Source: an uncultured Oscillospiraceae bacterium
Lineage (GTDB): Bacteria; Bacillota; Clostridia; Oscillospirales; Oscillospiraceae
Direction of reading: 5' to 3'
Length of the DNA: 35,671 nucleotides
Assembly: GCA_947629245.1 (NCBI GenBank)
Contig: CANRDC010000022.1
Span: 1 to 35,671 of the forward strand
Below the pieces are notes generated by a model. It saw only the letters and a program-made list of their open reading frames with translations. It was not told the origin of the DNA and searched no databases. Position 1 is the stretch's first letter. Every line of letters begins with the position of its first letter. Of this stretch, positions 1-35,671 are shown piece after piece. The translations under genes were made by a program, and so were the position numbers.

Positions 1-872
1 TCCGGCTCCTTGCCGATGCAGATGAAGCGGGTGTAGTTGTTGCCCTTGTCCTGCACGTCGGCGGCCAGGGTGTCCAGACCGTACAGCGCGCCGCAGGCGT
101 GGGAGCTGAGGGCGGCGATGTCCCGCCGGTCGGACTCGGCCACCCGCTTGGCGGCCACGGCGGTGTTCTCGCACACCGTCACCTTCACGCCGGGCATGGA
201 CTTTAAAAACTCCGCGCACTGGGCGATGGCCTGCTCGTGGGAGAAGATCTCCCGGATATCCTCCCGCTTGCCCCCCGGCCGGACCATTAAATTGTGGTCC
301 ACCTTCACCCGGACGGAGCGGACGATGCTGAAATTATATTCCATCATCAGGTCGTAAATGCGGTTGACGGAGCCTGCGGTGCTGTTTTCCAGGGGCAGCA
401 CGCCGTACTGGCAGAAGCCGCTGGCGATGGCGGAGAACACCGCCTCAAAGCTGCGCACGTAGGAGATGTGGGCGTCGGCGAAGAGCTTGTCGGCGGCGAT
501 CTGGGAGTAGGCTCCCTCCACGCCCTGGCAGGCCACGGTGGCCGACTCGGGGAACAGCTGCCGGGTGGTCTCCAGGCTCTTGGCGATGCGCGCGCACAGG
601 TCGCTGGGCTCTCGGAGCAGGCTGGCCTGATAGCTCTGGCTCACGTCCTGCAGCGTGGCGTACACCACCCCGGCGTAACCGGCCAGGCTCTCCCCCGCGG
701 CCTGCTGGAATCGGGCCTTGGCCTCCCGCTGTCCGGCCAGGTCCATGGGCACCAGCCCTTGCTCCTTCCGGGCCTTTGCCAGGTCCGCGGACAGTTCCAT
801 CCGCTTGGCGAACAGCGAGCTCATCTCGCCGTCCAGTTCATCCATCTGCTGCTTCAAGGTCTCCAGGTCCAT
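1..872 (-). CDS. pheA: Chorismate mutase / prephenate dehydratase (P-protein), 3' end cut by window
   Basis: Bifunctional enzyme of phenylalanine synthesis: chorismate to prephenate, then prephenate to phenylpyruvate, in the cytosol. Reading leftward from ATG at 872 gives 290 codons before the window edge. Residues 1-90 look like an AroQ-type chorismate mutase helix bundle (MDLETLKQQMDELDGEM, then RMELSADLAKARKEQG). From about residue 115 the prephenate dehydratase domain is clear: ACQGVEGAYSQ, LPLENSTAGSV, a HEQA segment and the NYTRF catalytic motif near the edge. The C-terminal ACT domain that binds Phe would lie outside. An AAAGG ribosome site lies 7-8 bases before the ATG. The gene is the target of the attenuator just upstream, which supports the assignment to Phe synthesis. 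Confidence 0.95.
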   Translation of the reverse strand, partial: MDLETLKQQMDELDGEMSSLFAKRMELSADLAKARKEQGLVPMDLAGQREAKARFQQAAGESLAGYAGVVYATLQDVSQSYQASLLREPSDLCARIAKSLETTRQLFPESATVACQGVEGAYSQIAADKLFADAHISYVRSFEAVFSAIASGFCQYGVLPLENSTAGSVNRIYDLMMEYNFSIVRSVRVKVDHNLMVRPGGKREDIREIFSHEQAIAQCAEFLKSMPGVKVTVCENTAVAAKRVAESDRRDIAALSSHACGALYGLDTLAADVQDKGNNYTRFICIGKEP

Positions 873-905
873 CTTTTTCGCCTTTCTGTGTGGATTGAAA
901 AATTC

Positions 906-1000
906 GAAAAATAAAAGCTGTGCGGGGTCCTCACCGCACAGCAGCCATACTGTTTTTTCCCGCAGCGAGACGCCCTTACCGATGCGAAGCAAAGGTAAAG
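906..1000 (-). promoter_or_regulatory. Transcription attenuator of pheA: pause, antiterminator and terminator stems
   Basis: On the leftward RNA three pairings can be drawn. A pause stem pairs 994-1000 with 974-980 and overlaps the last Phe codons and the stop of the leader peptide. An antiterminator pairs 962-971 (GUCUCGCUGC) with 927-937 (GCGGUGAGGAC, one bulge, two G-U). A terminator pairs 934-942 with 917-925 (9 bp, perfect) and is followed by TTTTATTTTT. Antiterminator and terminator share 934-937 and exclude each other. A ribosome at the leader stop codon (976-978) would cover 962-971 and favour termination; a ribosome stalled at Phe codons would leave it free. The stems are seen in sequence; the mechanism follows the known E. 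coli pheA logic. Confidence 0.85.
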
Positions 1001-1032
1001 AAGCTAAATGCCGCGGTAAAGCCGAAACGCAT
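976..1032 (-). CDS. Phe-rich leader peptide of the pheA attenuator
   Basis: An 18-codon reading frame, MRFGFTAAFSFFTFASHR, with six Phe codons including a Phe-Phe pair. A GAGGAG ribosome site lies 7 bases before the ATG. It starts about 25 bases after the predicted transcription start and ends 34 bases before the terminator stem. Its role is to sense charged tRNA-Phe through ribosome stalling; the peptide itself probably has no function. It is too short for normal gene callers. Confidence 0.88.
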   Translation of the reverse strand: MRFGFTAAFSFFTFASHR

Positions 1033-1063
1033 GGATACGCTCCTCACTGTTTTTGCTGGGGAT

Positions 1064-1092
1064 ATGATACCCCGTTTTTCCCCGTCTGTCAA
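1064..1092 (-). promoter_or_regulatory. Promoter of the pheA leader
   Basis: -35 TTGACA (1087-1092) and -10 TATCAT (1064-1069) are 17 bases apart, reading leftward. This gives a leader RNA of about 185 nt before the pheA start codon. No T-box elements are seen in it. Confidence 0.85.
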
Positions 1093-1118
1093 CCTTTTCT
1101 TACGCCGGGCGCGGCGCG

Positions 1119-2732
1119 TCATTCTATATAGCGGGTGGTCACCAGCAGGTCTCCGTCCTCCAGCTGCTGGCGGGTGAAGAAACGGCCCCAGCTGACGGAA
1201 CGGTCAAAGTTGCCCTCGACGACCGATACACCGTCGCCGGTCTTTTCCAGGGCCACCACGCTGTGGGCGCCGTTGTTGACCCGGAGTATATCGCCGGGCC
1301 GGATGTCGTCAAAGCTGGTATGGGTACGGAAGGACGCGCTGCCGAAGGCCGCGTCGCTGCACAGGAGCGCGAAGCCGAAGCAGCCGCCGCTGGTGGTCTT
1401 CAGCCACGGGGAATAATAGGTGCTGGAGCTGTCCCAGAGGGTCCCGTCGGGATACTGGTCGCGCAGGCTGTAGATGACGGCCAGAACGTTTTTATCCGTG
1501 GCGGGCAGGCCGTTGGCCAGGTACTGTTTGGCCTTCTCAACGGTCCTGCCGGTCCTGTCATAGGCGCTGGTGTAGGCCCTGCCGTCGGGGGAGACGCAGC
1601 GGACGGTAAAGGTATACTTTGTATCGGCCTTTGCGCCGGACCAGGTATAGGAGACGGAGGCGGTCTCGGCAAACCTGGTCCAGCCGCCGGTGGTCTTATA
1701 GAACAGCCTGTATTTCGCCGCGCCGGAGACCGGAGTCCAGGAGAGCTTCACGCCGGAAGCGGTGTCCGCGACGGATGTGAGCTTGGGGGTGGCCAGGGAG
1801 ACGGGCTTATAGGTGAGGGCCGTGCCGGTCCTGTCATAGCTTCCGGCGTTGCCCGCGCCGTCGAAGGCCTTCACGGTGAAGCGGTATTTCGTACCGGCTT
1901 TTGCGCCGGACCAGGTATAGGACGTGGAGGCGGTCTCGGCGATCCTGGTCCAGCCGCCTGTGGTCTTGTAGTACAGCCTGTACTTCGCCGCGCCGGAGAC
2001 CGGGGCCCAGGAGAGCTTCACGCCGTAGGACGTGCTGGCGGCGAGGGTGATCTTGGGGGCGGCCAGGGGGACGGGTTTATAGGTGTGGGCCGTGCCGGTC
2101 CTGTCATAGCTTCCGGCGTTGCCCGTGCCGTCGAATGCCTTCACGGTGAAGCGGTATTTTGTACCGGCCTTTGCGCCGGACCAGGTATAGGAGGCGGAGG
2201 CGGTCTCGGCGATCCTGGTCCAGCCGCCGGTGGTCTTATAGTACAGCCTGTACTTCGCCGCGCCGGGGACCGGGGTCCAGGAGAGCTTCACGCCGTAGGA
2301 TGTGCTGGCGGCGAGGGTGATCTTGGGGGCGGCCAGGGGGACGGGCTTATAGGTGTGGGCCGTGCCGACCTTATCATAGCGGCCCGCGTTGCCCGCGCCG
2401 TCGAATGCCTTCACGGTGAAGCGGTATTTCGTACCGGCTTTTGCGCCGGACCAGGTATAGGAGGCGGAGGCGGTCTCGACGATCCTGGTCCAGCCGCCGG
2501 TGGTCTTATAGTACAGCCTGTACTTCGCCGCGCCGGAGACCGGGGTCCACTTGACGGCCACGCCGTTGGCGGTGTTGGTCAGCGACACGATCTTCGGGGC
2601 GGGGAGAGCCGCGTTCCGGGTCTCCGCGGCCATGGAGGACCAGCCTCCCCGGTCATCCGCCGCGAGCGCGGGCACGCTCAGCGACAGAACGGTCAGCGCC
2701 GTCAGAATAAGACATGCGATCCGTTTGCTCAT
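1119..2732 (-). CDS. Secreted protein with four fibronectin type III repeats and a C-terminal cysteine-peptidase/amidase-like domain
   Basis: 537 residues. A signal peptide (MSKRIACLILTALTVLSLSV, cleavage near ALA at 22-24) sends it outside the cell. Residues about 45-402 are four 90-residue fibronectin-III units, each with a WTP/WAPVSGAAKYRL(Y/F)YKTTGGW core. The last ~135 residues resemble an NlpC/P60- or CHAP-like fold: Cys451 in GGCFGFA, His490 in GAHSVV after a PGDIL motif, and Asn508 in EGNFD could form the catalytic set. This would fit a cell-wall hydrolase or protease that binds a surface through the repeats. No LPXTG or wall-binding module is seen. An AAGGAG ribosome site precedes the ATG. 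The enzyme call is by motif only. Confidence 0.8.
   Translation of the reverse strand: MSKRIACLILTALTVLSLSVPALAADDRGGWSSMAAETRNAALPAPKIVSLTNTANGVAVKWTPVSGAAKYRLYYKTTGGWTRIVETASASYTWSGAKAGTKYRFTVKAFDGAGNAGRYDKVGTAHTYKPVPLAAPKITLAASTSYGVKLSWTPVPGAAKYRLYYKTTGGWTRIAETASASYTWSGAKAGTKYRFTVKAFDGTGNAGSYDRTGTAHTYKPVPLAAPKITLAASTSYGVKLSWAPVSGAAKYRLYYKTTGGWTRIAETASTSYTWSGAKAGTKYRFTVKAFDGAGNAGSYDRTGTALTYKPVSLATPKLTSVADTASGVKLSWTPVSGAAKYRLFYKTTGGWTRFAETASVSYTWSGAKADTKYTFTVRCVSPDGRAYTSAYDRTGRTVEKAKQYLANGLPATDKNVLAVIYSLRDQYPDGTLWDSSSTYYSPWLKTTSGGCFGFALLCSDAAFGSASFRTHTSFDDIRPGDILRVNNGAHSVVALEKTGDGVSVVEGNFDRSVSWGRFFTRQQLEDGDLLVTTRYIE
1527..2600 (-). repeat. Four in-gene tandem repeats, 270-bp period
   Basis: The segment ending in acagcctg recurs with its end at 1710, 1980, 2250 and 2520, exactly 270 bases (90 codons) apart. 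Long stretches are identical at the DNA level, including third codon positions, so the copies are young or kept alike by gene conversion. The copy nearest the C-terminus (around 1530-1790) is the most divergent. Confidence 0.9.
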
Positions 2733-2779
2733 AGCGTTTTCTCCTTGGCCTGCTGCCGTGATATGTAGATCCTGTCATG

Positions 2780-2808
2780 ATAGTAACATAGGAGTAAATA
2801 ATTGTAAA
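2780..2808 (-). promoter_or_regulatory. Promoter of the fibronectin-III protein gene
   Basis: -35 TTTACA (2803-2808), 17-base spacer, -10 TACTAT (2780-2785), reading leftward, about 40 bases before the ribosome site of the gene. Confidence 0.75.
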
Positions 2809-2815
2809 CATCAGC

Positions 2816-2977
2816 CCGGCAAAATTAATACTGAACTCTAAATAGAAACATTGAGAAATTATTGAGGCTGATCGGTGCGGGGCGAGGCGGACGACGCAGG
2901 CGGGCGGACGCCCGTCAAGGAGGACAACGACGCCATGCGCTGATCAGCCCAAAAGGGATCGATGCTTTTTATTAGCG
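2816..2977. other. Intergenic stretch, no gene seen
   Basis: AT-rich at its left and GC-rich at its right. A rightward frame at 2876-2943 ends in VKEDNDAMR and a stop; it has no ribosome site and may be the scar of an older gene. An 8-bp inverted repeat GGCTGATC/GATCAGCC flanks it. Nothing else is recognised. Confidence 0.4.
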
Positions 2978-2979
2978 TT

Positions 2980-3020
2980 TAGTATAAGAAATGCCCGTCC
3001 GGCGTTTTCGCCGGGCGGGC
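2980..3020 (-). terminator. Rho-independent terminator of the rnf operon
   Basis: Stem 3009-3020 with 2993-3004 (12 pairs, one mismatch, AAAA loop on the transcript) followed by ATTTCTTAT, 22 bases after the rnfB stop. Confidence 0.85.
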
Positions 3021-3041
3021 AAGGGTTTGTCCAGTGGGGCT

Positions 3042-3836
3042 TTAGTTGAAGGCATGGATGACCTTGCGGGGGCAGACCTCCGCGCAGTGGCCGCAGTGGA
3101 CGCACTTGTCCTGGTCGATCTTCGCCAGGAAGTTCTCGATGATGATGGCGTCGGCCGGGCATTCCTTCTTGCACTTCATGCAGCCGATGCAGCCAAAGTC
3201 GCAGTACTTGGTGACGGCGGCGCCCTTGTCGTTGGAGTTGCAGCCCACGCCGTTGGTGGAGGAGGCGGGGACCTTGGTGATGAGCTTCTTGGGGCAGGTC
3301 TCGGCGCACTTCATGCAGCCGACGCACTTGCTCCGGTCCACCTGCGCGATGCCGTCCACCAGGTGCATGGCGTCGAAGGGGCAGGCCTTTACGCAGTCGC
3401 CGAAGCCCAGGCAGCCCGCCGGGCACACGTTGGCGCCGTTGCCGCCGCCCAGACGGGTGGCCGCCAGGCAGGAATCCAGGCCCTCGTACTCGAACTTTTT
3501 CTTGGTGTGGCCGCAGGTGCCGGAGCAGCGCACGAAGGCCACGTTGGGCTCGGCGGAACCGGCGGACACGCCCATGATCTCGCCGATGGCGGCGGCCGCC
3601 GCGGCGCCGCCGGGCACGCAGCCGTTCACCGGGGCCTCGCCCTTGGCGACGGCGGCGGCGTAGCCGTCACAGCCGGGATAGCCGCAGGCACCGCAGTTGG
3701 CGCCAGCCAGCACGGCCCGGACGGCCTCTTCCTTCGGGTCCTTTTCCACATAGAAAACCTTGTTTGCCACGGCCAGCAGGACGCCGAACAGCAGACCCAG
3801 CGCGCCGAGGATGATGATCGCAGAAACAACAGTCAT
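3042..3836 (-). CDS. rnfB: Rnf complex subunit B, iron-sulfur electron-input protein
   Basis: 264 residues; the subunit that takes electrons from reduced ferredoxin and passes them into the membrane complex. One N-terminal membrane helix (about 4-26) is followed by the RnfB-type cluster site C48xxC51xxxxC56 with C73. Four ferredoxin-like cysteine sets follow: C138/C142/C148/C152, CVGCMKCAETCP at 171-182, CDFGCIGCMKCKKECP at 212-227 and CVHCGHCAEVCP at 245-256. The count of clusters is high, as in other clostridial RnfB. It is the last gene of the operon, 15 bases after rnfA, with AAGGAGG in front. Confidence 0.96.
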   Translation of the reverse strand: MTVVSAIIILGALGLLFGVLLAVANKVFYVEKDPKEEAVRAVLAGANCGACGYPGCDGYAAAVAKGEAPVNGCVPGGAAAAAAIGEIMGVSAGSAEPNVAFVRCSGTCGHTKKKFEYEGLDSCLAATRLGGGNGANVCPAGCLGFGDCVKACPFDAMHLVDGIAQVDRSKCVGCMKCAETCPKKLITKVPASSTNGVGCNSNDKGAAVTKYCDFGCIGCMKCKKECPADAIIIENFLAKIDQDKCVHCGHCAEVCPRKVIHAFN

Positions 3837-3851
3837 TTTCTCGCGACCTCC

Positions 3852-4442
3852 TTATACAGGGATCCTCATGCCGGAGAAGCCCATGAACGCCAGAGCGAAC
3901 AGAGCCGCGGACACGAGGCAGATGGCAAAGCCCTCGAAGGCTTTGGGATAATCCGCGAACTCAAGCCGCTCGCGGACGCTGGCGAACAGGACGATGGCCA
4001 CCGTGAAGCCGAGACCGCCGGTGAAGCCGTCGACCAGGCTCTCCAGGAAGTTGTAGTTGTTCTGGGTGTTCAGCAGCACCACGCCCAGCACCGCGCAGTT
4101 GGTGGTGATCAGGGGCAGGAAGATGCCCATGGCGGAGTACAGGGCGGGGATGGCCTTTTTCAGGAACATCTCCACGAACTGCACCAGCACGGCGATGACC
4201 AGGATGTAGGCCACGGTCTGCATGAAGCCGGCCACGCCGAAGGGGATCAGCAGGAACTCGTTGATGACCCAGCAGATGGCGGAGGCCATGGTCATGACGA
4301 AGATGACGGCCACGCTCATGCCGGTGGCGGTGCTCATCTTGTTGGACACGCCCAGGAACGGGCAGATGCCCAAGAACTGGGAGAAGATGAAGTTGTTCGT
4401 CAGGATCGCCGCCAGAGAGATGGTGACTATAGAAGCGAACAT
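3852..4442 (-). CDS. rnfA: Rnf complex subunit A, membrane protein
   Basis: 196 residues, six predicted membrane helices. With RnfE it forms the inverted pair that holds a [2Fe-2S] centre in the membrane; the conserved cysteines are in GICPFLG and ITTNCAVLG. The start codon overlaps the rnfE stop in TAATG, so translation is probably coupled. Confidence 0.97.
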   Translation of the reverse strand: MFASIVTISLAAILTNNFIFSQFLGICPFLGVSNKMSTATGMSVAVIFVMTMASAICWVINEFLLIPFGVAGFMQTVAYILVIAVLVQFVEMFLKKAIPALYSAMGIFLPLITTNCAVLGVVLLNTQNNYNFLESLVDGFTGGLGFTVAIVLFASVRERLEFADYPKAFEGFAICLVSAALFALAFMGFSGMRIPV

Positions 4443-5122
4443 TATTCTTTAACCTCCTTTTCTTTCCGGGCCTTCTTCTCATTGCTCTTGCGCAGCGCGT
4501 ACTGCATCACGGCCATGAGGCAGCCCAGAGTGAGGAAGCCGCCGAAGGGGAGGACCAGCGCGCCGGCGCCGAAGCCCTCGGGGATGATACGGATGCCGGC
4601 GCCGGTGCCGTCCAGGGTGAAGAAGGAGGTGGCGCCGTTGAGGATGCCGCCGCCGATGGTGCCGGAGCCCAGCAGCTCGCGGACCAGGCACATCAGCACC
4701 AGCACGCAGGTGTAGCCCAGGCCCTGGAACACGCCGTCCCGGAAGGACAGGAACACGCCCTCCTTGGAGGAGAAGGCCTCGGCCCGGCCGATGATGATGC
4801 AGTTGACCACGATCAGCGGGATGAACACGCCCAGCGCGGAGCTCAGCGCCGGGATGAAGGCCTGCAGCAGCAGGTCCACGATGGTGACGAAGCCGGCGAT
4901 GACCACCACGAAGATGGCCAGACGGACCTGCCCGGGGATGATCTTGCGGATGGCGGAGACCACCACGTTGCAGCAGGTCAGGATGATGAGCACGGAAAGG
5001 CCCATGCCGATGCCGTTAAAGAGGGTGGTGGAGATGGCCATGGTCGCGCACAGGCCGATCTGCTGCACCAGCACGGGGTTATTGGTGATAAGACCCTCGG
5101 TAAGCTGTTTTTTTGCGTTCAT
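4442..5122 (-). CDS. rnfE: Rnf complex subunit E, membrane protein
   Basis: 226 residues, six membrane helices, partner of RnfA. It has the matching cysteines in IGLCATMA and IVVNCIIIG, and the charged tail KKARKEKEVKE at the C-terminus faces the cytosol. It starts 13 bases after rnfG and ends in a 1-base overlap with rnfA. Confidence 0.97.
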   Translation of the reverse strand: MNAKKQLTEGLITNNPVLVQQIGLCATMAISTTLFNGIGMGLSVLIILTCCNVVVSAIRKIIPGQVRLAIFVVVIAGFVTIVDLLLQAFIPALSSALGVFIPLIVVNCIIIGRAEAFSSKEGVFLSFRDGVFQGLGYTCVLVLMCLVRELLGSGTIGGGILNGATSFFTLDGTGAGIRIIPEGFGAGALVLPFGGFLTLGCLMAVMQYALRKSNEKKARKEKEVKE

Positions 5123-5135
5123 GCCTCTTACCCCC

Positions 5136-5684
5136 TTAACCTAAAGTCTCGCACAGAGCCAGGGCGGAAGTGACGCCCGTAGAGATGGCTCTGGAGGTGA
5201 TGGTGGCGCCGGTGAGGGCGTTGATCTGGCCGCCGTCCTTGGTGACGGCCACGGTGCCGCTCTGGCCCACGAACTGGCCGCGGAAAGCGTCGCCTGCGGC
5301 GCTGGCCTGGGAGGCGATGGCGCCCAGACCCGCCGTCTCGCTGGAGGTGGTGACGGAGATGCCCGTGCAGGCCAGGTCCGCGTCCACGCCCACCATCATG
5401 GTGATGGCGCCCTGGGAGCCGGTCTCGGTGACCTGGACCACCCAGCCGCCGCCCTCGGCGGCGTAAGCCTCGTCGATATCGGCGGGGGCCTCCGCGCCCA
5501 GGTCGATCTGTTCATAGGACTCGGCGTCCAGCACGGCCTTCATGGCGTTGGTCTTGGTCTGCTCGGCGATGTCCGCGATCCGGTCGCGGGTCATCATGTC
5601 CACCAGGCCCAGCACCAGGGCCACCACGGCGGCCACCAGCAGCAGGATCACGGCGGGCTTGATAAAATCGATCGCTTTTTTCAT
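5136..5684 (-). CDS. rnfG: Rnf complex subunit G, covalent FMN protein
   Basis: 182 residues. One N-terminal membrane helix (about 8-28) anchors an outside FMN-binding domain. The FMN attachment motif TGATIT is at 158-163; by family knowledge the flavin is joined through phosphate to Thr163. The ATG at 5684 overlaps the rnfD stop by 4 bases (ATGA). Confidence 0.96.
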   Translation of the reverse strand: MKKAIDFIKPAVILLLVAAVVALVLGLVDMMTRDRIADIAEQTKTNAMKAVLDAESYEQIDLGAEAPADIDEAYAAEGGGWVVQVTETGSQGAITMMVGVDADLACTGISVTTSSETAGLGAIASQASAAGDAFRGQFVGQSGTVAVTKDGGQINALTGATITSRAISTGVTSALALCETLG

Positions 5685-6670
5685 TCTTTAGCGCCCTCCT
5701 TCTTCTTGCCCTTGACTACGCCGAAGCGCCGGGGCGCGGTATGCTGGTCGATGAGCCAGGTGCAGCAGTTCATGATGAGGATGGCGAAGCTCACGCCCTC
5801 GGGATAGCCGCCGAAGTAGCGGATCAGCACGGTCAGCAGGCCGCAGCCCACGCCGAAGATGATCTGGCCCTTGGGGGTGACGGGACTGGTGCAGTAGTCG
5901 GTGGCCATGAAGATAGCGCCCAGCAGCAGGCCGCCGGAGAGCACGTTCTGGAGCATCCACATGATGTGGTTGTTGCCACGGGAGAAGATCAGGGTCAGCA
6001 TAGCCACGGTGCCCACGTAGAACACGGGGATGCGAAGGCTGATGACCTTCCGGTACACCAGCCACGCGCCGCCGATGAGCAGCGCCAGCGCGCTGACCTC
6101 GCCGATGCAGCCGCCGATGTTGCCGATGAGCATATCCCACAGGGCGTTCATGCCGCCGGGGACCAGCTGGCCCGCGTGCAGGCTGGCCAGCGGGGTGGCG
6201 CTGGTGGCCGCGTCGATGTGCTGGAACCGGGCGGGAGCCCAGGTGGTCATGCGCACGGCGTAGGAGATCAGCAGGAACGCGCGGCCCGCCAGGGCGGGGT
6301 TCCAGATGTTCTTGCCGATGCCGCCGAACAGCTGCTTGACCAGCACGATGGAGAAGAACGCGCCGATGATGACGGCCCACCAGGGGAAGGTGTAGGGCAG
6401 GCAGTAGGCCAGCAGAATGCCGGTCACCACCGCGGACAGATCCATGTAGGAGGCGTTCTTCTTGAGGAGTTTTCTGTATCCGATCTCGAACACCACGCAG
6501 CTCACCACGGAAACGGCGGTGACGATCAGGGGCTTGATGCCGAAGAAGATCACGGCCGCCACCAGAGCGGGCATCAGGGCGATGATCACGTCCAGCATGA
6601 TCTGCTGGGTGCCCCGGGGCGTGCGGATGTGGGGGGAGGAGGATACGATAAGTTTCCGTTCTTCGTTCAT
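5681..6670 (-). CDS. rnfD: Rnf complex subunit D, membrane FMN protein
   Basis: 329 residues, about nine to ten membrane helices. The TSATPLASL segment around residue 159 is the covalent FMN site of the NqrB/RnfD family (Thr159). RnfD probably forms the ion path with the other membrane subunits. It lies one base after rnfC and overlaps rnfG by four. Confidence 0.97.
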   Translation of the reverse strand: MNEERKLIVSSSPHIRTPRGTQQIMLDVIIALMPALVAAVIFFGIKPLIVTAVSVVSCVVFEIGYRKLLKKNASYMDLSAVVTGILLAYCLPYTFPWWAVIIGAFFSIVLVKQLFGGIGKNIWNPALAGRAFLLISYAVRMTTWAPARFQHIDAATSATPLASLHAGQLVPGGMNALWDMLIGNIGGCIGEVSALALLIGGAWLVYRKVISLRIPVFYVGTVAMLTLIFSRGNNHIMWMLQNVLSGGLLLGAIFMATDYCTSPVTPKGQIIFGVGCGLLTVLIRYFGGYPEGVSFAILIMNCCTWLIDQHTAPRRFGVVKGKKKEGAKE

Positions 6671-6671
6671 C

Positions 6672-8051
6672 TTATTTGTCCTCCTTCTTCTCGGCGGCCT
6701 CGGCCGCTTTGGCCTTTTCCGCCTCTTCCTTGGCCTTCAGGGCGGCCTGATGGGCCTGGACCATGGCCTTGCCGGTCTTGAAGGCGTGGGTCAGGTGCAG
6801 CCGGCCCGGGCAGATGTAGGAGCAGGAGCCGCACTCCACGCAGTCCATGATGTTCAGCTTCTGGAGCATCTCCACGTCGCCCTTCTGCTGGTACATGTAC
6901 ATGTAGATGGGCTGCAGGTTCATGGGGCAGCCGTCGATGCACTGGCCGCAGCGGATGCACACGGGGTCGGCGACGGTCTTGTCCTCGTCGTCGGAGAAGG
7001 CCAGCAGGGACGCGGTGCCCTTGCCGCAGGGGACCTCCAGGTCGTACTGGGCCATGCCCATCATCGGGCCGCCCATGATGATCTTCCAGGGCTCCTTGGC
7101 GAAGCCGCCGGTCTGCTCGAACACCCACTGCATGCTGGTGCCCACGCGGACCTTCACGTTCTTGGGCTCGGCGATGGCGGAGCCGGAGACGGTGACCACG
7201 CGCTCGATGGCGGGCCAGCCTTCGTAGCAGGCCCGGTAGACGCTGTAGGCGGTGAAGGTGTTGAATACGCTGCACCCCACGTTGGAGGGCAGACCGCCGG
7301 GAGGCACCTCGCGGCCGGTGATGGTCTTGATGAGGGTCTTTTCAGCGCCCTGGGGGTACTGGCATTTCAGGGGCACGATCTCGATGCCCATCTCCTTGGC
7401 GCCTTTGAAGTTGAGCAGGTCCAGGGCGAACTTTTTGTTCAGCTCGATGCCGAAGTAGGCTTTGTCCACCTTGCAGGCCTTCATCAGCAGCTGGATGCCC
7501 TTGAGCAGCTCCTCGGGGTGCTCAAGCATGGTGCGATGGTCGCTGGTTATGTACGGCTCGCACTCGGCGCCGTTGATGATGACGGTGTCCACCTTGCCCC
7601 AGCCGCTGGTGATCTTGAACGCGGTGGGGAACGTGGCGCCGCCCATGCCCACGATACCGGCCTCGCGGACGATCTCCGCGATCTTCTCGGGGCTCTCCAG
7701 ATCCTCCGCGGGAGCGGGGACCATGGTCTCGGCGGGGGTGTCCTTGAAGTCGTTTTCAATGACGACGGAGGTCACCATATTGCCGAGGTTGTTCAGATGG
7801 GGCGCGATGGCCACCACCTTGCCGGAAACGGAGGCGTGGATGGGCGCGGATACGGGGGCTTTCGCCTCGCCGATCTTCTGGCCCAGCTTCACCTCGTCGC
7901 CCACAGCCACCAGCGGCGTACAGGGCGCGCCGATGTGCTGGGACATGGGGATGACCACCTGCGGGGGCTGGGGAATGGTGGTAATCTCCGCTTCGTTGGC
8001 GGGCGCCTTCTTGTCGTTCGGATGGACGCCGCCATGGGACTTAAAGAGCAT
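6672..8051 (-). CDS. rnfC: Rnf complex subunit C, NADH-binding iron-sulfur protein
   Basis: About 459 residues; the subunit that hands electrons to NAD+. GMGGATFPT and INGAECEPY mark the NADH/FMN-binding fold related to NuoF, and two [4Fe-4S] sites follow (CIRCGQCIDGCP and CVECGSCSYICP). The tail is rich in Lys, Glu and Ala and likely helical. I place the start at the ATG at 8051 (MLFKSHGGVHP), 8 bases after AGAGG; an in-frame ATG at 8057 and GTG at 8060 would overlap the ribosome site. It is the first gene of the operon. Confidence 0.96.
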   Translation of the reverse strand: MLFKSHGGVHPNDKKAPANEAEITTIPQPPQVVIPMSQHIGAPCTPLVAVGDEVKLGQKIGEAKAPVSAPIHASVSGKVVAIAPHLNNLGNMVTSVVIENDFKDTPAETMVPAPAEDLESPEKIAEIVREAGIVGMGGATFPTAFKITSGWGKVDTVIINGAECEPYITSDHRTMLEHPEELLKGIQLLMKACKVDKAYFGIELNKKFALDLLNFKGAKEMGIEIVPLKCQYPQGAEKTLIKTITGREVPPGGLPSNVGCSVFNTFTAYSVYRACYEGWPAIERVVTVSGSAIAEPKNVKVRVGTSMQWVFEQTGGFAKEPWKIIMGGPMMGMAQYDLEVPCGKGTASLLAFSDDEDKTVADPVCIRCGQCIDGCPMNLQPIYMYMYQQKGDVEMLQKLNIMDCVECGSCSYICPGRLHLTHAFKTGKAMVQAHQAALKAKEEAEKAKAAEAAEKKEDK

Positions 8052-8084
8052 GAGCATCACCTCTGCTTAGTTTTATACTTTGAT

Positions 8085-8113
8085 ATAATAGCACAATAAA
8101 TCCCAACTGTCTA
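8085..8113 (-). promoter_or_regulatory. Promoter of the rnf operon
   Basis: -35 TAGACA (8108-8113), 17-base spacer, -10 TATTAT (8085-8090), about 20 bases before the ribosome site of rnfC. A small inverted repeat CGCC/GGCG lies about 15 bases upstream of the -35. No clear Rex site is seen. Confidence 0.75.
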
Positions 8114-8177
8114 CAACAGAATCCGCCAAAAACAGGCGAAAATCTGCAAAAAAATTCCATCACGCGCCCCGCTGTCG

Positions 8178-8207
8178 TTGCGACGGAAGTTCAAGTTGTA
8201 TTATAAT
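8178..8207 (+). promoter_or_regulatory. Orphan promoter-like site with a leaderless 24-codon frame
   Basis: TTGCGA, 18 bases, TATAAT, reading rightward with no normal gene downstream for 680 bases. An ATG directly at 8208 opens a 24-codon frame ending at 8282. The arms GTTCA and TGAAC surround the -10. It may start a short RNA that ends in the hairpin at 8306-8338, or be chance. Confidence 0.35.
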
Positions 8208-8288
8208 ATGAACAGGCCCGAAAATATAGGCATAAACTTCACCCAATTTTACCGCAGGCAGGCAGCGCGGCGGGCAATATAAGAAAAA

Positions 8289-8338
8289 ACAGAAGCAACG
8301 CAAAACGCGGGGCCTGGTGCTTAACACCAGGCCCCGCG
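8289..8338 (-). terminator. Terminator of the XRE regulator, 14-bp perfect stem
   Basis: Stem 8325-8338 with 8306-8319, five-base loop, followed on the leftward RNA by TTTTGCG and then a longer T tract. Just beyond it, 8259-8277 shares 19 identical bases with the repeat at 22017-22035, so this belongs to the same family of terminator-linked repeats. Confidence 0.75.
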
Positions 8339-8430
8339 CTATGAAGGCGTTCCGGCGGGCCGCGCCCACGCTTCGTTGAGAGTCTCCCTCAGACGCCGCC
8401 GTTTCGTCCCTCTCGACAGTGCGGCGGCGT

Positions 8431-8742
8431 TTATTTTTCCGTCAGGGATCTGACAAGTGCGGCCACATGGGCCAGGTCCGCCGCGTCCAGCTTTTTCAGG
8501 TCCTCCACCAGAGGCGCCAGAAACGCGGGATACGGGTCGCCCTCGTCGAAAAACTCGCGGGGCGTGATGCCGAAATACTCGCAGATGTAAAACAATCCGG
8601 TCAGAGAGGGAAGATTCTTTCGGTTCTCGATCTGGTTGATGTAGCTCTCGTTTTGCCCTAGTGAGAGCGACATATCCCGCGCGGAAACGCCCTTTTGCGA
8701 TCGCAGCTGCGCGATCCGGTCCGGTGTGAACTCTTCATACAT
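8431..8742 (-). CDS. XRE-family DNA-binding regulator
   Basis: 103 residues. The N-terminal 60 residues form an XRE helix-turn-helix (RIAQLRSQKGVSARDMSLSL, then SYINQIENRK as recognition helix). The C-terminal ~40 residues are a helical tail that may dimerise. The divergent neighbour is the broken gene at 8892. A 9-bp inverted repeat overlaps its own start, which suggests self-control. Target unknown. Confidence 0.88.
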   Translation of the reverse strand: MYEEFTPDRIAQLRSQKGVSARDMSLSLGQNESYINQIENRKNLPSLTGLFYICEYFGITPREFFDEGDPYPAFLAPLVEDLKKLDAADLAHVAALVRSLTEK

Positions 8743-8769
8743 AAGGCGTTCCTCTCTTTCACGCCTTAT
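8741..8769 (-). promoter_or_regulatory. Inverted repeat over the ribosome site and start of the XRE gene
   Basis: ATAAGGCGT (8741-8749) and ACGCCTTAT (8761-8769) are perfect 9-bp arms, 11 bases apart, with the AGAGAGG ribosome site in the loop and the AT of the start codon in the stem. It could be an operator for the XRE protein or an RNA hairpin that hides the start. Confidence 0.6.
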
Positions 8770-8817
8770 TGTATCTCATAAAAATTGAGAAATAGGGGGT
8801 AAAACCTCTTGCAAGTG

Positions 8818-8846
8818 TTGACGAATGGGCTGAAACCCTCTATTAT
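8818..8846 (+). promoter_or_regulatory. Promoter for the gene at 8892
   Basis: TTGACG (8818-8823), 17-base spacer, TATTAT (8841-8846), reading rightward, about 35 bases before a TGAGGAGG ribosome site. Confidence 0.75.
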
Positions 8847-8891
8847 TATGATAACGGGATTTTAAATATTTGATTTGAGGAGGACCCGATC

Positions 8892-9326
8892 GTGTTGCAA
8901 TACAAGGACGGGAAATTCCATGTGCCGGGGGCGGCCTTTGCTTTGCCGGAGGGGTTTTATCTGGAGACGGAGCCGGAGCATTGCTATGAGCGCGGCTTTG
9001 GGGCCTGGACGCCGGACCGGCGGTACTATTTCGAGTGGGAAGTGGAGCGGCCCTGCGAGGGCACGAGGCAGGAGCTGGCGGCGCTGTTTTCTCCGTTATA
9101 GGGGATACCGGGGTCCGAGGATGATATCGTCCCGGTGCTGGTCAACGGCCTTTCCGGGCATCAGGTCCGATATATGAACCACGGAACGGAATATTTTGAA
9201 ATGCGCCTGGCGCTTCCGGCCCGGGCGGAGCTATCGATCCGGGTCAGGGCCGAGACCGGGAACATCCTGACGGGGAAAGTCGAGCCGTATCTGACGGCGG
9301 TCTGCGCGCATATCTGCGGAGAGTGA
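8892..9326 (+). pseudogene. Unknown small protein broken by one in-frame TAG
   Basis: The first part (8892-9101, 69 residues, MLQYKDGKFHVPGAAF...) ends at a TAG at 9099-9101. The same frame then runs on without another stop for 74 codons to a TGA at 9324-9326. Both halves keep codon use and composition like real genes, and the join needs no frame change. One nonsense mutation, a sequencing error or read-through would explain it. The whole would be 144 residues. I do not recognise the family; no membrane segment or signal is seen. A second ATG at 9135 has no good ribosome site, so separate translation of the tail is unlikely. Confidence 0.65.
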
Positions 9327-9350
9327 GAGAGGGCTGGCGCGTCGGTTTTC

Positions 9351-9379
9351 TTGCGGTAGGCGGCGTTGTGTGGTATACT
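9351..9379 (+). promoter_or_regulatory. Promoter of the glycerophosphotransferase-like gene
   Basis: TTGCGG (9351-9356), 17 bases, TATACT (9374-9379). A 14-bp perfect palindrome, TACTTCCGGAAGTA (9376-9389), overlaps the -10 and start point and could be an operator. Confidence 0.75.
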
Positions 9380-9407
9380 TCCGGAAGTACCGGAGGAGGC
9401 CGCGTGA

Positions 9408-10580
9408 ATGGATTTTCGCAGAGAGATCGAAAAAATAAAATACTGTGTCTGGGCGGCGGGCATGAAGGGGCTGATGGTCCTGGCCCGGCTGCGGCCTATG
9501 GACAGGAACAAGGTGGTCGCCGAGAGCTACTATGGCGGCGGCTTCAACGACAACGGCAAGGCCGTGGCGCTGGCGCTTTTGGAAAAGCGCCCCGGCCTGG
9601 ACGTCGTCTGGGCCGCCAGGCCGGAGAACCGGGCCACGGTCCCGCCCGGCATCCGGTATGTGGAATACCGCTCGCCCCGGTATTTTTGGGAGCTGGCCAC
9701 GGCGGCGGTGTGGATCGACAACTCCAGGAAGAGACACCGGGAGCTGGTGAAGCGCCGGGGCCAGTATTACATCCAGTGCTGGCACGGGGAATATCCGCTC
9801 AAAAAGGTGGAGCGGGACGCCGAGGCGCATCTGTCCCCCTCCTATCTGGCGGACGCGAAATGGGACGGCAAGGTCTCGGACCTGATGCTCTCCGGCAACG
9901 ACTTTTTCACAGGGCTGTGCCGCAGTTCGTTCTGGTATGACGGGGAGGTGCTGGTCTGCGGCACCCCGCGGCTGGACGCGCTTTTCCGCGTAACGGACGA
10001 CCAGGTACGGGCCGTGCGGGAGCGGCTGGGTATCCCGGAGGGGCGGCGGCTGGTCCTGTACGCGCCCACGTTCCGGGCGGATCGCCGCATGGACTGCTAC
10101 GGTCTGGACTTTCACAGGGTGCTGGAACAGCTGGAGCGGGACACGGGGGAGAAATGGACGTTCCTGGTCCGGCTCCACCCCAACGTGGCGGACAAGGCGG
10201 GCGCCATACCCTATTCCGACGATGTGCGCAACGCCACGGCGTACCCGGATCTCTATGAGCTCCTCCCGGCGGTGGATATGGTGATCTCCGATTACTCCAG
10301 CCTGATGTTCGACGCGGGGCTCGTCAAAAAGCCCACGTTCATCTTCGCCACGGATCTGGCGGACTATCTGGACGACCGGGGCACGTATCTGGACATCCGC
10401 GGGCTGCCCTTTCCCATGGCGGAGAGCAACGAGGCCCTGCTGGAGAACATCCGGCGGTTCGACCGGGCGGCCTACGAGGCGGGGCTGGAGAGGCTTTTCG
10501 ACGACATCGGCAGCCACGAGAACGGGACCGCGTCCGCGGCGGTGGCAGACCGGGTCCTGGCGGTGCTGGACGGGCAATAA
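9408..10580 (+). CDS. CDP-glycerol:poly(glycerophosphate) glycerophosphotransferase family protein
   Basis: 390 residues. Enzymes of this family (TagB/TagF type) move glycerol phosphate or ribitol phosphate from CDP carriers onto cell-wall or capsule polymers at the inner face of the membrane. Diagnostic motifs are all present: WHGEYPLKK at 125-133, YAPTFR at 218-223, RLHP at 255-258 and DLYELLPAVDMVISDYSSLMF at about 281-301. The N-terminal 30 residues are hydrophobic enough for membrane contact. It stands alone between its own promoter and a two-way terminator, not in a teichoic acid cluster, so the real acceptor is open. GGAGG lies 8 bases before the ATG. Confidence 0.88.
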   Translation: MDFRREIEKIKYCVWAAGMKGLMVLARLRPMDRNKVVAESYYGGGFNDNGKAVALALLEKRPGLDVVWAARPENRATVPPGIRYVEYRSPRYFWELATAAVWIDNSRKRHRELVKRRGQYYIQCWHGEYPLKKVERDAEAHLSPSYLADAKWDGKVSDLMLSGNDFFTGLCRSSFWYDGEVLVCGTPRLDALFRVTDDQVRAVRERLGIPEGRRLVLYAPTFRADRRMDCYGLDFHRVLEQLERDTGEKWTFLVRLHPNVADKAGAIPYSDDVRNATAYPDLYELLPAVDMVISDYSSLMFDAGLVKKPTFIFATDLADYLDDRGTYLDIRGLPFPMAESNEALLENIRRFDRAAYEAGLERLFDDIGSHENGTASAAVADRVLAVLDGQ

Positions 10581-10618
10581 AAAGACCCGCTGCAAACGCA
10601 TTTTGTAGCGGGATCTTT
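10581..10618. terminator. Two-way terminator between convergent genes
   Basis: A 16-pair stem (one bulged A, one G-T) with a five-base loop lies in the 47-base gap between the stop at 10580 and the tdk stop. The leftward RNA continues with TTTTTATT; the rightward RNA has its T tract inside the stem end. Confidence 0.85.
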
Positions 10619-10627
10619 ATGCCGGTC

Positions 10628-11215
10628 TTACTTCTGTGCTTCCTCCTGCTCCCGGATCTTCTTTTTCCAGCAGCGGTGGCACATGGCGGTATAGGTGTCG
10701 TTGCCGCCTAGCAGGACCTGCTGGCCCTGGGTGACGATATTGCCGTTTTCATCCAGCCGGGCGTTCACCACCGCCTTCCGGCCGCAGGTGCAGATGGTCT
10801 TGATCTCCGTGATGGAGTCGGCCACCTCCATGAGCCGCCGGGCGCCGGGGAACAGGTGGGTGAGAAAATCCGTGCGCAGCCCGAAGCACATCACCGGCAC
10901 GTCCGCCCGGTCCACGATGTCCCGGAGCTGGTCGATCTGGGCGGGGGTGAAGAACTGAGCCTCGTCGGCGATGATCACGTCGCACCAGCCCGCGGCCTGA
11001 TACAGGTCCCCGATGTTGTCCACGGGGGAGATCACGTCGCCGGAGGCCTCCAGGCCGATGCGGGAGCGGACGGCGTCCACCCCGTCCCGGGTATCCGTGG
11101 CGGGCTTGATGAGCCAGCAGCGCATGCCCTGCTCCTCGTAGTTGAATTTGGCGATCAGGGCCTGGGCGGACTTGCTGGAGCCCATGGCGCCGTATTTGAA
11201 GTATAGCTTAGCCAT
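10628..11215 (-). CDS. tdk: Thymidine kinase, type II
   Basis: 195 residues; phosphorylates thymidine and deoxyuridine with ATP in the cytosol. P-loop GAMGSSKS at 9-16, catalytic Glu85 in DEAQF, and a zinc site from C142/C144 (CTCGRKA) and C179/C182 (CHRCW). Length is normal for the family. Its start overlaps the end of udk by 8 bases, so the two kinases are co-translated, next to a divergent nucleoside-type importer. Confidence 0.96.
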   Translation of the reverse strand: MAKLYFKYGAMGSSKSAQALIAKFNYEEQGMRCWLIKPATDTRDGVDAVRSRIGLEASGDVISPVDNIGDLYQAAGWCDVIIADEAQFFTPAQIDQLRDIVDRADVPVMCFGLRTDFLTHLFPGARRLMEVADSITEIKTICTCGRKAVVNARLDENGNIVTQGQQVLLGGNDTYTAMCHRCWKKKIREQEEAQK

Positions 11216-11837
11216 CCTGTTCCTCCTGTAAATGGGCCTGGACCCGCCGGATCAGCAGCTCCACGGCCACGTCGTTGTGTCCGCCCTCGGGGATGATGAT
11301 ATCCGCCCGGCGGCGGGAGGGCTCCACGTACAGCTCGTGCATGGGCTTGACGGTGGTCAGGTACTGATTGACCACGCTCTCCAGGCTCCTGCCCCGGTCC
11401 CGCACGTCCCGGACGATCCGCCGCAGGATGCGCACATCCGCGTCCGCGTCCACAAAGACCTTGATGTCCAGGCTGTCGCAAAGCCGCTCGTCAGCCAGGA
11501 TCAGGATGCCCTCCACCAATATCACCGGCGCGGGCTCCAGCCGCTGGGTCTCGCTGGAGCGGTTGTGGACGGTGTAGTCGTACACGGGCCCGTCCACCGC
11601 CTGCCCTGCCCGGAGCTTTGCCAGGTGCTCCACCAGAAGGGAGGTCTCAAAGGCGGCGGGCTCGTCGTAGTTGAGCTTCGAGCGCTCCTCCATGGTCAGG
11701 CCGTCGTGGGCGCGGTAGTAGTTGTCGTGATACAGGACGCTGACCCGGCTCTCAAACTGCCGCTGGAGGCGGCGGGTGATGGTGGTCTTGCCGCTGCCGG
11801 TGCCTCCGGCGATGCCGATGGTGAGGATCTTTCCCAT
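11208..11837 (-). CDS. udk: Uridine/cytidine kinase
   Basis: 209 residues; phosphorylates uridine and cytidine to the monophosphates. Walker A GGTGSGKT at 11-18, the YHDNYYR substrate segment, YDEPAAF, and the VYDYTVHNR motif of the family are all present. It is the first gene of udk-tdk. The promoter region is shared, back to back, with the BMP-type transporter operon. Confidence 0.95.
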   Translation of the reverse strand: MGKILTIGIAGGTGSGKTTITRRLQRQFESRVSVLYHDNYYRAHDGLTMEERSKLNYDEPAAFETSLLVEHLAKLRAGQAVDGPVYDYTVHNRSSETQRLEPAPVILVEGILILADERLCDSLDIKVFVDADADVRILRRIVRDVRDRGRSLESVVNQYLTTVKPMHELYVEPSRRRADIIIPEGGHNDVAVELLIRRVQAHLQEEQDG

Positions 11838-11875
11838 GGGCGGGCCCCCTTTTGTTCCGGTTCCTGTCAGACCTT

Positions 11876-11904
11876 ATATTATCATAAATCGACATCCCGC
11901 GCAA
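11876..11904 (-). promoter_or_regulatory. Promoter of udk-tdk
   Basis: Reading leftward: TTGCGC (11899-11904), 17 bases, TAATAT (11876-11881). The ten bases TTGCGCGGGA at this -35 are identical to those at the -35 of the divergent transporter promoter. Confidence 0.75.
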
Positions 11905-11906
11905 GG

Positions 11907-11923
11907 CGGAAGACGGTCTTCCG
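11907..11923. promoter_or_regulatory. Palindrome between divergent promoters, candidate operator
   Basis: CGGAAGAC and GTCTTCCG are perfect 8-bp arms around one central G. The site abuts the -35 of udk and lies about 63 bases upstream of the transporter -35. No regulator gene is next to it. Confidence 0.5.
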
Positions 11924-11985
11924 GGAAATGGAAAATTTGCAACTATTTTGCAATATCTCGTTGCTGATTTTTTATGGGTTTTCCG

Positions 11986-12014
11986 TTGCGCGGGACTGGC
12001 GGACATGCTATAAT
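11986..12014 (+). promoter_or_regulatory. Promoter of the BMP-type transporter operon
   Basis: TTGCGC (11986-11991), 17 bases, perfect TATAAT (12009-12014). The mRNA leader is about 53 bases with no riboswitch fold that I can see. Confidence 0.85.
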
Positions 12015-12073
12015 GGCGGTGTACGATAACGTAAACCCCTGAAAATAACATTTATTTTTTAAGGAGGAACCCC

Positions 12074-13210
12074 ATGAAAAAGATCCTTGCACTCATCCTC
12101 GCTCTGGTCATGGTCCTGTCCCTGTCCGCCGTCGCCTTCGCGGACGAGGAAGCCGTCGATCCGGACGACATCGAGGACACTATGACCGCCGAGGACAACA
12201 CCTATGAGGTCGCGTTTGTCACCGACGTGGGCCAGCTGAAGGACAAGAGCTTCAACCAGGGCACCTATGACGGCGTGAAGCTGTATGCCAACGCCAACGG
12301 CCTGGACTACAAGTACTATCAGCCCGCCAACGCCGATCAAGCCACTGACGACGACCGTATCGACGCCATGCAGGCGGCCGTGGACGGCGGCGCTGAGATC
12401 GTTGTCTGCGCTGGCTTCCTGCAGGAAGCCGCCCTGAAGGCCGCCGCCATCGCCAACCCGGACGTGAACTTCGTGTTCATCGACGGCTATCCCCTGTCTG
12501 ACGACGACGGCAACGTCCTGGCCAATGTGGCTGGCATCTCCTTCAAGGAGGAGCAGAGCGGCTATCTGGCTGGCTACGCCGTGGTGAAGGAAGGCTACAC
12601 CGAGCTGGGCTTCTCCGGCGGCGGCGGCGGCACCAACCCGGCTTGCTGCCGTTACGGCTACGGTTACGTCCAGGGCGCCGCGGCGGCTGCCGAGGAGATG
12701 GAGACCAAGGTCAACATCAACTACACTTGGAGCTATGGCAACCAGTTCGCCGCTTCCCCCGAGCTGCAGACCCTGATCAACGGCTGGTATGAGAACGGCA
12801 CCGAGATCGTGTTCTCCTGCGGCGGCTCCATCTTCCAGTCCATCACCGCCGCTGCCGCCGAGAACGACGGCGACGTCATCGGCGTGGACGTGGACCAGTC
12901 CGGCGACTCCGACACGGTCGTCACCTCCGCCCTGAAGGGCCTGACCTCCGCCACCACCTGGGCCATCGCCAAGTTCTACGACGATGAGTGGGCCGATATC
13001 GGCGGCACCGGCACCAGCCTGGGCGTCGACGACGACTCCGTGGGCCTGCCCACCGCTACCTGGAGCCTGGAGAACTTCTCCGTCGAGGAGTATGAGGATC
13101 TGCTGGCCGCCATGAAGGCCGGCGACCTGGTGGTGGACGACACCGTCCTGACGGGCGGCGATATCACCCAGGCCAACACCGACTATGTCACGGTGAATTA
13201 CATCGAGTGA
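12074..13210 (+). CDS. BMP-family (BmpA/PnrA-like) substrate-binding protein, probable nucleoside binder
   Basis: 378 residues; the outside binding protein of the ABC importer encoded downstream. The signal peptide is MKKILALILALVMVLSLSAV with likely cleavage at AFA|DE (residue 23). The BMP core follows: VAFVTDVGQLKDKSFNQGTYDG, a GFLQEAALKAAA helix, and VFIDG. It is acidic and rich in Asp, Gly and Ala. Family members in Gram-positives are usually lipoproteins, but no lipobox Cys is present here, so its anchoring is odd. The nucleoside role is inferred from family and from the divergent nucleoside kinases. AAGGAGG precedes the ATG. Confidence 0.9.
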   Translation: MKKILALILALVMVLSLSAVAFADEEAVDPDDIEDTMTAEDNTYEVAFVTDVGQLKDKSFNQGTYDGVKLYANANGLDYKYYQPANADQATDDDRIDAMQAAVDGGAEIVVCAGFLQEAALKAAAIANPDVNFVFIDGYPLSDDDGNVLANVAGISFKEEQSGYLAGYAVVKEGYTELGFSGGGGGTNPACCRYGYGYVQGAAAAAEEMETKVNINYTWSYGNQFAASPELQTLINGWYENGTEIVFSCGGSIFQSITAAAAENDGDVIGVDVDQSGDSDTVVTSALKGLTSATTWAIAKFYDDEWADIGGTGTSLGVDDDSVGLPTATWSLENFSVEEYEDLLAAMKAGDLVVDDTVLTGGDITQANTDYVTVNYIE

Positions 13211-13228
13211 TCTGATCGAGCAACAACC

Positions 13229-13259
13229 GGAAGGGGAAGAGCGCCACTCTTCCCCTTTC
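13229..13259 (+). other. Strong hairpin between binding-protein and ATPase genes
   Basis: GGAAGGGGAAGAG with CTCTTCCCCTTCC, 13 perfect pairs around CGCCA, 18 bases after the stop. No T tract follows, so it is more likely an mRNA 3' stabiliser or partial stop that keeps the binding protein in excess than a full terminator. Confidence 0.65.
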
Positions 13260-13311
13260 CATTAGAAAAACTTGTTAAAATTCCGGCAAATCCAAAGAAG
13301 GAGGAGGAAGC

Positions 13312-14865
13312 ATGGAGCAGCAGACCTCGGAATACGTCATAGAAATGCTTCACATCACCAAGGAATTTCCCGGCATCAAGGCCAATGACGATATCACCCT
13401 CCAGCTGCGCAAGGGCGAGATCCACGCCCTGCTGGGCGAGAACGGCGCTGGCAAGAGCACCCTGATGAGCGTGCTGTTCGGCCTGTATCAGCCGGAGCAG
13501 GGCGAGATCCGCAAGAACGGCCAGCCGGTGAAGATCGCCAGCCCCAACGACGCCACCGCCCTGCATATCGGCATGGTGCACCAGCACTTCAAACTGGTGG
13601 ACGTGTTCACCGTCCTGGACAATATCATCCTGGGCGCGGAGGACACGAAGCTGGGCTTTCTGCAGAAGAAGGACGCCCGAGCCAAGGTGAAGGCCCTGTC
13701 CGAGCAGTACGGCCTGCACGTGGACCTGGACGCCAAGGTGGAGGACATCACCGTGGGCATGCAGCAGCGCACGGAGATATTGAAGATGCTCTACCGGGAC
13801 AATGAGATTTTGATCTTCGACGAGCCCACTGCGGTGCTGACGCCCCAGGAGATCGAGGAGCTGATGCAGATCATGCGCAACCTGGCCGCCGAGGGCAAGA
13901 GCATCCTGTTCATCTCCCATAAGCTCAACGAGATCATGGAGGTCTCCGACCGGGTGACGGTGCTGCGCAAGGGCAAATATGTGGGCACCATCGATACCGC
14001 TGGCACCACCAAGGAGGAGCTTTCCCGCATGATGGTGGGCCGCCCGGTGCAGCTGGTGGTGGACAAGGTCCCGGCCCGGCCCAAGGAGGCGGTGCTGACC
14101 GTGGAGGGGCTCACCGTGCCCTCCAAGGTCCATAAGCACGACGCGGTGAAGAACGTGAGCTTTACCGCTCACGCGGGGGAGATCGTATGCATCGCGGGCA
14201 TCGACGGCAACGGCCAGACGGAGTTCGTCCAGGCCCTGACCGGACTGGAGAAGGCCAGCGCCGGAAGGATCGAGCTGTGCGGCCACGACATCACCCACCA
14301 GTCCATCCGCTCCCGCAGCCAGACCGGCATGAGCCACATCCCCGAGGACCGGCATAAGCACGGCCTGGTGCTGGACTTCACCCTGGAGCAGAACATGGTG
14401 CTCCAGCGCTACTATGAGCCCCAGTTCCAGAACCACGGCTTCATCCGCTTCGGCGAGGTGCGCTCCTACGCGGAAAAGCTGATCGAGCAGTACGACGTGC
14501 GCTCCGGCCAGGGGCCCGTCACCGTGGCCCGGAGCATGTCCGGCGGCAACCAGCAGAAGGCCATCGTGGCCCGGGAGATCGACCGGGACCTGCCGCTGAT
14601 CGTGGCGGTCCAGCCCACCCGTGGCCTGGACGTGGGCGCCATCGAGTACATCCACAAGCAGCTGGTGGCCCAGCGGGACGCGGGCAAGGCGGTGCTGCTG
14701 GTGAGCCTGGAGCTGGACGAGGTCATGAACCTGTCCGACCGCATCCTGGTCATGTACGAGGGCGAGATCGTGGGCGAGCTGGACCCGAAAAAGACCACCG
14801 TGGAGGAGCTGGGCCTGTACATGGCTGGCGCCAAGCGCCAGGGAAAGGAGCGTGAGAGCGCATGA
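13312..14865 (+). CDS. ABC transporter ATP-binding protein with two nucleotide-binding domains (BMP/nucleoside type)
   Basis: 517 residues; powers the importer from the cytosolic side. Domain 1 (about 10-250) has Walker A GENGAGKST at 42-50, a changed signature TVGMQQR at 147-153 and Walker B IFDEPTAV at 168-174. Domain 2 (about 260-505) has a degenerate Walker A, GIDGNGQTE at 296-304 without the Lys, a good signature MSGGNQQK at 409-416, and QPTRGLD at 434-440 where the acidic pair is lost. This one-good, one-degenerate layout is usual for the family. It overlaps the permease gene by ATGA. Confidence 0.95.
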   Translation: MEQQTSEYVIEMLHITKEFPGIKANDDITLQLRKGEIHALLGENGAGKSTLMSVLFGLYQPEQGEIRKNGQPVKIASPNDATALHIGMVHQHFKLVDVFTVLDNIILGAEDTKLGFLQKKDARAKVKALSEQYGLHVDLDAKVEDITVGMQQRTEILKMLYRDNEILIFDEPTAVLTPQEIEELMQIMRNLAAEGKSILFISHKLNEIMEVSDRVTVLRKGKYVGTIDTAGTTKEELSRMMVGRPVQLVVDKVPARPKEAVLTVEGLTVPSKVHKHDAVKNVSFTAHAGEIVCIAGIDGNGQTEFVQALTGLEKASAGRIELCGHDITHQSIRSRSQTGMSHIPEDRHKHGLVLDFTLEQNMVLQRYYEPQFQNHGFIRFGEVRSYAEKLIEQYDVRSGQGPVTVARSMSGGNQQKAIVAREIDRDLPLIVAVQPTRGLDVGAIEYIHKQLVAQRDAGKAVLLVSLELDEVMNLSDRILVMYEGEIVGELDPKKTTVEELGLYMAGAKRQGKERESA

Positions 14866-16106
14866 AGGAAAAGACCCCTCTGCTGCAGCGGGACGGCACC
14901 CGTTCGGTGCTGGCCTCCCTGATCTCCATCCTGATCGGCCTGGCGGCTGGCGCGCTGGTGGTGTTCCTGGTGGGCCTGTTCAACAAGAGCATGAGCGTCA
15001 AATCCGCCTGGGAGGGCATCCGACTCATTTTCCTGGGCCTGTTCAGCACGGGCCGCAGCGCCTCCGGCAGCCTTTCCTTCGGCTTCAACCCCGTCACCTT
15101 CGGCAACATGCTGTTCCGGGCCACGCCCTTGATCCTCACCGGCCTTTCCGTGGCCGTGGCCTATAAGACGGGTCTGTTCAATATCGGCGCGCCGGGCCAG
15201 TACCTGGCCGGTACCGCCGCCACGCTGTTCATCGCCCTGGAGATCCCCTCCAGCTCGGTGCCCGCCTGGCTCATCTGGATATTGGCCTTCCTGGGCGGCA
15301 TGATCGCTGGCGCGGTCTGGGGCGCGGTCCCGGGCATGCTGAAGGCGTTTTTGAACATCAACGAGGTGCTGGCCTGCATCATGACCAACTGGATCTCCGC
15401 CAACCTGGTCACCTGGATGTTCGACGTGTCCAACCTGAAAAACACCGTGGAGAACACCAAGACCGCCTACATCTACAAGACCAGCTTCAACGGGGTCCAG
15501 ACCCCCAAGATGCTCCTGGACAAGATCTTCCCCGGCTCCCAGGTCAACGGCGGCATCATCATCGCCATTTTGCTGGCGGTACTCATGTACATCGTGTTCA
15601 CCAAGACCACCTTCGGCTATGAGCTGAAGGCCTGCGGCGCCAACCGCCACGCGGCCAGGTACGCGGGCATCAAGGACAAGCGCAGCATCGTGCTGAGCAT
15701 GGCCATCGCCGGCGCTATGGCCGGCGCGGGCGCGTCCCTGTACTGGCTGGCGGGCAACACGGAGTTTTACTGGAGCACCTACCAGTCCCTGCCGGCCACC
15801 GGCTTCAACGGCATCCCGGTGGCGTTGCTGGCGGTATGCAATCCCATCGCCGTCATCTTTACCGGCATGTTCATGTCCATGCTGGATATCGCTGGCCAGC
15901 AGCTCACGGCGCTGACGGCCTACAATGAGTACATCACCGACGTGATCATCTCCGTCATCGTGTATCTGTCCGCCTTCTCCCTGGTCATCAAGCTGTGGCT
16001 GGGCGGCAAGGCGAAAAAGACCGCCGGTCCCAAGCCGGACGCCAACGCGGAGGATCCCGCTCCCGCCGTAAAAACGGCGGCCAACGGAAAGGAGGCCGGA
16101 GAGTAA
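14862..16106 (+). CDS. ABC transporter permease 1 (BMP/nucleoside type)
   Basis: 414 residues with about nine to ten membrane helices. The family signature is seen in AYKTGLFNIGAPGQYLAGTAAT and in ELKACGANRHAARYAGI, which contacts the ATPase. The C-terminal tail is charged and soluble. The start overlaps the ATPase stop, and the end overlaps the next gene in TAATG. Confidence 0.95.
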   Translation: MKEKTPLLQRDGTRSVLASLISILIGLAAGALVVFLVGLFNKSMSVKSAWEGIRLIFLGLFSTGRSASGSLSFGFNPVTFGNMLFRATPLILTGLSVAVAYKTGLFNIGAPGQYLAGTAATLFIALEIPSSSVPAWLIWILAFLGGMIAGAVWGAVPGMLKAFLNINEVLACIMTNWISANLVTWMFDVSNLKNTVENTKTAYIYKTSFNGVQTPKMLLDKIFPGSQVNGGIIIAILLAVLMYIVFTKTTFGYELKACGANRHAARYAGIKDKRSIVLSMAIAGAMAGAGASLYWLAGNTEFYWSTYQSLPATGFNGIPVALLAVCNPIAVIFTGMFMSMLDIAGQQLTALTAYNEYITDVIISVIVYLSAFSLVIKLWLGGKAKKTAGPKPDANAEDPAPAVKTAANGKEAGE

Positions 16107-17137
16107 TGTCATTTCTGATCCGACAGACCCTTATTTATGCCGTGCCCCTGATGATCGTGGCTCTGGCTGGCGTGTTCGCCGAGCGCAGCGGCGTCATCAA
16201 CCTGGCCCTGGAAGGCATCATGATCTTCGGCGCGTTCGTGGGCGTGCTGTTTGTGCGGCTGGTCCAGCAGTGGGGCTGGTTCGACGTTGCCAAGGAGATG
16301 AACAACTGGGTAGCTCTGCAGGGATTTCTGCTGCTGACCATGGTCGTGGCCGCCATACTGGGCGCGGCGTTCTCGCTGCTGCTGGCCTTCGCGGCCATCA
16401 ACCTGAAGGCCGACCAGACCATCGGCGGCACGGCCCTGAACCTGATGGCCCCGGCTCTGGTGCTGTTCCTGATCCGGCTCATCGCCAACCAGAACACCCT
16501 GCAGATGGCCACCGGCGACGCGGCCAGCTGGTTCATGATCAAAAAGACCATGTTCGGCTTCGACAAAAAGGCTAAGCTGGGATTTTTCGGCAGCACGTTT
16601 TTGGACAAGGTATATCTGACCACATATATCTGCATCCTTGTGTTCATCATTTTGTCCATCATCCTGTATAAGACCCGGTTCGGCCTGCGGCTGCGCTCCT
16701 GCGGCGAGAATCCCCAGGCGGCCGACTCCCTGGGCATCAACGTGGTGAAGATGCGCTACGCGGGCGTGACCATCTCCGGCGCGTTGGCTGGCATGGGCGG
16801 GTTCGTGTATGCCCTGACCACCGCCAACTGCGCCTCCACCGGCGACGTGGCCGGGTTCGGCTTCCTGGCCTTGGCGGTGATGATCTTCGGCAACTGGAAG
16901 CCCTTGAACATCGCCGGGGCGGCGCTGCTGTTCGGCCTGTTCAAATGCATCGCCGCGGCCTATGCCAGCATCGATATCAACGGCGACGGGGTGTTCCTGC
17001 TGGCGAACATCGGCCTGAACGCCAACTTCTACCGGCTGCTGCCCTATCTGGTGACGCTGCTGGTGCTGGCGTTCACCTCCAAGAGTTCCCGTGCCCCCAA
17101 GGCCGAGGGCATCCCCTACGACAAGGGGCAAAGATAA
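16106..17137 (+). CDS. ABC transporter permease 2 (BMP/nucleoside type)
   Basis: 343 residues with about eight to nine membrane helices. AERSGVINLALEGIMIFGAF and LRLRSCGENPQAADSLGI are the paired-permease signatures. I chose the ATG at 16106, in TAATG with the previous stop and behind AAAGGAGG; a longer frame upstream only re-reads the charged tail of permease 1. Last gene of the importer operon. Confidence 0.95.
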   Translation: MSFLIRQTLIYAVPLMIVALAGVFAERSGVINLALEGIMIFGAFVGVLFVRLVQQWGWFDVAKEMNNWVALQGFLLLTMVVAAILGAAFSLLLAFAAINLKADQTIGGTALNLMAPALVLFLIRLIANQNTLQMATGDAASWFMIKKTMFGFDKKAKLGFFGSTFLDKVYLTTYICILVFIILSIILYKTRFGLRLRSCGENPQAADSLGINVVKMRYAGVTISGALAGMGGFVYALTTANCASTGDVAGFGFLALAVMIFGNWKPLNIAGAALLFGLFKCIAAAYASIDINGDGVFLLANIGLNANFYRLLPYLVTLLVLAFTSKSSRAPKAEGIPYDKGQR

Positions 17138-17196
17138 ACATTCCTATACTCGCCGAGAAAGACCCCGGGAGAGACGGCAGAGTATATAATAGGAAA

Positions 17197-17232
17197 CGGC
17201 CGCCGGAGCGATCCGGCGGCCGACTCTTTTTT
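17197..17232 (+). terminator. Terminator of the transporter operon
   Basis: CGGCCGCCGG with CCGGCGGCCG (10 perfect pairs, six-base loop) then ACTCTTTTTT, about 60 bases after the last stop. Confidence 0.92.
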
Positions 17233-17249
17233 AGGCCGGTCGAAGCCTC

Positions 17250-17278
17250 TTGGAAAACGCCCGCTTTTGTGTTATCCT
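17250..17278 (+). promoter_or_regulatory. Promoter of the HAD gene
   Basis: TTGGAA (17250-17255), 17 bases, TATCCT (17273-17278), 50 bases before the start codon. Confidence 0.65.
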
Positions 17279-17327
17279 TTAGGCCACGGCGGACATATCC
17301 GCCGCCCGCCGGAAGGAGGCCGGAGCG

Positions 17328-18068
17328 ATGCGGTTTCAAAACTGTATTTTTGACCTGTACGGCACTCTGGTGGACATCCGCACCGACGAGAGCGGGTCGG
17401 CGCTCTGGGCGTCCGTGGCGGAGCGTTACCGGGAGCGCGGCGCGGACTATCTGCCGGAGGAGCTTCACGGCGCCTATCTGCGCACGGTCCGGCGGATGGA
17501 GCGCGGCATGACGCCCCTCAGAAACGACGGCCACGAGGCCCATCCGGAGATACGGCTGGAGTATGTCTTTCAGTCGCTGTTCGCGGAAAAGGGCGTGAAC
17601 GTGACGCTGGACGAGGCCGCCGAGACCGGTCTGCTGTTTCGCCGCCTCTCCACGGAGCATATCCGCCTGTATGACGGCGCGCGGGAGCTTCTGGAGACTC
17701 TGCGGGCTAACGGTCAGGGGGTCTGGCTGCTGTCCAACGCCCAGGCTGTCTTTACGCGGGACGAGCTCTCGCGGCTGGGCATCTCGGACCTGTTCGACGG
17801 CGTTTATCTGTCCTCTGATCACGGCGTGAAAAAGCCGGACCGCCGGTTTTTTGACATCCTTCTCCGGGAGCGCGCCATCGACCCCAAAAGCGCGGTGATG
17901 GTGGGCAACGACGGCCTGTGCGACATCGCGGGCGCCCGCGCGGCGGGGCTTCATACCGTCTACATCCGCTCCAACATCTCCCCCGTCGAGCCTCTGCCGG
18001 AGGCGGACTATGTGCTGGAGCGCATGGAGCTGGACAGGGTGAGAGCGATCCTGACGGGGGAGCGATGA
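17328..18068 (+). CDS. HAD-superfamily hydrolase (haloacid dehalogenase-like, cap type 1)
   Basis: 246 residues, cytosolic. Motif I is FDLYGTLVD: nucleophile Asp9 is present, but the usual second Asp is Tyr11, as in haloacid dehalogenases. Motif II is LLSN (Ser136), motif III is in GVKKPD (Lys168/169), and motif IV is GNDGLCD (Asp195, Asp199). The helical cap spans about 20-115. Substrate cannot be told from sequence; the Tyr11 change argues against a standard phosphatase mechanism. Single gene with its own promoter and terminator; GGAGG lies 8 bases before the ATG. Confidence 0.88.
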   Translation: MRFQNCIFDLYGTLVDIRTDESGSALWASVAERYRERGADYLPEELHGAYLRTVRRMERGMTPLRNDGHEAHPEIRLEYVFQSLFAEKGVNVTLDEAAETGLLFRRLSTEHIRLYDGARELLETLRANGQGVWLLSNAQAVFTRDELSRLGISDLFDGVYLSSDHGVKKPDRRFFDILLRERAIDPKSAVMVGNDGLCDIAGARAAGLHTVYIRSNISPVEPLPEADYVLERMELDRVRAILTGER

Positions 18069-18193
18069 CCGGTCCTGCGGCAAAAGCGGCCGTCCAATAT
18101 CCGTTTCCAAGGCTTACGGGCAAAAAGAAGGCGACCGATCCTCAGCGTCTTCAGGAGCGTTTCGACATGGTAAAGATCGCGCTATTTGATACA

Positions 18194-18227
18194 ATGCAGC
18201 GCTCGGAGAAAGAGCGTTGCATTTTGC
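18194..18227 (+). terminator. Terminator of the HAD gene
   Basis: ATGCAGCGCTC with GAGCGTTGCAT (11 pairs, one G-T), seven-base loop, then TTTGCG. The GCATTTTGC ending is shared with the repeat-type hairpins near 22.0 and 24.4 kb. Confidence 0.7.
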
Positions 18228-18295
18228 GTTGAGCGTTGCGTATGACTCTACCTAGCTCTCCCAAGGGAGAATACCGGGCCGCCTTTTCTGGTCCA

Positions 18296-18670
18296 TTATC
18301 GCATCAATTCGTCTGTGAGCCGCAAAATGGATGGGGCCAGCTTTTCCCGATATTTGGCCGTGATCCGTTTATAGAGCGGCCACGCCGCGGCGATCAGGGC
18401 GATCCCCACGACGCCCATCACGATCCCCGGCAGGAACCAGCCCGTCCACACCATGACGCAGCTCATGCCCAGGCCCAAAAGGAGCGTTCCCACGATACCG
18501 ACGGCCAGAGAAACGATGGCGCCCGGCTTCGTGACGTTCTTATCCAGACGGCGAAGCTGGGCCATTTTGTCCTCCTGCCTGTCAGTCGGAGCATACTTCT
18601 CCCGGATGCGCCTGATCTCCTCCTGCTCCTTTGCGGAATAGGTATAGTTGAAAGTCGTATTGTTATCCAT
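18296..18670 (-). CDS. Small membrane protein of the response-regulator operon
   Basis: 124 residues. The first ~50 are soluble and charged (YSAKEQEEIRRIREKYAP, then EDKMAQLRRLDK). Two membrane helices follow (about 51-71 and 78-100), then a basic helical tail. I recognise it as a conserved Firmicute membrane protein of unknown role. The helical hairpin GIVGTLLLGLGM..VMVW matches the protein at 21478. It is the last gene of the regulator operon, 13 bases after its neighbour, with AAGGAG in front. Confidence 0.82.
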   Translation of the reverse strand: MDNNTTFNYTYSAKEQEEIRRIREKYAPTDRQEDKMAQLRRLDKNVTKPGAIVSLAVGIVGTLLLGLGMSCVMVWTGWFLPGIVMGVVGIALIAAAWPLYKRITAKYREKLAPSILRLTDELMR

Positions 18671-18683
18671 GTTCCTGTTCTCC

Positions 18684-19361
18684 TTATCTCAAGCTCTTTC
18701 CCGATCTCATTATCATATAGACTGCCATGCCGATCACGATGACGCATACGCCCCCGCCTGTGGCCGAGGTCATGATGACCCGGAACGCCTCGTCGTCCCC
18801 GCCGAACTGAGCCAGCATAGCGGTCTCCAGCGCCAGGATGGACACCAGCGCCGCCACGAAATTGATGGCCTTGGCCGCCGAAAGAAGCGGGCTCCCATGG
18901 CGGCGATATTTCACCATCTGCACGATGGACAAAATGACAGCGTAAAAGGAATAGGCGGCCATGGCGTAGATGAGAGTCCCCGGATAGCGAAAGCCTCTGG
19001 CGTCCCGCACCATATAGATCACGATGCCCATGAGCGCCTGATTCAACACCAAAAGCACGATACCGCAGACGCGATAGCGCCGCCACTCCTGCCGCACCGT
19101 CAGGGCCTCTTTTCCCCGCCGCGCCACCAGCGCCAGGCGCATTGCCACCAGCAGAACATAGTAGACGGCCAGGGCCACAAACCAGTAGGCCCGGTAGGTA
19201 AGGCCCAGGAACAGCTTTAGTATGATATACAAAGCGTTGATGACAATGCTTCGATAGAGATCCACGTCTGTGCGGAAACGCACGTCGGCCAGATACCGTG
19301 CCCCCAGCGGGTGGCTCTCGATCCTGCGGCGCACGGCCCGGATTGGGTGCTTACACTTCAT
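18684..19361 (-). CDS. Multi-helix membrane protein coupled to the histidine kinase
   Basis: 225 residues with about six membrane helices. Not recognised by name. The ATG at 19361 lies inside the end of the kinase gene (11-base overlap); frames starting further upstream only re-read the kinase. Such coupling suggests a sensor accessory or output of this two-component system. Confidence 0.78.
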   Translation of the reverse strand: MKCKHPIRAVRRRIESHPLGARYLADVRFRTDVDLYRSIVINALYIILKLFLGLTYRAYWFVALAVYYVLLVAMRLALVARRGKEALTVRQEWRRYRVCGIVLLVLNQALMGIVIYMVRDARGFRYPGTLIYAMAAYSFYAVILSIVQMVKYRRHGSPLLSAAKAINFVAALVSILALETAMLAQFGGDDEAFRVIMTSATGGGVCVIVIGMAVYMIMRSGKSLR

Positions 19362-20427
19362 CGGCCACACCCCGCAGCCGGACGGTAAAGGCGCTGCCCT
19401 TGCCCGCTTCGCTCTCCACCGCGATCTCGCCGCCCACGATGTCCACCACCCGCTTGACCAGCGCAAGACCCAGGCCGTTGCCCTGGGCGGCGTGGGAGGT
19501 ATCTCCCTGGTAGAACTTTTCAAAAATGTTTTTGCCCACCTCTGGTGGGATACCACATCCGGTATCGGAGACCGTCACCACGGCCAGATCGCCCTCCCGT
19601 TTCAGCGTGAGGCCCACCGTGCCGCCCGGCTCGGTGAATTTCAGCGCGTTGGAGAAAAGGTTGTTCCATACGAGGCTCAAAAGCTCCGGGTCGGAGCGGA
19701 TCTGAACGCCGTCTGCGATGTCCGTCTCGATCTCTATACCCTTTTCCTCCCAGGTGTTCTCAAACCCCAGCAGACACCCGCAAAGCTGCTCCCCCAGGTC
19801 AAAGGTCTTTCTGTCCGGGTATATCTGCTGATTCTCCAGGCGGTTCAGCTTCAGGATGTTGGTGATGAGGTCGGCCAAGCGGCGGCTGGCGGCGGTGATG
19901 GCCTTGGCGTATTCCATGCGCTCATTCTCAGCCAGCCCCGGCTGTTGGAGCATGGTGCCGTAGTTTTGTATCACGGCCAGGGGCGTTTTCAGCTCATGGG
20001 ACACGTTGGCGATGAAGTCCGTCCGCAGGGTCTCCACGCCGGACAATTCCTCCGCCATGCGGTCAAAGCAGTCGATGATGACGTCAAAACCCGCCTCGCT
20101 GTCGATGCTGCGAAAGGGCTGGATGCGAACGGAGAAGTCCCCGGCCATGATGCGCTCCGCCCCGTCGATGATCCGCCGCACAGGCCGCTCCACCATGTAA
20201 TGGCGGCGCACAGCGTCAATGGCCGTACACAGCAGGCTCAGCCAAAGCACGTTGACGAATGTGTATATGGCTGCCAGACGGATATTTTCCTCTGTGAACT
20301 CGATCCCCGTGGCCCTGGAGAACTGGCTCAAAAACAGCGTCATGCAGCAGGTGATCAGGAACGCCATCAGCAGAAAGAACGCGAAATACCGCCGCAGCGC
20401 CGCGAAAAGGCGTTGTTTCCTGCTCAT
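19351..20427 (-). CDS. Sensor histidine kinase
   Basis: 358 residues, membrane protein. Two helices (about 14-36 and 52-72) enclose only a ~15-residue outer loop, so it probably senses the membrane or a partner protein rather than a soluble ligand. A HAMP-like linker (RPVRRIIDGAERIMAGDFSV) leads to the H box SHELKTPLA with His144. The N box (NNLFSNALKF, near 256), G1 (DTGCGIPP, near 289) and G2 (GNGLGLALVKR, near 317) complete the ATP domain. The start overlaps the response regulator stop by ATGA. Confidence 0.96.
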   Translation of the reverse strand: MSRKQRLFAALRRYFAFFLLMAFLITCCMTLFLSQFSRATGIEFTEENIRLAAIYTFVNVLWLSLLCTAIDAVRRHYMVERPVRRIIDGAERIMAGDFSVRIQPFRSIDSEAGFDVIIDCFDRMAEELSGVETLRTDFIANVSHELKTPLAVIQNYGTMLQQPGLAENERMEYAKAITAASRRLADLITNILKLNRLENQQIYPDRKTFDLGEQLCGCLLGFENTWEEKGIEIETDIADGVQIRSDPELLSLVWNNLFSNALKFTEPGGTVGLTLKREGDLAVVTVSDTGCGIPPEVGKNIFEKFYQGDTSHAAQGNGLGLALVKRVVDIVGGEIAVESEAGKGSAFTVRLRGVADEV

Positions 20428-21095
20428 TTCACCACCGCCTTATAGCCCAGGCCGTGGACGGTGACGATCTCAAACGCGTCGCAGCGGGAGAACTTGTCCC
20501 GGAGTTTGGTCATATACACATCCACCGCCCTGGGCGCGGTGTTGGTGTCCGGGTCCCAGAACTCGTCCATGAGCTGGGTGCGGGTGAAGGTCTTTTTCGG
20601 ATAGGACAGCAGCTTGTAGAGGATGTTGAACTCCCGGCGGGTCAGGGGGATGTTCTCCCCGTCCAGCACGGCGGTGCGCTCGTCCGCGTCCAGGACCAGC
20701 TCGCCGATCTCCAGGCGGTGTGAGCTTGCGATCTTGGCCCGCCGCAGCAGCGCCCCGATGCGAAGAAAAAGCTCGTCCAGGTCGATGGGCTTGACCATAT
20801 AATCGTCGATCCCGATACGGTAGCCCCGCTGCTTGGAGGCGAAATCATCCCGCGCCGTCATAAAGAGGATGGGGATATTGCTGTCCAACTCCCGGACGGT
20901 GGCGGCAAACTCATAGCCGTCGATCCCAGGCATCATGATGTCGGACACGATGCAGTCAAAAGCGTCGGCATACAGCGCGTCGTAGGCGTCCGTAGCGTTC
21001 AAACATCCGGTGGCCTCATAGCCGCTGCGGTCCAGAAAAGCGCACACGGTTTTGTTCAGATCCTTGTCGTCCTCTACCACCAAAACCTTGAACAT
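20424..21095 (-). CDS. OmpR/PhoB-family response regulator
   Basis: 223 residues. Receiver domain with phospho-acceptor Asp52 (IVSDIMMPG), Thr80 and Lys102 (VKPIDLDEL). The C-terminal winged helix spans about 130-223 (LTRREFNILYKLLSY, RAVDVYMTKLRDKF). I use the ATG at 21095 (MFKVLVVEDD), which has GGGAGGG 7 bases upstream; 23 more codons in frame run into the promoter. It likely controls its own operon and the one at 21846 through shared boxes. Confidence 0.96.
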   Translation of the reverse strand: MFKVLVVEDDKDLNKTVCAFLDRSGYEATGCLNATDAYDALYADAFDCIVSDIMMPGIDGYEFAATVRELDSNIPILFMTARDDFASKQRGYRIGIDDYMVKPIDLDELFLRIGALLRRAKIASSHRLEIGELVLDADERTAVLDGENIPLTRREFNILYKLLSYPKKTFTRTQLMDEFWDPDTNTAPRAVDVYMTKLRDKFSRCDAFEIVTVHGLGYKAVVK

Positions 21096-21121
21096 CGACC
21101 GACCCTCCCTTGCGCTTTTGC

Positions 21122-21152
21122 AGTATAGCACCCAAATGTTAAAGTTTTGTTT
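21122..21152 (-). promoter_or_regulatory. Response-regulator promoter with shared binding box
   Basis: -10 TATACT (21122-21127), no good -35; instead the block AAACAAAACTTTAACATTT (rc of 21134-21152) sits 6 bases upstream of the -10. The same block with two changes lies upstream of the gene at 21846. This fits activation by a PhoB-type regulator. Confidence 0.65.
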
Positions 21153-21178
21153 GCGTTTTTGCAAATATAGAATTTTTT

Positions 21179-21204
21179 CGGCCCACGTTGTCCAATGTGG
21201 GCCG
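21179..21204. other. Hairpin in the gap before the response regulator
   Basis: CGGCCCACGTTG with CAATGTGGGCCG pair over 11-12 positions. On the leftward RNA, after the gene at 21215, it is followed by A residues rather than T, so its role as terminator is weak. Confidence 0.4.
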
Positions 21205-21214
21205 ATCCGGGTAT

Positions 21215-21457
21215 TTATTCGTTTTTCGCGGCTTCTTCCCGTTTCTTCTGTTCCGCCGCGAGGCGTTCCTTGGCCTCGGCCACCGTCTCGCCCTCATGGG
21301 TCAGGAACTTGCCCACGAATTTGTCCTCGATCTTTGTGAAGCTGCCTACGACGCCGTCCTCGATCTTCTTGTAGCCGCCCACCACGCCGTCCTCGATCTT
21401 CTGGAAGCCTGTGGTGACGCCCTGGGCGATCTTGTCGTTCGTTTCCTTGATAGACAT
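21215..21457 (-). CDS. Small soluble protein with three KIEDGVVG repeats
   Basis: 80 residues, no signal or membrane segment. Three 11-residue units follow each other: QKIEDGVVGGY, KKIEDGVVGSF, TKIEDKFVGKF. A helical charged tail ends in KKREEAAKNE. I know similar small proteins in gut Firmicutes but not their role. AGGAGG precedes the ATG; it lies 20 bases after the membrane protein gene and is likely cotranscribed. Confidence 0.85.
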   Translation of the reverse strand: MSIKETNDKIAQGVTTGFQKIEDGVVGGYKKIEDGVVGSFTKIEDKFVGKFLTHEGETVAEAKERLAAEQKKREEAAKNE

Positions 21458-21477
21458 TTTAATATCCTCCTAAATAA

Positions 21478-21846
21478 TTATTTCAGACCCTTGCAGATGG
21501 GGATGAGGAACAGCAGCATCACGATGCCGACGATCCCGACCACGATGCCCCACACCATCTGGCCCCACACCATCACAAGGCACATACCCGCGCCCAGGAC
21601 CAGCGTACCAAGGATACCGTAAAGGGTGATGCCGATGGTCTTGAGGTTGAACTGGATGGCCGCCTTGCCGCTCATCTTCCGATGGACCATCACCATAATG
21701 AGCAGTACGACGATGCCAGCTACTGCCACGACGATACCGGGCTTCATGGCGTTCCACTCCGGGATCAGGGCCATGCACATCCCGATGGCGAACATCAGTC
21801 CGCCGATCACACTGAGCAGCAGGGTGACAAAATCTTTCTTTTTCAT
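21478..21846 (-). CDS. Small four-helix membrane protein, candidate target of the two-component system
   Basis: 122 residues with four membrane helices and little else. The second helical pair (GILGTLVLGAGMCLVMVW) resembles that of the protein at 18296. The start at 21846 has GGAGG 9 bases upstream; an in-frame longer version would start inside the promoter. The upstream region has the regulator's 11-bp-phased boxes. Confidence 0.82.
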   Translation of the reverse strand: MKKKDFVTLLLSVIGGLMFAIGMCMALIPEWNAMKPGIVVAVAGIVVLLIMVMVHRKMSGKAAIQFNLKTIGITLYGILGTLVLGAGMCLVMVWGQMVWGIVVGIVGIVMLLFLIPICKGLK

Positions 21847-21876
21847 AGCTTGAATCCTCCGTAAGTTTTGGTTGAT

Positions 21877-21940
21877 GGCTGTATCATAGCGGGGGAATGT
21901 TTGGGAAAGGTTCAAGTTTTGTTTGGGAAATGTTAAAAAA
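21877..21940 (-). promoter_or_regulatory. Promoter with 22-bp direct repeats made of 11-bp units
   Basis: Read leftward, four 11-mers stand in a row: TTTAACATTTC, CCAAACAAAAC, TTGAACCTTTC, CCAAACATTCC. They form two 22-bp direct repeats ending just before a -10-like TATGAT. Units 2 and 3 give AAACAAAACTTGAACCTTT, nearly the box at 21134-21152. Boxes with an 11-bp step are typical for PhoB-type regulators. Confidence 0.7.
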
Positions 21941-21957
21941 TCGAAATGGCCAGCCGC

Positions 21958-22100
21958 TTAACGACAGCCGCCAACCAGAGCCTGGTTTCGGCAGGCCCAC
22001 TCAAAGCCGCGCCATACAGGCAGCGCGGCGGGCAAAATGCAGCGCACCAGGGCGGAAAGCCTTGGTGCGCTGCATAAAATAACGATTAATGATACCATTG
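21958..22100 (-). repeat. Left copy of a ~145-bp direct repeat flanking the radical SAM cassette
   Basis: Matches 24331-24487 in the same orientation: shared blocks include CCGCGCCATACAGGCAGC, GGGCGGAAAGCCTTGG, ATAACGAT and CCATTG at the end. A 16-17-pair hairpin (22037-22053 with 22059-22075, GGAAA loop on the plus strand) is followed on the leftward RNA by TTTTGCC, so it can also end the radical SAM transcript. Confidence 0.85.
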
Positions 22101-22123
22101 AGGATAGGAGCTTTATGATGCAC

Positions 22124-23044
22124 CTATCTACCGGCCTTCTTACGCCTGCCGGTGTTGTCAGAGCCCCGTATCTCCTCATGGTAAAAATAGTCCACGATGA
22201 CGGGGTGGCCCTGGGGGACGCGCCCATAGGGCATCTCATTATCCACGAAGGGGCAGTCGTATTTCTTGGCCATCTCCTCCGCTTTCTTCTCCAGCGCCTC
22301 AAAATAGCCGCGGTCGTGCCGGTCATATATCTCGTGATACAGCGGCACAAGCTCCGGACGTTTTTCTGCGATATAGTCCATGATGGTCTTTTTGAACCCA
22401 CCCCGCAGGTTCAGGTTCTCCAGCCAGAACAGGTCGCACTGGTCCTTGACCTGCTCAAAGATGGCCTCAAAGTCCGTGATCCCCGGAAAGACGGGGGACA
22501 CGAAGCAGACGGTGCGGATACCGGCGTCGTAGACCTGCTTCATGGCATCCAGCCGCCGCGCGATGCTGACGGCATTATCCATGTCGTCCTTGAAGCTCTC
22601 GTCCAGCGTGTTGATCGACCAGGACACCGTCACCTGTCCCAGCTCCTTCAAAAGGTCGAGGTCCCGGAGGACCAGGTCGGATTTTGTGCAGATCAGGATG
22701 TCCGCGCTGCTGCCGCGAAGCTGTTCCAGCAGCTTGCGGGTCGCCCCGAATATCTCCTCCTGAGGGTTGTAGCCATCGGTGACGGAGCCGATCACCACCC
22801 GCTGCCCGGCGTACTTTTTCGGGTCTTTGATCTCCGGCCAGTGCTTTACGTCCAGGAACGTCCCCCATTCCTCCGTGTGGCCAGTAAAGCGCTTCATAAA
22901 CGAAGCGTAGCAGTATTTGCACCCGTGGGTGCAGCCCACGTAGGGATTGACGGAGTACCCGCCCACCGGGAGGCTGGATTTGGTCATGATGTTCTTCGTC
23001 TCCACATCAGCGATGAGGACGCCATTACCCGTCATTTGCGCCAT
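22124..23044 (-). CDS. Radical SAM mobile pair protein B (SPL-like radical SAM)
   Basis: 306 residues. The cluster motif C38THGC42KYC45 binds [4Fe-4S] and S-adenosylmethionine; YCYASFMKRF and VIGSVTDGYNP are typical of spore-photoproduct-lyase-like enzymes. It overlaps the partner gene by 20 bases, with GGAGG 6 bases before the ATG. I recognise the MarR plus two radical SAM arrangement as the 'radical SAM mobile pair' system known from Firmicutes; its reaction and substrate are unknown. Which partner carries label A or B is my best guess. Confidence 0.85.
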   Translation of the reverse strand: MAQMTGNGVLIADVETKNIMTKSSLPVGGYSVNPYVGCTHGCKYCYASFMKRFTGHTEEWGTFLDVKHWPEIKDPKKYAGQRVVIGSVTDGYNPQEEIFGATRKLLEQLRGSSADILICTKSDLVLRDLDLLKELGQVTVSWSINTLDESFKDDMDNAVSIARRLDAMKQVYDAGIRTVCFVSPVFPGITDFEAIFEQVKDQCDLFWLENLNLRGGFKKTIMDYIAEKRPELVPLYHEIYDRHDRGYFEALEKKAEEMAKKYDCPFVDNEMPYGRVPQGHPVIVDYFYHEEIRGSDNTGRRKKAGR

Positions 23045-23720
23045 TTCGCTGCTCCTCCAAAACCCTGTTGTAAGCGTCCGGCAGCTCCTGCACCGGAGCG
23101 TCCCCGCCCATGATGGGAGCCAGGTCCTCCTTCCAGAAAACCGGGATATGGAGCCCGTGGGCCTGTTCCGTCAGGGAATACACCCATTCGGGCGCTGTCC
23201 GGACTTTCCGGCTCTGGGCGCCGGTCATGGTGCCGATGACCACCCAGTCTATGCCGTGAAGATCGACCTGGCCCGGATCGTCGAACAGCGGCTCGAAGGT
23301 CACGTGATAATGCCGGGCCCGCACATTATTTCGGAGCGCGTCGATCCGCCAAAGCTCCGACTGCCGTGTGACCGTCACGCCGAACCACGCATTGTCAAGG
23401 TCAGTATCAATGTCAAGCAGGTCGGGGCGTTTTGACAGGAACAGAAACTGGTGCTGGGGATTCTCCGCCATCTTGGCGAATACCTGCTCCCGCCAGGCCG
23501 GTTCCCATCCCGCCAGGTCGCTCATGCCGGTCAGCAGAAAATTCTGCGGCCGCCGCTTCTCCATCAGCCGCAGCTTGCCCGGAAAGAACTCCGGTTTGGA
23601 AAAGTCATCGATCATGTGATAACGCTTGACGTTGTTTCTGGCGTAGCAGTAGGGACAGCCCACGGTGCAGCCGATCACCAGATTCATGTTCTGTATCTGG
23701 TCTTTGATGCAGACGTACAT
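23025..23720 (-). CDS. Radical SAM mobile pair protein A
   Basis: 231 residues. Cluster motif C18TVGC22PYC25, followed by YARNNVKRY. The fold is like its partner but shorter. LLTGMSDLAGW, FLSKRPDLLDID and VIGTMTGAQSRKV suggest relation to the Gp37/DUF5131-type radical SAM proteins. I use the ATG at 23720, one base after the MarR stop; 42 further codons in frame only re-read MarR. Confidence 0.85.
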   Translation of the reverse strand: MYVCIKDQIQNMNLVIGCTVGCPYCYARNNVKRYHMIDDFSKPEFFPGKLRLMEKRRPQNFLLTGMSDLAGWEPAWREQVFAKMAENPQHQFLFLSKRPDLLDIDTDLDNAWFGVTVTRQSELWRIDALRNNVRARHYHVTFEPLFDDPGQVDLHGIDWVVIGTMTGAQSRKVRTAPEWVYSLTEQAHGLHIPVFWKEDLAPIMGGDAPVQELPDAYNRVLEEQRNGANDG

Positions 23721-23721
23721 A

Positions 23722-24153
23722 TTATAATCTTTCCTCCACATTCGCCAGCACCCGTCGGAGATACGCTTCAAACTGCCGGATTTCCTCCTCGGAAAAACCT
23801 TTGTAGTAAATATCGCTGATCTCCTGTGTGACCTCGTTATAGTCATCCTTCAGCGTTTTCGCGCTTTCCGTCAGGTATATGAGTATTTTTCTGCGATCCG
23901 TATCACCCCGGTCCCGCCGCACCAGGCCGCTCGTTTCCATACGGTCAAGCATACTGGTGAGCGTCGTCATGGCCAGCCCTGTCTCTCTGGACAGTTCGCT
24001 GATCGGGATACCGTCTTTCTGCCAGAGAACATATAGGACTCGCCCCTGTGGACCGTTGAAAGCGTCGATATTCCTCTGGGCGAGTATCCGCTCAAAGACT
24101 CTGCCGCCTACTTGCTTGATCCTTGTTATCAAAAAACCGCCTTGCCGTTCCAT
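23722..24153 (-). CDS. MarR-family regulator of the radical SAM pair
   Basis: 143 residues. Winged-helix core with ISELSRETGLAMTTLTSMLDR as the reading helix region and the basic wing VRRDRGDTDRRK. First gene of the three-gene cassette. Its promoter contains a palindrome over the -10, so it probably represses its own operon and lets go when it binds an unknown signal. AGGAG precedes the ATG. Confidence 0.92.
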   Translation of the reverse strand: MERQGGFLITRIKQVGGRVFERILAQRNIDAFNGPQGRVLYVLWQKDGIPISELSRETGLAMTTLTSMLDRMETSGLVRRDRGDTDRRKILIYLTESAKTLKDDYNEVTQEISDIYYKGFSEEEIRQFEAYLRRVLANVEERL

Positions 24154-24174
24154 CGTTTTCTCCTTTTACTATTT

Positions 24175-24209
24175 TATAGTATTATACTATATAGAAGTAT
24201 TTGCGTCAA
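24175..24209 (-). promoter_or_regulatory. Promoter and MarR operator of the radical SAM cassette
   Basis: Read leftward: TTGACG (24204-24209), 17 bases, TATAAT (24181-24186). The palindrome TATAGTATAATACTATA (24175-24191) is centred on the -10, where MarR binding would block polymerase. Confidence 0.88.
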
Positions 24210-24330
24210 TACTTACATAAGAATGACCGGGTGCCACGCGGCACACATTTTACACCGCAAAGGCGCACTGTTCGCTTTTCCTCAACTTTGGTTCAAGCTC
24301 TGCAAGATCATATCAACGAATCTCGGTAAT

Positions 24331-24487
24331 TTAACGGTAGCCGCCGACCCGAGCCTCGGTTTTCACCCCGAAAGCCCCTCTCAAAACCGCGCCATACAGG
24401 CAGCACGGCGGACAAAATGCAACGCGCCAGGGCGGAAAGCCTTGGCGCGTCGGCACAATATAACGATAACGCAGTCGATGCCATTGT
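24331..24487 (-). repeat. Right copy of the ~145-bp direct repeat, at the place of the tRNA-Met terminator
   Basis: Same orientation and order of blocks as 21958-22100. The hairpin arms differ by two compensatory pairs (22042:22070 is G-C, 24422:24450 is A-T; 22046:22066 is A-T, 24426:24446 is G-C), so the stem is under selection. It lies 22 bases from the tRNA-Met 3' end that formed the island's target and would be downstream of that tRNA. Confidence 0.85.
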
Positions 24488-24508
24488 ATCAAACTGCATT
24501 ACCAATTA

Positions 24509-24520
24509 TGGTGGCGGGAG
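24509..24520. repeat. Left attachment site of the integrated island
   Basis: TGGTGGCGGGAG is repeated exactly at 33114-33125. It equals the tRNA-Met 3' end (CCA plus acceptor strand) read on the other strand. Outside lies the repeat at 24331; inside, TATGTAC (24535-24541) is the mirror of GTACATA at 33103-33109, giving a partly symmetric attP when the ends are joined. Confidence 0.75.
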
Positions 24521-24570
24521 TACGCAATACATCGTATGTACAACGTTCAGCACGGTAAAGCAAGTAGCAT

Positions 24571-24601
24571 TATAAAGGGAGCGGGATTAGGTCCCGCTCC
24601 C
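24571..24601. terminator. Terminator at the island's left end, usable from both sides
   Basis: GGGAGCGGGA with TCCCGCTCCC, loop TTAGG. The leftward RNA continues TTTATAAT, closing the four-gene cluster. In the excised circle the integrase frame would stop at 24573-24575, two bases before the stem. Confidence 0.8.
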
Positions 24602-24608
24602 CGTGTGT

Positions 24609-24839
24609 TCACCTATACCGCAGGACCCGGATATAGGACCCCAGGCACATAGCCCCGACCACCACGGCCAGGCCGATGATGCACAACGCTATGACCCCCA
24701 GCCAGAACTTGTATTCAGCCGTCAGCGCGTTCGCTTTCTCCTGCCGTGTCAACCGGGCCGCTTTGAGAATCTTGTCCACATCATCCTCAGCGGTCACGAT
24801 GCTTTCAACCACATCCCGGAACTTCCGATCATCCGTCAT
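24609..24839 (-). CDS. Small single-helix membrane protein
   Basis: 76 residues: a charged N-terminal half (MTDDRKFRDVVESIVTAEDD, helical) and one membrane helix at about 46-70 ending in a basic tail, YIRVLRYR. Not recognised. Last of four leftward island genes. AAGG lies 7 bases before the ATG. A GC-rich hairpin (24859-24884) just upstream of the ribosome site may set its level. Confidence 0.7.
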   Translation of the reverse strand: MTDDRKFRDVVESIVTAEDDVDKILKAARLTRQEKANALTAEYKFWLGVIALCIIGLAVVVGAMCLGSYIRVLRYR

Positions 24840-24917
24840 GGGCTTTCCTTCTTTCTGGGCGGCTTCGCCAAAAGCCGCCCTATTATGTCCGGCAACCTGT
24901 TCACCCCTTATTGACGT

Positions 24918-25343
24918 TCACTTGTCCGGCGTCACCACCTTCTCTCCCAGCCGGTCTTTGATGATGACGGCGGCCTGTTCGTTTGTGAGGCTCATTATCT
25001 CGCTCCCGTTGCCGGGAAGTTTGAAGCGGTTCTTCTCCACAAAGATATTGGAGCGGGCTGTTTCTGCCCCGGATATGTAAGCGTCTACGCCACTATACCA
25101 ATCCTCGCCGACCGTCAAGCAATACTCCGTGATCGCGTTGTGCAGGATGTCACCGACAATATAAATCAGGTCCCCGATCATGATGGTGTCGCTTTTATCA
25201 ATGTCCTCCGGCTTGGCCTGGCCGAAATAGTTAAGCCATATGTCATTGAGCAGATTCTTGGCCCGCTCTATGTTGGTGAAGATGGTCCCGACCGCGCTGC
25301 CGATCGTAAGGCGTTCCTCTGCGGTGGTTTTGGCGATATACAT
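24918..25343 (-). CDS. Unknown helical protein, paralogue of its upstream neighbour
   Basis: 141 residues, soluble, mostly helical. Aligns with the protein at 25354: ERLTIGSAVGTIFTNIER with ERDLVEDSVGYMFDRFDR, and IGDLIYIVGDILHNAITEY with IGEQLLLISDSIFNIIREY. No motif of known function. AAGGAGG lies 5 bases before the ATG; spacing to the neighbour is 10 bases. Confidence 0.78.
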   Translation of the reverse strand: MYIAKTTAEERLTIGSAVGTIFTNIERAKNLLNDIWLNYFGQAKPEDIDKSDTIMIGDLIYIVGDILHNAITEYCLTVGEDWYSGVDAYISGAETARSNIFVEKNRFKLPGNGSEIMSLTNEQAAVIIKDRLGEKVVTPDK

Positions 25344-25353
25344 TGCTACCTCC

Positions 25354-25773
25354 TTAGTTCTCTCCCAGTATGGCTTTAAGCTCTCTGATCGCGTCTTTGT
25401 CCGACATATTGGATATGGCCTCTATAATGGCCTTGTCTGCGCGGTCGCCAACACGTTCCAGCATCTCGTCACACTCTATCGTCGCCATAGCCTGCCTTGC
25501 TCCATCCAGATACGGGCCGACGCCCCGAAAGTCCTTCCGGCCCACCATCAGGGCGTACTCACGGATGATGTTAAAGATACTGTCGCTGATAAGGAGAAGC
25601 TGCTCGCCTATGATCTCCGCCTCGTAGGGCGAAACAGGCTCCTTGCGGTTATCCGCGAAATTGTCCTCCCACAATACGCCAATGAGCGTATGCAGCCTGT
25701 CGAAACGGTCAAACATATATCCGACGGAATCTTCAACAAGGTCCCGCTCCGCAGATGTTAGCTTAGAAAACAT
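25354..25773 (-). CDS. Unknown helical protein, paralogue of its downstream neighbour
   Basis: 139 residues from the ATG at 25773 (MFSKLTSAERD), with AGGAGG 7 bases upstream. A longer frame to 25893 would read through a GGAGGGG/CCCCTCC hairpin and is unlikely. Same fold pattern as the gene at 24918, so the pair arose by duplication. Possible roles on a satellite are control of host or helper phage; nothing in the sequence proves this. Confidence 0.75.
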   Translation of the reverse strand: MFSKLTSAERDLVEDSVGYMFDRFDRLHTLIGVLWEDNFADNRKEPVSPYEAEIIGEQLLLISDSIFNIIREYALMVGRKDFRGVGPYLDGARQAMATIECDEMLERVGDRADKAIIEAISNMSDKDAIRELKAILGEN

Positions 25774-25889
25774 ACCTAATCCTCCTTGATTTTGTAGGAG
25801 GGGCCGTGCTATACTGTGCATGACCCCTCCGGGGTTCTCACCGGCCTCTTGTGTCAGCTTTTGCAGGGCGTAGACACAAGGGGCTTTCT

Positions 25890-26165
25890 TCATGCTATCG
25901 TGAAGCGCCGGGACACGCTCTCGCGGGTGTAGGCGGTGAACACGTCGGGGAGCGCGGCCTTGAGCGCCTTGCTGTCCAGGCGGCGGCTCACGATTTCTTT
26001 CCAGCGGATGATGAAGTTCCCGGTGTTGTGTTCATCCTCGCCCTTGCTCTCCAGATCGGCCTTGATCTCGGCCCGGATAGCTTCGGCCTGTTCCTCCAGC
26101 TCCTTCTGCTTGGCCTCGATGGCCTGGAGCTTCTTCACGCGGTTGTCGATCTGCTTGTTGGTCAT
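25890..26165 (-). CDS. Small phage-type coiled-coil protein
   Basis: 91 residues. The N-terminal half is a coiled coil (KKLQAIEAKQKELEEQAEAIRAEIKADLES); the C-terminal half GNFIIRWKEIVSRRLDSKALK is conserved in phage and mobile-element proteins I have seen, reminiscent of Gp157/Gam-like proteins, but I cannot confirm the family. First gene behind the leader and promoter at 26166-26427; AAGGAGG in front. Confidence 0.78.
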   Translation of the reverse strand: MTNKQIDNRVKKLQAIEAKQKELEEQAEAIRAEIKADLESKGEDEHNTGNFIIRWKEIVSRRLDSKALKAALPDVFTAYTRESVSRRFTIA

Positions 26166-26398
26166 GTTCTGTTCCTCCTTGTTATTTTTGGAAGCTCCCG
26201 GCGGCGGTGGGCGTTAAGTTTATCACTCGACTTCTGGAGAATTTCTTATCCCGTTCCGCTCTTATGTGGTATTCTTGGCTCGGCTGGCTTTTCACCGTAC
26301 CCGCTCCGCGCATATCCAGCAGTCGTAACCGCTAATACCGTTTGGATTGGGGCCTAATACATCTACCTTCGCGCTGGGGGCTTTCCTTTGATGGTCTT
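26166..26398 (-). ncRNA. Long conserved leader, candidate structured RNA
   Basis: About 230 untranslated bases between the leftward promoter and the gene at 25890. Its 5' part recurs after the promoter at 35551-35579: AAGACCATC directly after the -10, then GCGAAGGTAGA, AGGCCCC, and GCGGTkASRACTGCkGGA in the same order. Conservation across two loci without a reading frame points to an RNA or DNA signal. I cannot fold it reliably by eye. Confidence 0.5.
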
Positions 26399-26504
26399 AT
26401 TGTAGCATATCTAAGCTCATATATCAATTGGTAGACTATACAAATATCTAGGCTCATATTTGTGCATTATGTATCTAGACCTAGATTGATTTATGTGCTA
26501 TACT
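26399..26504. promoter_or_regulatory. Divergent promoters with three ribbon-helix-helix operator boxes
   Basis: Leftward: TTGATA (26422-26427), 17 bases, TACAAT (26399-26404). Rightward: -10 TATACT (26499-26504) with TAGACC as weak -35. Boxes: ATATCTAAGCTCATAT (26407-26422, in the leftward spacer), ATATCTAGGCTCATAT (26444-26459), and the palindrome ATCTAGACCTAGAT (26473-26486, over the rightward -35). The protein at 26565 likely binds all three and controls both directions. Confidence 0.75.
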
Positions 26505-26564
26505 ATGGCTATACTAGGGGAAGGGGATGCCATAAATCCCGGCCCCAGTAAGGGAGGGAATACT

Positions 26565-26762
26565 ATGCCGGTAAAGACGGAGGCTCAGAAAAAAGCTCAA
26601 AAGAAGTACATGGAACGGTTTGCAATCGCCAGAGTACGAATGCCCCTCGATAAATACGAAAGCGTACAGGCCCATGCAGAAGCCCACGGGGAAAGCGTCA
26701 GCGGCTTTATAAACCGGGCTGTGGATGAAACCATCAAACGTGAGGGAGGTGCTGCACAGTGA
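26565..26762 (+). CDS. Arc-type ribbon-helix-helix regulator of the toxin-antitoxin operon
   Basis: 65 residues from the ATG at 26565 (MPVKTEAQKK), with GGGAGGG 6 bases upstream. The strand ARVRMP and helices YESVQAHAEAHGESVSGFINRA are the fold's core. The second half is closely similar to the protein at 35222. The stop overlaps the next start in GTGA. Confidence 0.85.
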   Translation: MPVKTEAQKKAQKKYMERFAIARVRMPLDKYESVQAHAEAHGESVSGFINRAVDETIKREGGAAQ

Positions 26763-26980
26763 GCGATAAGGAACAGGCGGCGGCGCTGCTGGATAGGGTG
26801 CCGGCCTCCAAGCTGGGGTATGTGATCGCGTACCTCCAGGGCCTCACCGCAGACGAGGCGGAGGATGACACATATTGCGCCGGACTGTATCAGGACTATT
26901 TGAACGACGCGGACCCGCACAAACATGATACCGTCACGCTGGAGGCGCTGGCCGCTGATCTGGGGGTACAGCTCCCGTGA
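26759..26980 (+). CDS. Probable antitoxin of a RelE/ParE-type pair
   Basis: 73 residues, acidic, GTG start with GGAGG 9 bases upstream. PASKLGYVIAYLQGL and LYQDYLNDADPHKHD are features of small antitoxin-like proteins placed before RelE-type toxins. It has no clear DNA-binding domain, which fits with the separate regulator upstream. GTGA overlaps at both ends. Confidence 0.75.
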   Translation: MSDKEQAAALLDRVPASKLGYVIAYLQGLTADEAEDDTYCAGLYQDYLNDADPHKHDTVTLEALAADLGVQLP

Positions 26981-27225
26981 AGTATCAGATCGTCATTGAG
27001 AAGCGGGCGGAGAAGTTCATCCGCAAGCAGACAAAGGACAACCAGGTCCGGCTACTCACGGCGATATACAAGCTCCCATTCGTCGGAGATATAAAGCCGA
27101 TGGAGGGAACGCCTGGTAATTACCGGCTCCGTGTTGGAACATTCCGGGTGATCTATACGGTGGAGCATGAGATCGTCACCGTCCGGGTGCTGGACGCTGG
27201 CAACCGTGGGGACGTGTACAAGTGA
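26977..27225 (+). CDS. RelE/ParE-superfamily toxin
   Basis: 82 residues, basic, GTG start. RAEKFIRKQTKDNQVRLLTA, the GNYRLRVGTFRVIYTV core and the C-terminal VRVLDAGNRGDVYK are the family's standard pattern (basic residues that act on ribosome-bound mRNA in RelE). Last gene before a terminator. Confidence 0.9.
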   Translation: MKYQIVIEKRAEKFIRKQTKDNQVRLLTAIYKLPFVGDIKPMEGTPGNYRLRVGTFRVIYTVEHEIVTVRVLDAGNRGDVYK

Positions 27226-27232
27226 ATAGCAA

Positions 27233-27262
27233 AGCCGGGGATATGGGTCCCCGGCTCTTTAT
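27233..27262 (+). terminator. Terminator of the toxin-antitoxin operon
   Basis: AGCCGGGG with CCCCGGCT, eight-base loop, then CTTTAT, 8 bases after the toxin stop. Confidence 0.8.
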
Positions 27263-27325
27263 ATGCCTCTCTCACGCGTTTAACGGGCCTCTACGGGCTT
27301 TTGTGTCTTTGGGTATGTCTGTGTA

Positions 27326-27985
27326 TTACTCGCCGTCTACGGCTGCTGTGAACGCGGCTATTGTTTCCTGTGGGACGACTGTATGCTGCACTCCCCACTC
27401 GTCTTGCGTGACGCCCCAAGCAAAGTTACCCCATGTGGTCATGGCATGATCGGCGTCTTTGGGTAGCCTATTAAACCGTCCGGCTTCTCCCCGTAGAGTA
27501 CGCTCGATACTCTTTTCCATCTGGGATATATGGCCTAACACGTCCTCTGTTGTCATCGGTCCACTACGCTGCTTCAGTTTGGCATAGCCGTGATCTCGCG
27601 CCAATTCGTCCAGCTGGGACAAGGCCAGCGGGCACCCGGAAAGGGAATTTTCGGCCTGACGAATTTCCTCCAATGTCACATTCTTTCTCGACCTCAGCGC
27701 GGCGACGATTGCCGCCTGTTCCGGTGTCGGTGCTGTCAGTGTCCGGGCCTGTGCCTTTACCCTCATGTCTGCAAATATTGCTTTCATCCGCTTGTTTACC
27801 CGCTCGCGCTCTTTTGCAAGGGAGGCGTCCCGTGTAGCAGCTGCCTTGTCGGCCAGCTCTTTGCCGCCCGTGGACCCTTTGAAGCGGTCAGCGTATTTCA
27901 TAGCCTCGCCATATTCGGCGTTGATCTCGTCCACGGCTTGAAAATACCATCGTAAATTGTTATAAAATGCCTCTGTGTTTTTCAT
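27326..27985 (-). CDS. Unknown phage-type protein
   Basis: 219 residues, soluble, mainly helical, with a basic coiled segment (SLAKERERVNKRMKAIFADM). Not recognised. Its GGAGG is made by the last codons and stop of the gene at 27990, so the two are tightly coupled. Last gene of the leftward run. Confidence 0.75.
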   Translation of the reverse strand: MKNTEAFYNNLRWYFQAVDEINAEYGEAMKYADRFKGSTGGKELADKAAATRDASLAKERERVNKRMKAIFADMRVKAQARTLTAPTPEQAAIVAALRSRKNVTLEEIRQAENSLSGCPLALSQLDELARDHGYAKLKQRSGPMTTEDVLGHISQMEKSIERTLRGEAGRFNRLPKDADHAMTTWGNFAWGVTQDEWGVQHTVVPQETIAAFTAAVDGE

Positions 27986-27989
27986 GATT

Positions 27990-28643
27990 TTACCTCCAAT
28001 ATTCTTCTGGTATATTTATGCCAAACTTTTTACATAGCGAAACTGCGCCAAGCAGCTGCCGTCTTTCAAACTGGCGCTGGAATTGTTCCAGCTTTTTTAT
28101 GTGCTTTGAATAAACGTTCCAGTGCATCCATCGTGGCCGCTCCGGGATAGCATAAGGGAAATCTAACAGGTCCGGGTTCCATAGAATATCCAAATGCTGA
28201 TGTACATATTTCTTTCCTCGATCATAAGCGTCATATTCGCCTCGTGTCCGCTGGGATGATCTGTAATTGAGCTTTGCGCACTCCCGGCATCGAAAGCCCG
28301 CCTTTAAGTATAAATACCTCACCCGCCTACCACAGCATGGACAGATAAAAAATATTTGCCGCCCGCCGTAGCCATTACGCTTGCCGCTTAATAAGATGGT
28401 TTCATATAACCCATCTGGCCTGCGGTTGATCTCCGGTGACATTCTGGGTCCACCTGGCGGATAATACAGACGGACCCATTCACCATCACAGCGGAACTCA
28501 CGGACAGCATCTATTGTCTTTCTGCCGCAAAACATCAAGCCCCCGCTGTCTGGCAATTCAAAGCTGTCTATTCGGTTATGATCTTCCACCGCCTCATGGG
28601 TTTTGTTGTACCCCCCATTCGTTTGTGCATAGAAATATCTCAT
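27990..28643 (-). CDS. Zinc-ribbon protein of unknown function
   Basis: 217 residues. A CxxC pair C101/C104 (CPCCGRR) and C119/C122 (CREC) would hold one zinc. The stretch around it, with RYLYL and FRCREC.KLNYRSSQ, is like a conserved family found on phages and integrative elements. Binding to DNA or RNA is likely by fold type only. The ribosome site is weak. Confidence 0.72.
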   Translation of the reverse strand: MRYFYAQTNGGYNKTHEAVEDHNRIDSFELPDSGGLMFCGRKTIDAVREFRCDGEWVRLYYPPGGPRMSPEINRRPDGLYETILLSGKRNGYGGRQIFFICPCCGRRVRYLYLKAGFRCRECAKLNYRSSQRTRGEYDAYDRGKKYVHQHLDILWNPDLLDFPYAIPERPRWMHWNVYSKHIKKLEQFQRQFERRQLLGAVSLCKKFGINIPEEYWR

Positions 28644-28692
28644 AGTGATTTTTATGCCTAAATACTATACGAAACGCACTGTTCTTTTGCGT

Positions 28693-29034
28693 TCATATTA
28701 CGCTATTCTTGTTGCCGTCCATCCGCTCATATAGGGCTAGAAATGTGTCCAAGCTCATGCTTATGATCCACGGGCACCGGTTCGATCTATGTGCGACGAC
28801 CGGCAAGCCATCGTTGAATTTTTCTGCGTCAGCTGCCGATTGACGGAGGGCACCGTATAGGTCCAATTTTTCCCGCCTCTTGCACTCGATGTGGACACCG
28901 GCCGGACCTATAATGTCAGACGTTTTCCCATGATTGCATGGGTCCCCAGGGCGTACATCAAGGCCGCGCTCTTGGAGAATCCGGGCTAACTCTCGCTCGG
29001 CGTTTCTTCCTTTTCTAGCTGACATGCTCCCCAT
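28693..29034 (-). CDS. PD-(D/E)xK nuclease, Holliday-junction-resolvase-like
   Basis: 113 residues. KGRNAERELARIL gives Glu14; GKTSDIIG gives Asp40; HIECKR gives Glu50 and Lys52. This is the metal-binding pattern of Hjc-like resolvases used by phages to cut branched DNA. GGAGG lies 7 bases before the ATG at 29034. It overlaps the end of the upstream gene by 49 bases in another frame. Confidence 0.8.
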   Translation of the reverse strand: MGSMSARKGRNAERELARILQERGLDVRPGDPCNHGKTSDIIGPAGVHIECKRREKLDLYGALRQSAADAEKFNDGLPVVAHRSNRCPWIISMSLDTFLALYERMDGNKNSVI

Positions 29035-29384
29035 TTGTCCCCCTCCTTTCTCTCTCCGTCCTCAGCAAAGCGCCATTCTATGTCTATGCCGTCACAGAAT
29101 ATCGACAACAGCGCCACGCCGTCCCGGACCGCTCCGGCGTACTTTGGCGCTGTCGGTCCGTCTATCTTGTCAAAGGTCTCGGCCACGGCCTCTAGGTTGC
29201 ATATAACGTATCTGATAGTGTCGGACAAATCTATATAGTCAGAGAACACATGCAGCGCCTCCCGGATAGCGTCAGACATAGAATGTCCGGTCCTCTCCGT
29301 GTACCTGGTCAATGTGGCCTCCATATCGGCATCCAGCCTTATGGTCACTTTACGGGCATCCAGGCCCTCATACTTGCGTCCCAT
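28986..29384 (-). CDS. Ribbon-helix-helix-like protein with extra C-terminal domain
   Basis: 132 residues. The first 50 residues (KVTIRLDADMEATLTRYTER, HSMSDAIREAL) are a ribbon-helix-helix DNA-binding unit; the rest is helical and unknown, ending in an acidic tail. Start shared with the previous stop in TAATG. The tail overlaps the nuclease gene by 49 bases. Confidence 0.75.
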   Translation of the reverse strand: MGRKYEGLDARKVTIRLDADMEATLTRYTERTGHSMSDAIREALHVFSDYIDLSDTIRYVICNLEAVAETFDKIDGPTAPKYAGAVRDGVALLSIFCDGIDIEWRFAEDGERKEGDKWGACQLEKEETPSES

Positions 29385-29749
29385 TACATGCCTCTCCCAT
29401 TCAGTATCTCCCGATATCGCATGAAGCGCACCGCGCCGGAGAAAAAGTGATTTATGTTGTAGTCACACCCGGCCCGGTAGTTCGTCGCAAAATGCTGGGC
29501 TATGATCTGAGGGTATTCGTCTGCTTCTATATCTACCGTTCCCAGTTTGGCGCTCTCCGCCGTCAGATATGGCATGACCTCAATAATGCGCCGTATCTGC
29601 TCCCGTCTTAGTGGAGGATGGTTAAGGCCGGTTTCGTCCTGGTATGTGTTGAAATACTCGTTGAACACATATAGCACGTCCTGGATGGTATAGGGACCGC
29701 CTTTATATACCCTCTCAACGCTCTTAGAGAATGTGTCAAAATCCATCAT
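29384..29749 (-). CDS. Unknown small phage-type protein
   Basis: 121 residues from the ATG at 29749 (MMDFDTFSKSV); GAGGG lies 7 bases upstream. Acidic, with aromatic-rich helices (TIQDVLYVFNEYFNTY). Not recognised. First gene left of the iteron region. Confidence 0.7.
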   Translation of the reverse strand: MMDFDTFSKSVERVYKGGPYTIQDVLYVFNEYFNTYQDETGLNHPPLRREQIRRIIEVMPYLTAESAKLGTVDIEADEYPQIIAQHFATNYRAGCDYNINHFFSGAVRFMRYREILNGRGM

Positions 29750-29788
29750 AAAAACACCCTCAATAGGTAGCAAGCAGGACGCGCTTTA

Positions 29789-29802
29789 GCCCTTATAAGG
29801 GC
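29789..29802. other. 14-bp perfect palindrome at the iteron region
   Basis: GCCCTTATAAGGGC, followed at 29800-29825 by a very GC-rich hairpin-forming stretch with no T tract. Together with the AT-rich run after it this resembles an origin layout. Confidence 0.45.
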
Positions 29803-29873
29803 GCGGGCGCGCCGCCGCCCGCCCTTGTATGATTAAGGTTATTGCTAGCGTTATTGTTACAGCTTCAGCTTTT

Positions 29874-29982
29874 GGTTTAGGGTTTAGGGTTTATAGTTTG
29901 GTTTCAAGTGGGTTTCCACTGGGTTTCCACTGGGTTCCCACTCGTAACCCAGTGGGTTTCCAGTGGGTTCCCACTGGGTTTT
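29874..29982. repeat. Iterons: seven 11-bp repeats plus a TTTAGGG-type triplet; candidate replication origin
   Basis: Seven units of 11 bases start at 29906: AAGTGGGTTTC, CACTGGGTTTC, CACTGGGTTCC, CACTCGTAACC (diverged), CAGTGGGTTTC, CAGTGGGTTCC, CACTGGGTTTT. One helical turn per unit puts all sites on one face of DNA, as for initiator binding. GGTTTAG, GGTTTAG, GGTTTAT (29874-29894) lie just left. An AT-rich stretch at 29826-29860 could unwind. Confidence 0.65.
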
Positions 29983-30262
29983 ATTCTTTATGCTTTCTGG
30001 GGCGTCCACCTTTTGCGCCGTTGCCTCTGTTCCGAAGGACAGTCTCTGTGTACTTTTCATTGTTCCTGTCTATGTCGGCTCTCATGATATTAAACACTTG
30101 CTCTGCAATCCCGGTAATGCTATCTGGCATAACACCATATAGGTAATAGTTCACCGTTGACTTTATCGCTTTCGCCGCGTCCGGCTCCGGCATAAGCGAG
30201 AACATGATCGCTGCCTCTCTGTATGTCATGTACCCTGGTGCCTCGATTTTATCTTCCGTCAA
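29981..30262 (-). CDS. Small phage-type protein next to the iterons
   Basis: 93 residues if started at the TTG at 30262, which overlaps the previous stop (TTGA); an ATG at 30229 (MTYREAAIMF) is the alternative. MTYREAAIMFSLMPEPDAAKAI and a basic end GAKGGRPRKHKE suggest a DUF6291-like phage protein; I cannot confirm. Place and basic tail would fit a part in replication. Confidence 0.65.
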   Translation of the reverse strand: MTEDKIEAPGYMTYREAAIMFSLMPEPDAAKAIKSTVNYYLYGVMPDSITGIAEQVFNIMRADIDRNNEKYTETVLRNRGNGAKGGRPRKHKE

Positions 30263-30603
30263 CTCTCTAGACCCTCCGTCGCCCGTTCTAGCGCGTCCGC
30301 TGTCGCCGTGATCTCCCGCACTCTACTCCGCATGGACCGTATGAAAGCGTCAGCCTCGGCCCGTGTCTCGGCAAGATAATACCCGTGAATATTGTCGGAC
30401 ACGATCGGGATATACCTTCTGCGCTCTGCCTCGATCTGCTTGCGGACCGTTCGACCGTCAAGCCCGGTCCAGTTCACCAACTGCTGGAGGGTCACTGCTG
30501 CACCCTGGCCACGGCCAAGATAACCCTCGATCAGCCCTGTCCCAGCTGGCCGCAATTCTGCCCATAGTGACATCTGCCCAGCCCGCTCGGTGCCTTCACA
30601 CAT
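30259..30603 (-). CDS. Helix-turn-helix protein, possible replication initiator
   Basis: 114 residues. TLQQLVNWTGLDGRTVRKQIEAERR is a winged-helix-type reading segment, followed by IPIVSDNIHGYYLAE and a helical tail. Phage replisome organisers share this arrangement, so it is a candidate binder of the iterons. ATG at 30603 behind GGGGGT; overlaps both neighbours. Confidence 0.68.
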   Translation of the reverse strand: MCEGTERAGQMSLWAELRPAGTGLIEGYLGRGQGAAVTLQQLVNWTGLDGRTVRKQIEAERRRYIPIVSDNIHGYYLAETRAEADAFIRSMRSRVREITATADALERATEGLES

Positions 30604-30808
30604 TCGCTTCTACCCCCTTCTGCTGCCGATCAAATCGACCGGCGAAAATATGATCGTACTTCCCGTCCAAGATATCCCGGACAAGCTGTGCCTCCGGGCG
30701 GCCGGTCAAGGCTCTGCATAATTCGTCCCCTGGAGCGGGAGGCGGGGACCATGCCGCAAATCGAAAACGCCCTGTCGCGTCCTCGGCGTAATAGCTGTAG
30801 CTCTCCAC
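30596..30808 (-). CDS. Unknown small protein in the early operon
   Basis: 70 residues, GTG start with AGGAG 6 bases upstream. MESYSYYAEDATGRFRF..., no known motif. Lies 2 bases after the Cro-like gene and overlaps the next by 8, so it belongs to the same transcript. Confidence 0.6.
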   Translation of the reverse strand: MESYSYYAEDATGRFRFAAWSPPPAPGDELCRALTGRPEAQLVRDILDGKYDHIFAGRFDRQQKGVEANV

Positions 30809-30810
30809 CG

Positions 30811-31011
30811 TCAGCTCCTGCTATCGGCGATTTCCGAGACAGAGATTCCTAGCCCATGCGCCAACTTTCCAGCCGTCTTGGGCTCACATGTCCCCCGGGT
30901 CAAGATCGTCGATATGCTTTGCCTTGATACGCCAGCGGCCGCTGCATAAGCGGTCTTTGACATATTCCGGTCAGCAAGAATGGTTTCGATCTTCCGCGTA
31001 TCGATTCGCAA
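30811..31011 (-). CDS. Cro-like XRE regulator
   Basis: 66 residues, TTG start with GGAGG 8 bases upstream. Almost all of it is one XRE domain (MSKTAYAAAAGVSRQSISTIL). First gene of the leftward early operon, divergent from the repressor, as in lambdoid switches. Confidence 0.85.
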   Translation of the reverse strand: MRIDTRKIETILADRNMSKTAYAAAAGVSRQSISTILTRGTCEPKTAGKLAHGLGISVSEIADSRS

Positions 31012-31036
31012 AATACTCGCCTCCTATCAAAAAGTA

Positions 31037-31132
31037 CACATTTTCGGGTATTTTCATTGTAGCACTCACTTTCGGGTATGTCAACAGTTTTCAAGAAAAA
31101 TGTTTGCATTTTCGTGTACGCTGTGGTAATAT
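31037..31132. promoter_or_regulatory. Lysogeny-type switch: divergent promoters and three operators
   Basis: Leftward: TTGACA (31079-31084), 17 bases, TACAAT (31056-31061). Rightward: TTGCAT (31104-31109), 17 bases, TAATAT (31127-31132). The motif TTTCGGGTA recurs at 31042-31050 and 31070-31078 (in the leftward spacer), and TTTCGTGTA at 31110-31118 (in the rightward spacer). These are placed as operators for the CI-like and Cro-like proteins. Confidence 0.82.
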
Positions 31133-31158
31133 GAGTTTTGTATGAAGGGGGTGGAGAT

Positions 31159-31629
31159 ATGGCTCGCCAAAGTGTTGCCCGCTTTGTGTTTGCGAATATC
31201 GGTGCCCAGCTCAAGAAGCATCGGAAAGCTGCGCACATGACGCAGCGGCAAATGGCTAAAGCTCTTGGCATCCCGTATTCTACGTACTCAAATTATGAGA
31301 ATGATTACAGAATCCCGGATGCTGAAACGGTGAATAAGATATGCGAAATCCTCAATATCAGCATAGTCGATTTAATGGGGCGTTTTTCTGGGAAAATCGG
31401 TTTCGGAAACGGGGAAGATATGCCTAATCTACCGACGCCAGCAATCCCGTTTACTCCCGAGAATATCTTAAAAGCGAAAATAGAGGGAGAGCTTGTGTTT
31501 GCTTTTAGAAAACTTAATGATGAAGGAAAGAAAAGGGCGATGGAATATATTGATACACTGCTAGGAAATCCAAAGTTCGCGCAGGAATCGTCCACAGAGG
31601 ACACGTTAACCGCGCAGCATAACGAATAA
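31159..31629 (+). CDS. CI-like XRE repressor of the island
   Basis: 156 residues from the ATG at 31159. XRE domain at about 15-70 (RQMAKALGIPYSTYSNYEND), then a linker and a helical C-terminal part (ALEYID-type ending GKKRAMEYIDTLLG) common in element-borne repressors. No LexA-like Ser/Lys protease domain, so derepression would need an antirepressor or another signal rather than self-cleavage. Directly upstream of the integrase. Confidence 0.88.
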   Translation: MARQSVARFVFANIGAQLKKHRKAAHMTQRQMAKALGIPYSTYSNYENDYRIPDAETVNKICEILNISIVDLMGRFSGKIGFGNGEDMPNLPTPAIPFTPENILKAKIEGELVFAFRKLNDEGKKRAMEYIDTLLGNPKFAQESSTEDTLTAQHNE

Positions 31630-31633
31630 AAGC

Positions 31634-31658
31634 TCCCCCGGTTATTGGCCGAGGGAGC
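31634..31658 (+). terminator. Weak hairpin between repressor and integrase
   Basis: GCTCCCCCGG with CCGAGGGAGC (one mismatch), then GTTTGGG. The T tract is poor; partial termination could lower integrase relative to repressor. Confidence 0.45.
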
Positions 31659-31680
31659 GTTTGGGTAAGGGGGAAATTGT

Positions 31681-33135
31681 ATGAGGGCTGCCGCATATGC
31701 CCGGTATTCGACGGATCACCAGCAACACAACTCCATTGAGTATCAGCTTGCGTCTATCCGTGAATATTGTCGGACACATGATATAACTATTGTGGCGACG
31801 TTCGCTGATGAGGCGGAAACCGGCACCAATATGGACCGTGAAGGGTTCCGGCAGATGGTCGCCGCTGCCGGCCGGGGAGAGTTTGATTGCGTTGTGATCT
31901 ACGACGTGACCAGAGGGAGCCGTGACGTGGGGGACTGGTTCACCTTCCGCAAGGCCATGCTCATGCTGGGCGTCCAGGTCATAGCCACCACCCAAAGCCT
32001 GGGTGATATTACCAATGGCAACGACTTTCTCCTGGAGCTGATTTCTGTGGGCATGGGCCAGCGGGAGGTGCTGGAGACCCGGCAAAAGTCCATCAACGGC
32101 GTGGCCGTCAAAGCCAAACAGGGTGCTTTCCTGGGCGGCACTCCACCCCTGGGTTATGACATCATCAACGGGGCATATGTGGTCAATCCTACGGAGGCGC
32201 AGACCGTTCGGACCATCTTCACCATGTACGGGGACGGACATAGCTACAATGCCATTCTAAAGGCCGTAGACGGCGCGATAGGAAAGCGCGGCCGCCCCCT
32301 GGGAAAGAATAGTCTCCATTCGATCTTGACGAATGAACGCTATGTGGGGACGTACACATGGAACAAGCGCCGGGTGAAACTGTTCCGCAAGTGGGCCGGG
32401 GGATCGTTGAATCCGAATTGTGTCCGCCTGGAAGGGCACATCCCCGCCATCATCGACAATGAGACATGGGAGAGGGTGCAAAAGAGAATGAGCGACAACA
32501 AGCGAAACGCCGTCAACAAGGCAAAGAGGGCCTACCTGCTGTCCGGCCTGATAGAGTGCGAGGAATGCGGCGGAACTTATGTGGGCCATACTTCCACAAG
32601 CTCAAAAGGGCATGAAACACGGTATTATGTATGTGGCAACAAATACCGGACCCATACCTGCAAGGCAAAGAATATCAACGCCGACGAGCTGGAGGCATTT
32701 GTAGTACAGCACTTGAAAAATTACCTATTGCAGGCGGATTTTGAACAGGAGGCCCAGCGCATAGCGGCCCAGGTCAACGGGGCATCCCCGGACCTGACGG
32801 AAGAGCGCCGGGAGCTGGCCGACGTCACCGCAAAGCTCAATAATGGTCTAAAGGCCATTCTGGGCGGTATGGACTTCAAAGAGCTTCGGGACGAAATGGA
32901 CCGGCTGCGGGTCCGCAAGAGCGAACTGGAGGACATCATAGGCCGCCGCACGGCCAGCCGCCGCCAGGTGGACCCCCAAGACATCATCCGCGTGTTTGAG
33001 GATGCAGTTGACGCCTGGGACGATAACCTCCCGCAGATCATCAAGCAGCTGGTGACAAAGATATACGCCCACACCGACGGTACGGTTTCCGTCAATGTAG
33101 GCGTACATATAGTTGGTGGCGGGAGGAGGATTTGA
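31681..33135 (+). CDS. Large serine recombinase (integrase)
   Basis: 484 residues. Resolvase N-domain with catalytic Ser10 (YARYSTD) and RGSRDVGDWF; recombinase domain at about 155-280 (PLGYD, RYVGTYTWNK); zinc ribbon C293/C296/C318/C327; coiled coil at about 370-430. Catalyses insertion and, with a helper factor, excision. The last codons (VGGGRRI) lie in the tRNA-derived att site; joined to the left end of the island the frame would instead end VGGG-STQYIVCTTFSTVKQVAL, 15 residues longer. AAGGGGG lies 7 bases before the ATG. Confidence 0.95.
   Translation: MRAAAYARYSTDHQQHNSIEYQLASIREYCRTHDITIVATFADEAETGTNMDREGFRQMVAAAGRGEFDCVVIYDVTRGSRDVGDWFTFRKAMLMLGVQVIATTQSLGDITNGNDFLLELISVGMGQREVLETRQKSINGVAVKAKQGAFLGGTPPLGYDIINGAYVVNPTEAQTVRTIFTMYGDGHSYNAILKAVDGAIGKRGRPLGKNSLHSILTNERYVGTYTWNKRRVKLFRKWAGGSLNPNCVRLEGHIPAIIDNETWERVQKRMSDNKRNAVNKAKRAYLLSGLIECEECGGTYVGHTSTSSKGHETRYYVCGNKYRTHTCKAKNINADELEAFVVQHLKNYLLQADFEQEAQRIAAQVNGASPDLTEERRELADVTAKLNNGLKAILGGMDFKELRDEMDRLRVRKSELEDIIGRRTASRRQVDPQDIIRVFEDAVDAWDDNLPQIIKQLVTKIYAHTDGTVSVNVGVHIVGGGRRI
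33114..33125. repeat. Right attachment site of the island
   Basis: Second copy of TGGTGGCGGGAG, inside the integrase end and equal to the tRNA-Met 3' end including CCA. Because the core is kept on both sides, the tRNA 3' end to the right is whole after insertion. Confidence 0.75.
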
Positions 33136-33158
33136 ACCTCCGACCTCCGGGTTATGAG
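33114..33158 (-). tRNA. tRNA-Met 3' fragment (anticodon loop to CCA)
   Basis: Read leftward from 33158: anticodon loop CTCATAA with CAT, stem CCCGG, variable loop AGGTC, T arm GGAGG-TTCAAAT-CCTCC, acceptor strand TCCCGCC, then ACCA. Upstream of the loop the sequence stops matching a tRNA, so the 5' half is missing. This is what a tyrosine integrase leaves at the far end of an insertion. Confidence 0.85.
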
Positions 33159-33174
33159 TTGCCGAAGATTTTTC

Positions 33175-33420
33175 TCACGGCTTTTTATATCCTGCCAAAA
33201 CTCCTGATTTTATGCGGTTTTCCCGGTTTTGCCTTTTTATAACTTCTTGTCGCCTCTGATGTTTTGGCGCACAGTTGTGCGCCAAATGTGCGCTAAATTT
33301 TGATCGAACGTGAAGGCGGCAGGTGGTGAAATCCGACCGACTCAATATTTCACCGGCGGCGGGGAGGTTGTCCCCGCTGTTTCCGCCTATATCGCTCGAT
33401 TCCAAGTGAATGAAATCCAT
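33175..33420 (-). pseudogene. Possible 3' remnant of a tyrosine integrase gene
   Basis: 81-codon frame. The part RSDFTTCRLHVRSKFSAHLA and the tail lie where an integrase gene would end, just before the att site; RSDFTT recalls the GHSDFxTT segment near the catalytic Tyr, but no Tyr or Arg motif remains. No ribosome site. Low certainty. Confidence 0.3.
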
Positions 33421-33516
33421 AAAATTTTGAAATAACTGGGCAATCCACGGGCTCGCAGCCCCCGCACAAAGCGCATTCTACGTTACAGTACCTTTTAGCT
33501 AGGAGGGGATAACAGA

Positions 33517-33897
33517 TTGTTTGCGAGGCGAGGGCCGCCCAGCGCCGAAGGACACCCCCCTCGTGATCGTGACACTGCCCGCTGTGGCCGTCCCGCTCCC
33601 ATATCTGGCCAGGAGGACCAGCGCCGCCGTGTTCCCATGATCAAGGCCAGGAAGGACCAGCACCGCCGACGGTGTCTCCAGCTCCCCGGTAAAGCCTCGC
33701 TTGTGTGCTCCCTCAGGACGCCGCCGCGCTCCCATGATCGAGGCGGGGCAGGCCAGCGCCGCCGCCGGGCCAGTTCCGGCGGGTCATTCGTTCGGACCGG
33801 GCTAAGATCCGGCGCATTGCATAAAAACCATTCCGGAACGGCCCAAAAAACGGGCCGGCAGAAAGCGCGGAGGGGATTTACGCACGCGGGAAGGTAG
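33517..33897 (+). CDS. Questionable Arg-rich frame
   Basis: 126 codons from a TTG with AGGAGGGG 8 bases upstream (33501-33508). Composition is very rich in Arg, Gly and Ser, as random GC-rich DNA gives. GGACCAGCGCCGCC-type repeats recur at about 33613, 33656 and 33752. The good ribosome site is the only support. Confidence 0.2.
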   Translation: MFARRGPPSAEGHPPRDRDTARCGRPAPISGQEDQRRRVPMIKARKDQHRRRCLQLPGKASLVCSLRTPPRSHDRGGAGQRRRRASSGGSFVRTGLRSGALHKNHSGTAQKTGRQKARRGFTHAGR

Positions 33898-33941
33898 AGC
33901 TAGAGTTTATATATATACTCCCCCTCTCCCCCAATTTGGCG

Positions 33942-34066
33942 AAAATGACGAACGCCGCCGCCGGGGCCGCGTATGATCTCCCAGCTGCCAGGCCGCCCGG
34001 CTGCCGCTGCCAGGAAGAGCAAAGCACCCAGGGCGCGGTATATGGCGTGGACCGGTTCGTCATTTT
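33942..34066. repeat. 12-bp inverted repeat around 101 GC-rich bases
   Basis: AAAATGACGAAC (33942-33953) and GTTCGTCATTTT (34055-34066) are exact mirrors. The inside has no gene. It could be a miniature element or a structured origin part. Between 33898 and 34577 I see no convincing gene. Confidence 0.5.
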
Positions 34067-34203
34067 GACGGGGCCCAAAACACGGGGGAAGGGGGAGATT
34101 ATATTATCTCTTCCCTAGTCCAACCCGCGGGCGCGTAAATCCCCGGCAAACTTTCCGCCGCCGTCCGCCGGTGGCGTCGATTGGACAAAATGAGGCCGAC
34201 CGT

Positions 34204-34325
34204 GGACCTTCGGACCGTGCCCCCGCCCTCGCTGGGAGCTGGCAGGGGCACCGGGACCGGGACCATCGGACGGGCGGCCAGGCCGGGACCTTCGGACCAG
34301 TGGCCGGGGCCGGGACCTTCGGACC
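34204..34325. repeat. Four copies of GGACCTTCGGACC
   Basis: Copies start at 34204, 34260 (one internal and one end change), 34286 and 34313. The core is nearly palindromic (GGTCCGAAGGTCC on the other strand). Steps of 56, 26 and 27 bases. They may be protein-binding iterons. Confidence 0.5.
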
Positions 34326-34540
34326 GGCCGCCGGGGATCTTCTGGCCAGGCCGCCCGTGGCCATCGGTCCGGTGGGCCCGACTGGAACAGCGTCTTGCCG
34401 GTGCCGCTGGCACTTGGGCACTGACAAACTCCTGTTTTAGGCCTCTGGCCGCACCTGTGCGCTTGCGTGGACCGCAAGAAAGGAATATTCCTAACCGGCA
34501 AAAACCCCGCAGAGGGCCGCCCAGGGCCTCACAGAGGCAA

Positions 34541-34571
34541 AGAGCGGGACAAGTTATCCCCGTCCCGCTCT
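34541..34571 (-). terminator. Terminator of the DUF4160/DUF2442 operon
   Basis: AGAGCGGGAC with GTCCCGCTCT, 11-base loop, then TTTGCCTCT on the leftward RNA, 7 bases after the stop. Confidence 0.75.
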
Positions 34572-34577
34572 GCGTAT

Positions 34578-34961
34578 TCAATCCCAGTTAATGGCGCTGT
34601 CCCGCACGTAATCCCCGGCGGCTACCTCACTGGCCGCCTGATCCACCTGCCGCGCCTCTTCCGGCGTCAGCCTGGTATAATCCGGGTCCCATTGGTCCGG
34701 CAGCTCTTCCACCGGCCTTCCGTATTCATATACGGCATGGCTGGGCAGGTCGATCTCGTCGCTCCAAAATACACACGTCCGGCTCTCGTCCAGTTGGACC
34801 TGCTGGAACAGGCCCGGCACCTCCGCGAGAAGCTGATAGCCCGGCAGCTTCATATCGTCCTTTACGTCGTATACTACCTTCCGACCATCGTCAAAGACCG
34901 CCGCCAGTTGATAATCCGGGAGCGGGACCAGCTTTATAATTCTCTGGATCACGTCCTGCAC
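34578..34961 (-). CDS. DUF2442-domain protein, toxin-antitoxin-like partner
   Basis: 127 residues from the GTG at 34961; a GTG at 34952 with better spacing to GAGGG is possible. The first 80 residues (IKLVPLPDYQLAAVFDDGRKVVYDV, then FWSDEIDLPSHAVYEYGRPV) are a typical DUF2442 domain. It follows DUF4160, a pair often found together and proposed as a toxin-antitoxin-like unit. Role unproven. Confidence 0.85.
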   Translation of the reverse strand: MQDVIQRIIKLVPLPDYQLAAVFDDGRKVVYDVKDDMKLPGYQLLAEVPGLFQQVQLDESRTCVFWSDEIDLPSHAVYEYGRPVEELPDQWDPDYTRLTPEEARQVDQAASEVAAGDYVRDSAINWD

Positions 34962-34964
34962 CCC

Positions 34965-35216
34965 TCACAGCGGCGGAAGCTTCCGTATGATTTGGCTATC
35001 CCACATCTCCTGCAGCTCTTCCTGGTGAGCGCCCAGCCATTCCCGGACCAGCTCCTGGGCCTTGATCGGCAAGTCTCCCTGGATCATCTCCATGCTTTTG
35101 ATATTGAACTCGCCCATATACTCCCCGTACAGAGCATGTATATGGCTGGGCTCATGCTCTTTGGGCTTGAAAAACATCTTGATAACGATACCGTAAAACC
35201 GTGTTATTTCCGGCAT
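34965..35216 (-). CDS. DUF4160-domain protein
   Basis: 83 residues. MPEITRFYGIVIKMFFKPKEHEPSHIHALYGEYMG contains the GI.I.MF..EH.PPHIHA-type family signature. Basic start, helical end. AAAGGAG lies 8 bases before the ATG; 3-base gap to DUF2442. Confidence 0.9.
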   Translation of the reverse strand: MPEITRFYGIVIKMFFKPKEHEPSHIHALYGEYMGEFNIKSMEMIQGDLPIKAQELVREWLGAHQEELQEMWDSQIIRKLPPL

Positions 35217-35221
35217 ATCCG

Positions 35222-35437
35222 TTACTCCTTTCCGCTGTCCCGCTCGATGGTCTCATCTATGGCCCTGGTAATGAAGCCGTTCACGCTTTCCCCGTGGGCC
35301 TCTGCATGGGCCTTGATTTCTTCCCGGCGGGCTGGGTCTACTCTGACTTTGATTTCTGCGAACTTGTCAATATATTTCTTGTTTGCCCTGGCCCGCGCCT
35401 CCGTGAATCCGGCGTATGTGCTTCTCTTATCCTCCAT
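35222..35437 (-). CDS. Ribbon-helix-helix regulator of the DUF4160/DUF2442 operon
   Basis: 71 residues from the ATG at 35437 (MEDKRSTYAG). IKVRVDPARREEIKAHAEAHGESVNGFITRAIDETIERD matches the protein at 26565 closely (AHAEAHGESV.GFI.RA.DETI.R). It sits in the same place, divergent from a promoter of the same type. Five bases before DUF4160. Confidence 0.85.
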   Translation of the reverse strand: MEDKRSTYAGFTEARARANKKYIDKFAEIKVRVDPARREEIKAHAEAHGESVNGFITRAIDETIERDSGKE

Positions 35438-35479
35438 ATTGTCACCACCTCCAGGAGATTTATTGCAATGATAGTATAT

Positions 35480-35579
35480 CACATGCGGGCACATGTGGCC
35501 ATGTACAAACCAAACAAATACATGGGAGTATGTTTGTGCAACATTGCCTCTTGATACATGGGAGTATGTATGCTACAAT
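35480..35579. promoter_or_regulatory. Divergent promoters and operator boxes of the second ribbon-helix-helix module
   Basis: Rightward: TTGATA (35551-35556), 17 bases, TACAAT (35574-35579), then AAGACCATC as at the first module. Leftward: -10 TATACT near 35472-35477. TACATGGGAGTATGT occurs at 35519-35533 and 35555-35569 (the second in the rightward spacer), 36 bases apart; a third, TACATGG-like site near 35500-35515 lies by the leftward promoter. The rightward gene is outside the window. Confidence 0.75.
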
Positions 35580-35671
35580 AAGACCATCGAGGGAGATCAC
35601 CCCGGCGAAGGTAGACGAGGAGGCCCCGGAAAAGACGATCCAGGCGGTGAGAACTGCGGGACACGAAAACC

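Follow-up and report, generated by a model that had tools for sequence, protein, structure and literature searches.

Can a site-specific recombinase rewrite the end of its own gene through the reaction it catalyzes? This question is raised by a large serine integrase gene (int) at the edge of an island of about 8.6 kb, within a 35,671-nucleotide stretch of DNA from an uncultured Oscillospiraceae bacterium (the window). To answer it, we read the integrase frame in the integrated and rejoined configurations, searched related genomes and viral contigs for natural counterparts of both, and compared the attachment (att) sites and the tails that they encode.

One integrase gene with two C-termini

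The att core, TGGTGGCGGGAG, is present at either end of the island (Table 1). As integrated, the 484-residue protein ends HIVGGGRRI and is closed by a TGA at 33133-33135. When the island ends are rejoined at the core, the frame proceeds from VGGG into STQYIVCTTFSTVKQVAL and stops at a TAA at 24573-24575, giving 481 + 18 = 499 residues. The attP of the window is a reconstruction from these two ends. An initial annotation of this DNA had placed the core in the last integrase codons, the integrated end at VGGGRRI (residue 484) and the end of the circle frame at residue 499. All three statements were reproduced, the last by joining the ends at the core.

The window integrase has the domain composition expected of large serine recombinases, with Pfam matches to Resolvase, Recombinase and zinc-ribbon (values of 6e-23, 9.2e-19 and 2.3e-17) and profile matches in PDB to 4kis, 6dnw, 9dxd and 9dxh. 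The serine recombinase domains lie upstream of the core in the integrated and rejoined forms alike.

The initial annotation did not name the tRNA-Met identity of the core. Read on the opposite strand, TGGTGGCGGGAG gives the acceptor stem and CCA of a tRNA 3' end. The integrase frame runs into the tRNA gene in antisense, where bases complementary to the tRNA-Met T-loop (TTCAAATCC) provide its TGA. The tRNA-Met of the window is itself broken at the anticodon loop (33158-33159), with its 5' half missing, and is whole in congeners. Genome G163 (L171) has its tRNA-Met interrupted at this base too. A tyrosine-integrase element whose far att copy lies here could account for the break.

Table 1. Coordinates of the integrase gene, att sites and neighboring features in the window.
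Feature	Position	Strand	Remarks
Island, ~8.6 kb	24509..33125		Core at either end
attL core TGGTGGCGGGAG	24509..24520	+	Island left end; flank and core beside intact tRNA-Met in five congeners
Circle-form tail codons past core (TQYIVCTTFSTVKQVAL; S codon begins in core) and TAA	24521..24575	+	Counterpart tails in attP-form contigs
Right attP arm motif TATGTAC	24535..24541	+	Mirrors left arm, ~16-22 bases from center
Hairpin, 25 nt, directly after circle-form stop	24577..24601		Without T-run on +; short T-run on -
Large serine integrase	31681..33135	+	ORF, 484 aa as integrated; Pfam Resolvase, Recombinase, Zn_ribbon_recom
Inverted repeat TACGCC...GGCGTA, 42 nt, int coding end	33064..33105	+	Right arm shared with attP
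Left attP arm motif GGCGTACATA	33100..33109	+	Written in Gly-Val-His codons
attR core TGGTGGCGGGAG	33114..33125	+	Within final integrase codons; crossover dinucleotide AG (33124-33125) inferred from symmetry
tRNA-Met 3' half, anticodon loop to CCA	33114..33158	-	Antisense source of TGA 33133-33135; intact tRNA-Met in relatives

Related integrase frames and tRNA 3' ends

Ten loci have a related integrase frame that overlaps the 3' end of an intact, ARAGORN-called tRNA-Met (L002, L003, L011, L013, L014, L022, L028, L036, L072 and L075); at L065 the tRNA-Met call wraps the contig end. The T-loop TGA closes the integrase in nine of the ten, and L036 stops at the anticodon in another frame. More distant frames end in or run into the ARAGORN-called 3' ends of tRNA-Gln (L051), tRNA-Ala (L052), tRNA-Ser (L054), tRNA-Leu (L059 and L069) and tRNA-Arg (L032, where the contig ends within the frame). 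The frame of L029, an integrase with an internal stop, ends in or runs into the 3' end of a called tmRNA. Five others (L047, L048, L049, L057 and L060) share its GGGEG-type end and appear tmRNA-like by eye.

Many integrase genes among the more distant homologues have no called tRNA at their end. One set of 15 distant loci comprised four that overlap an ARAGORN tRNA, five that are tmRNA-like, five that are neither and one at a contig end. In another 15, a called tRNA or tmRNA was overlapped by L028, L036, L032 and L029, L027 was a tandem junction, and the other ten had none called.

Free and integrated forms in relatives

An alignment-guided scan of viral contigs gave 33 loci, and the integrase 3' end was read in 24 of these (L085-L093 were omitted). 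Seven viral contigs carry the attP form, in which the core is followed by the attP right arm, without a tRNA (L063, L064, L068, L070, L071, L074 and L083). They have 15-21 codons from core start to stop, with tails such as GCGGPQLILCATFDNAMV and GCGGPQYTLCTIHS. The integrase of L063 is identical to that of the integrated G030 (L011/L016) at 1387 of 1400 bases before the core. As the two match up to the core and then part, they represent nearly one integrase in two natural forms. G138 (L012) also matches L063 at 1387 of 1400 bases, its contig stopping inside the core. A search of G030 and G138 for the left end of L063 (attL) gave no match, so the trio of free, attL and attR forms is incomplete.

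The initial annotation had taken the longer protein for the native one. The seven natural attP-form contigs, the L063/G030 pair and the constrained placement of the stop (see below) agree with it, and support the longer form as the native one. As far as sequence can tell, the C-terminal swap is real, and it is recurrent in this integrase group.

Locus L018 has the core and right arm of the window at its left end. The exact right-arm pattern gave no matches in viral contigs and was present in only the window and G291 among 400 family genomes. In the stretches examined, no attL was found for L065, L067, L069, L072, L073, L075 or L094. A second core was found for the distant locus L048 and not for L051, L054 or L047, where it was also sought. 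At L059 there was only a 10-base match, judged to be chance, and at L057 the motif was not located.

Tandem prophage arrays can mimic an attP-like junction. In G486 (C12:132696-208249; L039-L042, L061) two elements with different integrases of this group lie in tandem in one tRNA-Met, occupying 132696-166454 (~33.8 kb) and 166454-208249 (~41.8 kb), and the first integrase reads into the second element. The TATGT motif is missing from the right arm at this junction and present in all seven attP-form contigs. A similar tandem stack was seen in G945 at a tmRNA-like site.

attP arms written in integrase codons

We compared ten close attPs, of which seven were observed and three were reconstructed from two ends each (window, L018 and element 1 of G486). 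The ten share a center of symmetry, the dinucleotide at positions 13-14 of our numbering, which is AG in the window. Mirrored matches averaged 13.8 of 23 at this dinucleotide and 4.1-8.2 at 13 other centers. Single attPs had 10-16 of 23, with weaker symmetry in some, such as L083 (10) and L064 (11). The central dinucleotide is AG, GG or GA, and TATGT is invariant (10/10) and mirrored by the left arm. With the available text of PMC3783163 as a yardstick, these attPs are pseudo-palindromic, having an outer motif ~16-24 bp from a central non-palindromic dinucleotide. The same text assigns the zinc-ribbon motif of the A118 attP to half-site positions 16-24, which is where GTACATA/TATGTRC sits.

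On the integrase side, all 16 aligned sequences, the window among them, have the same codons GGC GTA CAT; for comparison, invariance in the body of int was seen at one of 164 conserved degenerate codons. Variation by codon position was 0.28/0.14/0.39 in the left coding arm and 0.48/0.32/0.45 in the right arm. A conserved tail peptide was rejected as a candidate: the codon-position pattern of the right arm is not coding-like, though placement of the stop is constrained.

The account that we favor, and consider probable, is a compact module of int, attP and target homology with a tolerated tail swap, the swap being a by-product of packing attP and int together. The last conserved codons (GVHI) would double as the left attP arm, the core would be the tRNA 3' end in antisense, and the right arm would encode a short native tail that ends at a stop supplied by the element. 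A single crossover at the core dinucleotide would then relocate the tail, together with its stop, to the opposite end of the island. The integrated integrase would be left with a stub ending at the TGA provided by the antisense T-loop of the tRNA. Under this arrangement the tail would be kept short by constraint and be free in sequence beyond the attP arm. We read both frames, the long native form of relatives, the symmetry of the arms and the adjacency of flank, core and tRNA directly from the sequences, and infer the recombination chemistry, expression and circle formation in this host.

Hairpins at both ends of the frame

An alternative places the consequence of integration in the RNA. Integration would part int from its native 3' end, the transcript would run antisense into the tRNA gene, and two hairpins, one before the core and one after the native stop, would set the fate of the mRNA. 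The ten loci in which a convergent int runs into an ARAGORN-called tRNA-Met fit this proposal, and both hairpins have features in its favor.

The segment around the hairpin after the circle-form stop (24570-24625) folds at -25.7 kcal/mol (z -3.68). Post-stop hairpins with z <= -2.5 were found in 6 of 14 attPs (L064, L068, L083, window, L078 and L020), with a T-rich stretch after the stem in L020. In other attPs, however, the post-stop hairpin is absent or weak, with z > 0 in L063, L071, G486 elements 1 and 2, and L048, and that of the window is without a T-run on the integrase strand. An int terminator at 24577 was also rejected as a candidate, there being no T-run on that strand and no entry in the terminator scan. 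The initial annotation had seen a fit between stop and terminator. The part of this that stands is a strong hairpin after the stop, which is real in several members; its role as an int terminator is putative.

The segment around the coding-end repeat (33055-33113) folds at -20.1 kcal/mol (z -3.43), and the TACGCC/GGCGTA arms are identical in 20 of 20 relatives. Covariation was scored on 18 of 20 rows (L094, equal to L067, was dropped, as was L046, whose sequence was from the opposite strand). In these, 94.8% of cells pair, 13 cells are changed on both sides and the covariation score is 0.149, values that 0 of 500 shuffles reached in each case. Two pairs change on both sides (reached by 417 of 500 shuffles) and there are five further pair types (reached by 500 of 500). 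The covariation of this putative hairpin is suggestive and speaks for an RNA-level effect, but the hairpin is retained in both states. The 42-nt repeat may act in the mRNA, as a hairpin, or in the DNA, as an additional inverted half-site for the integrase next to attP. On balance, we regard a switch acting through the mRNA as unlikely.

Length and ending of the native tail

In all ten close attPs an in-frame stop lies 15-22 codons past the core start, compared with 1-81 in the other two frames. For these ten, equally tight placement was reached by 0 of 1024 combinations of the other two frames and by 1 of 20000 shuffles; the corresponding figures were 0 of 64 and 24 of 20000 for six thinned attPs, and 0 of 16384 and 14 of 20000 for all 14, none of them being strict probabilities, as the attPs are related and kinship inflates the test. 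The set of 14 consists of the ten plus L078, L020, G486 element 2 and L048, whose attPs were all assembled from two ends. The int frame of L078 contains stops, and this locus was left out of the integrase alignment, with its att pair kept among the 14. Because placement of the stop is tight, unlike in the other frames, the tail is apparently translated and held to a short length, with a drifting end. Its bounded length shows that selection sees the tail and counts against reading the swap purely as a by-product.

Another alternative is that the tail controls direction. The long form would favor attP x attB and the short form would be less active or ease excision, such that the product alters its own enzyme. 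The constrained stop is compatible with this, as is the position of the tail after the C-terminal zinc-ribbon/coiled-coil region, which positions synapsis in the A118 (LI) integrase according to the portion of PMC3783163 at hand. Past the attP arm, however, the tail is unconserved, and we consider directional control unlikely.

The initial annotation instead proposed that the -VAL ending could act as a degradation tag. The free form would then be lost quickly and the integrated form persist, by analogy with the integration-dependent immunity of mycobacteriophages. The architecture does resemble the published repressor switch, where, in the accessible text, the stop falls at or near the host junction and attB is a tRNA in some phages (PMC8092301, PMC9934374, PMC4557955). 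The tail of L083 ends KAA, and the integrase genes of the more distant L079 and L080, which lie outside the set of 14 att-defined tails, end IAA and VAA. Against this, the last three residues of the 14 tails are AMV, MMR, IHS, KSA, YAP, IHS, KAA, VAL, ASC, KTA, RTK, LAG, ACA and HSQ, that is, 13 different endings with no degron in common. An ssrA-like C-terminal tag is not apparent, one tail of 14 ending in AA and the window in VAL. Since the tail ends are unconserved, with a single AA and VAL confined to the window, a conserved degradation tag is not supported, and a stability switch is highly unlikely.

The initial annotation had named a lack of any conserved tail in the circle forms of homologues as grounds for dropping its proposal, and on this point the outcome is mixed. 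About ten tail residues do recur in close relatives. These are the attP right arm in translation, which explains the recurring Q and VC/IC/LC, and the ends beyond them are unconserved.

Left flank and target site in congeners

In five congener loci (L155, L158, L160, L165 and L169) the left flank and core of the window continue directly into an intact tRNA-Met, and agreement with the joined flanks of the window is 56-59 of 62 bases. Five other loci with the same tRNA 3' end (L166, L167, L168, L170 and L171) have unrelated left flanks (24-27 of 62). The flank (24315-24520) is a dispersed repeat of ~200 bp. Among the ten repeat-bearing loci examined (L154-L161, L165 and L169), tRNA-Met follows in those five, tRNA-Tyr in L159, a decayed tRNA-Met-like sequence in L154 and L157, and other DNA in L161; the sequence of L156 ends at the repeat. 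The adjacency of flank, core and tRNA is thus natural, and because the flank is a dispersed repeat, orthology of the five loci with the window site is not proved. The family relatives (L018 and the attP-form contigs) are the stronger support for the core.

Could the core be a random 12-base match, with the island ending elsewhere? Such a match is weak when taken alone (about 0.24 expected by chance between two 2-kb ends, one found) and the left flank is a dispersed repeat, but the same core, arms and frame recur in L018, L063 and other relatives and flank, core and tRNA adjoin in five congeners, leaving practically no room for coincidence. Given this adjacency, the att symmetry and the shared core, arms and frame in relatives, the assignment of the core is secure. 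As a separate observation, the ~200-bp repeat directly abuts tRNA 3' ends in congeners and may itself home to them.

Relation to known systems

A close parallel is integration-dependent immunity in mycobacteriophages, described for BPs and relatives by Broussard et al. 2013 (as cited in later papers). In the accessible parts of these later accounts, attP lies within the repressor gene, the phage form is longer C-terminally, the prophage form is stopped at the host junction, and some sites are near tRNA genes (PMC4557955, PMC8092301, PMC9934374). The window would likewise have attP in a coding frame, with a product length that depends on state. The switched gene differs: it is an immunity repressor in the phages, which use a tyrosine integrase and in many cases an ssrA-like AA tag, and it is the serine integrase itself in the window, with no conserved tag. 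The published systems include cases without an AA tag, as far as PMC8092301 was available.

Archaeal suicidal (SSV-type) integrases also contain an att site that is altered by integration, and in the text available (PMC8371274) they are of the tyrosine family with a gene that is split. The window integrase is of the serine type and only its last residues change. The Ralstonia phage phiRSM1 shares with the window a serine recombinase and a core that is a reversed tRNA 3' end (13 nt, tRNA-Ser). Its attP lies between ORF14 (int) and ORF15, unlike the attP inside int of the window, and its enzyme is a small serine recombinase in that review, as accessible (PMC3816273). The large serine integrases of A118 (LI) and SPbeta (YokA) have the same domain order as the window integrase and belong with its profile matches (4kis, 6dnw, 9dxd and 9dxh); the available portions of their descriptions make no mention of an attP inside the int frame, unlike the window. 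Serine-recombinase integration into tRNA genes is rare according to the accessible text of PMC3218068. In the literature searched, which included few subscription papers and some sources in part, we recognized no description of an attP inside a serine integrase frame.

These integrases, in bacteria, have tRNA genes as their targets and change the end of the very gene that encodes them. Integrase, attP and the target-homologous stretch form one segment in which the same bases serve as codons and as recombination site, and the group thereby offers compact int-attP modules. Gene callers will assign one such gene two C-termini, which is a warning for annotation.

A functional switch arising from the tail swap is possible. 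More broadly, and only tentatively, tRNA- and tmRNA-targeting serine integrases, apparently of Clostridia, might form a class in which recombination rewrites the C-terminus of its own enzyme, with activity, direction or mRNA fate depending on whether the form is long (attP) or short (attL/attR). If true, the recombination product would feed back on its own recombinase without a separate repressor. The natural long/short pairs are material for testing C-terminal control of serine-integrase direction.

Other features of the island

An HTH gene (31138-31629) lies entirely within the island. We also noted a toxin-antitoxin-like set at 26493-27225, with small ORFs followed by a RelE/ParE-like toxin, a RusA-like resolvase match at 28693-29034, and a direct repeat of seven copies with 11-base spacing at 29896-29991.
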